42,113 nt of DNA from a virus: the IMG/VR virus record IMGVR_UViG_3300045051_000099, positions 1-42,113 of that record, one strand, 5' to 3'. Shown piece after piece: positions 1 to 42,113 of the stretch. The translations under genes were made by a program, and so were the position numbers. How positions within the stretch are numbered: position 1 is the stretch's first letter; every line of letters begins with the position of its first letter. The notes beneath the pieces are model-generated. The model saw only the letters and a list, made by a program, of their open reading frames with translations, made no database searches and was not told where the DNA came from.

Positions 1-127
1 CGCCTCGCCGTTTACGGCTACGTTGTAGCCCTTACCGGCCTTGCCTACGGTCACCTCGCGAATTGCAGGTGCTGGGGTAGGTGATACTGTCTCAGTAATC
101 CAACGCTCAGCGTCGTTTATGTCGTTG
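1..127. repeat. Terminal direct repeat, left copy
   Basis: Bases 1-127 are identical to 41987-42113. Removing one copy closes the sequence into a 41,986-bp circle and joins the reading frame cut by both edges without a stop or frameshift. A 127-base overlap equals a common maximum assembly k-mer, so it is most simply the overlap left when a circular (or circularly permuted) genome is assembled. A true packaged terminal repeat is less likely because it lies inside a coding sequence. Confidence 0.95.
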
Positions 128-1260
128 AACTTGTAGATGTTTTTGCCGTCACCGACATAAACTCCGTTGTCGTACTCGTAAGCAGTGTACGGAGCGAATT
201 CAGCCTTTTCGCCTGTGGTGCTAGTAATCTGTACAGCTTCTGCTGTAGTCATCTCTGGAATAGCCTGCTCAGCAGCCCTGATAGCCTCGTAGCTGGCTAC
301 AGGAAGCGCAGTGGCAGGCAGCTTGGTACCAGCCCTCTTAGCCTCGCGTAGGGCATCCTTAGAGTGCTTGGTAAGCCATTCGCGGGCACTGATTGAAAGA
401 ATTGTGTCAGCCATCGCACGGCGACCAGCGATGATACCTGAGAGCGCGATCTGGTTTGCAGCACCCATCAAGTCACGGTCAGCTTTGTTTACCTTGACAG
501 TCTGGTACTTGTAGTTAGCAGCCACGTCAGACTTAGCCATTACAGACTCAAGCACGCTACGGATCTTTGTGTCGCCAGCCTTGGCAAGTGTTGTTCTTAG
601 GCTTGGGGCCTCTGTCTCTAAAGCCTGAGCCTTCTTTAGGCGCTCGCTAACAATTGGCTTACGAGTAGTCGGAACTGTAGTGACGTCTTCGAGCGTAGAT
701 ACCGGAACATTCTTGGCACCGGCTACAAGATCAGCTGCTACATCACCCTTGCGAGCGATGTTTGCTGCACGAATAGCAGCACGACCAGTTGTGGCTGCAA
801 CCTTTAGCGGAGCCGAGATCAGTACAGCTGGAGTATAAGTAAGTGGGTCAAGCAAGATGTCAGTCATCAAGCCTGAAGTGAAGCCAGCTACGCTGTTTGG
901 ATCATCAGCCGGACTGCCACCCTTTTTTAGGTAGCCAAGGTTCTCAAGGATGTCTTTACCAGTAGTGACCTTTTTGCCAGACTGCCATGCAAACGCATTG
1001 TCAGTTGCACGCTTTAGAACGTCGTATGTCTTGCCTGATTTATCGCGTTCACCCTGAGCGTTGTCGATGCTGGCGTTGACCAAACCGCTTACAAAATAAA
1101 GCGGGGTTGAGATCGTGTCGATTGCAGTTTGACCAAAGGAGAGGATGTTCCCTAGTGCGTCGTTAGGCTTTGTAGACGGTGTGCCCGGCTTCGCAAACGG
1201 AGAAGCTGAGCCCTTCTTAAAAGGTGCTACTGGTTTGAAGGGGCTGTTGTTATCTGCCAA
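1..1260 (-). CDS. Giant virion protein, N-terminal 420 residues (continues across the circle junction)
   Basis: This is the beginning of the 2,183-residue protein whose remainder lies at 36695-42113. Reading leftwards from 1260, the frame is open through base 1 and continues at 41986. I place the start at TTG 1260-1258, because AGGACGG lies just upstream; the protein then begins MADNNSPFKP. No better ATG lies upstream in frame. The N-terminus is Pro/Ser/Lys-rich and low in complexity. Around residues 340-420 there are two short segments of the form Y/N-V-x-V...F/Y...A-x-x-W/Y, resembling small SPOR-like repeats. Position after the hub and two Ala/Gln-rich proteins matches the slot of large internal ejection proteins (T7 gp16/P22 gp16 type). 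I see no transglycosylase motif in this part. Confidence 0.88.
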   Translation of the reverse strand, partial: MADNNSPFKPVAPFKKGSASPFAKPGTPSTKPNDALGNILSFGQTAIDTISTPLYFVSGLVNASIDNAQGERDKSGKTYDVLKRATDNAFAWQSGKKVTTGKDILENLGYLKKGGSPADDPNSVAGFTSGLMTDILLDPLTYTPAVLISAPLKVAATTGRAAIRAANIARKGDVAADLVAGAKNVPVSTLEDVTTVPTTRKPIVSERLKKAQALETEAPSLRTTLAKAGDTKIRSVLESVMAKSDVAANYKYQTVKVNKADRDLMGAANQIALSGIIAGRRAMADTILSISAREWLTKHSKDALREAKRAGTKLPATALPVASYEAIRAAEQAIPEMTTAEAVQITSTTGEKAEFAPYTAYEYDNGVYVGDGKNIYKFNDINDAERWITETVSPTPAPAIREVTVGKAGKGYNVAVNGEA

Positions 1261-1298
1261 AAGAACCGTCCTATGCAGTCGTTACTGCAAGTTTACAG

Positions 1299-2429
1299 TT
1301 ATCTCGTAGTGTATAGCAAGCCAGCTAGCTCGTTAGCAAGTGCAAGCGAAGTAGGATCTCCAGCGTTGAAATTACTCCAAGCAGCCATAATTTCAGCCTT
1401 GCTTGGTTTCTGTAGCGCACGTGTCGCACCACCGTCTGGGTTCAATGTAGCAAATGCTGAGTTGTAAGCCTCGGTTAGCTTAGCGTCTAGATCGTTAAAG
1501 TTTACGCCAGCCTTTTGTGCCTTTTGCTGAACGCCTTGAATACCCGGAGCAAAGCTGTTCTTTGCAGCAGCAGCAGCAGCAGCAGCCTGACGTGAACGCT
1601 CAGCAGCAGCCAAGGCTTCACCGTACTTAGCCTCACGAACCTTCTGTTGTGCAGAGTACTTAGCCTGAGCAATGTCAGACTGAACCTGAGCCTTGTTGCC
1701 ACTAAGAGCAAGTAGTCGATCTTCAAGGCCCTTCTGTAGGTCAGCAACAGCCTGAGCTTGCTGGAAACCAAAGCCTGTTTGACGTGTAGCGGTATCCTGA
1801 ACGGCCTGCATCTGGTTAGCCCTCATTAGGCCTTCCCATGTTTGCTGGTAGGCGTTTGACTGACCGATGCCTTCTTCAGTCGCAGTCTGGATTGGGTTTA
1901 CAGCCATGCCCGGACCAGCGCCACGTTCTGCACCAGTTGCAGCTGCTTGAGCAACACCAGCTGCTGAGCCTGCACGAGCCTCAGCTGTACGAGCTGCAAG
2001 AGCCTGCTGCTGCTGAGTGATTGACTGGGTGAACTGCTCGTTGATTCGAGCTGAGTCTTTTGCTGAGAGATCGCTGAGTGTGCCTAGGATGCTCTCAAGG
2101 CTAGCTTTGTTCTTTCCGTAGCGATCCTTAGCAGCCTGTTCTTGCTGGGTTAGATAGTCAAGCGCAGGAGCAAATTGCTTGCTTGGATCTGCGTAAAGCA
2201 TGTCAGCTAGGAACTTTTGAGTACCAGTGCCTGAAGATGCAGCGCTACGTGCAGATGTAGTAGGAGCTGGCTTTGCCATAGGAGTCGGTGTAGCACCAGT
2301 CTGCTTTGAAGACACAGCTGGCTTAGTGGCCATAGGTGGCTTAGTCACGGCAGCGATCGATCTTGGTGTCACTGGCTTTGCGCTACCAGCAGCTGTCGGA
2401 ATACGTGGGATGATGTCTGTGATGTCCAT
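1299..2429 (-). CDS. Ala/Gln-rich putative internal (ejection) virion protein
   Basis: A 376-residue protein with a Pro/Thr/Ala-rich head (residues 1-70) followed by a long helical, Ala/Gln/Lys-rich body. A run of eight alanines (near residue 285) is encoded by a GCA/GCT-type repeat. No catalytic motif is visible. The ATG overlaps the stop of the upstream gene (TAATG), which indicates translational coupling. Composition, and position between the tail hub and the giant protein, are those of podovirus DNA-ejection proteins (T7 gp14/15, P22 gp7/gp20). The function is inferred from order and composition, not from sequence homology. It could instead be an accessory capsid or tail protein. Confidence 0.8.
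   Translation of the reverse strand: MDITDIIPRIPTAAGSAKPVTPRSIAAVTKPPMATKPAVSSKQTGATPTPMAKPAPTTSARSAASSGTGTQKFLADMLYADPSKQFAPALDYLTQQEQAAKDRYGKNKASLESILGTLSDLSAKDSARINEQFTQSITQQQQALAARTAEARAGSAAGVAQAAATGAERGAGPGMAVNPIQTATEEGIGQSNAYQQTWEGLMRANQMQAVQDTATRQTGFGFQQAQAVADLQKGLEDRLLALSGNKAQVQSDIAQAKYSAQQKVREAKYGEALAAAERSRQAAAAAAAAKNSFAPGIQGVQQKAQKAGVNFNDLDAKLTEAYNSAFATLNPDGGATRALQKPSKAEIMAAWSNFNAGDPTSLALANELAGLLYTTR
1563..1588. repeat. GCA trinucleotide tract encoding polyalanine
   Basis: About eight consecutive GCA units lie on the plus strand inside the Ala/Gln-rich virion gene, encoding a polyalanine run on the minus strand. Such tracts can slip by whole codons, changing helix length without breaking the frame. 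Confidence 0.85.
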
Positions 2430-3112
2430 TAGATGCTTCCGTATCTAGCCAACTGTGCCGAAAGAGCCTGTTGAGCAGCCTGTGACTTGTATTGCTGTCC
2501 GGCTAGTGTGCCAGTCCAGTCTGATCCAACAGCGCCGTAGTTTGATAGGAACTGCTGGTTTAGAGCGTCGATCTTGTTTTGAATTGAAGTCCTTGCAGCG
2601 ATTTGCTCAGCATTAGCACGAGCCTCAGCCTGTGATAGCGCACCAGCTGCACCGCCAGCCATTCCGCGAGCTGCATAGTTTCCAGCAAGACGGCGACGAG
2701 CTTCAGTTGCGCCAGTGTCAAGATTCTTACGCTCAGATGCAGCCATTGATTCTTGAGTCTGCTTATCTGCCAAAGCAGCATTGCGAGCATAGTTGAATTC
2801 TGACTGGCCTCCGGCGAGCGCCATCTGGTAAAGAGGATCTGATTCTAAAGTCCACTGAGCAGCAGGATTTACTGGAGCCATGTCCTGAGCCTGCCTATTC
2901 ATAGCGTTTTGAGAAGCGATGTCATCCTGACGAAGTGCCTCACGAGCCTTCATTTGGTTAGCCACGTCCTGAGCCGGAGTAGTTGTGACTTTAGGTGTGC
3001 TTACCTTGATAGGTGTCTTTGTCTTAGGCGTAGCTGTTTTAGTAGCAACCGCTTTAGATTTAGCTGCTAGGGATGAACCCGGGGCTTTGGCCCCAACTGG
3101 AAGAGCTGGCAT
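2429..3112 (-). CDS. Putative internal virion protein, Lys/Ala/Gln-rich
   Basis: A 227-residue protein. Residues 1-50 are a basic, Lys/Thr/Pro-rich low-complexity stretch. The remainder is predicted helical and Ala/Gln/Arg-rich (NYAARGMAGGAAGALSQAEA-type sequence). It has no enzymatic motif. Its start overlaps the stop of the 76-residue gene upstream and its stop overlaps the start of the next Ala/Gln-rich gene, so the three are probably translated together. The gene sits directly after the tail hub and small protein, where P22-type phages encode ejection proteins. Assignment to that role is an inference from synteny and composition. Confidence 0.78.
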   Translation of the reverse strand: MPALPVGAKAPGSSLAAKSKAVATKTATPKTKTPIKVSTPKVTTTPAQDVANQMKAREALRQDDIASQNAMNRQAQDMAPVNPAAQWTLESDPLYQMALAGGQSEFNYARNAALADKQTQESMAASERKNLDTGATEARRRLAGNYAARGMAGGAAGALSQAEARANAEQIAARTSIQNKIDALNQQFLSNYGAVGSDWTGTLAGQQYKSQAAQQALSAQLARYGSI

Positions 3113-3342
3113 TACCTCATAAACCTTAGAACGTCAGGACTGGCAAAAGCACCAGTATTCATTGCCTGTATTTTACCAAGAACTGCGTTTCTTCTGGCCT
3201 TTTTTCTACGATCACGCTCTGCATAGCCAGCTTTGTCCACAGGGCCAGAAGTAGGGCTCATTGTCATGTTGCTATAAATCTTGGCTCCAGCAGCGTAAGG
3301 GTTGAACTCGTAGTTGCCGAGTTTGGCATTGCGTTCTGCCAT
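3112..3342 (-). CDS. Small conserved phage protein of the tail region
   Basis: A 76-residue basic protein. Its centre reads SPTSGPVDKAGYAERDRRKK, and I recognise the SPTSGPVD...GYxERD pattern as a recurrent small protein in structural regions of actinobacteriophages. The function is not known to me. The start overlaps the stop of the tail-hub gene and its own stop overlaps the next start, so it belongs to the same tightly packed late operon. It could be a minor virion component or an assembly factor. Confidence 0.75.
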   Translation of the reverse strand: MAERNAKLGNYEFNPYAAGAKIYSNMTMSPTSGPVDKAGYAERDRRKKARRNAVLGKIQAMNTGAFASPDVLRFMR

Positions 3343-5003
3343 TAGTTTGCTCCCTTAGCGATCTTTGCCTTTGCGCCGATCATCGGCATAATGCTGAAGA
3401 CCTGAACAGGTGAAGTGGACGCCGTACCGTCACAACTCAAGTATAGCTCAAAGTAGATTCGGCGAAACCTTAGAGCGTTATCGAGCTTGGCCTCTAGGCG
3501 CACCGGCGCTCCGGTTGCTGGGATGTCGCGGATAACAGACTCGATTGTTCCCGGCTGCTTTGGACGATCCCAAGTGCTGAATACAAGGTCACCACTGTCA
3601 GTTTTGCTGAGCTCATCCCAGTTGTAGAACTGGTTGTCGTACTGACCTTCTTGAGATAGCTCATCCCAGTTAACTGCCACCGGACGCTCAGTAAGCGCAA
3701 CCGGTACCACACCAGCACGAACCAAGCGTGCTGTGGCAAGGTCGGCTGCCCAGAAGTAAAGACGCTTCCATTCCACAGGGGTATCGAAGTCGTAAATCTT
3801 AGTTTTTAGGTAGCAGACAAACTCTTCAGAACCAACGGCGCTTACTGCGGAGTCTTCTATACGATACAAGCAAAAGTCTGTAAGGCCCTGCTGCTGTTGG
3901 AGACTGTCTCCAGTGATACCAAAATAAAGAGATTCTTCTGATTCTTCTGACCGTCGCGGTACGGTCCAAAAATACGCGGCTCTTGACGTGCTTTCCCATT
4001 CGCTCCATGTGTCCGTGTCTAGGTTGTACGCATACATGGATCCGTTGTGCCAGACAAGGCATCGACGTCCCACGATGCTAACTGCGTGTTGAAAACGCCG
4101 GGTAAAGTTATCGTATTTTTCAAACTTTACTCGTTGTGCGTTAAGTGGATAGTACAGCCAGTTCTGGTACTTGTAAAGGATGCCACCAGATAAAACAAAG
4201 TGTGCGTTTTCAAACTTGACTACAGATCGACGAGACTCAGCCCCGATGTCCTGCTGCATAACCTGCATCTGACCCTCTTCAGGCACGTCACCGTAGCTGT
4301 AGCGGTAGGTTGAGCGGTTGCGGAAAATTACGATGTCGTTGTAGCCCTGAGCCATAGCAGTGATCCATTGACCGTCACCACCACCGATCTCGACGTACAT
4401 GTAGTTTAGGTTGGCGTCTAGCCAGTTCCAGACCGAAGTAGACTCGCCGGATGGGCCGGCGGTTGAGATATTGGTCCAGTAAACGATGTTTGCTGTAGCG
4501 GTGCCCTGCACGCCAAAGCCAAAAAAGCGGGTTTGAAAAAGCTCGATACCACCTAGGGCAGGCATTGTTGGGGTATTGGTAAATGTACCATTCTCCCAAT
4601 AACCGCCCTGACCCGCAGTGGCCGAGGAAAGAACAATCTTGTTTAGGTACTGAGTACAGTCGGTCGCTGCAAAGCTAGCGATCTCGGTCCAGAGCTGAGT
4701 TTCAACCTGATAGATCCAAGTCTTAGCGTTTGTAGTTGCAACTAGATAGCGGGTGCCGTCTGACTTAATGTAAGTACCAATAATGTCAACAGGCTGACCA
4801 GCAACCGGAGTATAAACAACATTGCCCGCTTTCTTCTCTGGGTAGATAGCCGGGCGAGACATCATCGAACCGTTAGTCGTGAACTCAAAGTTGATAATGT
4901 CGGCTAGCTCATTATTGGCAATAGACGACTGGTCCCAGTAGTTATTTAGACCACCAGTAAATTGCTGGAGTGCAGCACTTCTTTCGCGGATGATCTGTGA
5001 CAT
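3342..5003 (-). CDS. Tail hub / packaged-DNA stabilisation protein, P22 gp10-like
   Basis: A 553-residue β-rich protein starting MSQIIRERSAALQQF. It has an N-terminal segment with FTGGLNNYWDQSSIANNELA followed by repeated blade-like stretches (IGTYIKSDGTRYLVATTN, RFFGFGVQGTATANIVYW, NDIVIFRNRSTYRYS, GRRCLVWHNGSMYAYNLD). The order is that of the β-propeller hub or nozzle proteins of short-tailed phages, which close the neck beneath the adaptor. It follows the gp4-like adaptor gene directly, with a 1-base ATG/stop overlap, as in the P22 plan. The family call rests on order, length and fold-like pattern. Precise homology would need a profile search. Confidence 0.72.
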   Translation of the reverse strand: MSQIIRERSAALQQFTGGLNNYWDQSSIANNELADIINFEFTTNGSMMSRPAIYPEKKAGNVVYTPVAGQPVDIIGTYIKSDGTRYLVATTNAKTWIYQVETQLWTEIASFAATDCTQYLNKIVLSSATAGQGGYWENGTFTNTPTMPALGGIELFQTRFFGFGVQGTATANIVYWTNISTAGPSGESTSVWNWLDANLNYMYVEIGGGDGQWITAMAQGYNDIVIFRNRSTYRYSYGDVPEEGQMQVMQQDIGAESRRSVVKFENAHFVLSGGILYKYQNWLYYPLNAQRVKFEKYDNFTRRFQHAVSIVGRRCLVWHNGSMYAYNLDTDTWSEWESTSRAAYFWTVPRRSEESEESLYFGITGDSLQQQQGLTDFCLYRIEDSAVSAVGSEEFVCYLKTKIYDFDTPVEWKRLYFWAADLATARLVRAGVVPVALTERPVAVNWDELSQEGQYDNQFYNWDELSKTDSGDLVFSTWDRPKQPGTIESVIRDIPATGAPVRLEAKLDNALRFRRIYFELYLSCDGTASTSPVQVFSIMPMIGAKAKIAKGAN

Positions 5004-5665
5004 TAGTAAATATCGCTCGGATCAGCTAGAACTCCGCCGTAAAGCGAGTCTTGCGACTGAGTGTCCTTAGTGAATAGGCGATCTAGGCCATCACGGAACT
5101 GGCGGAACTTGTAGTTGGCAGCATCATAGTTTTCGTCCATTTCAAGCGCCTGTGAGATTACATAGTTTACAAGCTCGTTGAAGTAGCGATCTGGGATACT
5201 CAAAGCATCCGACAAGGTGACCAAAGAAGTAGGGTTCTTGATGAACTCAAGCTTCAAGCCGTTAGTGAAGGTTTTGTTCGGAACCGGGTAAAGCGAGATC
5301 ACACCGGCACGTTCGTACCAGATTTCCGGACGCTCAGCCTTGAGCATCTTCTCTGGATCTGCTGACAGAATAAAGTCGCGAGCTGCCTGTGGGGTCAGGT
5401 TCTTTAGCGGGTAGCCGTTGACATAGATAGCCTCAATAACTAGCACCTTATCATTAGGGAAGGTATAGTCTGACTGGTTAGCTACAAGGTTTGAATACTT
5501 TACGTCACGCAGGATTGGGTTCGAGTTGACGATCTCTCTCTGACCGTCATTGATCCACGATAGCAGCGCCGGGTCACCAAGCTGGGCACCTGAAGTGTCA
5601 CCAAATTGTGAGCGAACGCGGAGCGATACGTCGTTTCCTGTGTGAGTAAATTCTTCGGCTGCCAT
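5003..5665 (-). CDS. Head-to-tail adaptor (P22 gp4-like)
   Basis: A 220-residue protein with the usual adaptor layout. A short acidic N-terminus is followed by helices containing LGDPALLSWINDGQREIV, then a β-domain (SDYTFPNDKVLVIEAIYVNG...GVISLYPVPN) and a C-terminal helical segment that would contact the portal. The 'D..LL.WIN.GQREIV' pattern is characteristic of phage head-tail connector proteins of this type. Its place between the coat operon and the tail hub supports a role in attaching the tail after packaging. The stop overlaps the start of the hub gene. Confidence in the general role is good; the precise family name is inferred. Confidence 0.72.
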   Translation of the reverse strand: MAAEEFTHTGNDVSLRVRSQFGDTSGAQLGDPALLSWINDGQREIVNSNPILRDVKYSNLVANQSDYTFPNDKVLVIEAIYVNGYPLKNLTPQAARDFILSADPEKMLKAERPEIWYERAGVISLYPVPNKTFTNGLKLEFIKNPTSLVTLSDALSIPDRYFNELVNYVISQALEMDENYDAANYKFRQFRDGLDRLFTKDTQSQDSLYGGVLADPSDIY

Positions 5666-5667
5666 GA

Positions 5668-6090
5668 CTACTTCCTAATTGTCTTACCGTTGTGAGACCA
5701 AGTGCTCTTATGCGACTTCATAGCGCTCTTGAGTACGTCTTTACGCTCTTCTCGCCACTCTTGTTCGCGCTTGGCATCCATCGCTGCCTCTGCCATCTCT
5801 AACAATCGTAGCTTACTTATCTCAGAATTTGGGTCGTTCATGTTGTTGCGTAGCAGCTCTGCTAGCAACCGGTGATCGATCTCTGATTCGTGAAGCGTGC
5901 GAATGACGTAGGACGGAACACCTAATGGTTCATCTACAAGCGCAAACGGCCTATCTGGGTTGAAGTTAGGGTGGCCCATCTCTAAGCGGATCAAGCGAAC
6001 AGTAGGGAATACATCCCTGATCACTTCTGATACTCGGCGCTGATAAGGGCTATACAAACCGTCTATGCGGGAAAAGTCAATTACGTCCAT
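5668..6090 (-). CDS. Hypothetical structural-region protein
   Basis: A 140-residue protein starting MDVIDFSRIDGLYSPYQ. The first half is mixed α/β, with LIRLEMGHPNFNPDRPFALV in its middle. The second half is helical and charged (MAEAAMDAKREQEWREERKD) and ends in a basic tail. I do not recognise a family. It is the first gene after the terminator that follows the coat gene and lies 2 bases upstream of the adaptor gene, so it probably takes part in head completion or tail attachment. AGGATAG precedes the ATG at 6090. Confidence 0.72.
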   Translation of the reverse strand: MDVIDFSRIDGLYSPYQRRVSEVIRDVFPTVRLIRLEMGHPNFNPDRPFALVDEPLGVPSYVIRTLHESEIDHRLLAELLRNNMNDPNSEISKLRLLEMAEAAMDAKREQEWREERKDVLKSAMKSHKSTWSHNGKTIRK

Positions 6091-6110
6091 ACATCTATCC
6101 TAATGAAAAA

Positions 6111-6145
6111 CCCCCTGTGCCCGCGAGACGGACAGGCACAGGGGG
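6111..6145 (-). terminator. Intrinsic terminator after the major capsid gene
   Basis: A perfect 11-bp stem (CCCCCTGTGCC at 6111-6121 with its complement at 6135-6145) and a 13-base loop are followed on the minus strand by five T residues. It lies between the coat gene stop and the next gene. It also has a T run on the other side, so it could act in both directions. It probably lets coat mRNA be made in excess over the tail genes. Confidence 0.88.
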
Positions 6146-6163
6146 AGTTTTTTCAGCTAGCTA

Positions 6164-7384
6164 TTACGCGCCTAGTTCGGCAATGTTTGATAGCTTAGCG
6201 TGTGCGTTACGACGGTAGGTACCTAGTTCTGAGTACTGGTACAAAGTCGCACGGTAGGCGTCAGTGTCGCCAACGCGCTGCCACATAGCACCGTCACGGT
6301 CCATCCATGACCAGTCCTTCTTGCGGTTGATCACAAGCTGGTTTGAAGATAGAGCGTATAGAGTGCCCTTTGGAGCTGCGTAGTCAGATACGAACTTGAT
6401 TGGCTTGCCAAGAGCTTCGAAGCTGAATGAACGCTGACCACCGGTTAGACCTGCACCGTTTACGAACTGGCGTAGACCCTGTAGCAAGTTCCAGTAAGCG
6501 TTGTAAACGCCCGGAGCTGCTAGGAATACGTCAACTTCGCCACCCTGCTTGTCAACCTTCTGAACAAGGCTGATCAAGTCAAGCTCGGTTAGAGTACCCG
6601 GGGTACCTACTGAACCTAGAGTCTTGATGGTTGAGTTCCATACTGGAACAGTTGCGCCATCAATACCGTGTAGTGAGTTGCCTGAACCTACGATTGCACC
6701 TAGACCAGTTAGCTCCTTGTTGAATGAGTTAACACCTGACACACCGCGAACGATGATGTCACCTGCAACTGCTGCAACTGAAGCTGAGAAGGTCACAGCG
6801 CCTGTGTCTTCGTTTACAGATACAACGGTGACGGTTGCCTTAACGGTTGGAGTACCGTCAGTTAGGTCAGATCCGTCTAGTAGAGCAACAGCCATTTCTG
6901 GCTCAACCCACTGTGCGTTGTCCATAACGATGGTGGTGCTAGTAGCAGTTGTCTTAACAGCTGCTAGCTTTCCGGTTCCATCGCCGTAGATCTGGCGGTT
7001 TAGGTCACGTGCAACGTCGCGCTTTAGACCTGAAACTTCAGCGTCTACTACGTTAACGAATGCGTTTGGGTCACCAGTAGCCTGCTCGAAAAGCTGACCG
7101 TCTACCTCGATTGAACCGTATAGGTTCTTTAGGTAAAGAGAAGCCTGCTTGTACTTCTGAGCGCCTGCTACAGGTAGAGTTTCACGAACTCCACGAGCAC
7201 CGATACCTTGGTTGCGTCCGATGTGAGTGTCGAAACGAACTTCTTTACCGTTGTTGGTGATGTTCTGAGCTGTTGACTGGAAGAACTCCAGTGCTGGGTT
7301 TTTGTCCTTCAGCTGCTCGTGAATGTCGCCGTAGACGAGCTTCAGAGCCTCTGAGGCGAAAGTCAAAATTCCTTGACCTGCCAT
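6164..7384 (-). CDS. Major capsid protein (HK97-type fold)
   Basis: A 406-residue protein with the N-terminus MAGQGILTFASEALKLVYGD. It has an early N-arm/E-loop-like region (NGKEVRFDTHIGRNQGIGAR) and an inserted β-rich segment around residues 150-220 (TATSTTIVMDNAQWVEPEMA...VTVVSVNEDTGAVTF). The C-terminal half contains the segment QRSFSFEALGKPIKFVSDYA, followed by strands typical of P- and A-domains. The length and its position directly downstream of the scaffold identify it as the coat protein. AGGAGAG lies a few bases before ATG. It is flanked by its own candidate promoter and a strong terminator, as expected for the most abundant virion protein. Confidence 0.9.
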   Translation of the reverse strand: MAGQGILTFASEALKLVYGDIHEQLKDKNPALEFFQSTAQNITNNGKEVRFDTHIGRNQGIGARGVRETLPVAGAQKYKQASLYLKNLYGSIEVDGQLFEQATGDPNAFVNVVDAEVSGLKRDVARDLNRQIYGDGTGKLAAVKTTATSTTIVMDNAQWVEPEMAVALLDGSDLTDGTPTVKATVTVVSVNEDTGAVTFSASVAAVAGDIIVRGVSGVNSFNKELTGLGAIVGSGNSLHGIDGATVPVWNSTIKTLGSVGTPGTLTELDLISLVQKVDKQGGEVDVFLAAPGVYNAYWNLLQGLRQFVNGAGLTGGQRSFSFEALGKPIKFVSDYAAPKGTLYALSSNQLVINRKKDWSWMDRDGAMWQRVGDTDAYRATLYQYSELGTYRRNAHAKLSNIAELGA

Positions 7385-7470
7385 GATTTCACTCTCCTAA
7401 GAGTAAACAGAATTAACGATTGATTGCCGTTGCCCTGACCACTCTTAGGTGGCTGTACTTAGACACTTGT

Positions 7471-7498
7471 ACATTATCACAATTAGACATTTCTGTCT
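7471..7498 (-). promoter_or_regulatory. Possible capsid-gene promoter with adjacent inverted repeat
   Basis: The 127-base gap between scaffold and coat genes holds, on the minus strand, TGTGATAAT, an extended -10-like element, at 7480-7472. Just upstream of it is an imperfect palindrome, AGACA-N4-TGTCT (7485-7498). No clear TTGACA box is present. The gap carries no gene and ends in the strong coat ribosome-binding site, so a dedicated coat promoter is plausible but unproven. Confidence 0.3.
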
Positions 7499-7511
7499 GT
7501 TGTGCTAATTT

Positions 7512-8360
7512 TTACTGGTTAGCCCGACGGTATTCTTCCATCATCTTGACCAGCATTTCCTTCTTACCCTGTGAATCTTTAGGGATTGAAAGATCTGGTG
7601 CGATGACTCCAGCGCCACCGGCTGATCCGATAACCATAGGTGCCGGTTCTCCGCCTTGTGGCTGAGCTGATGGCAAACCGCCGATCATGTCGCTAAGCTC
7701 TTTTGCAGCTTGAGCAACTGTGATCTCACGTCCAGATGCAAGTGCTGCATCCATTAGGTTATAGATAGCCTTTTCGTGGGCTGGGTTGATGGTGTGAACT
7801 TCACGAAGTCTAGCCATGTCAGCATCAAGCTGCATGGTGTATTCCTCGGTGTCCTTAGCCAACTGCTGCTCGTTGCGCCAGTTTTCAACTTCTTCAGTCT
7901 TAGCGCGTAGAGCGTCAAGCTCTTTCTTTAGTGCTTTAGGAACTTCTTCGCCATCGAATAGGTCGTCAAAGTCTTCGCCTGAAGCCTCTTCCATTGCATC
8001 CTTGGCAGCCTGCTGTGCTTCTTCTGGCAACATACCTTGCTGCTTTAGGTAGCTCTGTAGGCGCACGTAGGTGTCGACTGGATCTTCTTCGAGTGAACGA
8101 GCAAGGCTTAGGCCACCCTCGATCAACTCAACTGGGATACCCTCTTCGACGTATTTTTTGAACGGAGTGTACTTCTCAAGCTGCTGCTGGAAATACTTGT
8201 CCTGCTCCTGTAGGTGAGGGGTCACCTTCTGGTGCCAAGCTTCAGGAAGCTCAGATAGCAGCTTCTCATAAGCCGGGTGAACTTTAGGCTCTTCGGCCTG
8301 TGTTTCTACTACTGGTGTCTCAGTAGTCTGGTCAGCAATTTGCTGCGTCTCTTCAGACAT
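7512..8360 (-). CDS. Capsid scaffolding protein
   Basis: A 282-residue, strongly acidic, Gln/Glu-rich, mostly helical protein with no enzymatic motif. It has an acidic N-terminus (residues 1-30), long coiled-coil-prone helices (PHLQEQDKYFQQQLEKY, EELDALRAKTEEVENWRN-like stretches), a Gly/Ala/Pro linker near residues 225-255 and a short basic C-terminus (KKEMLVKMMEEYRRANQ) that could bind coat. Position between portal and coat is the classical scaffold slot. It starts at ATG 8360, 9 bases after the portal stop. The role is a confident inference from composition and order. Confidence 0.83.
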   Translation of the reverse strand: MSEETQQIADQTTETPVVETQAEEPKVHPAYEKLLSELPEAWHQKVTPHLQEQDKYFQQQLEKYTPFKKYVEEGIPVELIEGGLSLARSLEEDPVDTYVRLQSYLKQQGMLPEEAQQAAKDAMEEASGEDFDDLFDGEEVPKALKKELDALRAKTEEVENWRNEQQLAKDTEEYTMQLDADMARLREVHTINPAHEKAIYNLMDAALASGREITVAQAAKELSDMIGGLPSAQPQGGEPAPMVIGSAGGAGVIAPDLSIPKDSQGKKEMLVKMMEEYRRANQ

Positions 8361-8369
8361 TCTTTTTCC

Positions 8370-10541
8370 TTACTGTAGTTGTTCAGCGGTCATGCCAGTT
8401 TGATCCGGCATAGCCTCTGCTCCCGGCAATGCTGCCTGAGTCTGTTCTGCAACCTGTGCCTGCATAGCCTGCTCCATCATCTTCTGTTGCAAAGCTGATT
8501 CGTGCATCGAGATGTGCTTCTGGAACTCTGCCTTGATCTCGTCAGGCATCATTTCAAACGCCTGTGACTTGCGGAAACGGTTGTGAATTTCGATGTGTAC
8601 CGCGTGGTTGTCGTAGCCGTGAACTGGGATAACAGCAGGAACAGCCAAAGGAATAGGCTGTCCGTTTGCGTCCACGCTTCCCGGAACGATCTTGTCTGCA
8701 TCTCCGCGAGCAGCACCGGCTTCCCATTCTTCTTGGTAAGCGGTGATCTGATCTGCGGTTAGCTTCTTCATCATCAAGTTTTCGCGCTGAGCTTGGTTCT
8801 CGTCGATCTTCAAGGTGTTGTAGAACTGCTTTAGCATTCCCATGTCTAGGATGCGTAGACCGTCCTGCGGTGAGATAAAGCCAAGCTTCATCCACTCTGT
8901 GATTAGAGCCTGACGTGCAGACTTAGAAGTAGGTAGAGCCGAACCTGACTCAACACGAATGTCTGTGCCGGATGCGATGTCGGCACCAGATAGCACGGTT
9001 GCGTCGAATGATCCGTCAAGGCCAACAGTCTTGATTAGACGTGGCTGATCAACGTACTGAACAAACAGGCTAAGTGACTGGCGAGCAATCTTCTCGATAC
9101 CGGCTTCGATTGAGTTAAAGACGGTGCTTAGGTAAGCATCGTCGCGTTCCTGCAAGTAGCTGATAGCGGTAGCAGCTGTCACGCCACCTGACTCGCCACG
9201 TGAAACTTGGTGCTGGCCTGAAATGTCTTCAAGGTCAGACTGAATGCGGTCAATTTCCTGTAGAACATAGTTAGGAAGTGGCTGCATTGGAACCGGCTGG
9301 GGCATCGCAAAGCCCGGGCGAACCGGGATCCAGATACCCGGACGAGCGGTAATCTTGTTTGGGTTTACAGCGCCCTCGACGTACATCATCTGAGGCTTAG
9401 CCATTAGGTTCTTAGCTTCGATGATCTGTGAGCGAGTGCGGTTTAGTTCGCGCTGTAGTGGGATCAAGTTCTTGATTACTGAACGACGGTAGAAACGACC
9501 GGTCGAAATGCCATAGAAGTGAGCGAAAGGGTATTCCTTGTGTGCGTAAGGAATGCCGTTTTCTGCCATCTGTACAATTTCGTTATCTACGATGGTGATA
9601 AGGCCACCCTTTGGTAGATAAGGGCAACCGTTTGGCTTAGCCCACATCTCGATAACTAGAACAGCGTCTGGGAATGCTTCGTTTGAACCCTTGGCATCCA
9701 TCAAAGCAGCGTTCATAATTTCAGTGCTTGAGATCTTTGAAGGCTTGAAGTCTTTAGGTAGCACTGAGCCGAAGTTGCTTCGGACCCATTGCTCGCTCTT
9801 TGTGTAGACGTTGAAAATGTATGGCTGGTTCTCGATGTCCTCTTCAGCCAAGTCTGGCACGAATAGGTGGAATGGAGAAACAACTTCAAAGTTTACGTCG
9901 CCACGAGCTGTTTCTTGCTGGATTACACGCTTCTGGCCGGTGAACTCGTCAACGACTGGGGTAGGGGTAATCTGCTTGATTGACGGATCCCATAGGCTTT
10001 TGATAAATGCGTTTCCGCAGGTAGCACGCCAGAATTCAGCAGGCTGAAGTTTGCGAGTTTGGAATGAGTGCTTGTCGTACAGCGACTGCCAAACTTGTTC
10101 GGCAGCTGATGCAGCCATCAAATCGTCTTCATCGTTAGATGCAGGCATAACTTGAGCTGATGGGTTTCCTGAAGTAGTCTTTGCAACTTCGGTACGGATG
10201 ATCGGCTCGATCTTATTGATGATTACACGAGGCTTGCCCTGTGGGTTGCGCTCTTCTTGTAGAACTTGGCTCTGGCCTACAGTTTTCCAGTCGTGGTACT
10301 GGTAGCCGTTGTAGAAAGCAAGCTGTAGATACCAGTCTTGCTCTTCTAACTTACGAGCTGACTTGGCTTTTTCGTACTCTGACTTAACCCACGCAACTAG
10401 CTTCTTGGCTTCGTCCTTTTTCTTGAACTTGTTGATAAGGGTTTCATCAGCCATCTCCCCTTCCATAGGGGTGCCTGATAGGTAAGAGTTAGTCTTACCG
10501 TCAAAATACTGTTCGCCAGCCATAAACCTATTCCGAATCAC
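8370..10541 (-). CDS. Portal protein (P22-like)
   Basis: A 723-residue portal protein, a length typical of the large P22-type family. It has an N-terminal wing (NPQGKPRVIINKIEPIIRTE, a signature region for these portals), a central clip/stem region with FYRRSVIKNLIPLQRELNRT followed by LMAKPQMMYVEGAVNPNKIT, and ISGQHQVSRGESGGVTAATA near residue 450. The C-terminal 150 residues are helical and Met/Gln-rich, consistent with a barrel extension. The frame can start at GTG 10541 (GGAGCG upstream) or ATG 10523. I keep the former. The gene overlaps the stop of the membrane-protein gene upstream. It forms the dodecameric vertex through which TerL pumps DNA. Confidence 0.88.
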   Translation of the reverse strand: MIRNRFMAGEQYFDGKTNSYLSGTPMEGEMADETLINKFKKKDEAKKLVAWVKSEYEKAKSARKLEEQDWYLQLAFYNGYQYHDWKTVGQSQVLQEERNPQGKPRVIINKIEPIIRTEVAKTTSGNPSAQVMPASNDEDDLMAASAAEQVWQSLYDKHSFQTRKLQPAEFWRATCGNAFIKSLWDPSIKQITPTPVVDEFTGQKRVIQQETARGDVNFEVVSPFHLFVPDLAEEDIENQPYIFNVYTKSEQWVRSNFGSVLPKDFKPSKISSTEIMNAALMDAKGSNEAFPDAVLVIEMWAKPNGCPYLPKGGLITIVDNEIVQMAENGIPYAHKEYPFAHFYGISTGRFYRRSVIKNLIPLQRELNRTRSQIIEAKNLMAKPQMMYVEGAVNPNKITARPGIWIPVRPGFAMPQPVPMQPLPNYVLQEIDRIQSDLEDISGQHQVSRGESGGVTAATAISYLQERDDAYLSTVFNSIEAGIEKIARQSLSLFVQYVDQPRLIKTVGLDGSFDATVLSGADIASGTDIRVESGSALPTSKSARQALITEWMKLGFISPQDGLRILDMGMLKQFYNTLKIDENQAQRENLMMKKLTADQITAYQEEWEAGAARGDADKIVPGSVDANGQPIPLAVPAVIPVHGYDNHAVHIEIHNRFRKSQAFEMMPDEIKAEFQKHISMHESALQQKMMEQAMQAQVAEQTQAALPGAEAMPDQTGMTAEQLQ
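9197..9206. other. Half-match to the parS sequence
   Basis: CACGTGAAAC within the portal gene matches one side and the centre of the full parS site at 10895-10910, but the other arm does not match. It is recorded for completeness and is probably coincidental. Confidence 0.2.
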
Positions 10542-10854
10542 CTAGCGAAGCGCTCCACATGGAACCTTCTAGTTTCTTCTCGTACTCTGCCAACTCCAAT
10601 TCGTCACCAGAGAGTATAGGTCCAGTATAGCCTTCATAGGCAGGTGCTGTCATTGCTGCAACCTGCTGAAATGCCATTGGGTCTTTACTTGCTAGCAGGT
10701 TTGACAGGTGCTTTACGCTTTCCTGCTGCAACTTCGCTAGCTTCGTGTTCTCCGCTGTCTGGTTCTGAATCATCCTGAACAGGTGCAGACTTATCAGCGT
10801 AATCGCTGTAAGAAATAGCGAAGATAAAATCAGTAAGGCTACGACGAATTCCAT
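10528..10854 (-). CDS. Single-pass membrane protein overlapping the zinc-finger gene
   Basis: A 108-residue protein with a hydrophobic segment at residues 2-26 (MEFVVALLILSSLFLTAITL...), then a helical Gln/Lys-rich stretch and an acidic tail. Its first 170 bases overlap the upstream 147-residue gene in another frame. The start is supported by GAGGAG seven bases before ATG 10854. The predicted topology is N-out with a cytoplasmic C-terminus, or the reverse. I do not recognise the family. A membrane protein embedded between terminase and portal genes could be an accessory lysis, superinfection or membrane-docking protein, but nothing in the sequence decides this. Confidence 0.72.
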   Translation of the reverse strand: MEFVVALLILSSLFLTAITLISLHLFRMIQNQTAENTKLAKLQQESVKHLSNLLASKDPMAFQQVAAMTAPAYEGYTGPILSGDELELAEYEKKLEGSMWSASLGDSE

Positions 10855-11128
10855 TGATTAGCTCCTCAGTGTGGTTTGGAATGACTGCAATCTCTGTTTC
10901 ACGTGAAACAATATCAGCCTTGAGTTGGGCGATCTCGGCATCTAGCGGAGCTCGTTCGGCATAGCCGATAAATAGGGCAATTTCCTTGGTGCAAGTCAAG
11001 CAAAGCTGAGCCATGCCACCGGCAACTGGGATCTCTCGACCTAGGTCAAAGAGTTGGTTATTACGTCCACAGGACATACACGAGCTAGGGGCTGGGCCAC
11101 CGTTTTCGTAGTAGTGAAAGTGTCTCAT
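10685..11128 (-). CDS. Zinc-ribbon protein with coiled coil, TerL-portal spacer gene
   Basis: A 147-residue protein. Residues 17-20 (CMSC) and 43-46 (CLTC) form a two-CxxC zinc ribbon enclosing GREIPVAGGMAQL. A helical segment (APLDAEIAQLKADIVSRETE) follows, then an acidic and finally basic tail (AAGKRKAPVKPASK). I recognise the CxxCG...FDLGREI...CLxC pattern as common in actinobacteriophages between terminase and portal genes. The function is unknown. The ATG at 11128 overlaps the terminase stop. The last 170 bases overlap the next gene, and the codons for residues VSRET contain an exact parS palindrome. Confidence 0.8.
   Translation of the reverse strand: MRHFHYYENGGPAPSSCMSCGRNNQLFDLGREIPVAGGMAQLCLTCTKEIALFIGYAERAPLDAEIAQLKADIVSRETEIAVIPNHTEELINGIRRSLTDFIFAISYSDYADKSAPVQDDSEPDSGEHEASEVAAGKRKAPVKPASK
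10895..10910. promoter_or_regulatory. parS: parS-like centromere site (exact consensus)
   Basis: The 16-base palindrome TGTTTCACGTGAAACA is identical to the consensus bacterial chromosomal parS, the site where the CTPase clamp ParB loads. It is the only full copy I found. It lies inside the zinc-ribbon gene, where it encodes I-VSRET. No ParA or ParB is encoded in this genome, so a bound protein would have to come from the host. By chance an exact given 16-mer is expected far less than once in 42 kb, although coding constraint raises that somewhat. Confidence 0.75.
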
Positions 11129-12663
11129 TAGTATCCTTCTAACTGAGCAATCGAGCTAGAACTTCTCCAACTACTACCCCATTCATCTTGATCATCGTAA
11201 TCTCTTGCCGGTGATGTTGACTGGTATCGATCGTTGAAGGTGCTGTGAAATCCGTCTCGATTTGGTTGATAAGGTTCCCCATCTGGGGTTAAGTCGTCCA
11301 TAAAGGTCATGGCGTACTTAAGTGCATCATAGCAGTGGTTATCTTTGTCTCGTATATCTTCTTGCTTATTTTTCTGCTCAGCGATTTTAGGGCTGGCGTA
11401 CTTCTTCCATTTTAGCTTTGGTAGCTCGGCTATTAGGTTAGGGCAATCGTCCGTAATCATCAAGTAAGGCTTGCCAGTTTTAGGGTTCGTCTTTAGGTAT
11501 TGCTGGATCTTTTCAAGCCCAATTCGGCGATCTGTTGGGATATTATCCACCGCGATGTAGATGCCGTGCTTGGCATACTCCTGCAAGATCGAGGTGCCAG
11601 TGTGTTCCTTGGTCTGCTTGATCGCTGGGTCACCTGTAGTTAAGTAAAGCTCAGAGCCGAAATCGTGGGTAATCTCCCGGGTAATCTTGTTGACTACTTC
11701 AGCGTGCTGAGCGACGTTCCATTTTGCTTGGTAGTGCTCGCGGAAGACGACAATAGTTCCGTCTTGGTCAACTGCCATCCACAGCCAAGCGGTGGGGTTG
11801 GTGTATCCGCTATCCATTGTTCGAATAATTCGATGCTTTGTAGTGGGTTTGAATTGCCCTTTAGGAATACAGTGTGTGACAGGTGAGAATTCTGGAAAGA
11901 CTGCACCGCCAAGATGTACGTATTGTCCGTTTCGGCGGATCTCTTGCTCTTCTGGGGTGAGGTTAGCCATCGCTCGAGCAATAGCTTCTCGGCTAAGGGT
12001 AGGGTTGTCATCCATCGTAGCCTCGACAACGCCAATGTCTTTAGTGCCTTCTTTAGCCGGGAGATAAATATCTTCAAGGATCCATTCCATACCTGCAACC
12101 GGAGTCTGGCTCATCCACCAGTCTCCGTTTGTGTCAACGAGACGCATATTACACTCGTTGAAAACGCTTTTCGGGCACTCTTCGTCGTAGTGAATGAAAT
12201 GACGAGATGAACCCGCAAACTTGTCTAGATCCTGATCCTGAGACATGAACTCTACGAACGAGCCATTGTTCAGAGTAAGCACGTGGCGCTCTTTAGAGTA
12301 GGAGTCTTCCCAGCTACCGTTGATCAAAAACTTCTTAGGCATCCATTGCTTGTAAAGCGGGAGGATAATCTTGTCAACACCGTTCAGGAAGTCGACGGCT
12401 ACGACACGGCCTCGAATAGGGCCCTCTGGGGTCTTGCGATACGGATGCGTATGCGTGAGCCACCAGATACTTTCGATCGTTGACCCGAGCGACTTACCTG
12501 AACGGTTGCCTCCAATATACAACCGGTCTTTGTGCGGATCAGAGTGAAACATTTTTTGCTTATCTGACGGCACGTAGTCGTACAGGTTTGGGGTATGAAC
12601 AGACGCCTGAACGCCTTCTCCGAGCTGGAGAAAGATGTCAGTAAGGTCTAGCTCTTTAGCCAC
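11128..12663 (-). CDS. Terminase large subunit (packaging ATPase-nuclease)
   Basis: A 511-residue TerL. The ATPase domain has Walker A GGNRSGKS at residues 51-58 and a Walker B/catalytic pair in FIHYDEEC (residues 156-163). The RNase H-like nuclease domain shows MDSGYTNPTAW with D284, a second acidic position in TTGDPAIKQ (D345) and a third in DNHCYDALKY (D446), which together form the metal site. It docks on the portal and translocates DNA into the prohead. The ATG at 12663 overlaps the end of the small nuclease gene by 8 bases. The probable small subunit is not adjacent but about 20 kb away on the other strand. Confidence 0.95.
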   Translation of the reverse strand: MAKELDLTDIFLQLGEGVQASVHTPNLYDYVPSDKQKMFHSDPHKDRLYIGGNRSGKSLGSTIESIWWLTHTHPYRKTPEGPIRGRVVAVDFLNGVDKIILPLYKQWMPKKFLINGSWEDSYSKERHVLTLNNGSFVEFMSQDQDLDKFAGSSRHFIHYDEECPKSVFNECNMRLVDTNGDWWMSQTPVAGMEWILEDIYLPAKEGTKDIGVVEATMDDNPTLSREAIARAMANLTPEEQEIRRNGQYVHLGGAVFPEFSPVTHCIPKGQFKPTTKHRIIRTMDSGYTNPTAWLWMAVDQDGTIVVFREHYQAKWNVAQHAEVVNKITREITHDFGSELYLTTGDPAIKQTKEHTGTSILQEYAKHGIYIAVDNIPTDRRIGLEKIQQYLKTNPKTGKPYLMITDDCPNLIAELPKLKWKKYASPKIAEQKNKQEDIRDKDNHCYDALKYAMTFMDDLTPDGEPYQPNRDGFHSTFNDRYQSTSPARDYDDQDEWGSSWRSSSSIAQLEGY

Positions 12664-13087
12664 GAATTAGCCCCACGAGCTCAGCAAGAGTGATCCGAAC
12701 AAGGACATCAGAATTATGTTCGAGCTTAGTACGCAGATAGAAAAGGTCGCCCAGTTTTGCATACGCCCACCATTCACCTGATCGAGGGTAGCCCACGCCA
12801 GCACGCTGAGTGACAAGAAAACCAAACTTAGCAGAAGCATTGTCTCTCTCTAACTGTGACTCGGCGAACCATTTCTCGATCTGACCGTAGGATGCTTCCT
12901 TGGCAGATTTGCCACCTTTGACTTCAAATACCAGTAGGCCGAAGGACTCTCGTAGCCAGACGTCGCCTTCGTCGTCTGATCCTTTGAGTACATTTCGGTG
13001 AGCTTCCAAGGGGTCATAGCCAGCCGAGAGCAGGTAGTTTCTTACTGCTGTCTCGGCGCGTGTGCCAATTTGCTTGGCTTTACTCAT
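12656..13087 (-). CDS. Small PD-(D/E)XK nuclease, Holliday-junction-resolvase-like
   Basis: A 143-residue protein with a compact PD-(D/E)XK core: an N-terminal helix with E12 (GTRAETAVRNYLLSAGYDP), then GDVWL with D42, and FEVKGG with E55-x-K57, followed by helices. This layout matches archaeal Hjc and phage resolvase-like enzymes. It is the first gene of the leftward morphogenesis operon, immediately ahead of TerL. Resolving branched DNA before packaging would be a sensible role. GAGGAG precedes the ATG at 13087. Other small restriction-like nucleases share the motif, so the substrate is inferred. Confidence 0.75.
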   Translation of the reverse strand: MSKAKQIGTRAETAVRNYLLSAGYDPLEAHRNVLKGSDDEGDVWLRESFGLLVFEVKGGKSAKEASYGQIEKWFAESQLERDNASAKFGFLVTQRAGVGYPRSGEWWAYAKLGDLFYLRTKLEHNSDVLVRITLAELVGLIRG

Positions 13088-13108
13088 AGTCGTCTCCTCT
13101 ATTAGTGC

Positions 13109-13122
13109 GTTAGAATTCTAAC
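13109..13122 (+). promoter_or_regulatory. Divergent-region palindrome with embedded -10 box, leaderless start
   Basis: GTTAGAATTCTAAC is a perfect 14-bp palindrome in the 35-base gap between divergent genes. It ends directly before the ATG of the tail gene at 13123. It contains TAGAAT, a good -10 box placed so that transcription would begin at or next to the ATG. There is no ribosome-binding site in front of that ATG. A leaderless late promoter overlapped by an operator is the simplest reading. A clear -35 box is missing. Confidence 0.45.
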
Positions 13123-13812
13123 ATGCCAAACATCCCACGCATGTATTCTGCCGAAGAAGTGAACTTGATGCACTTGAACGCAGATAAAGACGCCGGTGCC
13201 GGTGCGCTTCACCACACGCTAGGGCAGAACCCATCTCAGGCATCGCCGGGCAATCACACCCATAACGGACGTGACTCTAAGCGCATCAGTTTTTCCGACC
13301 TGACCGGTGTACCAGCAGAGCTTATGGCAAGCATGGTTGGCTCAACCTTCAGGAACGACACAGCTGCTGCAATTCCTAGGGGAACTGTGGTTTACCCTAC
13401 TGGATCAAACGGAATTCACCCGCTAATCCAGCTTGGTCAATCTAATGCCGAAGGGACATCGTCTAAGACTTTTGGTGTGACCTACGAAACAATTCCTAAA
13501 AATAAAGAGGGGCTTGTCCTTGAGTTTGGCATGATGACCAATCTCAACACGTCAGCGTTGACTGAGGGTGCTGCGATCTGGCTAAGCCCAACAACCCCCG
13601 GTGGAATGACATCAACTAAGCCGTCGGCACCTAACCATATGGTATTGGTTGGTTTCTGTATTCGAAGCCACAACAGCTTAGGCAAGATTTTCGTGAAAGT
13701 GCAGAACGGCTTTGAACTAGACGAACTTCACAACGTCAAGATCACTAGCCCGACTGACGGTCAATATTTGCGCTACCAAGCCTCGACAGGTTTATGGGTA
13801 AATAGCGCATAA
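13123..13812 (+). CDS. Tail fibre / receptor-binding assembly protein
   Basis: A 229-residue protein, the first gene of the rightward fibre cassette. After MPNIPRMYSAEEVNLMHLNA it contains GNHTHNGRDS, a His-x-His fibre motif like those that bind iron in trimeric phage needles, and FSDLTGVP, another common fibre motif. The centre (residues 70-200) is β-rich. The C-terminus (SPTDGQYLRYQASTGLWVNS) is the repeat-type ending often seen in appendage proteins. Probably a trimeric fibre or adaptor at the tail base. The exact assembly role is inferred from motifs and neighbours. Confidence 0.72.
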   Translation: MPNIPRMYSAEEVNLMHLNADKDAGAGALHHTLGQNPSQASPGNHTHNGRDSKRISFSDLTGVPAELMASMVGSTFRNDTAAAIPRGTVVYPTGSNGIHPLIQLGQSNAEGTSSKTFGVTYETIPKNKEGLVLEFGMMTNLNTSALTEGAAIWLSPTTPGGMTSTKPSAPNHMVLVGFCIRSHNSLGKIFVKVQNGFELDELHNVKITSPTDGQYLRYQASTGLWVNSA

Positions 13813-13847
13813 TGTTGTATGATGAACCTAGGATTTAGAGAGGTCCC

Positions 13848-14477
13848 ATGCCCGCAATAACAATCATTCAGCACCGAGCCGGTACGGCTGCTCAGTGGGC
13901 TTCAGTCAACCCTGTTCTTTCCGCTGGTGAACTAGGGCTAGAAACTGACACACGTAAATTTAAGTTTGGTGTTGGTGGAACTACACAGTGGAACTCGATC
14001 CCTTACGCATCAGCTGGAGGCTCAGGCGGTGGCGGTTTCTTCGTTGCCGAGACTAGTCCAGTTGGCGCAAACATTGGTGACATTTGGTACTGCTCAGCAG
14101 ATACCGGAGATCTAGCAGGCAAGTCTTTTATTCGCTACGACGGATACTGGGTTGAACTAAACCCGGGAACACTTGGCCCGGCTGGTATTCAAGGTCCAAC
14201 CGGTCCAACTGGTGCAACTGGTGCAACTGGTGCAGCTGGACCGCAGGGTATTCCGGGAGTAGTTGCTGCAACCGCTCCGATCACCTACGATTCTGGAACT
14301 CAAACAGTTGGCATTAATCAGGCTGGTATAACAGTTGCTCAGTCTCAGGTCACAAACTTGGCTACTGATCTTGCTGGTAAAGCAAGCACAGTGCACACCC
14401 ACGCAATATCTGACGTGACTGGTTTACAGCCAGCACTAGATGACAACACCGCGCTTCAGGTTATTGGCGCTTACTAG
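13848..14477 (+). CDS. Collagen-like tail fibre with Mtd-type N-terminus
   Basis: A 209-residue fibre protein. Residues 1-55 (IIQHRAGTAAQWASVNPVL...LETDTRKFKFG...W) match the N-terminal attachment domain found in major-tropism-determinant and many aquatic phage fibres. A W-Y...GYWVELNPG module follows. Next is a Gly-X-Y collagen stretch at about residues 107-130 (GPTGPTGATGATGAAGPQG), then STVHTHAISDVTGLQPALDD with a His-x-His motif. GAGAGG precedes the ATG at 13848. It is likely a trimeric host-binding fibre. Its C-terminal motif recurs in the gene at 15501. Confidence 0.8.
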   Translation: MPAITIIQHRAGTAAQWASVNPVLSAGELGLETDTRKFKFGVGGTTQWNSIPYASAGGSGGGGFFVAETSPVGANIGDIWYCSADTGDLAGKSFIRYDGYWVELNPGTLGPAGIQGPTGPTGATGATGAAGPQGIPGVVAATAPITYDSGTQTVGINQAGITVAQSQVTNLATDLAGKASTVHTHAISDVTGLQPALDDNTALQVIGAY

Positions 14478-14491
14478 GATAGGTAGAAAAC

Positions 14492-14794
14492 ATGCCAGCA
14501 ACAATCAAAGCTCTTTATAGAGGTGCAGCAGCTACATCAAGCGCAACCCTCTACACTGTCCCAGCTGCGACAACCACCACAATCACTAACATCGTGATCA
14601 CTAACACTAATGGCGCAGCTCAGACTGCAACCATCGCAATTGATGGCGTAGTGATGGTGCCAAATGTGTCTATCGCTGCTAACTCTTTTGCAATTTTTGA
14701 CCTAAAGCAGGCAGTTGCAGCAACAAAGCTAGTCACTGGTTTTGCGTCTAACGTAGCTGTCAACTTCCACATCTCAGGAGTCGAGGTAGCGTAA
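14492..14794 (+). CDS. Small β-sandwich appendage protein, copy A
   Basis: A 100-residue Ala/Thr/Val-rich protein of alternating β-strands (TATLYTVPAATTTTITNIVI-like pattern, DGVVMVPNVSIAANSFAIFD). I do not recognise a named family, but the form is common among small phage appendage and head-decoration proteins. A clear paralogue lies at 15970-16302, and each copy is followed at once by a Gly-rich adhesin, so the pairs are duplicated units. Its stop overlaps the start of the adhesin gene. It may form the shaft or platform that carries the adhesin. Confidence 0.72.
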   Translation: MPATIKALYRGAAATSSATLYTVPAATTTTITNIVITNTNGAAQTATIAIDGVVMVPNVSIAANSFAIFDLKQAVAATKLVTGFASNVAVNFHISGVEVA

Positions 14795-15501
14795 TGGGTT
14801 ATTCAGTTTTTCCAGCGCCTAGCGCTGCATCGAAGATTCAAAAAGTTTTAAAGATTGACTCAACTCAATCTTGGACCGCACCTGCCGATGTCACGTCAGT
14901 CGAACTGATTATGTGTGGTGGCGGTGGCGGTGGCGGTGGAGTTAATGCCGGAAACGGAAACATTCCGGGGTCAGGCGGGGGTAGCGTAGATTACGCAGTT
15001 CTCACAGTCACACCGGGGACTTCTTACACCGTGACTATTGGTGGCGGTGGGGCGTCTGCTGGAGGAGACCCTAACGCTCACGGTGGAACCGGAGGAACTT
15101 CTTCTTTTGGTGGATTGTTTTCAATAGTTGGCGGGGGTGGCGGACAGGGCGCAAACTGGGCCAACGGTAAAACGCCAGGGCGAGGTGCTGGGCTTGGAGG
15201 AGCTGGTGGTTCTGTTCCTAGCTTTTCTTATGGTGCTGTTGTGCCTGCCATGCCCGGAGCTTTTGGCTTTGGTGGTGGCGGTGGTCCATACGCAGCTGGC
15301 GGAAACCAATACGTTGGCGCTGGTGTAAATGGCGGAGGTTATGGAGAGCACAACTTTGCAAATAACACCGTAGTTGCAACTAGCGGAAGAGCTAACACTG
15401 GTGGAGGCGGAGGCGCTGGCTCTGGAAACACGGGCAACTTATATGCTTCCGGTGCTGGTGGTTCTGGCGTAGCGGTTATCAAATACTGGAGCGCTCTATA
15501 A
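14794..15501 (+). CDS. Glycine-rich adhesin, copy A
   Basis: A 235-residue protein of the Gly_rich_2 type. It opens with WTAPADVTSVELIMCGGGGG, has repeated polyglycine runs, the strand pattern VTPGTSYTVTIGGGG, and ends GSGVAVIKYWSAL. Polyglycine runs in phage adhesins (such as S16 gp38) pack as a polyglycine-II lattice that displays variable loops to the receptor. The same layout occurs in copy B at 16302-17105, including identical TAPADVTSV and IKYWSAL segments. Its ATG overlaps the upstream stop. It probably sits at the fibre tip and determines host range. Confidence 0.78.
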   Translation: MGYSVFPAPSAASKIQKVLKIDSTQSWTAPADVTSVELIMCGGGGGGGGVNAGNGNIPGSGGGSVDYAVLTVTPGTSYTVTIGGGGASAGGDPNAHGGTGGTSSFGGLFSIVGGGGGQGANWANGKTPGRGAGLGGAGGSVPSFSYGAVVPAMPGAFGFGGGGGPYAAGGNQYVGAGVNGGGYGEHNFANNTVVATSGRANTGGGGGAGSGNTGNLYASGAGGSGVAVIKYWSAL

Positions 15502-15965
15502 TGGCAGCGATCGACTTCCCTAACAGCCCGGCAGTAAATGACATTTTCACTGCTGGCAATTCAACTTACAAGTGGAGTGGCGTAGCTTGGGTTTCAAACA
15601 ACCTAGGCAGCATTGCGTGGACTGACGTCACTGGCAAGCCAACAACTTTCACACCTTCTGCACACACTCACGTAAAAGCTGACATTACAGACTTTGCTCA
15701 CACTCACCCAACAAGCGATGTCACCGGCCTACAGACTTATGTAGACGGTCGAGTTCAGCTGATCGTAGATGCAGCACCTGCTGCTCTTGATACACTAAAC
15801 GAGTTAGCTGCTGCAATTGGCGATGACGCTAACTTTGCTGGAACAGTGACTACTGCTCTTGCCGGTAAAGCGCCTACAGTGCACACTCACACAATTTCAC
15901 AGATAACCGATTACGTACCGCCTGTGATCACATACAGCGATACATTTATGATGATGGGAGCCTAG
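15501..15965 (+). CDS. Tail fibre protein with HxH repeats
   Basis: A 154-residue fibre protein. The N-terminus (IDFPNSPAVNDIFTAGNSTY...W) is a widespread phage tail motif. It is followed by HTHVKADITDFAHTHPTSDV and a later VHTHTISQITDYV, that is, three His-x-His motifs of the iron-binding trimeric needle type. The middle (AAPAALDTLNELAAAIGDDA) is another recurrent fibre segment. It shares the HTH...SDVTGLQ block with the collagen-like fibre at 13848 and precedes the second adhesin pair, so it plays the same part in a duplicated module. Confidence 0.77.
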   Translation: MAAIDFPNSPAVNDIFTAGNSTYKWSGVAWVSNNLGSIAWTDVTGKPTTFTPSAHTHVKADITDFAHTHPTSDVTGLQTYVDGRVQLIVDAAPAALDTLNELAAAIGDDANFAGTVTTALAGKAPTVHTHTISQITDYVPPVITYSDTFMMMGA

Positions 15966-15969
15966 GTTC

Positions 15970-16302
15970 ATGCCTACGACTTACAAAGTGCTAGGACAGT
16001 CAGCGCCTGCCGACACTAACAATGCTGATCTTTATACAGTTGGTGCTGGAAAGTCAGCGGTGATTAGCACAATCTCGATCACCAACGACACTGGTACTGC
16101 TGCAACTGGACGAGTATTTATTCGCGTAGCTGGAGCAACAGCAGGCACAACAAACGCCCTAGTCTATGACACAAGCTTTGCCCCAAACTCAACCACTGCG
16201 CTGACCTTCGGTATCACTCTTGCAGCTACCGACGTAATTACAGTGCGTACTGGTACGTCGAACGCTCTGACTTTTATGGCATTCGGAAGCGAGATTAGCT
16301 AA
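15970..16302 (+). CDS. Small β-sandwich appendage protein, copy B
   Basis: A 110-residue paralogue of the protein at 14492-14794. It shows the same order of strands, beginning MPTTYKVLGQSAPADTNNAD and continuing LYTVGAGKSAVISTISITND where copy A has LYTVPAATTTTITNIVITNT. Identity is modest, so the duplication is not recent or has diverged under selection. Its stop overlaps the start of Gly-rich adhesin B. I cannot assign a function beyond a structural part of the tail appendage. Confidence 0.72.
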   Translation: MPTTYKVLGQSAPADTNNADLYTVGAGKSAVISTISITNDTGTAATGRVFIRVAGATAGTTNALVYDTSFAPNSTTALTFGITLAATDVITVRTGTSNALTFMAFGSEIS

Positions 16303-17105
16303 TGGCAATTTCAGTAATTGGTGGTGCTGCACCAGCTGCAAGATGGCAAAAGACTGAGTTCATTACGTCAACTCAAACTTGGACAGCCCCCGCTGACGTA
16401 ACAAGTGTTGATATCGTTCTTGTTGGCGGTGGAGGCGGTGGAGGCGGAAGCGCTTCAGGAAACTCTGGCGGAGGCGGAGGTGGTGGCGGAGTTCTACAGG
16501 CTAGCTTTCCAGTGACACCTAATACCGGCTACACCGTGACAATTGGTGGTGGAGGTTCTGGTGGTTTGAACAATCCGGGCTGGGGTGGCGACGGTAGCGC
16601 AAGCAGTTTTGGCTCCTTAGCGACATCATTGGGCGGTGGCGGTGGCGGTTCTAGCAACGGTAGCGACACTGGTAGAGGTGGCAATATAAGAATTGCTTCA
16701 GGAGGAGGCTCAGGCGCATCACGTAAAGCTGGTGGTGGTGGTGGTGCTGGAATCATAGGTTATCCATCACTGTATACAAATTCAACACTCTGGGACACTA
16801 GGTCTACTTTGGTGGTCCAAGGTACCGTGGGTCACGCAAATGGTAACGCAACTAGCAACCAAAGCGGAAACCAAGGTCGAGATGGTTTTGGCGCAGGTGG
16901 TGGCGGTGGCTCAGACAACAACTTTATGCCGGGCTATGGTGGTCCTAACGCTGGAAACGGTGGACTAAGCTGGGCACCATATGGCCCTACTGCTGGTGCA
17001 GCAAACCGCGGTGGTGGTGGTGGTGGTATGCACGATGGATCTGCTGGCGCAGGTGGTGCTGGTGGCTCAGGTATCTGCATCATCAAATATTGGTCAGCTC
17101 TTTAG
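16302..17105 (+). CDS. Glycine-rich adhesin, copy B
   Basis: A 267-residue Gly_rich_2-type adhesin. It has TQTWTAPADVTSVDIVLVGG at residues 24-43, many polyglycine runs, VTPNTGYTVTIGGGGSGG, and a C-terminus ending GSGICIIKYWSAL that matches copy A. Loops between glycine runs differ strongly from copy A in length and sequence, as expected for receptor-contact loops. Together the two copies would let the phage present two tip proteins. Repeated GGT/GGC tracts may also allow recombination between copies. Confidence 0.78.
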   Translation: MAISVIGGAAPAARWQKTEFITSTQTWTAPADVTSVDIVLVGGGGGGGGSASGNSGGGGGGGGVLQASFPVTPNTGYTVTIGGGGSGGLNNPGWGGDGSASSFGSLATSLGGGGGGSSNGSDTGRGGNIRIASGGGSGASRKAGGGGGAGIIGYPSLYTNSTLWDTRSTLVVQGTVGHANGNATSNQSGNQGRDGFGAGGGGGSDNNFMPGYGGPNAGNGGLSWAPYGPTAGAANRGGGGGGMHDGSAGAGGAGGSGICIIKYWSAL

Positions 17106-17120
17106 GAATAGGAAAATAAA

Positions 17121-17390
17121 ATGGCACACTTTGCAAAAATCGAAGACGGCATCGTCACTCAAGTTGTTGTTGTAGACAACGAACACGAAGCTAACGGAGA
17201 GGCCTACCTAAACTCGCTAGGCCTTGAGGGAACATGGATTCAGACAAGCTACAACTCTAACATCCGTGGCAAGTACGCAGCTATTGGCGACACCTACGAC
17301 AGCGTTGCTGACGTATTTGCGACTCCGGTAGTAGAGGCTCCAGTAGAGATCATCTCTGAGCCAGCAGCGATCGAAGCTCCAGCAGAATAA
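17121..17390 (+). CDS. Small virion protein of the cyanophage 'MAHFAK' type
   Basis: An 89-residue protein beginning MAHFAKIEDGIVTQVVVVDN, continuing with GTWIQTSYNSNIRGKYAAIG and D..VADVF. I recognise this as a small conserved protein abundant in marine and freshwater phages, usually near tail fibre genes and annotated as a virion structural protein. The C-terminal 20 residues are an acidic Pro/Ala/Glu tail. AGGAAAA precedes the ATG. It closes the fibre cassette and is followed by a terminator hairpin. Confidence 0.75.
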   Translation: MAHFAKIEDGIVTQVVVVDNEHEANGEAYLNSLGLEGTWIQTSYNSNIRGKYAAIGDTYDSVADVFATPVVEAPVEIISEPAAIEAPAE

Positions 17391-17409
17391 TTTCTGAAAT
17401 TTAGTTGAC

Positions 17410-17440
17410 AACCCAGCCTAAGCGTTTGCTAGGCTGGGTT
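17410..17440 (+). terminator. Terminator after the fibre cassette
   Basis: A perfect 11-bp stem (AACCCAGCCTA and its complement) with a 9-base loop is followed by TTTGT. It lies 20 bases after the stop of the last virion gene. A TTGACA at 17405-17410 overlaps the left arm, so a promoter for the next genes cannot be excluded. Confidence 0.75.
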
Positions 17441-17463
17441 TGTCACTTGAAAGGAGACCTGTA

Positions 17464-17694
17464 ATGTTGCAAGGATTACAACCGCCTGTAAAAGAAGCTC
17501 TGTGTCCACTAATGAAACGGATCGCGGATCTAAAAGATAAAAAAGATGCTGAAGCAGTGCTTGGCTATATAGCGGATGAACGCTGGACTAGCTCAGCTCT
17601 GGCTGTAGCCCTGTCAGAGAACGGCTTTGCCGTCTCAGACACGCCAATTTGGCGTCACCGAGCGAAGCGTTGTGCTTGTGCAAAGACTAAGTGA
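17464..17694 (+). CDS. Small HTH-like DNA-binding protein
   Basis: A 76-residue protein. The second half (residues 42-70: RWTSSALAVALSENGFAVSD...WRHRAKRC) has the spacing of a helix-turn-helix with a basic recognition helix. The tail CACAKTK is cysteine-containing. I choose ATG 17464 over the upstream frame extension because AGGAG lies seven bases ahead. Similar short HTH proteins precede phosphoesterase genes in actinophages. Its 3' end overlaps the next gene. The target site and role are unknown. Confidence 0.7.
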   Translation: MLQGLQPPVKEALCPLMKRIADLKDKKDAEAVLGYIADERWTSSALAVALSENGFAVSDTPIWRHRAKRCACAKTK

Positions 17695-18649
17695 TCTAAG
17701 GCCTCAGCCAAAGTGGGAACCTGTCCATGAAGCAAGACCGGTCAATATCACCGCGCCTAAGCCTTACAAGAAGCCTAAGACTAAGCACCGCGTCTTTATC
17801 TCACTCCCAGATCCTCAGATCGGTTACCGCTTTATTGACGAAAAGTGGAGCGACTTCCATGATGAAAAAGCTATGGACGTGGCTCTGCAAATTGTCTCTT
17901 GGGTTGCTGATAATGATCGTGTTGACGGCGTTATCAATCTGGGAGACTTTCTTGACCTACCGACGTTTGGTCGCTTTGAACAAGAAGCTGCGTTCGCTGG
18001 TACAACACAGAAGGCCTTTGACCGAGGACATCTCTTTCTACAACAGCAACGAGCTGCTGCTGGAGACGCTGCCGAGATCGTTCTCATCGAAGGAAATCAC
18101 GATCGACGACTTGAGAAATTTATAAGCATCAACGCAGCTGCTGCGTGGGGCTTGAAGCGTGCTAACTCGCACGAACTCCCAGTAATGTCTATTCCTTACC
18201 TTCTTAGATTGGATGAAATAAATGTCGAATACATCGACGCTTATCCGGCAGGAGCTTATTGGCTTAGTAAAACGCTCAGAGCTGTCCACGGAAATAAAGC
18301 ACGTTCTAATGGCTCGACTGCTGCCGCCTACACAAACGCAGATCCACACATCTCAACCATCTTCGGACACGCACACCGACTCGAAATCCAGAGTAAAACT
18401 GTATTTGACCGAGACGGAGCTATCAAGTCTGTCGCGGTATCACCGGGATGTTTATGCCGAGTTGATGGAGCTGTTCCAAGCGTCAACGGATCAACCGGCA
18501 TCGACGGACAGTCCGTCAGATACCACGAAAACTGGCAACAAGGAGTCCTAGTCACCACGATCGACGAATCGGGCAAAGAGTTCCATGAGCTCGTACAGAT
18601 CGACGAGGGCATCGCTTGGTTCCGAGGAAACAAGTTCTCAGCTAAATAA
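17627..18649 (+). CDS. Calcineurin-like metallophosphoesterase
   Basis: A 340-residue enzyme (shorter if a later GTG is used, since the first 22 codons overlap the upstream gene). The metallophosphatase signature reads in order: LPDPQIGY (D-x-Q in place of the usual D-x-H), NLGDFLD, EGNHDRR and FGHAHRLE. These supply the two-metal site. Phage members act on nucleic acids or cyclic nucleotides, but the substrate cannot be told here. It stands alone after the fibre cassette and ends in a strong convergent terminator. The Q for H change at the first motif is seen in other phage members. Confidence 0.85.
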   Translation: MPSQTRQFGVTERSVVLVQRLSDLRPQPKWEPVHEARPVNITAPKPYKKPKTKHRVFISLPDPQIGYRFIDEKWSDFHDEKAMDVALQIVSWVADNDRVDGVINLGDFLDLPTFGRFEQEAAFAGTTQKAFDRGHLFLQQQRAAAGDAAEIVLIEGNHDRRLEKFISINAAAAWGLKRANSHELPVMSIPYLLRLDEINVEYIDAYPAGAYWLSKTLRAVHGNKARSNGSTAAAYTNADPHISTIFGHAHRLEIQSKTVFDRDGAIKSVAVSPGCLCRVDGAVPSVNGSTGIDGQSVRYHENWQQGVLVTTIDESGKEFHELVQIDEGIAWFRGNKFSAK

Positions 18650-18652
18650 AGA

Positions 18653-18682
18653 AAACCCCCTACGCCTCAATGTAGGGGGTTT
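18653..18682. terminator. Bidirectional terminator between convergent units
   Basis: A perfect 11-bp stem (AAACCCCCTAC with its complement) and 8-base loop lie just after the phosphoesterase stop, with A and T runs on either side. It separates rightward late genes from the end of the leftward early operon at 18714. Confidence 0.9.
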
Positions 18683-18713
18683 GCTTTATGCTGACTGACC
18701 AATGCCAGCAACT

Positions 18714-19340
18714 CTAATTATCTAAGCGTTTCTTTTCCGCTTCGATGATCTGCTCGGTTGTGGCCTTCGTGACTGGATCGTGAGCGAACCAATCTACGCC
18801 AAACTCACCGGCAGGAATAAAAGGTTTAGTGTGATCTGGGCGCTCGCCGTATTCCGGATCGTTTAGCGCATGCCAAGTATTGTGACAGTGATCACAAATG
18901 CGATGTAGATTAGTGCCCACCGCATTGTTCATTGTGTTCTTGTCAGGGCCATGGTGGCGATCTGAAGCTGGTCTTCCAACACAGCCCACAATCGGTCTGA
19001 CTCCGCCACCAGCTCGCGCGAGGCCAGCCCATTCGCAGATGGTGCCCACGTCAATTGGTGCGACTTGAGCTGCGAATTTACGGCCAGTTGAGATAGGGTC
19101 TTTGTAATCTCCAAGCGATTTGGTGCCTGTGTGAGTGTCGCCAAGGTATCCACCGTCGACGTCCTTTCCGTCAATAAAATCTGCTGTTGTTTCTGATGTA
19201 CGTACATTCCCTGCCATGTCGAAGACAACTTCGCCACCACAGCAACAAGGCTCAGTAGCATCCTCGACCCAGCCAAGCTCGCACTCGTTGTGAAAATCAA
19301 CACGGCAAGCTAGGCAGGGATTATCGTTTCCAATACTCAT
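18714..19340 (-). CDS. HNH endonuclease with N-terminal zinc-binding region
   Basis: A 208-residue protein. The C-terminal half carries an HNH core: SDRHHGPDKNTMNN, then NLHRICDHCHNTWHALND, giving the His-Asn-His and CxxC-type ligands. The N-terminus is Cys-rich (CLACRVDFHNEC...CCCGGE) and probably binds zinc. The start is ATG 19340 with GAGGA upstream, overlapping the end of the primase-helicase gene by 20 bases. It is the last gene of the early operon. It may be a homing-type nuclease or a DNA-processing enzyme. A packaging role is less likely here, far from TerL. Confidence 0.8.
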   Translation of the reverse strand: MSIGNDNPCLACRVDFHNECELGWVEDATEPCCCGGEVVFDMAGNVRTSETTADFIDGKDVDGGYLGDTHTGTKSLGDYKDPISTGRKFAAQVAPIDVGTICEWAGLARAGGGVRPIVGCVGRPASDRHHGPDKNTMNNAVGTNLHRICDHCHNTWHALNDPEYGERPDHTKPFIPAGEFGVDWFAHDPVTKATTEQIIEAEKKRLDN

Positions 19341-21828
19341 CTTTATCCTCTATGCCCATGATCTCTTTGATGCTGGCATCTTGGTTGTTTGAAGTAATTC
19401 GCATGATGTCAATACCGATGAACATCTTGAAGCCGATCGAGTCCGACTCACGAACTCCAAGGCGACCCTTGATCTCACGGTTGAGAGCGTTCTGTGTGAT
19501 CGGCTTCTCACCGTTCTCGGCGCACCAGTCTCGATAAGTGTTGAACAAGGCTGTCTTGGTTGTGCTTGAAGTGTCTGACACTATGATCTTCTCATCGATG
19601 AACTTAGCCAAGTGATCTTCTTCGTGACGGTAAGACTGGGTAGCCATCATCACTGAAGCAGGTTCGTTGAAGCCTTGATTAGTCAAGCGCACGGCACCTT
19701 CGATCATCCACTGCAAGATGCCCGGGCCTTCTTCTTGGACTAGAAGCTGTGCAAAGTTTTCTTTACGGCGCTCAACCGGAATTGTCTTACGGAAATCGAT
19801 CTTACGTAGACGACGCCAGAAACCATCGCCACCGGACTTTACTTCTGGCAAGTGGTTTACTGCCATGAATAGCGTGTGTGTTGGCTTGAAGTCAAAGAAG
19901 TTTTGGCCCATAAATCGAGCTGACAAGGTGTCACCACCGGTAAGCATCTTGACACGAGACTCGTTGAACTTACCGTCAGGTCTAGTTTCGGATGCTACAG
20001 CAAGGCGAACACCGCGAAGACGTGCGATGTCTGTTGGGTGTGCATTGCCTGTTGTGTCAAGCAAGAAGTTTTCTGGCATCGTTGCTGCATAATCGTTCAA
20101 GATCCCTGACATGACGTCGATGATTGTTGACTTACCGTTAGCTCCGGTACCAACAAATACTGGTAGAACATGGAAACGAGAATCGCCAAAAAGAGCTGCA
20201 CCAAAGAGCTCTTGGACGTAATTTATTCTGTCTTCGTCCTCGATGACTTCTTCCAAGAAACTGCGCCACATCGGAGTTGCCATAGCACTAGGAGCGACGG
20301 ACGTTTGGCGTGTGTTGAAATCCACGTTCTTAACAGCTGGACGAATTTCACCTGTTCGGAGATTGACAATCCCCGCAGGAGTACATAGATCATTCGCTTC
20401 CGCATCCAACCTGATCGTGGAGACGAGAACTTGTGAATCGGTCCCAGCAATTGTGATCGCATTTTGTAGCCTGTCTTTATTCTGCGAAGCAGCAGCCCAC
20501 TTTTGCTGGTTTGCATCCCCCGCTGTATAACGACAGAAGTCTGCTGCGTCGATAGCCTTCTGGATAATAGATTTATCCTTATCTAAAACATAGCGGGTGC
20601 CGTCCCATTTGTACCAACCGACATCCGTGACATAGATAAATTCTTTTTGCATAAAGTGGATCAGGCGATAGGCATTGGCAGTATCGGTCTGTCCATAGAC
20701 TTTGTAGGAGTCCTCGTAAATGTCGGCGAGCTCTGCCCGGGAGTAGTCATCCCTAACCTCTGGCTCGTCGAGTGCTGATAAAGGGTTGCCCATGTAGCTG
20801 TCATCGTGGAAATGGTTGCGAAGTTCTAGGGACAGCTCACGCTCACCCATAGCCTCGACACGTGCAATCGCCCAGCGGTTTCCTGAGTGGATCTCACCCG
20901 GGTTCATCTCACGAGCCGGAGCCTGCTTCAAGAACTCTCTAAAGCTCTGATCTAAGGCCTGAACAAGTAGCTTGGCTGAATCTTCTGTAATGCAACCGTT
21001 GCGGTGCGCTGCGTTGATCTTGACCAATTGCTGTAGCAACCAACCGTGGCGTGACTTAGGTGTGCCGTTGGTTGGCTTGACCGAGCTGAATAGATTAGCC
21101 ACGAAGTTGCAGTCACTTACCGCAAATTTCCATTCGGAACTGGCAGATACCTGCTCGAAGTCGCTAGGCATCGTGACAACGCTGGCGAAACCGTGTGCTA
21201 CAAGAATGTCATCAAGCTCTTCATAAGAAACCGGACGCCATTGATCAGGGAAATCTACACGTACTTGTACCGGATTAGCCAAGTCTTTGTAATTAGTTCC
21301 CCCGGGCGCCCTGAAAATGCGTGGGAGATCAAATACGGAGTCAAGCTGACTGCCTTGGGAAGCAGCCATCCACCTAACGAACCCACCCCAGCGAGCCAAT
21401 AAGCCCGAAGCTTGCTCTGGTGTGATGTCGTCTTCGGGATCAATGGCCCAGTAAGGCTGTAGCCCATGCCCCGAATGTACAACGGCAGTAGGGCCAACAC
21501 CAATAAGAGTACCCAGTAGTTCGATAAGTTCTTGAGCATTCTTTTCACTTTGCGCTCCGGAGTCTTTGTAGTCGATGTCGATCCAAACAGCAGCGAGGCG
21601 TGTGATGTCATCGGCTTTGGCTCGGACGTTGGATGATGATGGGTTGATCTCGAACCAGACGTTGCACTCAAGATCACTTAGCGCCTCTACGATCGAGTCA
21701 GCGTGCTGGACTTTGGTTGAGCGTACTCGAAAACCTTGCTTGGCAGATTGATAGCAAACGACGACGCTGTCGTTTGCATCTCGTCCTAGTCTCTCTAGTA
21801 GTTCTTGGAATGGCTTGGTCAATGCCAT
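19321..21828 (-). CDS. Primase-polymerase / D5-family helicase
   Basis: An 835-residue fusion. The N-terminal archaeo-eukaryotic primase domain shows VWIDIDYKD (D84, D86), VVHSGHGLQPYW (residues 117-127) and DLPRIFRAPGGTNYK (residues 167-181). The C-terminal SF3 helicase has the D5 N domain, Walker A GTGANGKST at residues 560-568, and conserved downstream blocks (LRGVRLAVASE, GGDTLSARFM, HTLFMAVNHLP). It would unwind DNA and lay primers at the phage origin. The start at 21828 follows GAGAGG. The genome encodes no recognisable replicative polymerase, so extension is probably by the host enzyme. Confidence 0.93.
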   Translation of the reverse strand: MALTKPFQELLERLGRDANDSVVVCYQSAKQGFRVRSTKVQHADSIVEALSDLECNVWFEINPSSSNVRAKADDITRLAAVWIDIDYKDSGAQSEKNAQELIELLGTLIGVGPTAVVHSGHGLQPYWAIDPEDDITPEQASGLLARWGGFVRWMAASQGSQLDSVFDLPRIFRAPGGTNYKDLANPVQVRVDFPDQWRPVSYEELDDILVAHGFASVVTMPSDFEQVSASSEWKFAVSDCNFVANLFSSVKPTNGTPKSRHGWLLQQLVKINAAHRNGCITEDSAKLLVQALDQSFREFLKQAPAREMNPGEIHSGNRWAIARVEAMGERELSLELRNHFHDDSYMGNPLSALDEPEVRDDYSRAELADIYEDSYKVYGQTDTANAYRLIHFMQKEFIYVTDVGWYKWDGTRYVLDKDKSIIQKAIDAADFCRYTAGDANQQKWAAASQNKDRLQNAITIAGTDSQVLVSTIRLDAEANDLCTPAGIVNLRTGEIRPAVKNVDFNTRQTSVAPSAMATPMWRSFLEEVIEDEDRINYVQELFGAALFGDSRFHVLPVFVGTGANGKSTIIDVMSGILNDYAATMPENFLLDTTGNAHPTDIARLRGVRLAVASETRPDGKFNESRVKMLTGGDTLSARFMGQNFFDFKPTHTLFMAVNHLPEVKSGGDGFWRRLRKIDFRKTIPVERRKENFAQLLVQEEGPGILQWMIEGAVRLTNQGFNEPASVMMATQSYRHEEDHLAKFIDEKIIVSDTSSTTKTALFNTYRDWCAENGEKPITQNALNREIKGRLGVRESDSIGFKMFIGIDIMRITSNNQDASIKEIMGIEDKDEYWKR

Positions 21829-21851
21829 GTTGTTCCTCTCAAATTTTATGA

Positions 21852-21889
21852 GGGGTGTGTAAGCGGGTGGGGGATCGCTTACACACCCC
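21852..21889 (-). terminator. Perfect 14-bp hairpin ahead of the primase gene
   Basis: GGGGTGTGTAAGCG (21852-21865) and its exact complement (21876-21889) form a stem with a 10-base loop in the gap between the OB-protein stop and the primase-helicase start. There is no strong T run on the minus strand, so it may be a partial terminator or an mRNA-stabilising structure. Confidence 0.65.
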
Positions 21890-21902
21890 AGTTCTTTTTA
21901 AC

Positions 21903-22526
21903 TTAGAATGCAGTGACGCTTACAACGGCCTTGATGTCAAGACCTAGCTGTTCTGCAATCTCGGCATCGGTGAAGTTGCCTTCGCTCAGAGCCTTGATAG
22001 TTGCAATCTGCTTATCTGTAAGTGTACCAGACCCAGCAGGTGCAGCTACTTCCTTGGCTCCAGCAGACAATAGAGCATCAACGCCCGGGTTCGATGTACC
22101 CTTTTCCAGAGTAATTGAGTAGACCTTTACGTTGTTGTACTTCTTGTTCGATGCTGGCTTTTCACTTTCGAAAGTGATAGTGAACTTGGTGCCGATCTCT
22201 AGCTTGCTCATGCCTGAAGCCTTTAGTGCTGCCTTAGCAGCTGCAAGCTTCTGACCGAACAAGTAAACCTTGCGGGTGCCGTCATCATCCTCTGATGATG
22301 GGTCAGCATAATCGGTTGCCAAGGTGACGACGATCTGAACTTTCTTGTTGCCATCTTCCCAGAACTCTGGCTCGCCGGTTTCGTAGTTACGAACCTGAGC
22401 AACCTCAGCGTCGGTGATGGTTCCTGTATATGATGTTCCGATCTTTGCGTCTTTGAACGAAATGCTCGGCACAGACTTTCCTGATAGTAGGTCGTCCATG
22501 CTTGGTAGTGCGGTTGAAATATCCAT
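21903..22526 (-). CDS. OB-type ssDNA-binding/recombination accessory protein
   Basis: A 207-residue protein. Residues 20-140 are β-rich and resemble an OB fold (DAKIGTSYTGTITDAEVAQV, KKVQIVVTLATDYADP, LEIGTKFTITFES). The C-terminal 40 residues (LTDKQIATIKALSEGNFTDAEI...) form a small helical HTH/UBA-like domain. The gene lies between the PrimPol-helicase and the Cas4/RecB-like nuclease, a placement I associate with ssDNA-binding partners of recombination enzymes in actinophages. It is distinct from the canonical SSB at 32125. The exact activity is inferred. Confidence 0.68.
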   Translation of the reverse strand: MDISTALPSMDDLLSGKSVPSISFKDAKIGTSYTGTITDAEVAQVRNYETGEPEFWEDGNKKVQIVVTLATDYADPSSEDDDGTRKVYLFGQKLAAAKAALKASGMSKLEIGTKFTITFESEKPASNKKYNNVKVYSITLEKGTSNPGVDALLSAGAKEVAAPAGSGTLTDKQIATIKALSEGNFTDAEIAEQLGLDIKAVVSVTAF

Positions 22527-22558
22527 TAGTGTTTTTCTCTTTTCTTATTTTTTATTGG

Positions 22559-23308
22559 TTAGACAAGCGATGATAGATCGCCGTCCTCTTCTTGCTCATA
22601 CTTTTTACAGTCGAAGCAAAAAGAAGCTTTAGGTTGTTTCTGGATCACGGCATTCCAGCCCATGATCTCTGCAATGTCGATTAGTTTCTCAAGCTCTTTG
22701 ATGGCGTCGAGAGCAACCTGCTTATCGTAGCGCATCATAACGACCTGAGCTTCTGCTAGGTCTTTGTCGCGTGGCAGGAATGAAAGCGCGACGTGTGTTG
22801 GAGTCTCGCCTTTTTGTTCCCAGCCATAACCATAAAGCATAGCCTGCACTCGGTATTGTGATGTGACTTTGCCACGAGCTGCTTCTTTTAGTTTGCGCTC
22901 GCCGACGATCTTCCAATCGTTTACGATCAGCACGCCTTCAACAAGGCAAGCCATGTCACACGATCCACCAAGATCCAAGTCTTTGTATTTGTGAACGTCA
23001 AGACGGTTCTCGAGTTTGTATTCATCAGGCCAACGCTCGGCAAAGCCCTTCTCCAGAGCATCGTGCACCGCCGTCCCAATAAATGGAAACCAAGAACCAT
23101 CCGGCTTCTTGTATACCAATGCGAGCTTGCGTGCTACACACTTACGGCAATCTGAACCTACTTCGCTGATACCGATCTGGCGCTGAAGGGAACGCGCGGT
23201 AATGAAGAGCTCAGGTATACGTCTCAGCCAAGTGTGGGCTGCGTCATAAGCTCGCTGGTCATCGACCGTATAGGACGACGGTGCAACGTCTAGAATCTGT
23301 ACTGGCAT
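22559..23308 (-). CDS. Cas4/RecB-like exonuclease with probable Fe-S cluster
   Basis: A 249-residue PD-(D/E)XK nuclease. Two cysteines at C54/C57 (SDCRKC) and two at C231/C234 (FCFDCKKY) frame the domain, as in the 4Fe-4S cluster of Cas4/AddB-type nucleases. The active site shows H82, D118 (GGSCDMA), D131-W-K133 (VNDWKIVG) and the QYRVQAMLY motif. It should degrade or trim DNA ends, with polarity typically 5'-3'. It is grouped with the OB-type protein and PrimPol-helicase, which suggests a recombination-dependent replication module. No CRISPR array or other cas gene is present. Confidence 0.85.
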   Translation of the reverse strand: MPVQILDVAPSSYTVDDQRAYDAAHTWLRRIPELFITARSLQRQIGISEVGSDCRKCVARKLALVYKKPDGSWFPFIGTAVHDALEKGFAERWPDEYKLENRLDVHKYKDLDLGGSCDMACLVEGVLIVNDWKIVGERKLKEAARGKVTSQYRVQAMLYGYGWEQKGETPTHVALSFLPRDKDLAEAQVVMMRYDKQVALDAIKELEKLIDIAEIMGWNAVIQKQPKASFCFDCKKYEQEEDGDLSSLV

Positions 23309-23335
23309 TTGTCTCTCGTCTCTGGGGTCTTTAGT

Positions 23336-23578
23336 CTATACCTTGGCTCTGACATTTTGAATAGAGCACCGGGCAATAACTGTCCCATTTTCATTATTAA
23401 CGATCCTGAACTTGCCGTCTTCATTCGACCATGCGTAAGCAATGCGGTTCAATAGAATGCCGTTATCCTTCAAGAAGGTGTTGAGAGCCTTCTCGATGGT
23501 TTGCATGTTGGTGTCGGCAAGTGGCACCTTAGCGCCGTACTGGAGCCAAGGGTTCGGTTCGATCTTGATGAAATTCAT
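23336..23578 (-). CDS. Hypothetical early protein
   Basis: An 80-residue protein starting MNFIKIEPNPWLQYGAKV. I choose ATG 23578 because it overlaps the upstream stop as ATGA, the coupling pattern used across this operon; the longer frame has no such support. The sequence is mixed α/β (IEKALNTFLKDNGILLNRIA...GKFRIVNNENGTVIARCSIQ) and shows no motif I recognise. It sits between the nuclease and the small Cys-rich proteins. Confidence 0.65.
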   Translation of the reverse strand: MNFIKIEPNPWLQYGAKVPLADTNMQTIEKALNTFLKDNGILLNRIAYAWSNEDGKFRIVNNENGTVIARCSIQNVRAKV

Positions 23579-23982
23579 TTGTTTAGTGTACCTTGCTGTT
23601 TGATGTATTCCCATAGATCCTCTGGATCAATGGTCTTTAGGTTTGGTCGACGGTTCATGCCGTTAGCTGTTTTGTATTTACTCCAATGCGGGGTGCATAA
23701 CCCACGCTGAACAGCCCGGAGCTGACAGGTGTTGTCATCACCGATACAGTGTGGCGGGCGCTTTGCGTAAGGCGGTAGCACGCCGACATAAAGATCCGGA
23801 TCTCGATGTTTGATCATCGGACCAAACGCTCGGTTCATGTGTCGGTAATGGATGGAGCAAAGGTTGCGACATTTAGTTTTTGATTCACAACCTTCGACCA
23901 AACACACCTTCGACTTCACCGAGAAGTCACTGGCCAAAGTAAATAGATACTCTTCGAAAGCTTTGCGCTCGCGTCTATTCAT
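23575..23982 (-). CDS. Double Cys/His zinc-binding protein
   Basis: A 135-residue protein from ATG 23982, which overlaps the upstream stop as ATGA. Two similar zinc-binding units are visible: CLVEGCESKTKCRNLCSIHY and CIGDDNTCQLRAVQRGLCTP followed by H. Each has the order C-x4/5-C...G/L-C-x2-H, a small finger found in phage proteins and HNH-like nucleases (WRKY/GCM-like grouping), but no nuclease core follows. Probably a DNA- or RNA-binding accessory protein of the early region. Confidence 0.68.
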   Translation of the reverse strand: MNRRERKAFEEYLFTLASDFSVKSKVCLVEGCESKTKCRNLCSIHYRHMNRAFGPMIKHRDPDLYVGVLPPYAKRPPHCIGDDNTCQLRAVQRGLCTPHWSKYKTANGMNRRPNLKTIDPEDLWEYIKQQGTLNK

Positions 23983-24161
23983 AGACCTAACCACTCTCTT
24001 AGGCGTGCTAGCAATGATCGTTTAGGCACGTGCAGGTGAGATCCACGTAAAGCGTAGGCATCTGGGTGACGATGATCGATCGCCCATTCCTCAGCTTGGT
24101 GGATGTTGCTCACCGCTTGACCTGATCTACAGTGCATGCAATAGACATTCATCTTGCTCAT
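23979..24161 (-). CDS. Small Cys/His protein
   Basis: A 60-residue protein with CMHCRSGQAVSNIHQAEEWA followed by HRHPDAYALRGSHLH. It could bind one zinc through CxxC and a His pair. The C-terminus is amphipathic and basic (KRSLLARLREWLGL). Its ATG lies within the stop region of the helicase gene (4-base overlap), and its stop overlaps the next ATG, so it is translated as part of the operon. No function is assigned. Confidence 0.65.
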   Translation of the reverse strand: MSKMNVYCMHCRSGQAVSNIHQAEEWAIDHRHPDAYALRGSHLHVPKRSLLARLREWLGL

Positions 24162-25666
24162 TTGTTTTCCTTTCTAACAATTCCAATTACCTTGCGTGCA
24201 AACTCGACGCCACGAAGGCCATCCATAAGTCCACGTGTGGTTCGATAGCGCTCTGATACTGTTTCCATAATTGCTTGGTCGATAGTGTCAGCAGCCATTA
24301 CATTCCAGATCGTGACTTTGTGGTTGCTTGATACACGGTGCACTCGGTCTTCGATCTGCTCGATACGATCCGGATCGTAAGGTGAATCAAACATAATCAG
24401 ATCATCAGCAGCGTCAAGGTTGATACCAACACCCATAGTGCCGCTAAGTAAAACCACACGTAGATCGCCGTCTTGGAAATCTCTTTGAATGCCAACACGA
24501 GCAGCATCAGAAGCAGCACCATCGAGAACAGCAGCAGTAATCCCACGGGCACTTAGCTCCGCCTTGAGCCAGTGTAAGACTTTCGAGAACTGCGACGCGA
24601 TGACAACCTTGGCATTGTTATCAGCCATAGAATCGTGCTCCAGAAAACCACGCTCTGCAAAAAACTCAAGAAGCCAATCCAACTTGGCACTCGGCCCACC
24701 CACCACTGGCTCATAACCACGTTCGGTAGTATTCCAACTACAAGCAGATAGCTGGCGGGCACGGATGGCGAAGACCATCGCTTCACCAGACTCTTTCTCT
24801 TCAATTCGCGCGTCGAATAGTTTCGCCGACGACTCTTCTTGCTGGGCTCGATAGGCACTGCGTTGCTCCTTAGTAAGTTCGACCTCGACGTCTACATAAC
24901 GCTTAGGCGGTAGTTGTGGTGCTACTTCAGCCTTAGTCCGGCGAAGCATAAGTTCTTGATCCATAGCTGCCCACCGGGCAGCGTTCTTCAGCCCAGCTGT
25001 TTGCTTGACCGTGCGGGTGCGTGAAACCTTTTGCTCGATGATGTGAAAGTTTTCCTCAAGCCAATTCCAACGATTGGTAGCGACATCGCTTGGTGCCAAG
25101 AAGCGCCAAGTGCCAAAGCGGTTCTCCAACTTACCTCGATCTGGCGTTCCGGACACGGCAACACGGATCGCTCGCTCCGGGATACGAAGCTTAGCTAAAC
25201 CTTTCCAGAAGTTGGTGAGCTTACGCTGATCGTTGATCGGTAGCACCATGTGGCTTTCGTCAATGATCACTGCGTCATACTCATACTCGATAAGTTCAGG
25301 CACACGTGAGATCGCATCGTGGTTAGCTAAGATGATGCTGACCATCTGACCGTTCATGTCTGCCATGCGCTTAGACTTCTGCGCTGATGATCCGCGTGAG
25401 AGATCGATCAGCTGGACGTTGTGGTTGCCCACCATCACCCAGCGTTCGATCGAATCTTTCCAAGTGGTCTGAGCGTTGATGATCGGTGTGATGATCAGGA
25501 TGTTGCCCGGATACTCTAATCGCCCGGCTAACTCAAGTCCACCAAGAACCTCAAGGGTCTTGCCCAGCCCCGGCTGATCCGCCAAGAGCAATCGCTTCTG
25601 TTCAGCGATCCTCTTAGCGGCAACCTTTTGGTAATCGTAAAGAACAGTGTCAAAGATCTTAGACAT
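24158..25666 (-). CDS. SNF2-type superfamily 2 helicase/translocase
   Basis: A 502-residue protein from ATG 25666. It shows the ordered SF2/SNF2 motifs: LLLADQPGLGKT (motif I, residues 26-37), IIDESH (motif II, 134-139), VAVSGTPDRGKLEN (motif III), then a helical insertion, AKVVIASQFSKVL, VVLLSGTMGVGINL and EQIEDRVHR (motifs IV-VI). The length is that of the minimal single-subunit phage members. It probably translocates on duplex DNA to remodel forks or recombination intermediates. I reject an upstream in-frame start since the small zinc-ribbon gene occupies it. Confidence 0.88.
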   Translation of the reverse strand: MSKIFDTVLYDYQKVAAKRIAEQKRLLLADQPGLGKTLEVLGGLELAGRLEYPGNILIITPIINAQTTWKDSIERWVMVGNHNVQLIDLSRGSSAQKSKRMADMNGQMVSIILANHDAISRVPELIEYEYDAVIIDESHMVLPINDQRKLTNFWKGLAKLRIPERAIRVAVSGTPDRGKLENRFGTWRFLAPSDVATNRWNWLEENFHIIEQKVSRTRTVKQTAGLKNAARWAAMDQELMLRRTKAEVAPQLPPKRYVDVEVELTKEQRSAYRAQQEESSAKLFDARIEEKESGEAMVFAIRARQLSACSWNTTERGYEPVVGGPSAKLDWLLEFFAERGFLEHDSMADNNAKVVIASQFSKVLHWLKAELSARGITAAVLDGAASDAARVGIQRDFQDGDLRVVLLSGTMGVGINLDAADDLIMFDSPYDPDRIEQIEDRVHRVSSNHKVTIWNVMAADTIDQAIMETVSERYRTTRGLMDGLRGVEFARKVIGIVRKENK

Positions 25667-25754
25667 ACTTTTCACAGTATCGGCAGGTGGCTGACACGTT
25701 CTCACTCATCTCCATCATTGGATAGTAGTGTTCGCATTGCTCGCAGAAAAACAT
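25659..25754 (-). CDS. 31-residue zinc-ribbon microprotein
   Basis: A 31-residue frame, MFFCEQCEHYYPMMEMSENV followed by SATCRYCEKYV. Two CxxC knuckles (C4/C7 and C24/C27) would bind one zinc. A good AGGAG site precedes ATG 25754, and the stop overlaps the helicase start by 8 bases. Both are signs of a real coupled gene rather than chance. The function is unknown; it is one of several such microproteins in this operon. Confidence 0.7.
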   Translation of the reverse strand: MFFCEQCEHYYPMMEMSENVSATCRYCEKYV

Positions 25755-25777
25755 TTGGTCTCCTTTGGTTGGTTGGT

Positions 25778-26011
25778 TTATTTGCCGACTGATGACTCGT
25801 AGTCGTTGTCGCAGTGGCAGGCGCTCACGGTCATAGAATTACAGCTAGAGCATCCAAGATCCTCAGCTGGCTCGATCTCATTGCCGGTTAGGCAATTGTT
25901 CTCCCGGCATACCGAGATCCGCTTGCCACAATTGCGACAAGGGTTCAGCCATTGATCATCAACATAGCGTTTACGCCCGCTAGTCTCAGTGATCCATACG
26001 TAAGGGCTCAT
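25778..26011 (-). CDS. Small cysteine-rich zinc-binding protein
   Basis: A 77-residue protein with four cysteine pairs/groups: NPCRNCGKRISVCRENNC and LGCSSCNSMTVSACHC. The pattern suits two zinc sites in tandem. It starts at ATG 26011, overlapping the upstream stop as ATGA. The N-terminus (MSPYVWITETSGRKRYV) is a short β-hairpin-like stretch. No enzymatic residues are evident. Confidence 0.68.
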   Translation of the reverse strand: MSPYVWITETSGRKRYVDDQWLNPCRNCGKRISVCRENNCLTGNEIEPAEDLGCSSCNSMTVSACHCDNDYESSVGK

Positions 26012-26271
26012 CGTCTTCTTCTTCTTTCTTCTGGGTCATCCCCGATAGGCTCTGGATCGCCGGTCTCGCTACGCATACCTCTAGTAAAGCCCATAGGTAA
26101 TTCGTTGCGGGATGAGTCAATCGCAAAGTGTGTGCTTGGATCCGCGTCTGGGAAGTGCTCATGCTTGTGCGCATCGCGCCATTGCTTTACAAGCCATTTA
26201 CATTGCTCGTAGTGAGCATCACGCAGATCCATCTCGGCTCCGCATGAGCACCTCTCATAGACGCTCGGCAT
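26008..26271 (-). CDS. Small Cys/His protein with basic tail
   Basis: An 87-residue protein with CSCGAEMDLRDAHYEQC, a C-x-C...H...C zinc-finger pattern, followed by a helical, His-rich segment (QWRDAHKHEHFPDADPSTHF) and an Arg-rich C-terminus (PEERRRRR). Zinc-finger and polybasic ends suggest nucleic-acid binding. The start lies two bases after the stop of the coiled-coil gene, and its stop overlaps the next ATG. Confidence 0.65.
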   Translation of the reverse strand: MPSVYERCSCGAEMDLRDAHYEQCKWLVKQWRDAHKHEHFPDADPSTHFAIDSSRNELPMGFTRGMRSETGDPEPIGDDPEERRRRR

Positions 26272-26273
26272 CT

Positions 26274-26654
26274 TTACTTACGAATGTCCAAGCGTGAGCG
26301 TGAAACTCGCTTATACATCTCTGGGTAATCTTTCAGCGGAAAGTTTTCCTCAATGAAGTCTTTGACTAGCTCGGTCTGACGCCAGCGGGTCATAGAAGCG
26401 ACAACAGCGCCGTTGACGGTGAGATCATCGTTCTTGCCGATGGCATCCTTGATGATGTCATCAATCTCAGACTTGCGAGCGGTGAGCTCCTTGATCTGAT
26501 CGTGTAGGTGCTGGCGCTCAGCCAATAGTTCGTTGGCTAGGATCGGATCTACTGCCTCGACCTGCTTAGCCTCATCCTTGGTTGCCTTTGGCTCGCCGGT
26601 GATCAGCGTGCTCTTAGCCTGAGCAATTAGCTCGTTTAGTTCCTGAGTGTTCAT
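26274..26654 (-). CDS. Coiled-coil protein of the nuclease-partner type
   Basis: A 126-residue protein. Residues 45-75 form a strong coiled coil (ERQHLHDQIKELTARKSEID). The C-terminal half has NGAVVASMTRWRQTELVKDF and ENFPLKDYPEMYKRVSRSRL, a pattern I associate with a small protein usually found near YqaJ/RecB-like nucleases, where it may contact the nuclease or DNA. Here the Cas4-like gene lies about 3 kb downstream in the same operon. The association is inferred from resemblance and context. Confidence 0.65.
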   Translation of the reverse strand: MNTQELNELIAQAKSTLITGEPKATKDEAKQVEAVDPILANELLAERQHLHDQIKELTARKSEIDDIIKDAIGKNDDLTVNGAVVASMTRWRQTELVKDFIEENFPLKDYPEMYKRVSRSRLDIRK

Positions 26655-26938
26655 CCTCTTACCTTTCTTAGGTTGGTTGGTTTTTGATTTGTTGCTATGA
26701 ATTTTTCTAGTTCGTCTTCATGGATGAAGCCGGTGTGTTTTCCATCCGAGCCCTGCCACAGCTCGATGTGATACATGCGTTTCATGTCTCTTGAATGATA
26801 GAAGAATGCTACGACATTTTCCGAGATCCAAGCACCTTGAAACTCAGGGTTGTCGCCGGAGTATTTCTCCCACCCATTACGAGACAGAGCTTCAACGATG
26901 ATACTCGCTAATGCCCTAGCCTTACTTGATCGAGCCAC
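26651..26938 (-). CDS. Hypothetical early protein
   Basis: A 95-residue protein starting at GTG 26938, with GAGGA upstream, overlapping the membrane-protein gene by 17 bases. The N-terminal helix (SSKARALASIIVEALSRNG) and following β-strands (GAWISENVVAFFYHSRDM) form a small α/β domain. No motif is recognised. Its stop overlaps the next start. Confidence 0.62.
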   Translation of the reverse strand: MARSSKARALASIIVEALSRNGWEKYSGDNPEFQGAWISENVVAFFYHSRDMKRMYHIELWQGSDGKHTGFIHEDELEKFIATNQKPTNLRKVRG

Positions 26939-27176
26939 GATAGTTCCTCACAATGTATAGGCCACTAGACAGCGTAATCAACGCCACGCTAATAGACAAT
27001 AGGCCGAGCCGATGTGTTATCAAAATGTGATCTCCCTCGGCCCAGATCGCCACCGGAATGAATGCCACTCCGAGAGCCACACCAAGACCCATAATTACTG
27101 TCTCAAGTAATTTGCCTAGCTTGACTATTCTGTGCTTTACTGGTGTTGGGCGTGGTTGCCCGATCGAATTGCTCAT
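26922..27176 (-). CDS. Two-pass membrane protein
   Basis: An 84-residue protein with a basic N-terminal tail and two hydrophobic segments, about residues 28-47 (VIMGLGVALGVAFIPVAIWA) and 56-76 (LGLLSISVALITLSSGLYIV). Short loops suggest a hairpin in the membrane. It is in the early operon, downstream of a terminator hairpin, so it is unlikely to be the main holin. It may have a host-takeover or exclusion role, but the sequence gives no proof. Confidence 0.65.
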   Translation of the reverse strand: MSNSIGQPRPTPVKHRIVKLGKLLETVIMGLGVALGVAFIPVAIWAEGDHILITHRLGLLSISVALITLSSGLYIVRNYRGSIK

Positions 27177-27196
27177 TCGGTTCCTTTCAGGTTGGT

Positions 27197-27230
27197 GAAA
27201 ATGCTCAGGGTCTCGGCTCTGGGCATTTTC
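27197..27230 (-). terminator. Intrinsic terminator inside the early region
   Basis: GAAAATGC at 27197-27204 pairs with GCATTTTC at 27223-27230, extended inwards by a G-T wobble and a CAG/CTG stem. The minus-strand RNA ends with a U-rich right arm. It lies directly after the stop of the gene at 27233 and may attenuate transcription into the downstream early genes. Confidence 0.75.
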
Positions 27231-27232
27231 TT

Positions 27233-27481
27233 TTACTTGGCTAGTTTCTTATCAAGGATCCGGCGACCCCAGTCATACGGACTGTCTAGGTCATCGTGAT
27301 CAATCTCTATGGTCTCACGCTCGGCATAACCCGATTCGTTCTCAGGGAACCGCATGACATTGGACTCTGGCTCAAAGATCCTACTGATCCAGAAGTTGGT
27401 GGCGTCGTGGTCAATCTGAGCCTCGCCGGTGTCGTGATTGACCTCGACAACCCAGTAAGAGTAGGTAGGTGTCTCGCTCAT
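27233..27481 (-). CDS. Hypothetical acidic early protein
   Basis: An 82-residue acidic protein starting MSETPTYSYWVVEVNHDTGE. It is rich in Asp/Glu, with short β-strands and no motif known to me. It overlaps the upstream gene as ATGA. Strongly acidic small early proteins in phages sometimes mimic DNA or bind host nucleoid proteins, but nothing specific shows that here. Confidence 0.62.
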   Translation of the reverse strand: MSETPTYSYWVVEVNHDTGEAQIDHDATNFWISRIFEPESNVMRFPENESGYAERETIEIDHDDLDSPYDWGRRILDKKLAK

Positions 27482-27906
27482 CGAAGATCCTCCAGTTCAT
27501 ACATAGGCAAATCGCTGATCCATTGCTTGACTTTGGCGGGCAGGTTCAAGCCCGCGCCGTCTACATCCCAGTCATCTATCGGATCCCCGAATTCATAGGT
27601 GTAGCCGAGCTCGCTCCAGATAGCACTCAGGTTCTCTACATCATCGGTTGTAAAGGTGTAAGTGCTGTATTGCTGTGTGTCGGTGTTTTGTAGGCCTTTA
27701 TCATCTACATACATCTGGTAGGCAGACACCTTGATGTCGCCGTAGCCGTCAGTCCATAGGTTGATGTCATACTCTTTGATCTTTTTCCTAGTCTCGAACT
27801 CATACAGATCTTCATCGTGATTCGGGCAGGTAGCAAAATAGCCCTCAGATACATCACTGAACTCGACAGGGGTATTACATCTGGCGCATACGTGGTTGTT
27901 GCCCAT
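27478..27906 (-). CDS. Zinc-ribbon protein with acidic C-terminal domain
   Basis: A 142-residue protein. The N-terminus (HVCARCNTPVEFSDVSEGYF and then ATCPNH) is a CxxC...CxxH zinc ribbon. Residues 45-142 are acidic and β-rich (INLWTDGYGDIKVSAYQMYV, TYTFTTDDVENLSAIWSELG). The ATG at 27906 overlaps the preceding stop. Function unknown. Confidence 0.65.
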   Translation of the reverse strand: MGNNHVCARCNTPVEFSDVSEGYFATCPNHDEDLYEFETRKKIKEYDINLWTDGYGDIKVSAYQMYVDDKGLQNTDTQQYSTYTFTTDDVENLSAIWSELGYTYEFGDPIDDWDVDGAGLNLPAKVKQWISDLPMYELEDLR

Positions 27907-28106
27907 TAGAAAAGCTCCTCTTCGCCAGTCTCGGTGTTCATAACCCAGAAGTCATTGGTTGGCTCTGATTCATCCTTTAGTTCCCAGTCATAGATGTTTT
28001 CATCTAGGCAGGCGATACGCTTGGCCTCTTTGAAACTGGTGGCCTCGACGGTGATCTCTTCCCACGCAATAACTTTGCGCTGGACTTTGTATTCTTGCTT
28101 GCTCAT
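27906..28106 (-). CDS. Hypothetical small early protein
   Basis: A 66-residue α/β protein starting MSKQEYKVQRKVIAWEEITV. The layout of a strand, EATSFKEAKRIACLDENI, then strands is a small ββαβ-like unit similar to many phage early proteins. AAAGGA precedes the ATG. It is coupled to the zinc-ribbon gene downstream by an overlap. No function is assigned. Confidence 0.65.
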   Translation of the reverse strand: MSKQEYKVQRKVIAWEEITVEATSFKEAKRIACLDENIYDWELKDESEPTNDFWVMNTETGEEELF

Positions 28107-28124
28107 TTCGGTTCCTTTCAGTGG

Positions 28125-28733
28125 TTATTTCTTGATTGGTGGGACATCGCCGACAGGGATCGAGATGATCTCTTCATCGGTTAGGCCTAGATTCTGGATC
28201 TGGTTGAGCACTGAGCGCATAGCCAGAGTAAAGCCGATGAAGAAGACCTCGCTCGATTGCGGGCTCTCATAGGCCATCATCGGTGGCACACGATCAACAC
28301 CCTCGCTTGGCTTGCCAGTGGCTTTGCTCCACCATTCGACGTGCTTGCGCTGTTCAGACATAGCAAGCTCAGGGTTCATCTTGTTGAACTTGGTATACCA
28401 GACGTCATAAGCGTTTTCGCTGTTGATCTCGGCTATGGTGCGTAGTGCTTTGGCTTTCTCGTTGTCCTGAGCAACAGACTCGTTGATCGGGATCTCCAGA
28501 TCGGTGCCGGCAGGGACATAACGAACATTGGATCCCTCGTTCTGTTCAAGCCACCTCTGGACACTTGCTTTGCGGTAATACGGACTTGCTCCGATGTAGA
28601 CAACACCAAAAGGTGCCTTGTCTAACCGGCTAGGCATGCGCCAATTGCGGAGTTGATTCATCGTTAGAGTTGTCGCTTCGGACACCTCTTTGGCGGAAAG
28701 TAGTTCGCCATAGGTTGGGTCAAAAATAGTCAA
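28125..28733 (-). CDS. MerR/AlpA-type HTH protein
   Basis: A 202-residue protein. The N-terminal 65 residues (LSAKEVSEATTLTMNQLRNW, then APFGVVYIGASPYYRKASVQ and RWLE) have the winged-helix arrangement of MerR/excisionase-like regulators, in which the tyrosine/arginine pair follows a wing. The rest is helical with no clear motif (SAKEVSE to KPSEGVDRVPPMMAYES). The start appears to be TTG 28733, directly downstream of the repeat-rich block at 28774-28974, which is likely its own operator. It could switch transcription of the operon. Its start and target are inferred. Confidence 0.65.
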   Translation of the reverse strand: MTIFDPTYGELLSAKEVSEATTLTMNQLRNWRMPSRLDKAPFGVVYIGASPYYRKASVQRWLEQNEGSNVRYVPAGTDLEIPINESVAQDNEKAKALRTIAEINSENAYDVWYTKFNKMNPELAMSEQRKHVEWWSKATGKPSEGVDRVPPMMAYESPQSSEVFFIGFTLAMRSVLNQIQNLGLTDEEIISIPVGDVPPIKK

Positions 28734-28773
28734 GATGTGTCATTTCTCTCGGTTTAGGGGTTGTTTTTGGTTG

Positions 28774-28974
28774 TGAGTAAGTGAGTTCAACTCACCTACT
28801 ACTCGGTTTATTTTAGTGTTTTTTTAGTCAAAAAAGCTGAGTAAGTGAGTATTGCTCAAAAAAAACCTTGATAAATCAGGGCACTTTTTAAGTTTTTTGA
28901 AAATCTTACTCTGATCTTAAGAAACTACCTACTCATTCATCATCTACTCAATAGTAGTTGAGTAATGAGTAGGT
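28774..28974. promoter_or_regulatory. AT-rich block with direct and inverted repeats (operator or origin candidate)
   Basis: This segment upstream of the HTH gene holds a 13-base direct repeat TGAGTAAGTGAGT (28774-28786 and 28838-28850), a perfect palindrome GTGAGTT-C-AACTCAC (28781-28795) inside a 12-bp near-perfect inverted repeat (28776-28800), and a nested inverted repeat ACCTACTCATT/AATGAGTAGGT (28927-28937 and 28964-28974) around TACTCAA/TTGAGTA (28945-28951 and 28958-28964). The DNA between (28850-28925) is A/T-rich. It could be the operator of the adjacent HTH protein or an origin with iterons. Its right end overlaps a small gene. Confidence 0.65.
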
Positions 28975-29096
28975 GCTTTACTAGCGAACCGGTTATTTTT
29001 TGGGCTGTTTCGCAGATCTTCGATCTTTCCGCATTTGGGGCAAGCAGACACCGACGTAACATTTGGGCGATTCCATTCGCACGCTAGGCACATCAT
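28944..29096 (-). CDS. 50-residue zinc-ribbon microprotein
   Basis: A 50-residue frame from ATG 29096, MMCLACEWNRPNVTSVSACP followed by KCGKIEDLRNS. C3/C6 and C19/C22 make a CxxC-x12-CxxC zinc ribbon. It lies 6 bases after the stop of the gene upstream. Its last 15 codons run into the repeat block, so the repeat is partly coding. Function unknown. Confidence 0.62.
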   Translation of the reverse strand: MMCLACEWNRPNVTSVSACPKCGKIEDLRNSPKNNRFASKAPTHYSTTIE

Positions 29097-29102
29097 CTAC
29101 GT

Positions 29103-29576
29103 TTACCAACTGGCGTTGTAGTAGAAAGAAAGATCCTCGTAGGCCTCACGGTCAAGCAGGTGCGCCAAAGCTTTTTCGGTGTATTCCAATTGGCTGTAAT
29201 ACCAATCGTCATAACGATCTTTCTCGAATGCGCTGTTATCTCGTAGCAATAGCGACGCTTTCGAATGATCGGCTAACACCTCTCGGACATTGGATAACAA
29301 TTGGCTAAGGATCTCTCTAGGAACCCAGACCTCGCCGGATTCGTAGCCGATCTCATTGCCTAGCCAATCGTGGATAGCGTAGGCCTTGCGCCAATAGGCG
29401 ACATTGACACCGATAGAGATACCGGATTCGCCGTAAAGTTCAAGGCCTAGCGGTAATGATTCTACAATTCGGGCGAATTCGTCAGACTCGGTGAACCCCT
29501 TGTCCAGATCGTAAGGCTTGCTTAGATCGTGGCGCGAAACATACTTGCGCGCCTCAAGATACATGTCTAGTCCCAT
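29103..29576 (-). CDS. Conserved phage protein with 'WRKAYAIHDW' motif
   Basis: A 157-residue protein starting MGLDMYLEARKYVSRHDL. The segment VAYWRKAYAIHDWLGNEIGY is a hallmark of a family widespread in phages, for which no activity is established that I know of. The C-terminal half has helical SNVREVLADHSKASLLLRDN and ends in an aromatic stretch (DDWYYSQLEY). The gene overlaps its neighbours' starts and stops by one base or a few bases, in the early operon. Confidence 0.75.
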   Translation of the reverse strand: MGLDMYLEARKYVSRHDLSKPYDLDKGFTESDEFARIVESLPLGLELYGESGISIGVNVAYWRKAYAIHDWLGNEIGYESGEVWVPREILSQLLSNVREVLADHSKASLLLRDNSAFEKDRYDDWYYSQLEYTEKALAHLLDREAYEDLSFYYNASW

Positions 29577-29797
29577 TAGTTGTTTTCCATTTCTTCTAGG
29601 GCTATCTCAGATAGCCAGTTGATTGTGTCTTTGGTTGTTCCGTCTTGCCAGTAGCGGGCTTGGATACTGCCCATTTGTTCTTGCGTAGGTGTGCCGATCT
29701 CGTTGTCTGCCAGATCGTCGGCAGTAAACAGGTTGCCAATCACGATCTCTTCGGGATCGCATTTTTCTAGATAGGCGATTAGTTCTTTGACTTTCAT
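29576..29797 (-). CDS. Hypothetical acidic early protein
   Basis: A 73-residue protein from ATG 29797, which overlaps the upstream stop as TAATG and has GAAAGGA upstream; the longer frame lacks this. It starts MKVKELIAYLEKCDPEEIVI. This 'helix-LEK-DP-x-x-x-V' opening is common in small phage proteins. The remainder is acidic and helical. Function unknown. Confidence 0.65.
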   Translation of the reverse strand: MKVKELIAYLEKCDPEEIVIGNLFTADDLADNEIGTPTQEQMGSIQARYWQDGTTKDTINWLSEIALEEMENN

Positions 29798-30123
29798 TAG
29801 TTGATCCTTTCTAAACAGGTGTCGCAATGGGTTGAAAATGGGTTAGATCCGGCGATGAGATCCCCGCAGGTTTGGCAGGTGTCGCCGTCATCTGGGCGGG
29901 TAATGCCCCATTCGTTCACTTGAAATTCGGCGGTGTCCCAGTCCATACCCGCTATCTGTAAAGCGTCGGTTATGCCCTCATAAAGGCTGTCGGCGATTAC
30001 GTAAGCGTCGTAGCGGGTTTCGAAATCGTCGCCATTCCAAAAACTAACGGTGATCTGGTGGCCTTGTAGGCGGTTATCAACAACAACCTGCCAAGCGTCG
30101 TCTTTTGTGTTGTAAATAGTCAT
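29797..30123 (-). CDS. Small protein with C-terminal zinc ribbon
   Basis: A 108-residue protein. Residues 1-75 are β-rich (WQVVVDNRLQGHQITVSFWN). The C-terminus, CQTCGDLIAGSNPFSTHCDT followed by C, is a CxxC...CxxC zinc ribbon. It overlaps its upstream neighbour's stop as TAATG. No function is assigned. It resembles the other zinc proteins of this operon in size only. Confidence 0.66.
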   Translation of the reverse strand: MTIYNTKDDAWQVVVDNRLQGHQITVSFWNGDDFETRYDAYVIADSLYEGITDALQIAGMDWDTAEFQVNEWGITRPDDGDTCQTCGDLIAGSNPFSTHCDTCLERIN

Positions 30124-30485
30124 TAGAAGATTCCCTCATAGCGTGGCAAACCTAGATCCTCTAGGCCGTGTTGCTTGAACAAAAGCTCGAAAGTATAGGC
30201 GACATCGTGGGCACGGTCAAAGCCGATACCCGATCCTTTTACCTCGCCGTTAGCGTGGCGTGTTTTGCCTGTAAGCGTCGCAAAAGTCCAGTTTAGGTAA
30301 TAGGACTGAACCTTGTCGTTGTAGACGGTGTAAAGCCTAACGTCGTAGCGGTAAGACAAGTTAGATTCGCTTGTGTGCTTGATGATCACCGAAAGCAACC
30401 CGCCCGCCTTTAGATCGGCGTGGATTGTTTCAAGCATTGTTAGGGCAGACTTTAGGTCTTCTTGCTTTTCTAGTTTTGTAGCCAT
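30123..30485 (-). CDS. Hypothetical early protein
   Basis: A 120-residue protein starting MATKLEKQEDLKSALTMLET. A helical N-terminus is followed by a β-sheet core (YRYDVRLYTVYNDKVQSYYL) and GSGIGFDRAHDVAYTFELLF. The 'GxGxGxxRAHDV' segment recurs in phage and mobile-element proteins. No activity is established that I know of. AAAGGA precedes the ATG. It is the first gene downstream of the structured non-coding region at 30486-30813. Confidence 0.7.
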   Translation of the reverse strand: MATKLEKQEDLKSALTMLETIHADLKAGGLLSVIIKHTSESNLSYRYDVRLYTVYNDKVQSYYLNWTFATLTGKTRHANGEVKGSGIGFDRAHDVAYTFELLFKQHGLEDLGLPRYEGIF

Positions 30486-30565
30486 TTTGCGTGGATCCTT
30501 TCAGGGTTAGTTAGGTGTTGCGATTAGTAGCCTAGTGGCTTAGTTAGCAACTTATGACATTTTTA

Positions 30566-30583
30566 GATAACAGTTTGATAACA
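30566..30583. promoter_or_regulatory. Tandem GATAACA operator-like sites
   Basis: Two copies of GATAACA lie one helical turn apart (11-base spacing), about 80-120 bases upstream of the gene starting at 30485. Such spacing suits cooperative binding of a regulator on one face of the DNA. Confidence 0.4.
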
Positions 30584-30603
30584 AGAATTGGCTAGCCAAA
30601 CAG

Positions 30604-30646
30604 CCCCGCTCACACTGAAAAATTTACTTTTCTTAGTAAAGCGGGG
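30604..30646. other. Compound hairpin in non-coding region
   Basis: CCCCGC (30604-30609) pairs with GCGGGG (30641-30646). Inside it, TTTACT (30623-30628) pairs with AGTAAA (30635-30640). The asymmetric internal loop is A-rich. It could form as RNA or single-stranded DNA. Confidence 0.5.
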
Positions 30647-30710
30647 GTTGTCTAGCAACCCTGCGATTAGGGCAAGCCCCGATCGCCCTGCTAGCCAAGC
30701 ACGCCACACA

Positions 30711-30744
30711 GCACCGCACCATTCCAGCCGTCCCCTTCTAGCCG
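30711..30744 (-). repeat. Early repeat family, copy 1
   Basis: On the minus strand the core reads GGACGGCTGGAATGGTGCGG. It is shared with copies at 31296, 32049 and 32957, all in the same orientation. This copy lies farthest from its downstream gene (226 bases) and lacks the flanking TGAGCA palindrome. Confidence 0.75.
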
Positions 30745-30765
30745 ATCTGCCTGCCCCGGGTAGCC

Positions 30766-30799
30766 AAAAGCCCCGCTAGAGGGGGCTAGCGGGGCTTTT
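30766..30799. terminator. Strong 14-bp bidirectional terminator
   Basis: AAAAGCCCCGCTAG (30766-30779) pairs perfectly with 30786-30799 across a 6-base loop. Tetra-A and tetra-T ends suit termination in both directions. It lies 14 bases after the stop of the Cys-rich gene. Confidence 0.9.
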
Positions 30800-30813
30800 G
30801 GGGCTTGTAGGGG

Positions 30814-31239
30814 CTAGGAGAGGCTTATCACCCGCCCAGCCTTCGGTGTCTGACCGTCTTCGCCGGTTTCGTGAAGTTGGACTTGGTTGCAGTTGTCGCA
30901 AATCATCTCCCAGCAGTCGGCTTCGTCGCCGTGCTCAGAGCAAACGGCAGGGCTCTCGCTGTAGTTGTCGTGGTCGCACGGCATTACGTAGTTCTCGCAG
31001 TAGTTCGAATTGCAGTCGCCAGCGCATTCGGCGTCCTCGCAAGAGGTTTCGTATTGCATTGCGTCCGGCTCTGAGCCGGTCAAGAGGATGAAAGCGTGCC
31101 TCATTGCGTCCACAAAGCCCTCTTCGTATTTGCGCTCCATTGTGTCCTCGAAGCGGTATCCCGAAGCGTGCTCGGCGCGTGAAGCACGTGCAAAGGCAGC
31201 AAGCGATTCGGTGTATGACTTGTAAAATTCGGTGCTCAT
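30814..31239 (-). CDS. Cysteine-rich early protein
   Basis: A 141-residue protein from ATG 31239 (AGAGGGA upstream); a longer upstream extension reads into the regulatory repeat and is rejected. Residues 1-60 are helical (FYKSYTESLAAFARASRAEH). The C-terminal half is acidic and Cys-rich (CEDAECAGDCNSNYCENY, CEH-like, MICDNCNQVQLHE), ending in CxxC. Multiple zinc sites are likely. It lies downstream of repeat copy 2 and is followed by a strong terminator, so it may be a separate transcription unit. Confidence 0.72.
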   Translation of the reverse strand: MSTEFYKSYTESLAAFARASRAEHASGYRFEDTMERKYEEGFVDAMRHAFILLTGSEPDAMQYETSCEDAECAGDCNSNYCENYVMPCDHDNYSESPAVCSEHGDEADCWEMICDNCNQVQLHETGEDGQTPKAGRVISLS

Positions 31240-31295
31240 TTGTCCCTCTCTGTGCGGGCACGGTGCCCGGCACGGTTCAATTCTGGCACGGCACA

Positions 31296-31330
31296 GCACC
31301 GCACCAATTCCAGCCGTCCCCTTCTAGCCG
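31296..31330 (-). repeat. Early repeat family, copy 2
   Basis: Carries the same core as copy 1, with one extra base (GGAATTGG). It is about 57 bases upstream of the Cys-rich gene's ATG and is preceded, on the minus strand, by the TGAGCA palindrome at 31341-31363. Similarity to copy 3 extends over roughly 75 bases. Confidence 0.8.
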
Positions 31331-31340
31331 GTAGGTTTAG

Positions 31341-31363
31341 TGAGCAGTTTTACGTCATGCTCA
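31341..31363. promoter_or_regulatory. TGAGCA-N11-TGCTCA operator, site 1
   Basis: Inverted hexamers with an 11-base spacer lie at a fixed distance from repeat copy 2, identical in arm sequence and spacing to site 2 at 32091-32113. It overlaps the place where a -35 box would lie relative to TAGAAG in the repeat, so a repressor or activator could act here. Confidence 0.65.
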
Positions 31364-31382
31364 GGACGCTTGAAGGGACAAG

Positions 31383-31973
31383 TTATCGGATGATCCTTGG
31401 TTGCTGGATCGCGGCAAAGGTGCCGTGGGTTAGGCGAATTGGTGCCGGCTTGTTTGGGTTGTCGCTGTTGCCGAGCTCGATTTTCCAATCTTCGAGCTTC
31501 TTACCTAGTCGATCGACAACCTTGGTTAGGCGGCTCAGTAGGGTTATTGAGAGCTCAACCGGGGTTGCTTCAGTGCCACGTTGCCACTTAGCAACCATCT
31601 CAGCTACCGGTGGGTAATTGCCCTGCACGTGGCGGGCGATGATGGCTTGGCCGTTGAATTGCATGGTGTAGCCGTCGTCGTTCAGCTCGATGGTGCCATA
31701 AAGGTTCATGCCCTTCGGCGCTTTCAAGCGACTGATGAAGTTAGCGACGCCATGAGTGATTCCAAAGGTGATGGTTTCGCCTGAGTAATCAAGCTCATAA
31801 CTAGCGCTAACGATCGCGTAGCGGTCGGTTGCCACGGCAACAAGCATGCCGTCGCTGAATAGCGTGCAACGGACTTGCTCCAGTACTGGAGTGGCAGACT
31901 TATCTTTGCAAGCGATGTTGATTAGTGAAGCAATTGACTTAGCGGTTGCTAGGTCGATGTTGATAGTACTCAT
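31383..31973 (-). CDS. DnaN-like sliding clamp, two-domain short form
   Basis: A 196-residue protein. The segment SATPVLEQVRCTLFSDGMLV AND-like continuation AVATDRYAIVSASYEL matches the second domain of bacterial β-clamps. GNYPPVAEMVAKW and the C-terminal PIRLTHGTFAAIQQP match the domain-III region and its end. Normal DnaN has three domains and about 370 residues and works as a dimer; this version appears to contain only two, so a T4 gp45/PCNA-like trimer would restore a six-domain ring. It should tether a polymerase, presumably the host's. GAAGGGA precedes the ATG; it lies downstream of repeat copy 3. Confidence 0.75.
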   Translation of the reverse strand: MSTINIDLATAKSIASLINIACKDKSATPVLEQVRCTLFSDGMLVAVATDRYAIVSASYELDYSGETITFGITHGVANFISRLKAPKGMNLYGTIELNDDGYTMQFNGQAIIARHVQGNYPPVAEMVAKWQRGTEATPVELSITLLSRLTKVVDRLGKKLEDWKIELGNSDNPNKPAPIRLTHGTFAAIQQPRIIR

Positions 31974-32048
31974 GTTATTAGTCCCTTCAGACTTATCGGT
32001 TATCGCTAGCGGTTGTTAGCGATGGTTATAGTTTGCCGAACAGTGCAA

Positions 32049-32080
32049 CACCGCACCATTCCAGCCGTCCCTTCTACTCG
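32049..32080 (-). repeat. Early repeat family, copy 3
   Basis: The same core as the other copies. On the minus strand TAGAAGGGACGGCTGGAATG is followed by GTGCGGTG. It lies about 76 bases upstream of the clamp gene start, next to operator site 2. Confidence 0.8.
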
Positions 32081-32090
32081 GTAGGGGGGT

Positions 32091-32113
32091 TGAGCAGTTT
32101 AGCGACTTGCTCA
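32091..32113. promoter_or_regulatory. TGAGCA-N11-TGCTCA operator, site 2
   Basis: TGAGCA at 32091-32096 and TGCTCA at 32108-32113 have the same 11-base spacing as site 1. The placement relative to the repeat is the same within a base or so. Two independent copies with conserved spacing are good evidence for a binding site. Confidence 0.65.
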
Positions 32114-32124
32114 GGTCGTTGGTG

Positions 32125-32523
32125 CTATGCGTTTACTGGTGATTCCTCATTGCGGTTGGAGCGAACCAACACGGTGCGGGTGAAAACGCTGGTGCCCCAG
32201 CTGATATCGTGCCCGGCTGATTCGGCTTCGACCTCAACCGATGTCCCGGCACGTTCGCCGTTGTCCCAGTCACGGATGCGAAGCTTGCCGGTCACAACGA
32301 TGCGGTCACCCTTGTTGAATGATCCTGCCATTCCGATTGCTAGTTCGTGGAAGCCGGTCACGGTGAACCAATTGGTTTCGCCATCGACCCACTTGTTCTG
32401 GTTCTTATCGAACCGGCGCTGACTTGAAGCCAGTCTGAACGATGTAATCGGTAGGCCGTCCTGGGTGACTAGGTGGCGTGGTGTGGTGGTGATTAGGCCG
32501 GTCACGGTGATTGATTCTGACAT
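32125..32523 (-). CDS. ssb: Single-stranded DNA-binding protein
   Basis: A 132-residue OB-fold SSB from ATG 32523 (GAAGGGA seven bases upstream; an earlier in-frame ATG is rejected). Motifs in order: ITVTGLITTTPRHLVTQDGL, SFRLASSQRRFDKNQNKWVD, NWFTVTGFHELAIGMAGSFN and KGDRIVVTGKLRIRDW. This matches the short SSB-like proteins of Actinobacteria. The acidic C-terminal tip DDDIPF used to recruit partners is absent; the end is NRNEESPVNA. It should coat ssDNA at phage forks. Confidence 0.9.
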   Translation of the reverse strand: MSESITVTGLITTTPRHLVTQDGLPITSFRLASSQRRFDKNQNKWVDGETNWFTVTGFHELAIGMAGSFNKGDRIVVTGKLRIRDWDNGERAGTSVEVEAESAGHDISWGTSVFTRTVLVRSNRNEESPVNA

Positions 32524-32566
32524 TTTGATTCCCTTCATTGATTTAGTGGGTCTAACTGACCCCCAA

Positions 32567-32594
32567 GCCCGGCTGTAGGGGGATACAGCCGGGC
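32567..32594 (-). terminator. Hairpin between the first early gene and ssb
   Basis: A perfect 11-bp stem (GCCCGGCTGTA at 32567-32577 with 32584-32594) and 6-base loop. There is no U run after it on the minus strand, so it may only attenuate or stabilise mRNA, or give SSB an independent level. Confidence 0.65.
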
Positions 32595-32605
32595 AAGGGC
32601 ATTGG

Positions 32606-32875
32606 TTAGTCCTTCTTTAGTTCGTCCAGAATTGCGGTGTATAGCGACTTGATTAGTTTGGCCTTGTGACTGGCTGGCAGGTCATACCAACTGAATGACC
32701 CGGCGCTCAATGCTTGGAGTTTATTGTATGTAGCAAAGAGGGCGTCCTGTTGCGGGCCAGTCAATTCCCAATAGATACCGAACCAGTCTGGGCTTAGCCC
32801 GGCGTGGCTAGCCAAGATGTAGGCGGTGACACGTGCGTGCTCTTCCCTAGTTGGGGTGATGTCGATTGTCTGCAT
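32606..32875 (-). CDS. First leftward early protein, hypothetical
   Basis: An 89-residue protein from ATG 32875 (GAAGGGA upstream). The longer frame starts in the regulatory region and is rejected. It is helical with many aromatic residues (ITPTREEHARVTAYILASHA, GIYWELTGPQQDALFATYNK). I do not recognise the family. It lies directly downstream of repeat copy 4 and opposite the tandem-XRE regulator, the place where phages often put a lytic-switch or immediate-early protein. Confidence 0.66.
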   Translation of the reverse strand: MQTIDITPTREEHARVTAYILASHAGLSPDWFGIYWELTGPQQDALFATYNKLQALSAGSFSWYDLPASHKAKLIKSLYTAILDELKKD

Positions 32876-33045
32876 TTCTGTATCCCTTCTGAGTGAGCCG
32901 GGAGCGGGGGTGCCCCCGGCTTCGATAACAATTTCAGCAGAGTTGATGTTGTGAACCAATTCCAGCCGTCCCCCTATAGCTAGCAACGCACCCCTAAAAA
33001 TTGAATTTGCAATACCTGTCTACTAACTTTGCTATACTCGCTGGT
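32876..33045. promoter_or_regulatory. Divergent early/regulator control region
   Basis: This 170-bp gap between divergent genes holds a G/C-rich hairpin in the leader of the leftward gene (GCCGGG at 32897-32902 with CCCGGC at 32915-32920), repeat copy 4, and the promoter of the regulator gene. It is the natural candidate for the genome's main transcription switch. Confidence 0.6.
32957..32985 (-). repeat. Early repeat family, copy 4
   Basis: The shared core GGACGGCTGGAATTGGT lies 82 bases upstream of the leftward gene start. TATAGG replaces TAGAAG at the -10-like place. The flanking palindrome is absent. Confidence 0.7.
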
Positions 33046-33046
33046 A
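33033..33046 (+). promoter_or_regulatory. -10 box placed for a leaderless regulator mRNA
   Basis: TATACT at 33033-33038 is a near-consensus -10 box and ends seven bases before ATG 33046. There is no Shine-Dalgarno sequence upstream. Transcription would start at the ATG itself, as for the λ cI message from PRM and many actinobacterial genes. The -35 region is weak; TTGCAA lies 20 bases upstream. Confidence 0.6.
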
Positions 33047-33558
33047 TGGCTCGTATCGCAGATCATCCAATAAGGGTCGCTCGCCTAAAGGCAGGGCTGT
33101 CTCAGAATAAGTTGGCCGGCCTAGCTGGCATCCATCGCTCGGCTCTCACAGCTATTGAGGATGGCAGAACCCAGAACCCCACAGACAAGCTGATCGGCAC
33201 CTTGGCGACAAGCCTAGGTATCTCGGCCCAGTCATTACGTCAGGAGATTACCGAATGGTTAGACAAGCCCTTGCCAAATTCTTTGCGACCATCAGCACAA
33301 AACTTGATGCTGATACCGCCTTACACACTTGGGCAGTATTACAAGACGTTTCAGCAGTGGAGATCAGAAATTGCACCTACCCAGACAGCGTTTGCGAGTT
33401 TGTTGCGTATCAATCCTGCGATTGTTCGTGATTACGAGAACGGCAAGTACCAAGTGATGCCTGATAGCTTGTCGGGCAAGATGCTCAAGGCATTCGAGCA
33501 ATACGGCTTTAGCCCGGACTACCTAGTTGCATTGGAAGGCTTACCACGTGGACATTAG
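33046..33558 (+). CDS. Tandem-XRE DNA-binding regulator
   Basis: A 170-residue protein from ATG 33046. Residues 9-63 (IRVARLKAGLSQNKLAGLAG...HRSALTAIEDG) are a clear Cro/CI-type HTH. Residues 100-150 (FQQWRSEIAPTQTAFASLLR, then INPAIVRDYENGK) form a second, degenerate one. There is no peptidase domain of LexA/CI type. It is likely the switch regulator acting on the TGAGCA palindromes or the divergent region. It is followed by, and overlaps, the probable TerS gene, an arrangement I have seen in actinophages. Which state it promotes cannot be told. Confidence 0.85.
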   Translation: MARIADHPIRVARLKAGLSQNKLAGLAGIHRSALTAIEDGRTQNPTDKLIGTLATSLGISAQSLRQEITEWLDKPLPNSLRPSAQNLMLIPPYTLGQYYKTFQQWRSEIAPTQTAFASLLRINPAIVRDYENGKYQVMPDSLSGKMLKAFEQYGFSPDYLVALEGLPRGH

Positions 33559-34282
33559 TAAATTCGAAAGCAGGTTAGAAAGTGAACGCAAAACTAAAGA
33601 GCAAGAACTGTTTGAGCGTGTATTGGCAGCTGCCGTTGCTGCGGATCGGCAAGGTTTATTCTTGGAAACTTCAGTTATTCTGGACCAAGATGCCGAGCTT
33701 ACAAAGTCAGACGTGGAGCTTGTATGGAGTTCATCGAAGCTTCAACGTGCATTGTCTGACCGTGGTATCAAGACGACTTCTAATCCAAATCTCACGCTCC
33801 GGCAAGAAACTTTCCTTCAAGCGTATCTAAACCCGCTCAACATGATGCCACCGCAAGTCTTGGCTAAGCGGATGAAGATCAACTTGGCTGAGATCGATGG
33901 CTGGATGCGCCAGAAAGAATTTGCAGCTGCTATGTCAGCTAAGGCTGAGGACAACCTAAAGAAGTACATTCCGATGGCTGATGCTGCTTTGGGCCAGCTG
34001 ATCCAGCAGGGTGACATGAAGGCGATTACATTCGTCAACCAGTTGACCGGGCGCTTTGATCCGAACGCTAAGCAGAACCTTGACTTGCCAGCGATCTTGA
34101 TGCAGATCCAAGACATCATTTTGCGACACGTGCGCGAGCCAGAGATTAAGCGTAATATTGCTCGTGAGCTGATCGCACTTGCACAGGGTCAATCTCCGCT
34201 ATCTGTCGTACCGGAGCCCACTTCTGAGCCTGAACCTGCTACGATTGCTATTGAGGCGACAGTTGTAAAAGACGAACAATAG
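33548..34282 (+). CDS. Probable terminase small subunit
   Basis: A 244-residue protein from GTG 33548, which overlaps the regulator stop; GGAAGG lies upstream. The core (residues 82-163) reads LTLRQETFLQAYLNPLNMMP, VLAKRMKINLAEIDGWMRQK and ALGQLIQQGDMKAITFVNQL, the HTH-plus-oligomerisation layout of small terminases that recognise the packaging site. The C-terminal DIILRHVREPEIKRNIAREL fits the TerL-contact helix. It lies about 20 kb from TerL on the other strand, which is unusual. A different DNA-binding protein cannot be excluded. Confidence 0.65.
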   Translation: MDISKFESRLESERKTKEQELFERVLAAAVAADRQGLFLETSVILDQDAELTKSDVELVWSSSKLQRALSDRGIKTTSNPNLTLRQETFLQAYLNPLNMMPPQVLAKRMKINLAEIDGWMRQKEFAAAMSAKAEDNLKKYIPMADAALGQLIQQGDMKAITFVNQLTGRFDPNAKQNLDLPAILMQIQDIILRHVREPEIKRNIARELIALAQGQSPLSVVPEPTSEPEPATIAIEATVVKDEQ

Positions 34283-34291
34283 GATTGATTC

Positions 34292-34900
34292 ATGGCGTAT
34301 ACAACCACCACCCGCCTCGGACTAAAGAAGGCAGTGCCGGGCTCTAACCAGCCATTTGAAACTGCTGTATTCAACGAGAACTACGACAAGCTTGATGCTG
34401 AGGCAGTTGCTGCGGATACCAGACTCGACTCGATCGAGGCGATCAATACCACTCAGAACTCTCGCCTAACCGCGCTTGAAGCTACTGACGTAGCTTATGA
34501 CACCAGATTAGATTCACTAGAGGCTTATGATGTCGCACTTGATGGGCGCCTTGACACGCTTGAGGGCCAAAACCTTAATACTCGTCTTACTTCTGCTGAA
34601 GCGCTAAATGCCACTCAGACAACTCGTCTGAACGGCATTGACGCCCTAAACACAACTCAGGATTCTCGCCTTACAGCGATCGAAACCCTAAACACTACTC
34701 AGAACACTCGCTTGACAACAATCGAAGCTCTGAATGCAACTCAGGATGGTCGCCTGACAGCTATTGAAAGCCTAAACTCTTCACAGGCAGCAACATTGAC
34801 TTCATATGGAACTCGCCTAGATGGCATTGATTCTTTGAACTCAACTCAGACAGCTCGTCTAAACAACCTTGAAACTCGCATTCAGGGCGGAACTCCATAA
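34292..34900 (+). CDS. Coiled-coil tail fibre with 14-residue repeats
   Basis: A 202-residue protein. Residues 1-40 (TTTTRLGLKKAVPGSNQPFE then NENYDKLDAE) are a common N-terminal anchor of phage fibre proteins. The rest is a tandem 14-residue unit of the type LNTTQDSRLTAIEA, repeated about ten times with drift, which should form a trimeric coiled coil. It lies far from the other fibre genes, beside the lysis cassette. Unit number could vary by recombination. It may be a side fibre or a spike that contacts the cell wall. Confidence 0.75.
   Translation: MAYTTTTRLGLKKAVPGSNQPFETAVFNENYDKLDAEAVAADTRLDSIEAINTTQNSRLTALEATDVAYDTRLDSLEAYDVALDGRLDTLEGQNLNTRLTSAEALNATQTTRLNGIDALNTTQDSRLTAIETLNTTQNTRLTTIEALNATQDGRLTAIESLNSSQAATLTSYGTRLDGIDSLNSTQTARLNNLETRIQGGTP
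34604..34876 (+). repeat. Tandem ~42-bp repeats in the fibre gene
   Basis: Six or so imperfect 42-base units, each encoding LN(A/T)TQ-x-x-RL-x-x-I-(E/D)-x, lie head to tail. The third-codon drift indicates age, so array length may still vary between relatives. Confidence 0.72.
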
Positions 34901-35166
34901 TGACTACACCAAGCGAACCACACGTAAAAGTCACCCTACAGACGATTTACGATAAGCAGCTCGACAACGAGAAACTGCTGGTCAGAACCCTTGAGCGCCT
35001 AGATGGGTTGGCTGACGTGCCGGATCGCTTGCGTAATCTCGAGATCAATTCTGCCAAGCAAGAGACTCAGGTGAAGGATATCAAAGAGGCTCAGCGAGTA
35101 GCCAAGGGTGCCACTATCTCTGCTATTATTGCCCTAGGGACGGCAGTAATTGCATTTTTTAAGTAG
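34900..35166 (+). CDS. Membrane-anchored coiled-coil protein of the lysis cassette
   Basis: An 88-residue protein with a helical coiled-coil body (residues 15-66, DKQLDNEKLLVRTLERLDGL) and a C-terminal membrane segment (GATISAIIALGTAVIAFFK). This matches the haemolysin-XhlA/holin-like proteins that accompany endolysin genes. It overlaps the fibre stop and lies 9 bases before the endolysin. It may be a second holin or an antiholin. Confidence 0.72.
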   Translation: MTTPSEPHVKVTLQTIYDKQLDNEKLLVRTLERLDGLADVPDRLRNLEINSAKQETQVKDIKEAQRVAKGATISAIIALGTAVIAFFK

Positions 35167-35175
35167 AGGATAATT

Positions 35176-35706
35176 ATGACTTACGTATTACCGTTCCCAG
35201 AGAGCAAGATCCCAAAGGGTGGCGACTTCGGAAACCAAGAAGCACCACGTACCAACGCTCACCGTGGTGTTGATTTTGCTATGCCAGCTGGTACTCCTAT
35301 CAAGTCTGCAACCGATGGGACTGTTGTTCTTGACAAGTGGTCAGACGTTCTTGGCTGGGTTCTAGTTGTTCGTTGCCCACGTGGCGTCACTTGGGGCTAC
35401 TGCCACCTACGCGAGAACTCAAAGCTAAACATTGGTGACAAGGTTGTTGCTGGTGAAACTGTTGTTGGTCTAGTTGGAAACACCGGATCAGCATCTCGTG
35501 GTGCTCACCTGCACATGACCTGTGGTGGCAAGGAAGAAACTTCGGTGTTCTATGGATGGGTTCAGGACCCTGTTGCTGCGATCAAGCGTCTTGCAGCGAA
35601 GGATGCCCCAAAGGCTGCGACTGTTCTTGCTGCCGAAGCACCTAAGACTGCTGCACCTGTCGCTGAGCCAGTGGCAAAGAAGCCTGAAGCAAAAAAGGCT
35701 AAGTAA
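35176..35706 (+). CDS. M23-family endolysin (peptidoglycan endopeptidase)
   Basis: A 176-residue protein whose whole catalytic domain is a lysostaphin-type fold: H29 and D33 in AHRGVDFAMP, H77 in YCHLRENSK, and HLHMTCGG with H111/H113 as zinc and catalytic ligands. The C-terminus is Ala/Pro/Lys-rich and low complexity, perhaps a wall-binding tail. No separate binding domain or signal peptide is visible, so it should need the holin encoded next. It would cut peptide cross-links of a Gram-positive-type wall. Confidence 0.9.
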   Translation: MTYVLPFPESKIPKGGDFGNQEAPRTNAHRGVDFAMPAGTPIKSATDGTVVLDKWSDVLGWVLVVRCPRGVTWGYCHLRENSKLNIGDKVVAGETVVGLVGNTGSASRGAHLHMTCGGKEETSVFYGWVQDPVAAIKRLAAKDAPKAATVLAAEAPKTAAPVAEPVAKKPEAKKAK

Positions 35707-35708
35707 AA

Positions 35709-35978
35709 ATGATCAAGCCAACTAAGAAGCAGATTAAGACTACTAAGCGCGTTCTATCGTTTGCGCTTGGTAGCTTTATTCTTGGTCTTGGCGCAGGAAA
35801 CATTGCCGGAATGGATTGGATCCAGTCTGGCTTATTCGGTGCCACAATGGGTGTACTAGGTGTTTTGGCTGCATTTTCTTTTGGCTACGCACGAGACGGC
35901 GAGCTATCTGACGATGAAGTCAACGCAATTATGAAAGAAGCAGTTGACAAGGCTGCTCAGAAGAAGAAGAGTGAATAA
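35709..35978 (+). CDS. Holin
   Basis: An 89-residue protein with a basic N-terminus, two hydrophobic segments at about residues 16-34 (LSFALGSFILGLGAGNIAG) and 40-59 (GLFGATMGVLGVLAAFSFGY), and a charged C-terminal tail (DKAAQKKKSE). Size, topology and position two bases after the endolysin fit a class II holin. The next tiny gene starts within its stop codon. Confidence 0.82.
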   Translation: MIKPTKKQIKTTKRVLSFALGSFILGLGAGNIAGMDWIQSGLFGATMGVLGVLAAFSFGYARDGELSDDEVNAIMKEAVDKAAQKKKSE

Positions 35979-36136
35979 TGGCAAAGAAACCATCACCATC
36001 CCCTAAGCCAATGACTTACTGGGAAAAAGAAGAGTCTACTCGTTCAAAGATGGACTGGAAGAACGCTGGCTTTTCTCCTGCTGAGAAGAAGGCTAAAGCT
36101 AAGCGTGATGCTCTAAAGAAGAAGATGGGCAAATAA
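35978..36136 (+). CDS. Tiny basic protein 1
   Basis: A 52-residue, Lys-rich protein (MAKKPSPSPKPMTYWEKEES then TRSKMDWKNAGFSPAEKKAK, ending ALKKKMGK). It starts within the holin stop (TAATG). Its C-terminal segment KAKRDALKKKMGK closely matches that of the next gene, so the two are probably diverged duplicates. No function is known to me. The charge suggests binding of nucleic acid or a membrane. Confidence 0.7.
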   Translation: MAKKPSPSPKPMTYWEKEESTRSKMDWKNAGFSPAEKKAKAKRDALKKKMGK

Positions 36137-36285
36137 TGGCTAAGTACGAACCTAAAGAACCTTACCACAAGAGTAAGAAAGCTTTTAAGCCTATGGGCGA
36201 GATGGGCGAAAGCAAAAAAGTCGAAAGTGCGGAGCACTCTAGAAAAGCTAAGCGCATGGCTCTAAAGAAGAAAATGGGCAAGTAA
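36136..36285 (+). CDS. Tiny basic protein 2
   Basis: A 49-residue Lys-rich protein (MAKYEPKEPYHKSKKAFKPM, ending MALKKKMGK). The start overlaps the upstream stop as TAATG. It shares the terminal ALKKKMGK exactly with protein 1 while the N-termini differ. The function is unknown. Confidence 0.7.
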   Translation: MAKYEPKEPYHKSKKAFKPMGEMGESKKVESAEHSRKAKRMALKKKMGK

Positions 36286-36423
36286 TTGCCAATTAAGTTC
36301 ACTGATAAGCAGGCTTACCACATGAAAGACGGTAAGCGTGACTACATGTCTAAGAAGCAGGGTATTGCTATTCAGCTTGCCAAGCTACGTGAACAGGGCA
36401 GAATTCCGCCTCGTAAGAAGTAA
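36286..36423 (+). CDS. Tiny basic protein 3
   Basis: A 45-residue protein read from TTG 36286, immediately after the stop of protein 2 (MPIKFTDKQAYHMKDGKRDY, then MSKKQGIAIQLAKLREQGRI). I recognise the YMSKKQGIAIQLAK-type core as similar to other small phage proteins of unknown role. The start codon is inferred from tight packing. It runs into the terminator. Confidence 0.62.
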   Translation: MPIKFTDKQAYHMKDGKRDYMSKKQGIAIQLAKLREQGRIPPRKK

Positions 36424-36425
36424 AA

Positions 36426-36451
36426 AAATCCCAGCTATTCAGCTGGGATTT
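36426..36451. terminator. Convergent bidirectional terminator
   Basis: AAATCCCAGCT (36426-36436) pairs with 36441-36451 across a 4-base loop. It ends the rightward lysis unit. Its right side lies within the last codons (KEEIPAE) of the leftward gene, so the leftward message is terminated inside or just past its stop. Confidence 0.88.
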
Positions 36452-36698
36452 CTTCTTTATCCGTCTCTTCGATCATGTCGTGTAGCAGAATGCTTACAGT
36501 CGGACATGGGTACTTAATGACAGTCCAATTGCCTTCATCTGGGTTATTGATGTTGGCCATCTCGGTGCAGTGGCTGCAACCCTCTACTGGCTTGTCGTTG
36601 TCTTCAAGCTCAAATTCAGCCAGATCGTGCAGTCCATAAACGCCATTTAGCGTCATGTACATAATCTTTGCTGATACTTCTAGTGCGTTATCGCTCAT
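36435..36698 (-). CDS. Small CxxC actinophage-type protein
   Basis: An 87-residue acidic protein. GVYGLHDLAEFELEDN, CSHCTEMANINNPDE and YPCPTVSILLHDMIE make the pattern GxxxxHxx...CxHC...YPCPT-x-x-ILL that I recognise in many actinobacteriophages; the cysteines probably bind zinc with a histidine. Function unknown. Its ATG overlaps the stop of the giant protein by four bases (ATGA). Confidence 0.75.
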   Translation of the reverse strand: MSDNALEVSAKIMYMTLNGVYGLHDLAEFELEDNDKPVEGCSHCTEMANINNPDEGNWTVIKYPCPTVSILLHDMIEETDKEEIPAE

Positions 36699-39600
36699 TT
36701 CGTCTCCTGTTTGTATTGTTCGAGCAACATTTCCTTGGTGCGCTGGGCCAGCTCGCTCTTAGCGTTCTTCATGTCAGCTGGAGTCATCGTATCACGGAAC
36801 TTTAGACCAGTCATCCAGTTGAGTAGGTTCAATTGGCGATCACGATCAGTAATCGGGTTGCTAGTGTTCTCTGGCAACTTGTTCTGTGGTGTGTAAAGGT
36901 TTAGACCCTTTAGAAGGGTGCTAAAGCCTAGGTTTCCGATCATCTGGTCAGCTACGCCACGAACGCCTTCAATGTTTAGTGGCTTACCAGTTGATAGATC
37001 AGTCTGAGTAATGGCTTCGATACCCGGCTGAACGATCAGGTTGATGCTCTTACCTAGGGTGCGAGTAGCAGCTTCGGTGTTGATAAACACGTTCTGCTCC
37101 ATAGTCTTCTGTGGATCAATAGTGATGTTCCAGAAGTCTGATACGTCAAGTGGCAAGACGGCTGGTTTGAAGATCAAACCACCGCGTGGGCCAGTTGTTG
37201 TAGGACCAAATACTGAGTAGCTCATGTAGCCCGGCAACTTAGTCTTGTCTGCAAACGGCTGACCAAAGCTTGCTGGCTCTTGGTTATTAGCTGCTGCAAG
37301 GTTGTACTGAACCTTCGAGTAGAAGGTGAAGGCTGCTGTGTGGTTTAGAGCCATGTCAACCATCGCGTTGTGTGCAACGCGGATCCAAGTGTAGTAGCTG
37401 AATGCAAAACGAGGCCACTTGCGCTCAGTGGACGATAGCGACTGAACGGTTGGGTGGAACTTGTTTACGGCATCTGCTGCTGCGTCTAGTGCATCGTCAA
37501 TGCTTGCCCATGCCTGAGACTGCATAACCTTTAGAGCGTGTGCTCCACGAGTTGCATTTCCATACCAAGCTGCAAAGTCACCGGCAGGCTTTTCGATCTT
37601 ACGAGCGGTGCTAGTAAAGCGTGCGCCGATCTTCTTGTAAACCGATGCTGCTGGTCCTGCTGTGTCAGCGATGATGTTGTCAGCCAAACCTTGGATGTCG
37701 TTCGCAAAGATGTTGCTGATGAAAATACCGCGACGCTCAAACATATTAATGATGTCGTCGTCGCTAAAGTCAACTAGCTTTGACTTGCCATCTACGGCGA
37801 GCGCAAACTGTAGAGTTTCCTGACCATCCTTGACGGTCTGGTAAGCCTTACCTTCACCGTCGAATGCACGGAATGCTCGACCAAACAAACGATCCAAGCG
37901 ACGATCGGCTTCGCCGATAGCAGACTGAGACAAGCGAGACTTCTGAGTCAAGCGCCAACCAGCCTGCCAGTGGATCGGGTTGCGAACACCAACGATCATT
38001 GCAGTACCGACGTCACCAACGAAGTTAGTCACGTGGTGACCAGCTCGAAGAATGGTTTGAGTAGCCTTTAGGAAACCCTGAACTTCCATGATGGTCTTAG
38101 TCCAGTCCGGCATGCGGTTGTTGTATAGCTCGTTCCATTCCCTGACTAGTGATCCAAATTCTTCAGCGATCTCTGGCGGAAATAGCGCACCATTTTCTAC
38201 TTCTGGCAAGAACTGGGTTAGGTCGCCTTCCTTGGCACCAACACCCTTGATCTTTACCCAGCCAGCTTTGACGGCAGCTTCTGGGGTCTTGAAGCCAGCA
38301 GCCTTCCAACCAAAGCGGTTAGTGAACTCAAGTGCAAGTGTGCGTTCACCCTTAGCCATTTCTACAGCCTCAAGTACGCGGGTCAAGATTAGGAATGGGT
38401 CTTCACCGCTTTCAGCAAACGCTGCTGCATTAGCAGTCCACTGTCTAGCTTCTTCAGTGTCGTCAAGGATCTTAGCCGGGCGCTTAGCAAACGGCAAAGT
38501 GCGTAGCCAGTCAACCATTTCCCTGCTTGACTTATCACCAAACGGTGGGATGCCCTTGGCTTCAGTAATGCCGTACTTGCGGAATGATGACTCAAGTGCC
38601 TTGCCATCAAGTCCCATAGCAGTTAGCTCGCTAGTGTCGGCGCTCTTGATCAAAAGATCTGTCGCACGCTTTAGGTCATCGCGGAAAGTAATTAGCTCAT
38701 CCGGAGTACCGGCTGGTAGCTCAATGTCGTTTACGATGTTAGCCCAGACAGTTGCAAAGTCTTCCATGTTTACAACACCGGTGTAGGTCTTGCGAACAGC
38801 GTCAAGGTATTCAGCGAAACGAGCAATACGGTTGATCGAAGTAGATTCGCGTTCGTGGATTAGCTGAACGGTGTTCCAACGACCTGATGGGCCGTAGATA
38901 CGCTCACCAGTACGAGCTGCTAGATTGTCGTGAACAGTCTTGTTGCGGATACCACTACGAGAGTTATAGGTGACGTGAACGACCATTTCGTTAGCCTGTA
39001 GCGAGCGTGTGTAAGCTTCTTGTAGCGCACGCTGGCCCTTCTCAGCCTCTGATAGCCCTAGATCGTCAAACTTGCCGGCGTCTAGGTCATCTGCAACGGC
39101 CTGAGCTGCATTCTCGATAGCCTCCTGCTGCTTCTGTAGCTGGATAACTTCATCCTGTGCACGGAAGTTTGCTAGCAACGCTTCACGCTGCTTTTTGGTT
39201 AGTTTCTTTGGTTTTGGCAACTCTGGGCGAGTATCAACCAAGAAACGAGCACGGTCTTCAACACCAGCTTCACTTGCTAGGTAGCGTAGGTTCTGCTGCT
39301 CAGCTAGCTTTAACGCTGCCTCTTGGTTGTAAACCGCAGAGTCAACCCACTTGCCAAATACGTAGTGCTGTGTGTTGTAGCCAACCTGACGAGCCTTGTA
39401 GCGCACGTCATCAAGCTTTGACTGGATCTTGTCAAAGTCTTTTTCCCACTTCTTGCGAGCAGCATCGTTTGCTAGATCTGGCTCCCGGCGCATAACTTCT
39501 TCGTAAGCAAGCTTTGCTTCGGTGTAATCCTTCTCGATCTTTTCACGCTGCTTCTTTGTGGCGATGATCTGTGGCTCAACTGGGCCAGTAGGTGTGACCT

Positions 39601-42113
39601 CAGCTGCGCGCTCGGTGTTGCGGTAAGCGTAGTAGTTCTTTAGGAATTCTACAGTTTCCTCGTTGTCGACAATCTCAGTGTCTTTGATAGTTGCGTGTGG
39701 ACGCTTCGATGCCAAGTCCTTTAGTCGGCCACCGTCAATATATGACATACCAGCTGCACGGAATACAGCTTCAGCTACGTCGCCACCCTTTAGGCGCATA
39801 ATTCCTGAAGCATAAACAAACTTGCGGAAGTTCTCCCGGACTAGCGCACGGCGCTCAGCATCGCTTAGCGACTTTCCAACAGCGTAGTTTGCACGCCAGC
39901 CATCGATCAAAGTGTTGTAAACGTCTTCAGATAGGGACTGAGCACCGTTGAAGCTGTCGTTGATAGTTGCGATTAGGCGAGACTTGTGCAGATCCTCAAG
40001 AGCTGCAATAGCTCGTGGATCATTGATCAAGTGGTCAACCATGTTCTCGGCGATTGGGCGGTACACCTTTACGAAACGATCCGAAGGCTGACCCTGAGCT
40101 GTTGCACGGCTCATTGCACGAGCAATTAGCTCCTCGCGATCGTAGATACCGTCAGCTTCTTTTACCTCAATCATGCGACGAACCATGTCGTCAACACCTG
40201 CAACCGAGAAGGTGTCGTTAGCAGCATTCCATTTTTTCCAGCCGAAGTGCTGCCCCGGGTAAAATGCCTGCTCCATGATCTTGCCAGCATCGGTATCCAA
40301 GAAGGCGCGCATGATGTCGCCGTTGTCTAGGAACACAAAGTGCGCTTGGTTGTCGTAGATCTCGTTCTCAAGCTTGGCTTGGTAGTCGATGTCATCACGA
40401 GCCTTGCTGATGCGTGGACGACCACCGATAGTTGCAAGCAAGCCATCGCGAACCTTGTCATAGTCATCAGCGTTGATTCTTACGCGCTCTTCAGCGGTTA
40501 GGCGAACCTTTTCCTTGTCGCCCTTTACAGCGTTTAGGTCGCGCTTGCTTAGAGTACCGTTTAGTGAACCAAAGATCTTGGTGTCTACATACTGGTTTAG
40601 TTGCAACTTTAGGATTGCCTCTGAGCCATCTACGTATGGATCTAGGCCGTTAGTAATAGCAGCATCGCCTAATGTAGTTAAACGCTCAAGACTATTAGGG
40701 TCATTCATTTGGCGAACGATGTCAGCTAGGCGGGCATCAAGTGCTGTAGACATTGCAGTAGCCCAACGAGCTTGGCCTGAGTCAGCACGGCTCTGCTTTA
40801 GGACTAGGCCCCAGTCATTAGCGATGCGCTCAGCAGCAGCTTGGCGACTGTAGAACGCATTCTCAGCTTCTAGAGCTGCATCCTCTGGGCCATAGCCACC
40901 CTTTAGTTTCTTGATGATAAGCGCTGAACCGATGTCGGAATAAGCGACACCCTTTGCCTTTAGCAGGATGTCCGGGTCTTTTGATAGCTCGATCAGGCGA
41001 CGGGTCTTTGCAGCATTCTGCACACCTTCGCCAAGCAAGATGTTGCTTAGGAATGTATTTGCATCTGCCTCTGAAAGGCGCTCAACCTTAGCAATATCAG
41101 CATTGTCTGGGTCAAGGCGCTTGAGTAGATCAAGCAAAGTTTTGCTATCAACATTGTGACGCTGATCGCGCATACCAGCGATAAGTTCGCTTAGGTTGTT
41201 GTACTTAACTTGCTCTACAGCAACATCAAGCCCGGACAGGATCTCGTTGACCTTTTTGAGAGACTCTTCAGATAGCGTGTCAAGAAAACCAGTTTCCTGA
41301 ATTGCCTTTGCAATAGCTTCACCATTTGCGCCAGCAAGCTTTGTGATTTCGCCAAATATGGTTTCTTTACCCTTGACGCCACCTCGTGAAACAACACGCA
41401 TGATGCTCTTGAAAGCATCAACGATTTCTTTTTGCACTGAGCCGTCTTTAGAGAGCTTGTTGAAAACAACTCCGCTATCGTAAAGTGCACCAATAGTGTT
41501 GCCACTGCTTAGTCTCTTGTTCATAACTAGCTTTAGCAACTCACCAATTACTCGGCTATCACGCGACTTGGCGATGAGCTCATTGATGAACTGGAATGGA
41601 CCATAGCCAATTTCGTTCTTCAACGAGATGCTCATGTTCTTCCAGATGTTTGGTGGAACATTGCGAAGTAGGCGCTGGTTTCCAACGGTGTCAATACCAA
41701 GCAGATTACGGATCTTGCTAGCAACTTCAGTCGATGTACCGCTACGAGTAGCAACAGCTTTTTTAGCAATTGCATCCAAAGCCTTGAGCGTAGCCTGAGC
41801 TTTCTTTACGTCAGCATCAGTAGCCTTCAAGCCTTGGATCTCAGTAACGATGTTGTTGTCGTTGCTTAGATCCAGAATTGGTTCGCCGGACCGGCGAGTA
41901 GGTGCCATAACAGGCTCAACGCGCTCACCAGTTTTAACAGTATTTGCATAAGCGTCAGCTTCCTTCTTAGTTTTGAAGGTACGAGTCGCCTCGCCGTTTA
42001 CGGCTACGTTGTAGCCCTTACCGGCCTTGCCTACGGTCACCTCGCGAATTGCAGGTGCTGGGGTAGGTGATACTGTCTCAGTAATCCAACGCTCAGCGTC
42101 GTTTATGTCGTTG
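36695..42113 (-). CDS. Giant virion (DNA-ejection type) protein, C-terminal part; open at the window edge
   Basis: The frame enters from the right edge and runs to 36695; the last 127 bases repeat the window start, so residues of that stretch are the same as at 1-127. The unique part supplies about 1,764 residues of the 2,183-residue whole. The body is mostly helical and charged, with long coiled-coil stretches (near YTEAKLAYEEVMRREPDLAN and KLTKKQREALLANFRAQDEV). The last third contains RAGHHVTNFVGDVGTAMIVG, SYYTWIRVAHNAMVDMALNH and GYMSYSVFGPTTTGPRGGLI, blocks I associate with huge internal virion proteins of short-tailed phages. No peptidase or transglycosylase motif is evident. It probably travels with the genome into the host. 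Confidence 0.85.
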   Translation of the reverse strand, partial: NDINDAERWITETVSPTPAPAIREVTVGKAGKGYNVAVNGEATRTFKTKKEADAYANTVKTGERVEPVMAPTRRSGEPILDLSNDNNIVTEIQGLKATDADVKKAQATLKALDAIAKKAVATRSGTSTEVASKIRNLLGIDTVGNQRLLRNVPPNIWKNMSISLKNEIGYGPFQFINELIAKSRDSRVIGELLKLVMNKRLSSGNTIGALYDSGVVFNKLSKDGSVQKEIVDAFKSIMRVVSRGGVKGKETIFGEITKLAGANGEAIAKAIQETGFLDTLSEESLKKVNEILSGLDVAVEQVKYNNLSELIAGMRDQRHNVDSKTLLDLLKRLDPDNADIAKVERLSEADANTFLSNILLGEGVQNAAKTRRLIELSKDPDILLKAKGVAYSDIGSALIIKKLKGGYGPEDAALEAENAFYSRQAAAERIANDWGLVLKQSRADSGQARWATAMSTALDARLADIVRQMNDPNSLERLTTLGDAAITNGLDPYVDGSEAILKLQLNQYVDTKIFGSLNGTLSKRDLNAVKGDKEKVRLTAEERVRINADDYDKVRDGLLATIGGRPRISKARDDIDYQAKLENEIYDNQAHFVFLDNGDIMRAFLDTDAGKIMEQAFYPGQHFGWKKWNAANDTFSVAGVDDMVRRMIEVKEADGIYDREELIARAMSRATAQGQPSDRFVKVYRPIAENMVDHLINDPRAIAALEDLHKSRLIATINDSFNGAQSLSEDVYNTLIDGWRANYAVGKSLSDAERRALVRENFRKFVYASGIMRLKGGDVAEAVFRAAGMSYIDGGRLKDLASKRPHATIKDTEIVDNEETVEFLKNYYAYRNTERAAEVTPTGPVEPQIIATKKQREKIEKDYTEAKLAYEEVMRREPDLANDAARKKWEKDFDKIQSKLDDVRYKARQVGYNTQHYVFGKWVDSAVYNQEAALKLAEQQNLRYLASEAGVEDRARFLVDTRPELPKPKKLTKKQREALLANFRAQDEVIQLQKQQEAIENAAQAVADDLDAGKFDDLGLSEAEKGQRALQEAYTRSLQANEMVVHVTYNSRSGIRNKTVHDNLAARTGERIYGPSGRWNTVQLIHERESTSINRIARFAEYLDAVRKTYTGVVNMEDFATVWANIVNDIELPAGTPDELITFRDDLKRATDLLIKSADTSELTAMGLDGKALESSFRKYGITEAKGIPPFGDKSSREMVDWLRTLPFAKRPAKILDDTEEARQWTANAAAFAESGEDPFLILTRVLEAVEMAKGERTLALEFTNRFGWKAAGFKTPEAAVKAGWVKIKGVGAKEGDLTQFLPEVENGALFPPEIAEEFGSLVREWNELYNNRMPDWTKTIMEVQGFLKATQTILRAGHHVTNFVGDVGTAMIVGVRNPIHWQAGWRLTQKSRLSQSAIGEADRRLDRLFGRAFRAFDGEGKAYQTVKDGQETLQFALAVDGKSKLVDFSDDDIINMFERRGIFISNIFANDIQGLADNIIADTAGPAASVYKKIGARFTSTARKIEKPAGDFAAWYGNATRGAHALKVMQSQAWASIDDALDAAADAVNKFHPTVQSLSSTERKWPRFAFSYYTWIRVAHNAMVDMALNHTAAFTFYSKVQYNLAAANNQEPASFGQPFADKTKLPGYMSYSVFGPTTTGPRGGLIFKPAVLPLDVSDFWNITIDPQKTMEQNVFINTEAATRTLGKSINLIVQPGIEAITQTDLSTGKPLNIEGVRGVADQMIGNLGFSTLLKGLNLYTPQNKLPENTSNPITDRDRQLNLLNWMTGLKFRDTMTPADMKNAKSELAQRTKEMLLEQYKQETK
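41987..42113. repeat. Terminal direct repeat, right copy
   Basis: Identical to 1-127; see the left copy. It lies inside the giant virion gene. Confidence 0.95.

Follow-up and report, generated by a model that had tools for sequence, protein, structure and literature searches.

In this work, we have analysed a virus record of 42,113 bases from IMG/VR (IMGVR_UViG_3300045051_000099; the whole stretch is called the window here), in which a small gene for a zinc-ribbon protein lies between the genes for the terminase large subunit (TerL) and the portal protein and carries, read in frame as V-S-R-E-T, the palindromic 16-mer TGTTTCACGTGAAACA (Table 1). The window also encodes a D5-type primase/helicase, an SNF2-like helicase, an exonuclease, an SSB, a RusA-like resolvase, a holin and a peptidase. 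ParB is a CTP-dependent clamp that loads at parS, spreads over the adjoining DNA and recruits ParA and SMC. The initial annotation had recognised an exact chromosomal-type parS at this locus, in a phage that encodes neither ParA nor ParB, and both observations hold: the 16-mer is the sole match in the record when up to three mismatches are allowed, the ParB_N domain (PF02195) has no match in the records of the window and of L122, L123, L124 and L184, and the ParA-type domain AAA_31 (PF13614) has none in the 42,113-base record. Both proteins of a complete phage ParABS system are therefore missing from the window.

Table 1. Features of the window around the parS site and the major head gene
Feature	Coordinates	Strand	Remarks
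parS 16-mer	10895..10910	.	predicted host-ParB loading site; exact match; core kept in L123/L124
Zinc-ribbon protein, 147 aa, two CxxC pairs	10685..11128	-	site at codons 74-78; phrog_37518, unknown function, E=7e-7
108-aa ORF	10528..10854	-	overlaps zinc-ribbon gene; clear of parS
TerL	11128..12663	-	PHROG terminase match
Portal protein, P22-like	8370..10541	-	PHROG/Pfam portal match
Major head protein	6164..7384	-	L184 has parS just upstream of its homologue
Leader of major head gene	7385..7475	-	putative translational control element

The parS of Corynebacterium glutamicum is given as TGTTNCACGTGAAACA, and that of Mycobacterium smegmatis as the 14-mer GTTTCACGTGAAAC (PMC7022226). Measured against the 16-bp inverted repeat TGTTNCACGTGAAACA or its variants, the palindrome of the window equals the parS consensus exactly, and its 14-bp core GTTTCACGTGAAAC, which is retained by two relatives, is the M. 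smegmatis site. The chance of one exact 16-mer in 42 kb is about 1e-5. Its coding context lowers this improbability: given the peptide I-V-S-R-E-T and the codon usage of the phage, the exact 16-mer spelling has a probability of 0.0019 and the core spelling one of 0.027. The spelling had been described as one among more than a thousand, which overstates the rarity of the core, because codon bias favours it. Since the site was singled out from a window, the proper yardstick is the collection-wide count given below.

We built a codon alignment from homologues of the zinc-ribbon gene. In L123 (CGTTTCACGTGAAACT) and L124 (TGTTTCACGTGAAACT), with 58% protein identity, the 14-bp core occupies the same codons as in the window, and the changes to the site are limited to the degenerate outer positions 1 and 16. 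In the rest of the single-coding part of the gene, codons for residues in common with the window are identical in 43% of cases, and the four- or six-fold residues that are codon-identical in the window, L123 and L124 number 4 of 27; four consecutive identical codons have a chance of about 0.002 by this empirical rate, and of 0.027 by codon usage alone. In the TerL tree, L123 and L124 group as sisters, and the in-gene conservation amounts to roughly one independent comparison. Taken by itself, the conserved core is thus moderate evidence for selection at the DNA level. These data leave some room for a coding coincidence, in which V-S-R-E-T happens to be written in common codons and was inherited by three related phages: the core spelling is less improbable than it looks given the peptide, and two of the three carriers are sisters. 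The peptide itself should seldom occur (0.007 VSRET peptides are expected in the window).

The 3΄ part of the zinc-ribbon gene is also read, in another frame and over some 170 bases, as part of the 108-aa ORF, which has a hydrophobic N terminus. Among relatives, the synonymous sites of this overlap hardly change, and both frames are therefore probably real. We considered parS as the cause of the high codon identity at this end of the gene and rejected it, the overlapping ORF being the explanation; the length of the invariant run was likewise discarded as regional evidence, as longer invariant runs occur in TerL. The run at parS stands out only when the comparison is confined to the part of the zinc-ribbon gene that codes in a single frame.

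The other zinc-ribbon homologues have a different peptide at this position (EAHER and similar) and no site. One of the relatives, L184, lacks the in-gene site, but 3.7 kb from this position an exact 16-mer lies between its scaffold-like gene and its major-head gene, where it is free of coding constraint because the DNA there is non-coding. In the alignment, this copy lies within a stretch of about 45 bp that is missing from relatives whose downstream flank is 90–95% identical, and the TerL tree places L184 in another supported clade than the window. From alignment and tree, the exact parS of L184 is a separate gain. Whether the 16-mer is kept when codons change, a check put forward in the initial annotation, is thus answered in favour of a real site: two diverged relatives retain the core, and a third has gained an exact copy at another place. 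Most relatives, several of them of 41–45 kb, have no parS within two mismatches, which indicates that the site is accessory and dispensable, although its absence from an incomplete contig counts for little.

Across IMG/VR, the 16-mer was found in at least 120 stretches, and two control palindromes, with the dinucleotide content unchanged and CACGTG likewise at the centre, in 11 and 5, a more than tenfold excess in viral contigs; the 18-mer subset in which the 16-mer is preceded by CT also occurs in at least 120. In 50,697 records of cultured phages, 286 carry the 16-mer (a number that includes duplicate RefSeq/GenBank entries) and none the matched control. With such an excess over the controls, chance is a far less likely source of this 16-mer on a phage contig than a genuine parS, and on these counts the site of the window is not a chance match. 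The excess and the independent non-coding copy in L184, together with the scarcity of VSRET peptides, also make a coding coincidence very unlikely. Taken together, the core kept in L123 and L124, the gain in L184 and the excess over matched palindromes indicate that parS is under selection at the DNA level. No enterobacterial phage was among the matches listed for the 16-mer. Gokushoviruses and Spiroplasma phage 4 carry it too, and two bajarodino viruses of 5.8–5.9 kb (INPHARED PQ006149.1 and PQ006099.1) have five to six exact copies each.

Perfect palindromes are frequently operators, and the 16-mer could instead be bound by a regulator of the phage, or by another host regulator that shares the parS sequence, or could form an RNA hairpin. 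In IMG/VR, 47% of the sites in a first sample and 27% of those in a second lie outside ORFs of at least 80 aa, against 10% for random places; the matched control palindromes, however, were outside ORFs in 12 of 16, a count which is in keeping with operators and for which we dropped the intergenic bias as evidence for parS. In the window, no promoter-like or terminator-like site was found at the palindrome, which is present as a single copy within a gene. Moreover, the 16-mer is found again in phages that are unrelated but have in common a host with ParB, and the changes that are tolerated agree with known parS variants. An operator or hairpin is accordingly the least probable of the explanations that we weighed, and a parS read by the host is preferred: we consider it highly probable that host ParB would bind the site of the window, and probable, with somewhat less assurance, that the 16-mer is a functional parS at which host ParB would load.

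To see the site in cultured phages, 15 carriers from distinct lineages were taken for whole-record searches for sites and for ParB_N: Bacillus B103; Listeria P100; Microbacterium Quhwah, RobinRose and Kozie; Arthrobacter Nubia, Ranunculus and Mimi; Gordonia Woes; Clavibacter CMP1; Lactobacillus Bacchae; Glutamicibacter Voltaire; Roseobacter DSS3P8; Enterococcus Athos; and Vibrio phi 3. Each has between one and four sites when up to two mismatches are allowed, and ParB_N is absent from 13 of the 15 lineages, the matches being in Quhwah and Ranunculus (sub-threshold). As Quhwah encodes one ParB-like domain, its site might conceivably serve a protein of the phage itself. The Microbacterium phages Quhwah and Tyrumbra have their sites at equivalent positions in a helix-turn-helix gene, Quhwah with D-V-S-R-E-T, written with TGTTTCACGTGAAACA, and Tyrumbra with D-V-P-R-G-T, written with TGTTCCACGTGGAACA. 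The mirror-image substitutions S to P and E to G turn one palindromic parS spelling into another, and as they change the amino acids they point to selection on the DNA rather than on the protein. The GC-richer Pseudomonas-type spelling occurs most often in phages of Pseudomonas (17 of 58 records). It is also found in-gene in the Klebsiella jumbo phages RaK2, K64-1 and Muenster, in several records within a baseplate wedge gene, and so the match between spelling and host is imperfect. To our knowledge, the Enterobacteriaceae have no chromosomal ParABS, and the site in the Klebsiella jumbo phages is probably a coding coincidence. In Vibrio phage phi 3 (KP280063.1), a parS and a one-mismatch parS, at 821 and 2934, lie in the terminal repeat around T5-like A1/A2 genes, a part of the DNA that possibly enters first.

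Among cultured phages, the TerL of the window is nearest to those of Arthrobacter Jasminevirus (45%), Cellulosimicrobium DS1 and Microbacterium Shocker. The TerL proteins of Arthrobacter Brad and Jasmine and of DS1 are 43–46% identical to it over most of their length, and Brad and Jasmine share its gene order, TerL – small gene(s) – portal – scaffold-like – capsid; unlike the window, the three Jasminevirus/DS1 genomes scanned have no parS within two mismatches. Host assignment via GTDB genomes gave no result. From TerL and gene order, the window phage is a Jasminevirus-like podovirus, probably with a host in the Actinomycetota. The initial annotation had suggested that parS might serve the segregation of an episomal prophage, a reading that finds no support in the genes: tyrosine integrase and serine-resolvase domains have no match in the 42,113-base record, and par genes are absent. 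Nor did a survey of 84,980 bacterial and archaeal species, with one genome for each, reveal a relative of the TerL of the window. As far as these domain searches and this survey of host genomes can tell, the phage is lytic, with no sign of a temperate life.

What could a lytic phage gain from a bare parS? We propose that, after DNA entry, host ParB would load at the single phage site and the clamp would slide over several kb of adjoining phage DNA, where it may bring host ParA and SMC. Phage genomes would then be held on the nucleoid and passed to both daughters when the host grows slowly or the infection is stalled. The phage would thereby hitchhike on the centromere machinery of its host, as reported for phi29 and Spo0J. 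The position of the site varies even between relatives, which suggests a handle for the whole molecule rather than a local effect on one promoter. Interference with late transcription of TerL and portal, another of the consequences first envisaged, is unlikely for the same reason, as the position differs both between relatives and between phage lineages. Of the benefits considered, segregation or retention of the phage DNA has the best precedent and is the likeliest, although we rate it as the main one at somewhat below even odds.

Several known systems bear on this proposal. Chromosomal ParABS of Corynebacterium, Mycobacterium and Bacillus uses the same 16-bp parS, and its ParB is the predicted user of the phage site; the window differs in having the cis site only, with no parA or parB, and in not being near a chromosomal origin. 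One parS is enough for chromosome maintenance in C. glutamicum (PMC7083940). Partition sites on actinophage DNA are also known from the parABS phages RedRock and Miko, but these are extrachromosomal temperate phages with their own ParA and ParB, and RedRock recognises repeats of an 8-bp motif and not the chromosomal 16-mer (PMC7157519). The closest precedent is phi29, which, according to the account of Meijer et al. 2005 given in PMC9437464, is carried into spores by host Spo0J/ParB. Like the window, phi29 is lytic and has host-type parS sites on a genome lacking ParB (the domain is absent from its relative B103). It differs in its Bacillus host and spore, in its small protein-primed genome and in having several sites with one mismatch (four copies of TGTTTCACGTGGAACA), while the window phage, an actinophage-like podovirus with a host that need not form spores, has a single exact site. 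The window phage is thus neither unique nor without precedent, and a site for host ParB is the natural reading of a real parS in a phage without its own ParABS.

The same recruitment of ParB could be turned to other ends. The main rival to segregation is a decoy, in which many parS copies on replicating phage genomes would draw ParB, and SMC with it, off the host origins and disturb host segregation or replication control, to the benefit of the phage. Titration and segregation predict the same sequence features. Multi-site carriers (four sites in phi29, three in a Ruegeria phage, and four in Vibrio phi 3 with both terminal repeats counted) and the indifference to position would suit titration; a dedicated decoy, however, would be expected to have arrays, and many carriers, the window included, have a single site in 40–140 kb. 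We regard titration as unlikely. Alternatively, ParB loading might serve mainly to load SMC or to condense phage DNA for replication, packaging or protection from nucleases. ParB at parS does load SMC in C. glutamicum (PMC7083940), and position independence is again consistent with such a role, which predicts the same sequence features as segregation and which we hold to be improbable as the main function.

If host ParB is indeed used by a bare phage parS, host chromosome segregation would be a routine resource or target of phages and not an oddity of phi29. In the largely open-access literature searched, phi29 was the only lytic phage for which we found a bare parS described, and we provisionally take as new both this actinophage lineage as a carrier and the breadth across phages. 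A broader hypothesis is that many lytic phages of hosts that do not form spores rely on a bare host-type parS, a strategy that would have gone largely unrecognised, with sites gained repeatedly and at arbitrary positions, matched in spelling to host ParB, and giving phage DNA access to host segregation or condensation; for Listeria, Microbacterium, Arthrobacter, Gordonia and Lactobacillus phages and the uncultured lineage of the window, the genomic evidence leaves this about evenly poised. The parS would also be a sequence tag for finding more carriers, in-gene sites being sometimes revealed by the peptide V-S-R-E-T, and the idea is directly testable in cultured phages of Microbacterium, Arthrobacter and Gordonia and in phi29-like phages of B. 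subtilis.

Apart from parS, the leader of the major head gene drew our attention. The sequence CCTAAGAG...CTCTTAGGAG is conserved there in the window and six relatives, and the leader has no match in Rfam. Base pairing is possible between its upstream element and the ribosome-binding site of this gene (fold z = -2.6), and a small alternative stem, CC-CCTAAGAG-GG or CCACCTAAGAGTGG, has sides that covary. By these features, the leader looks like a translational control element.
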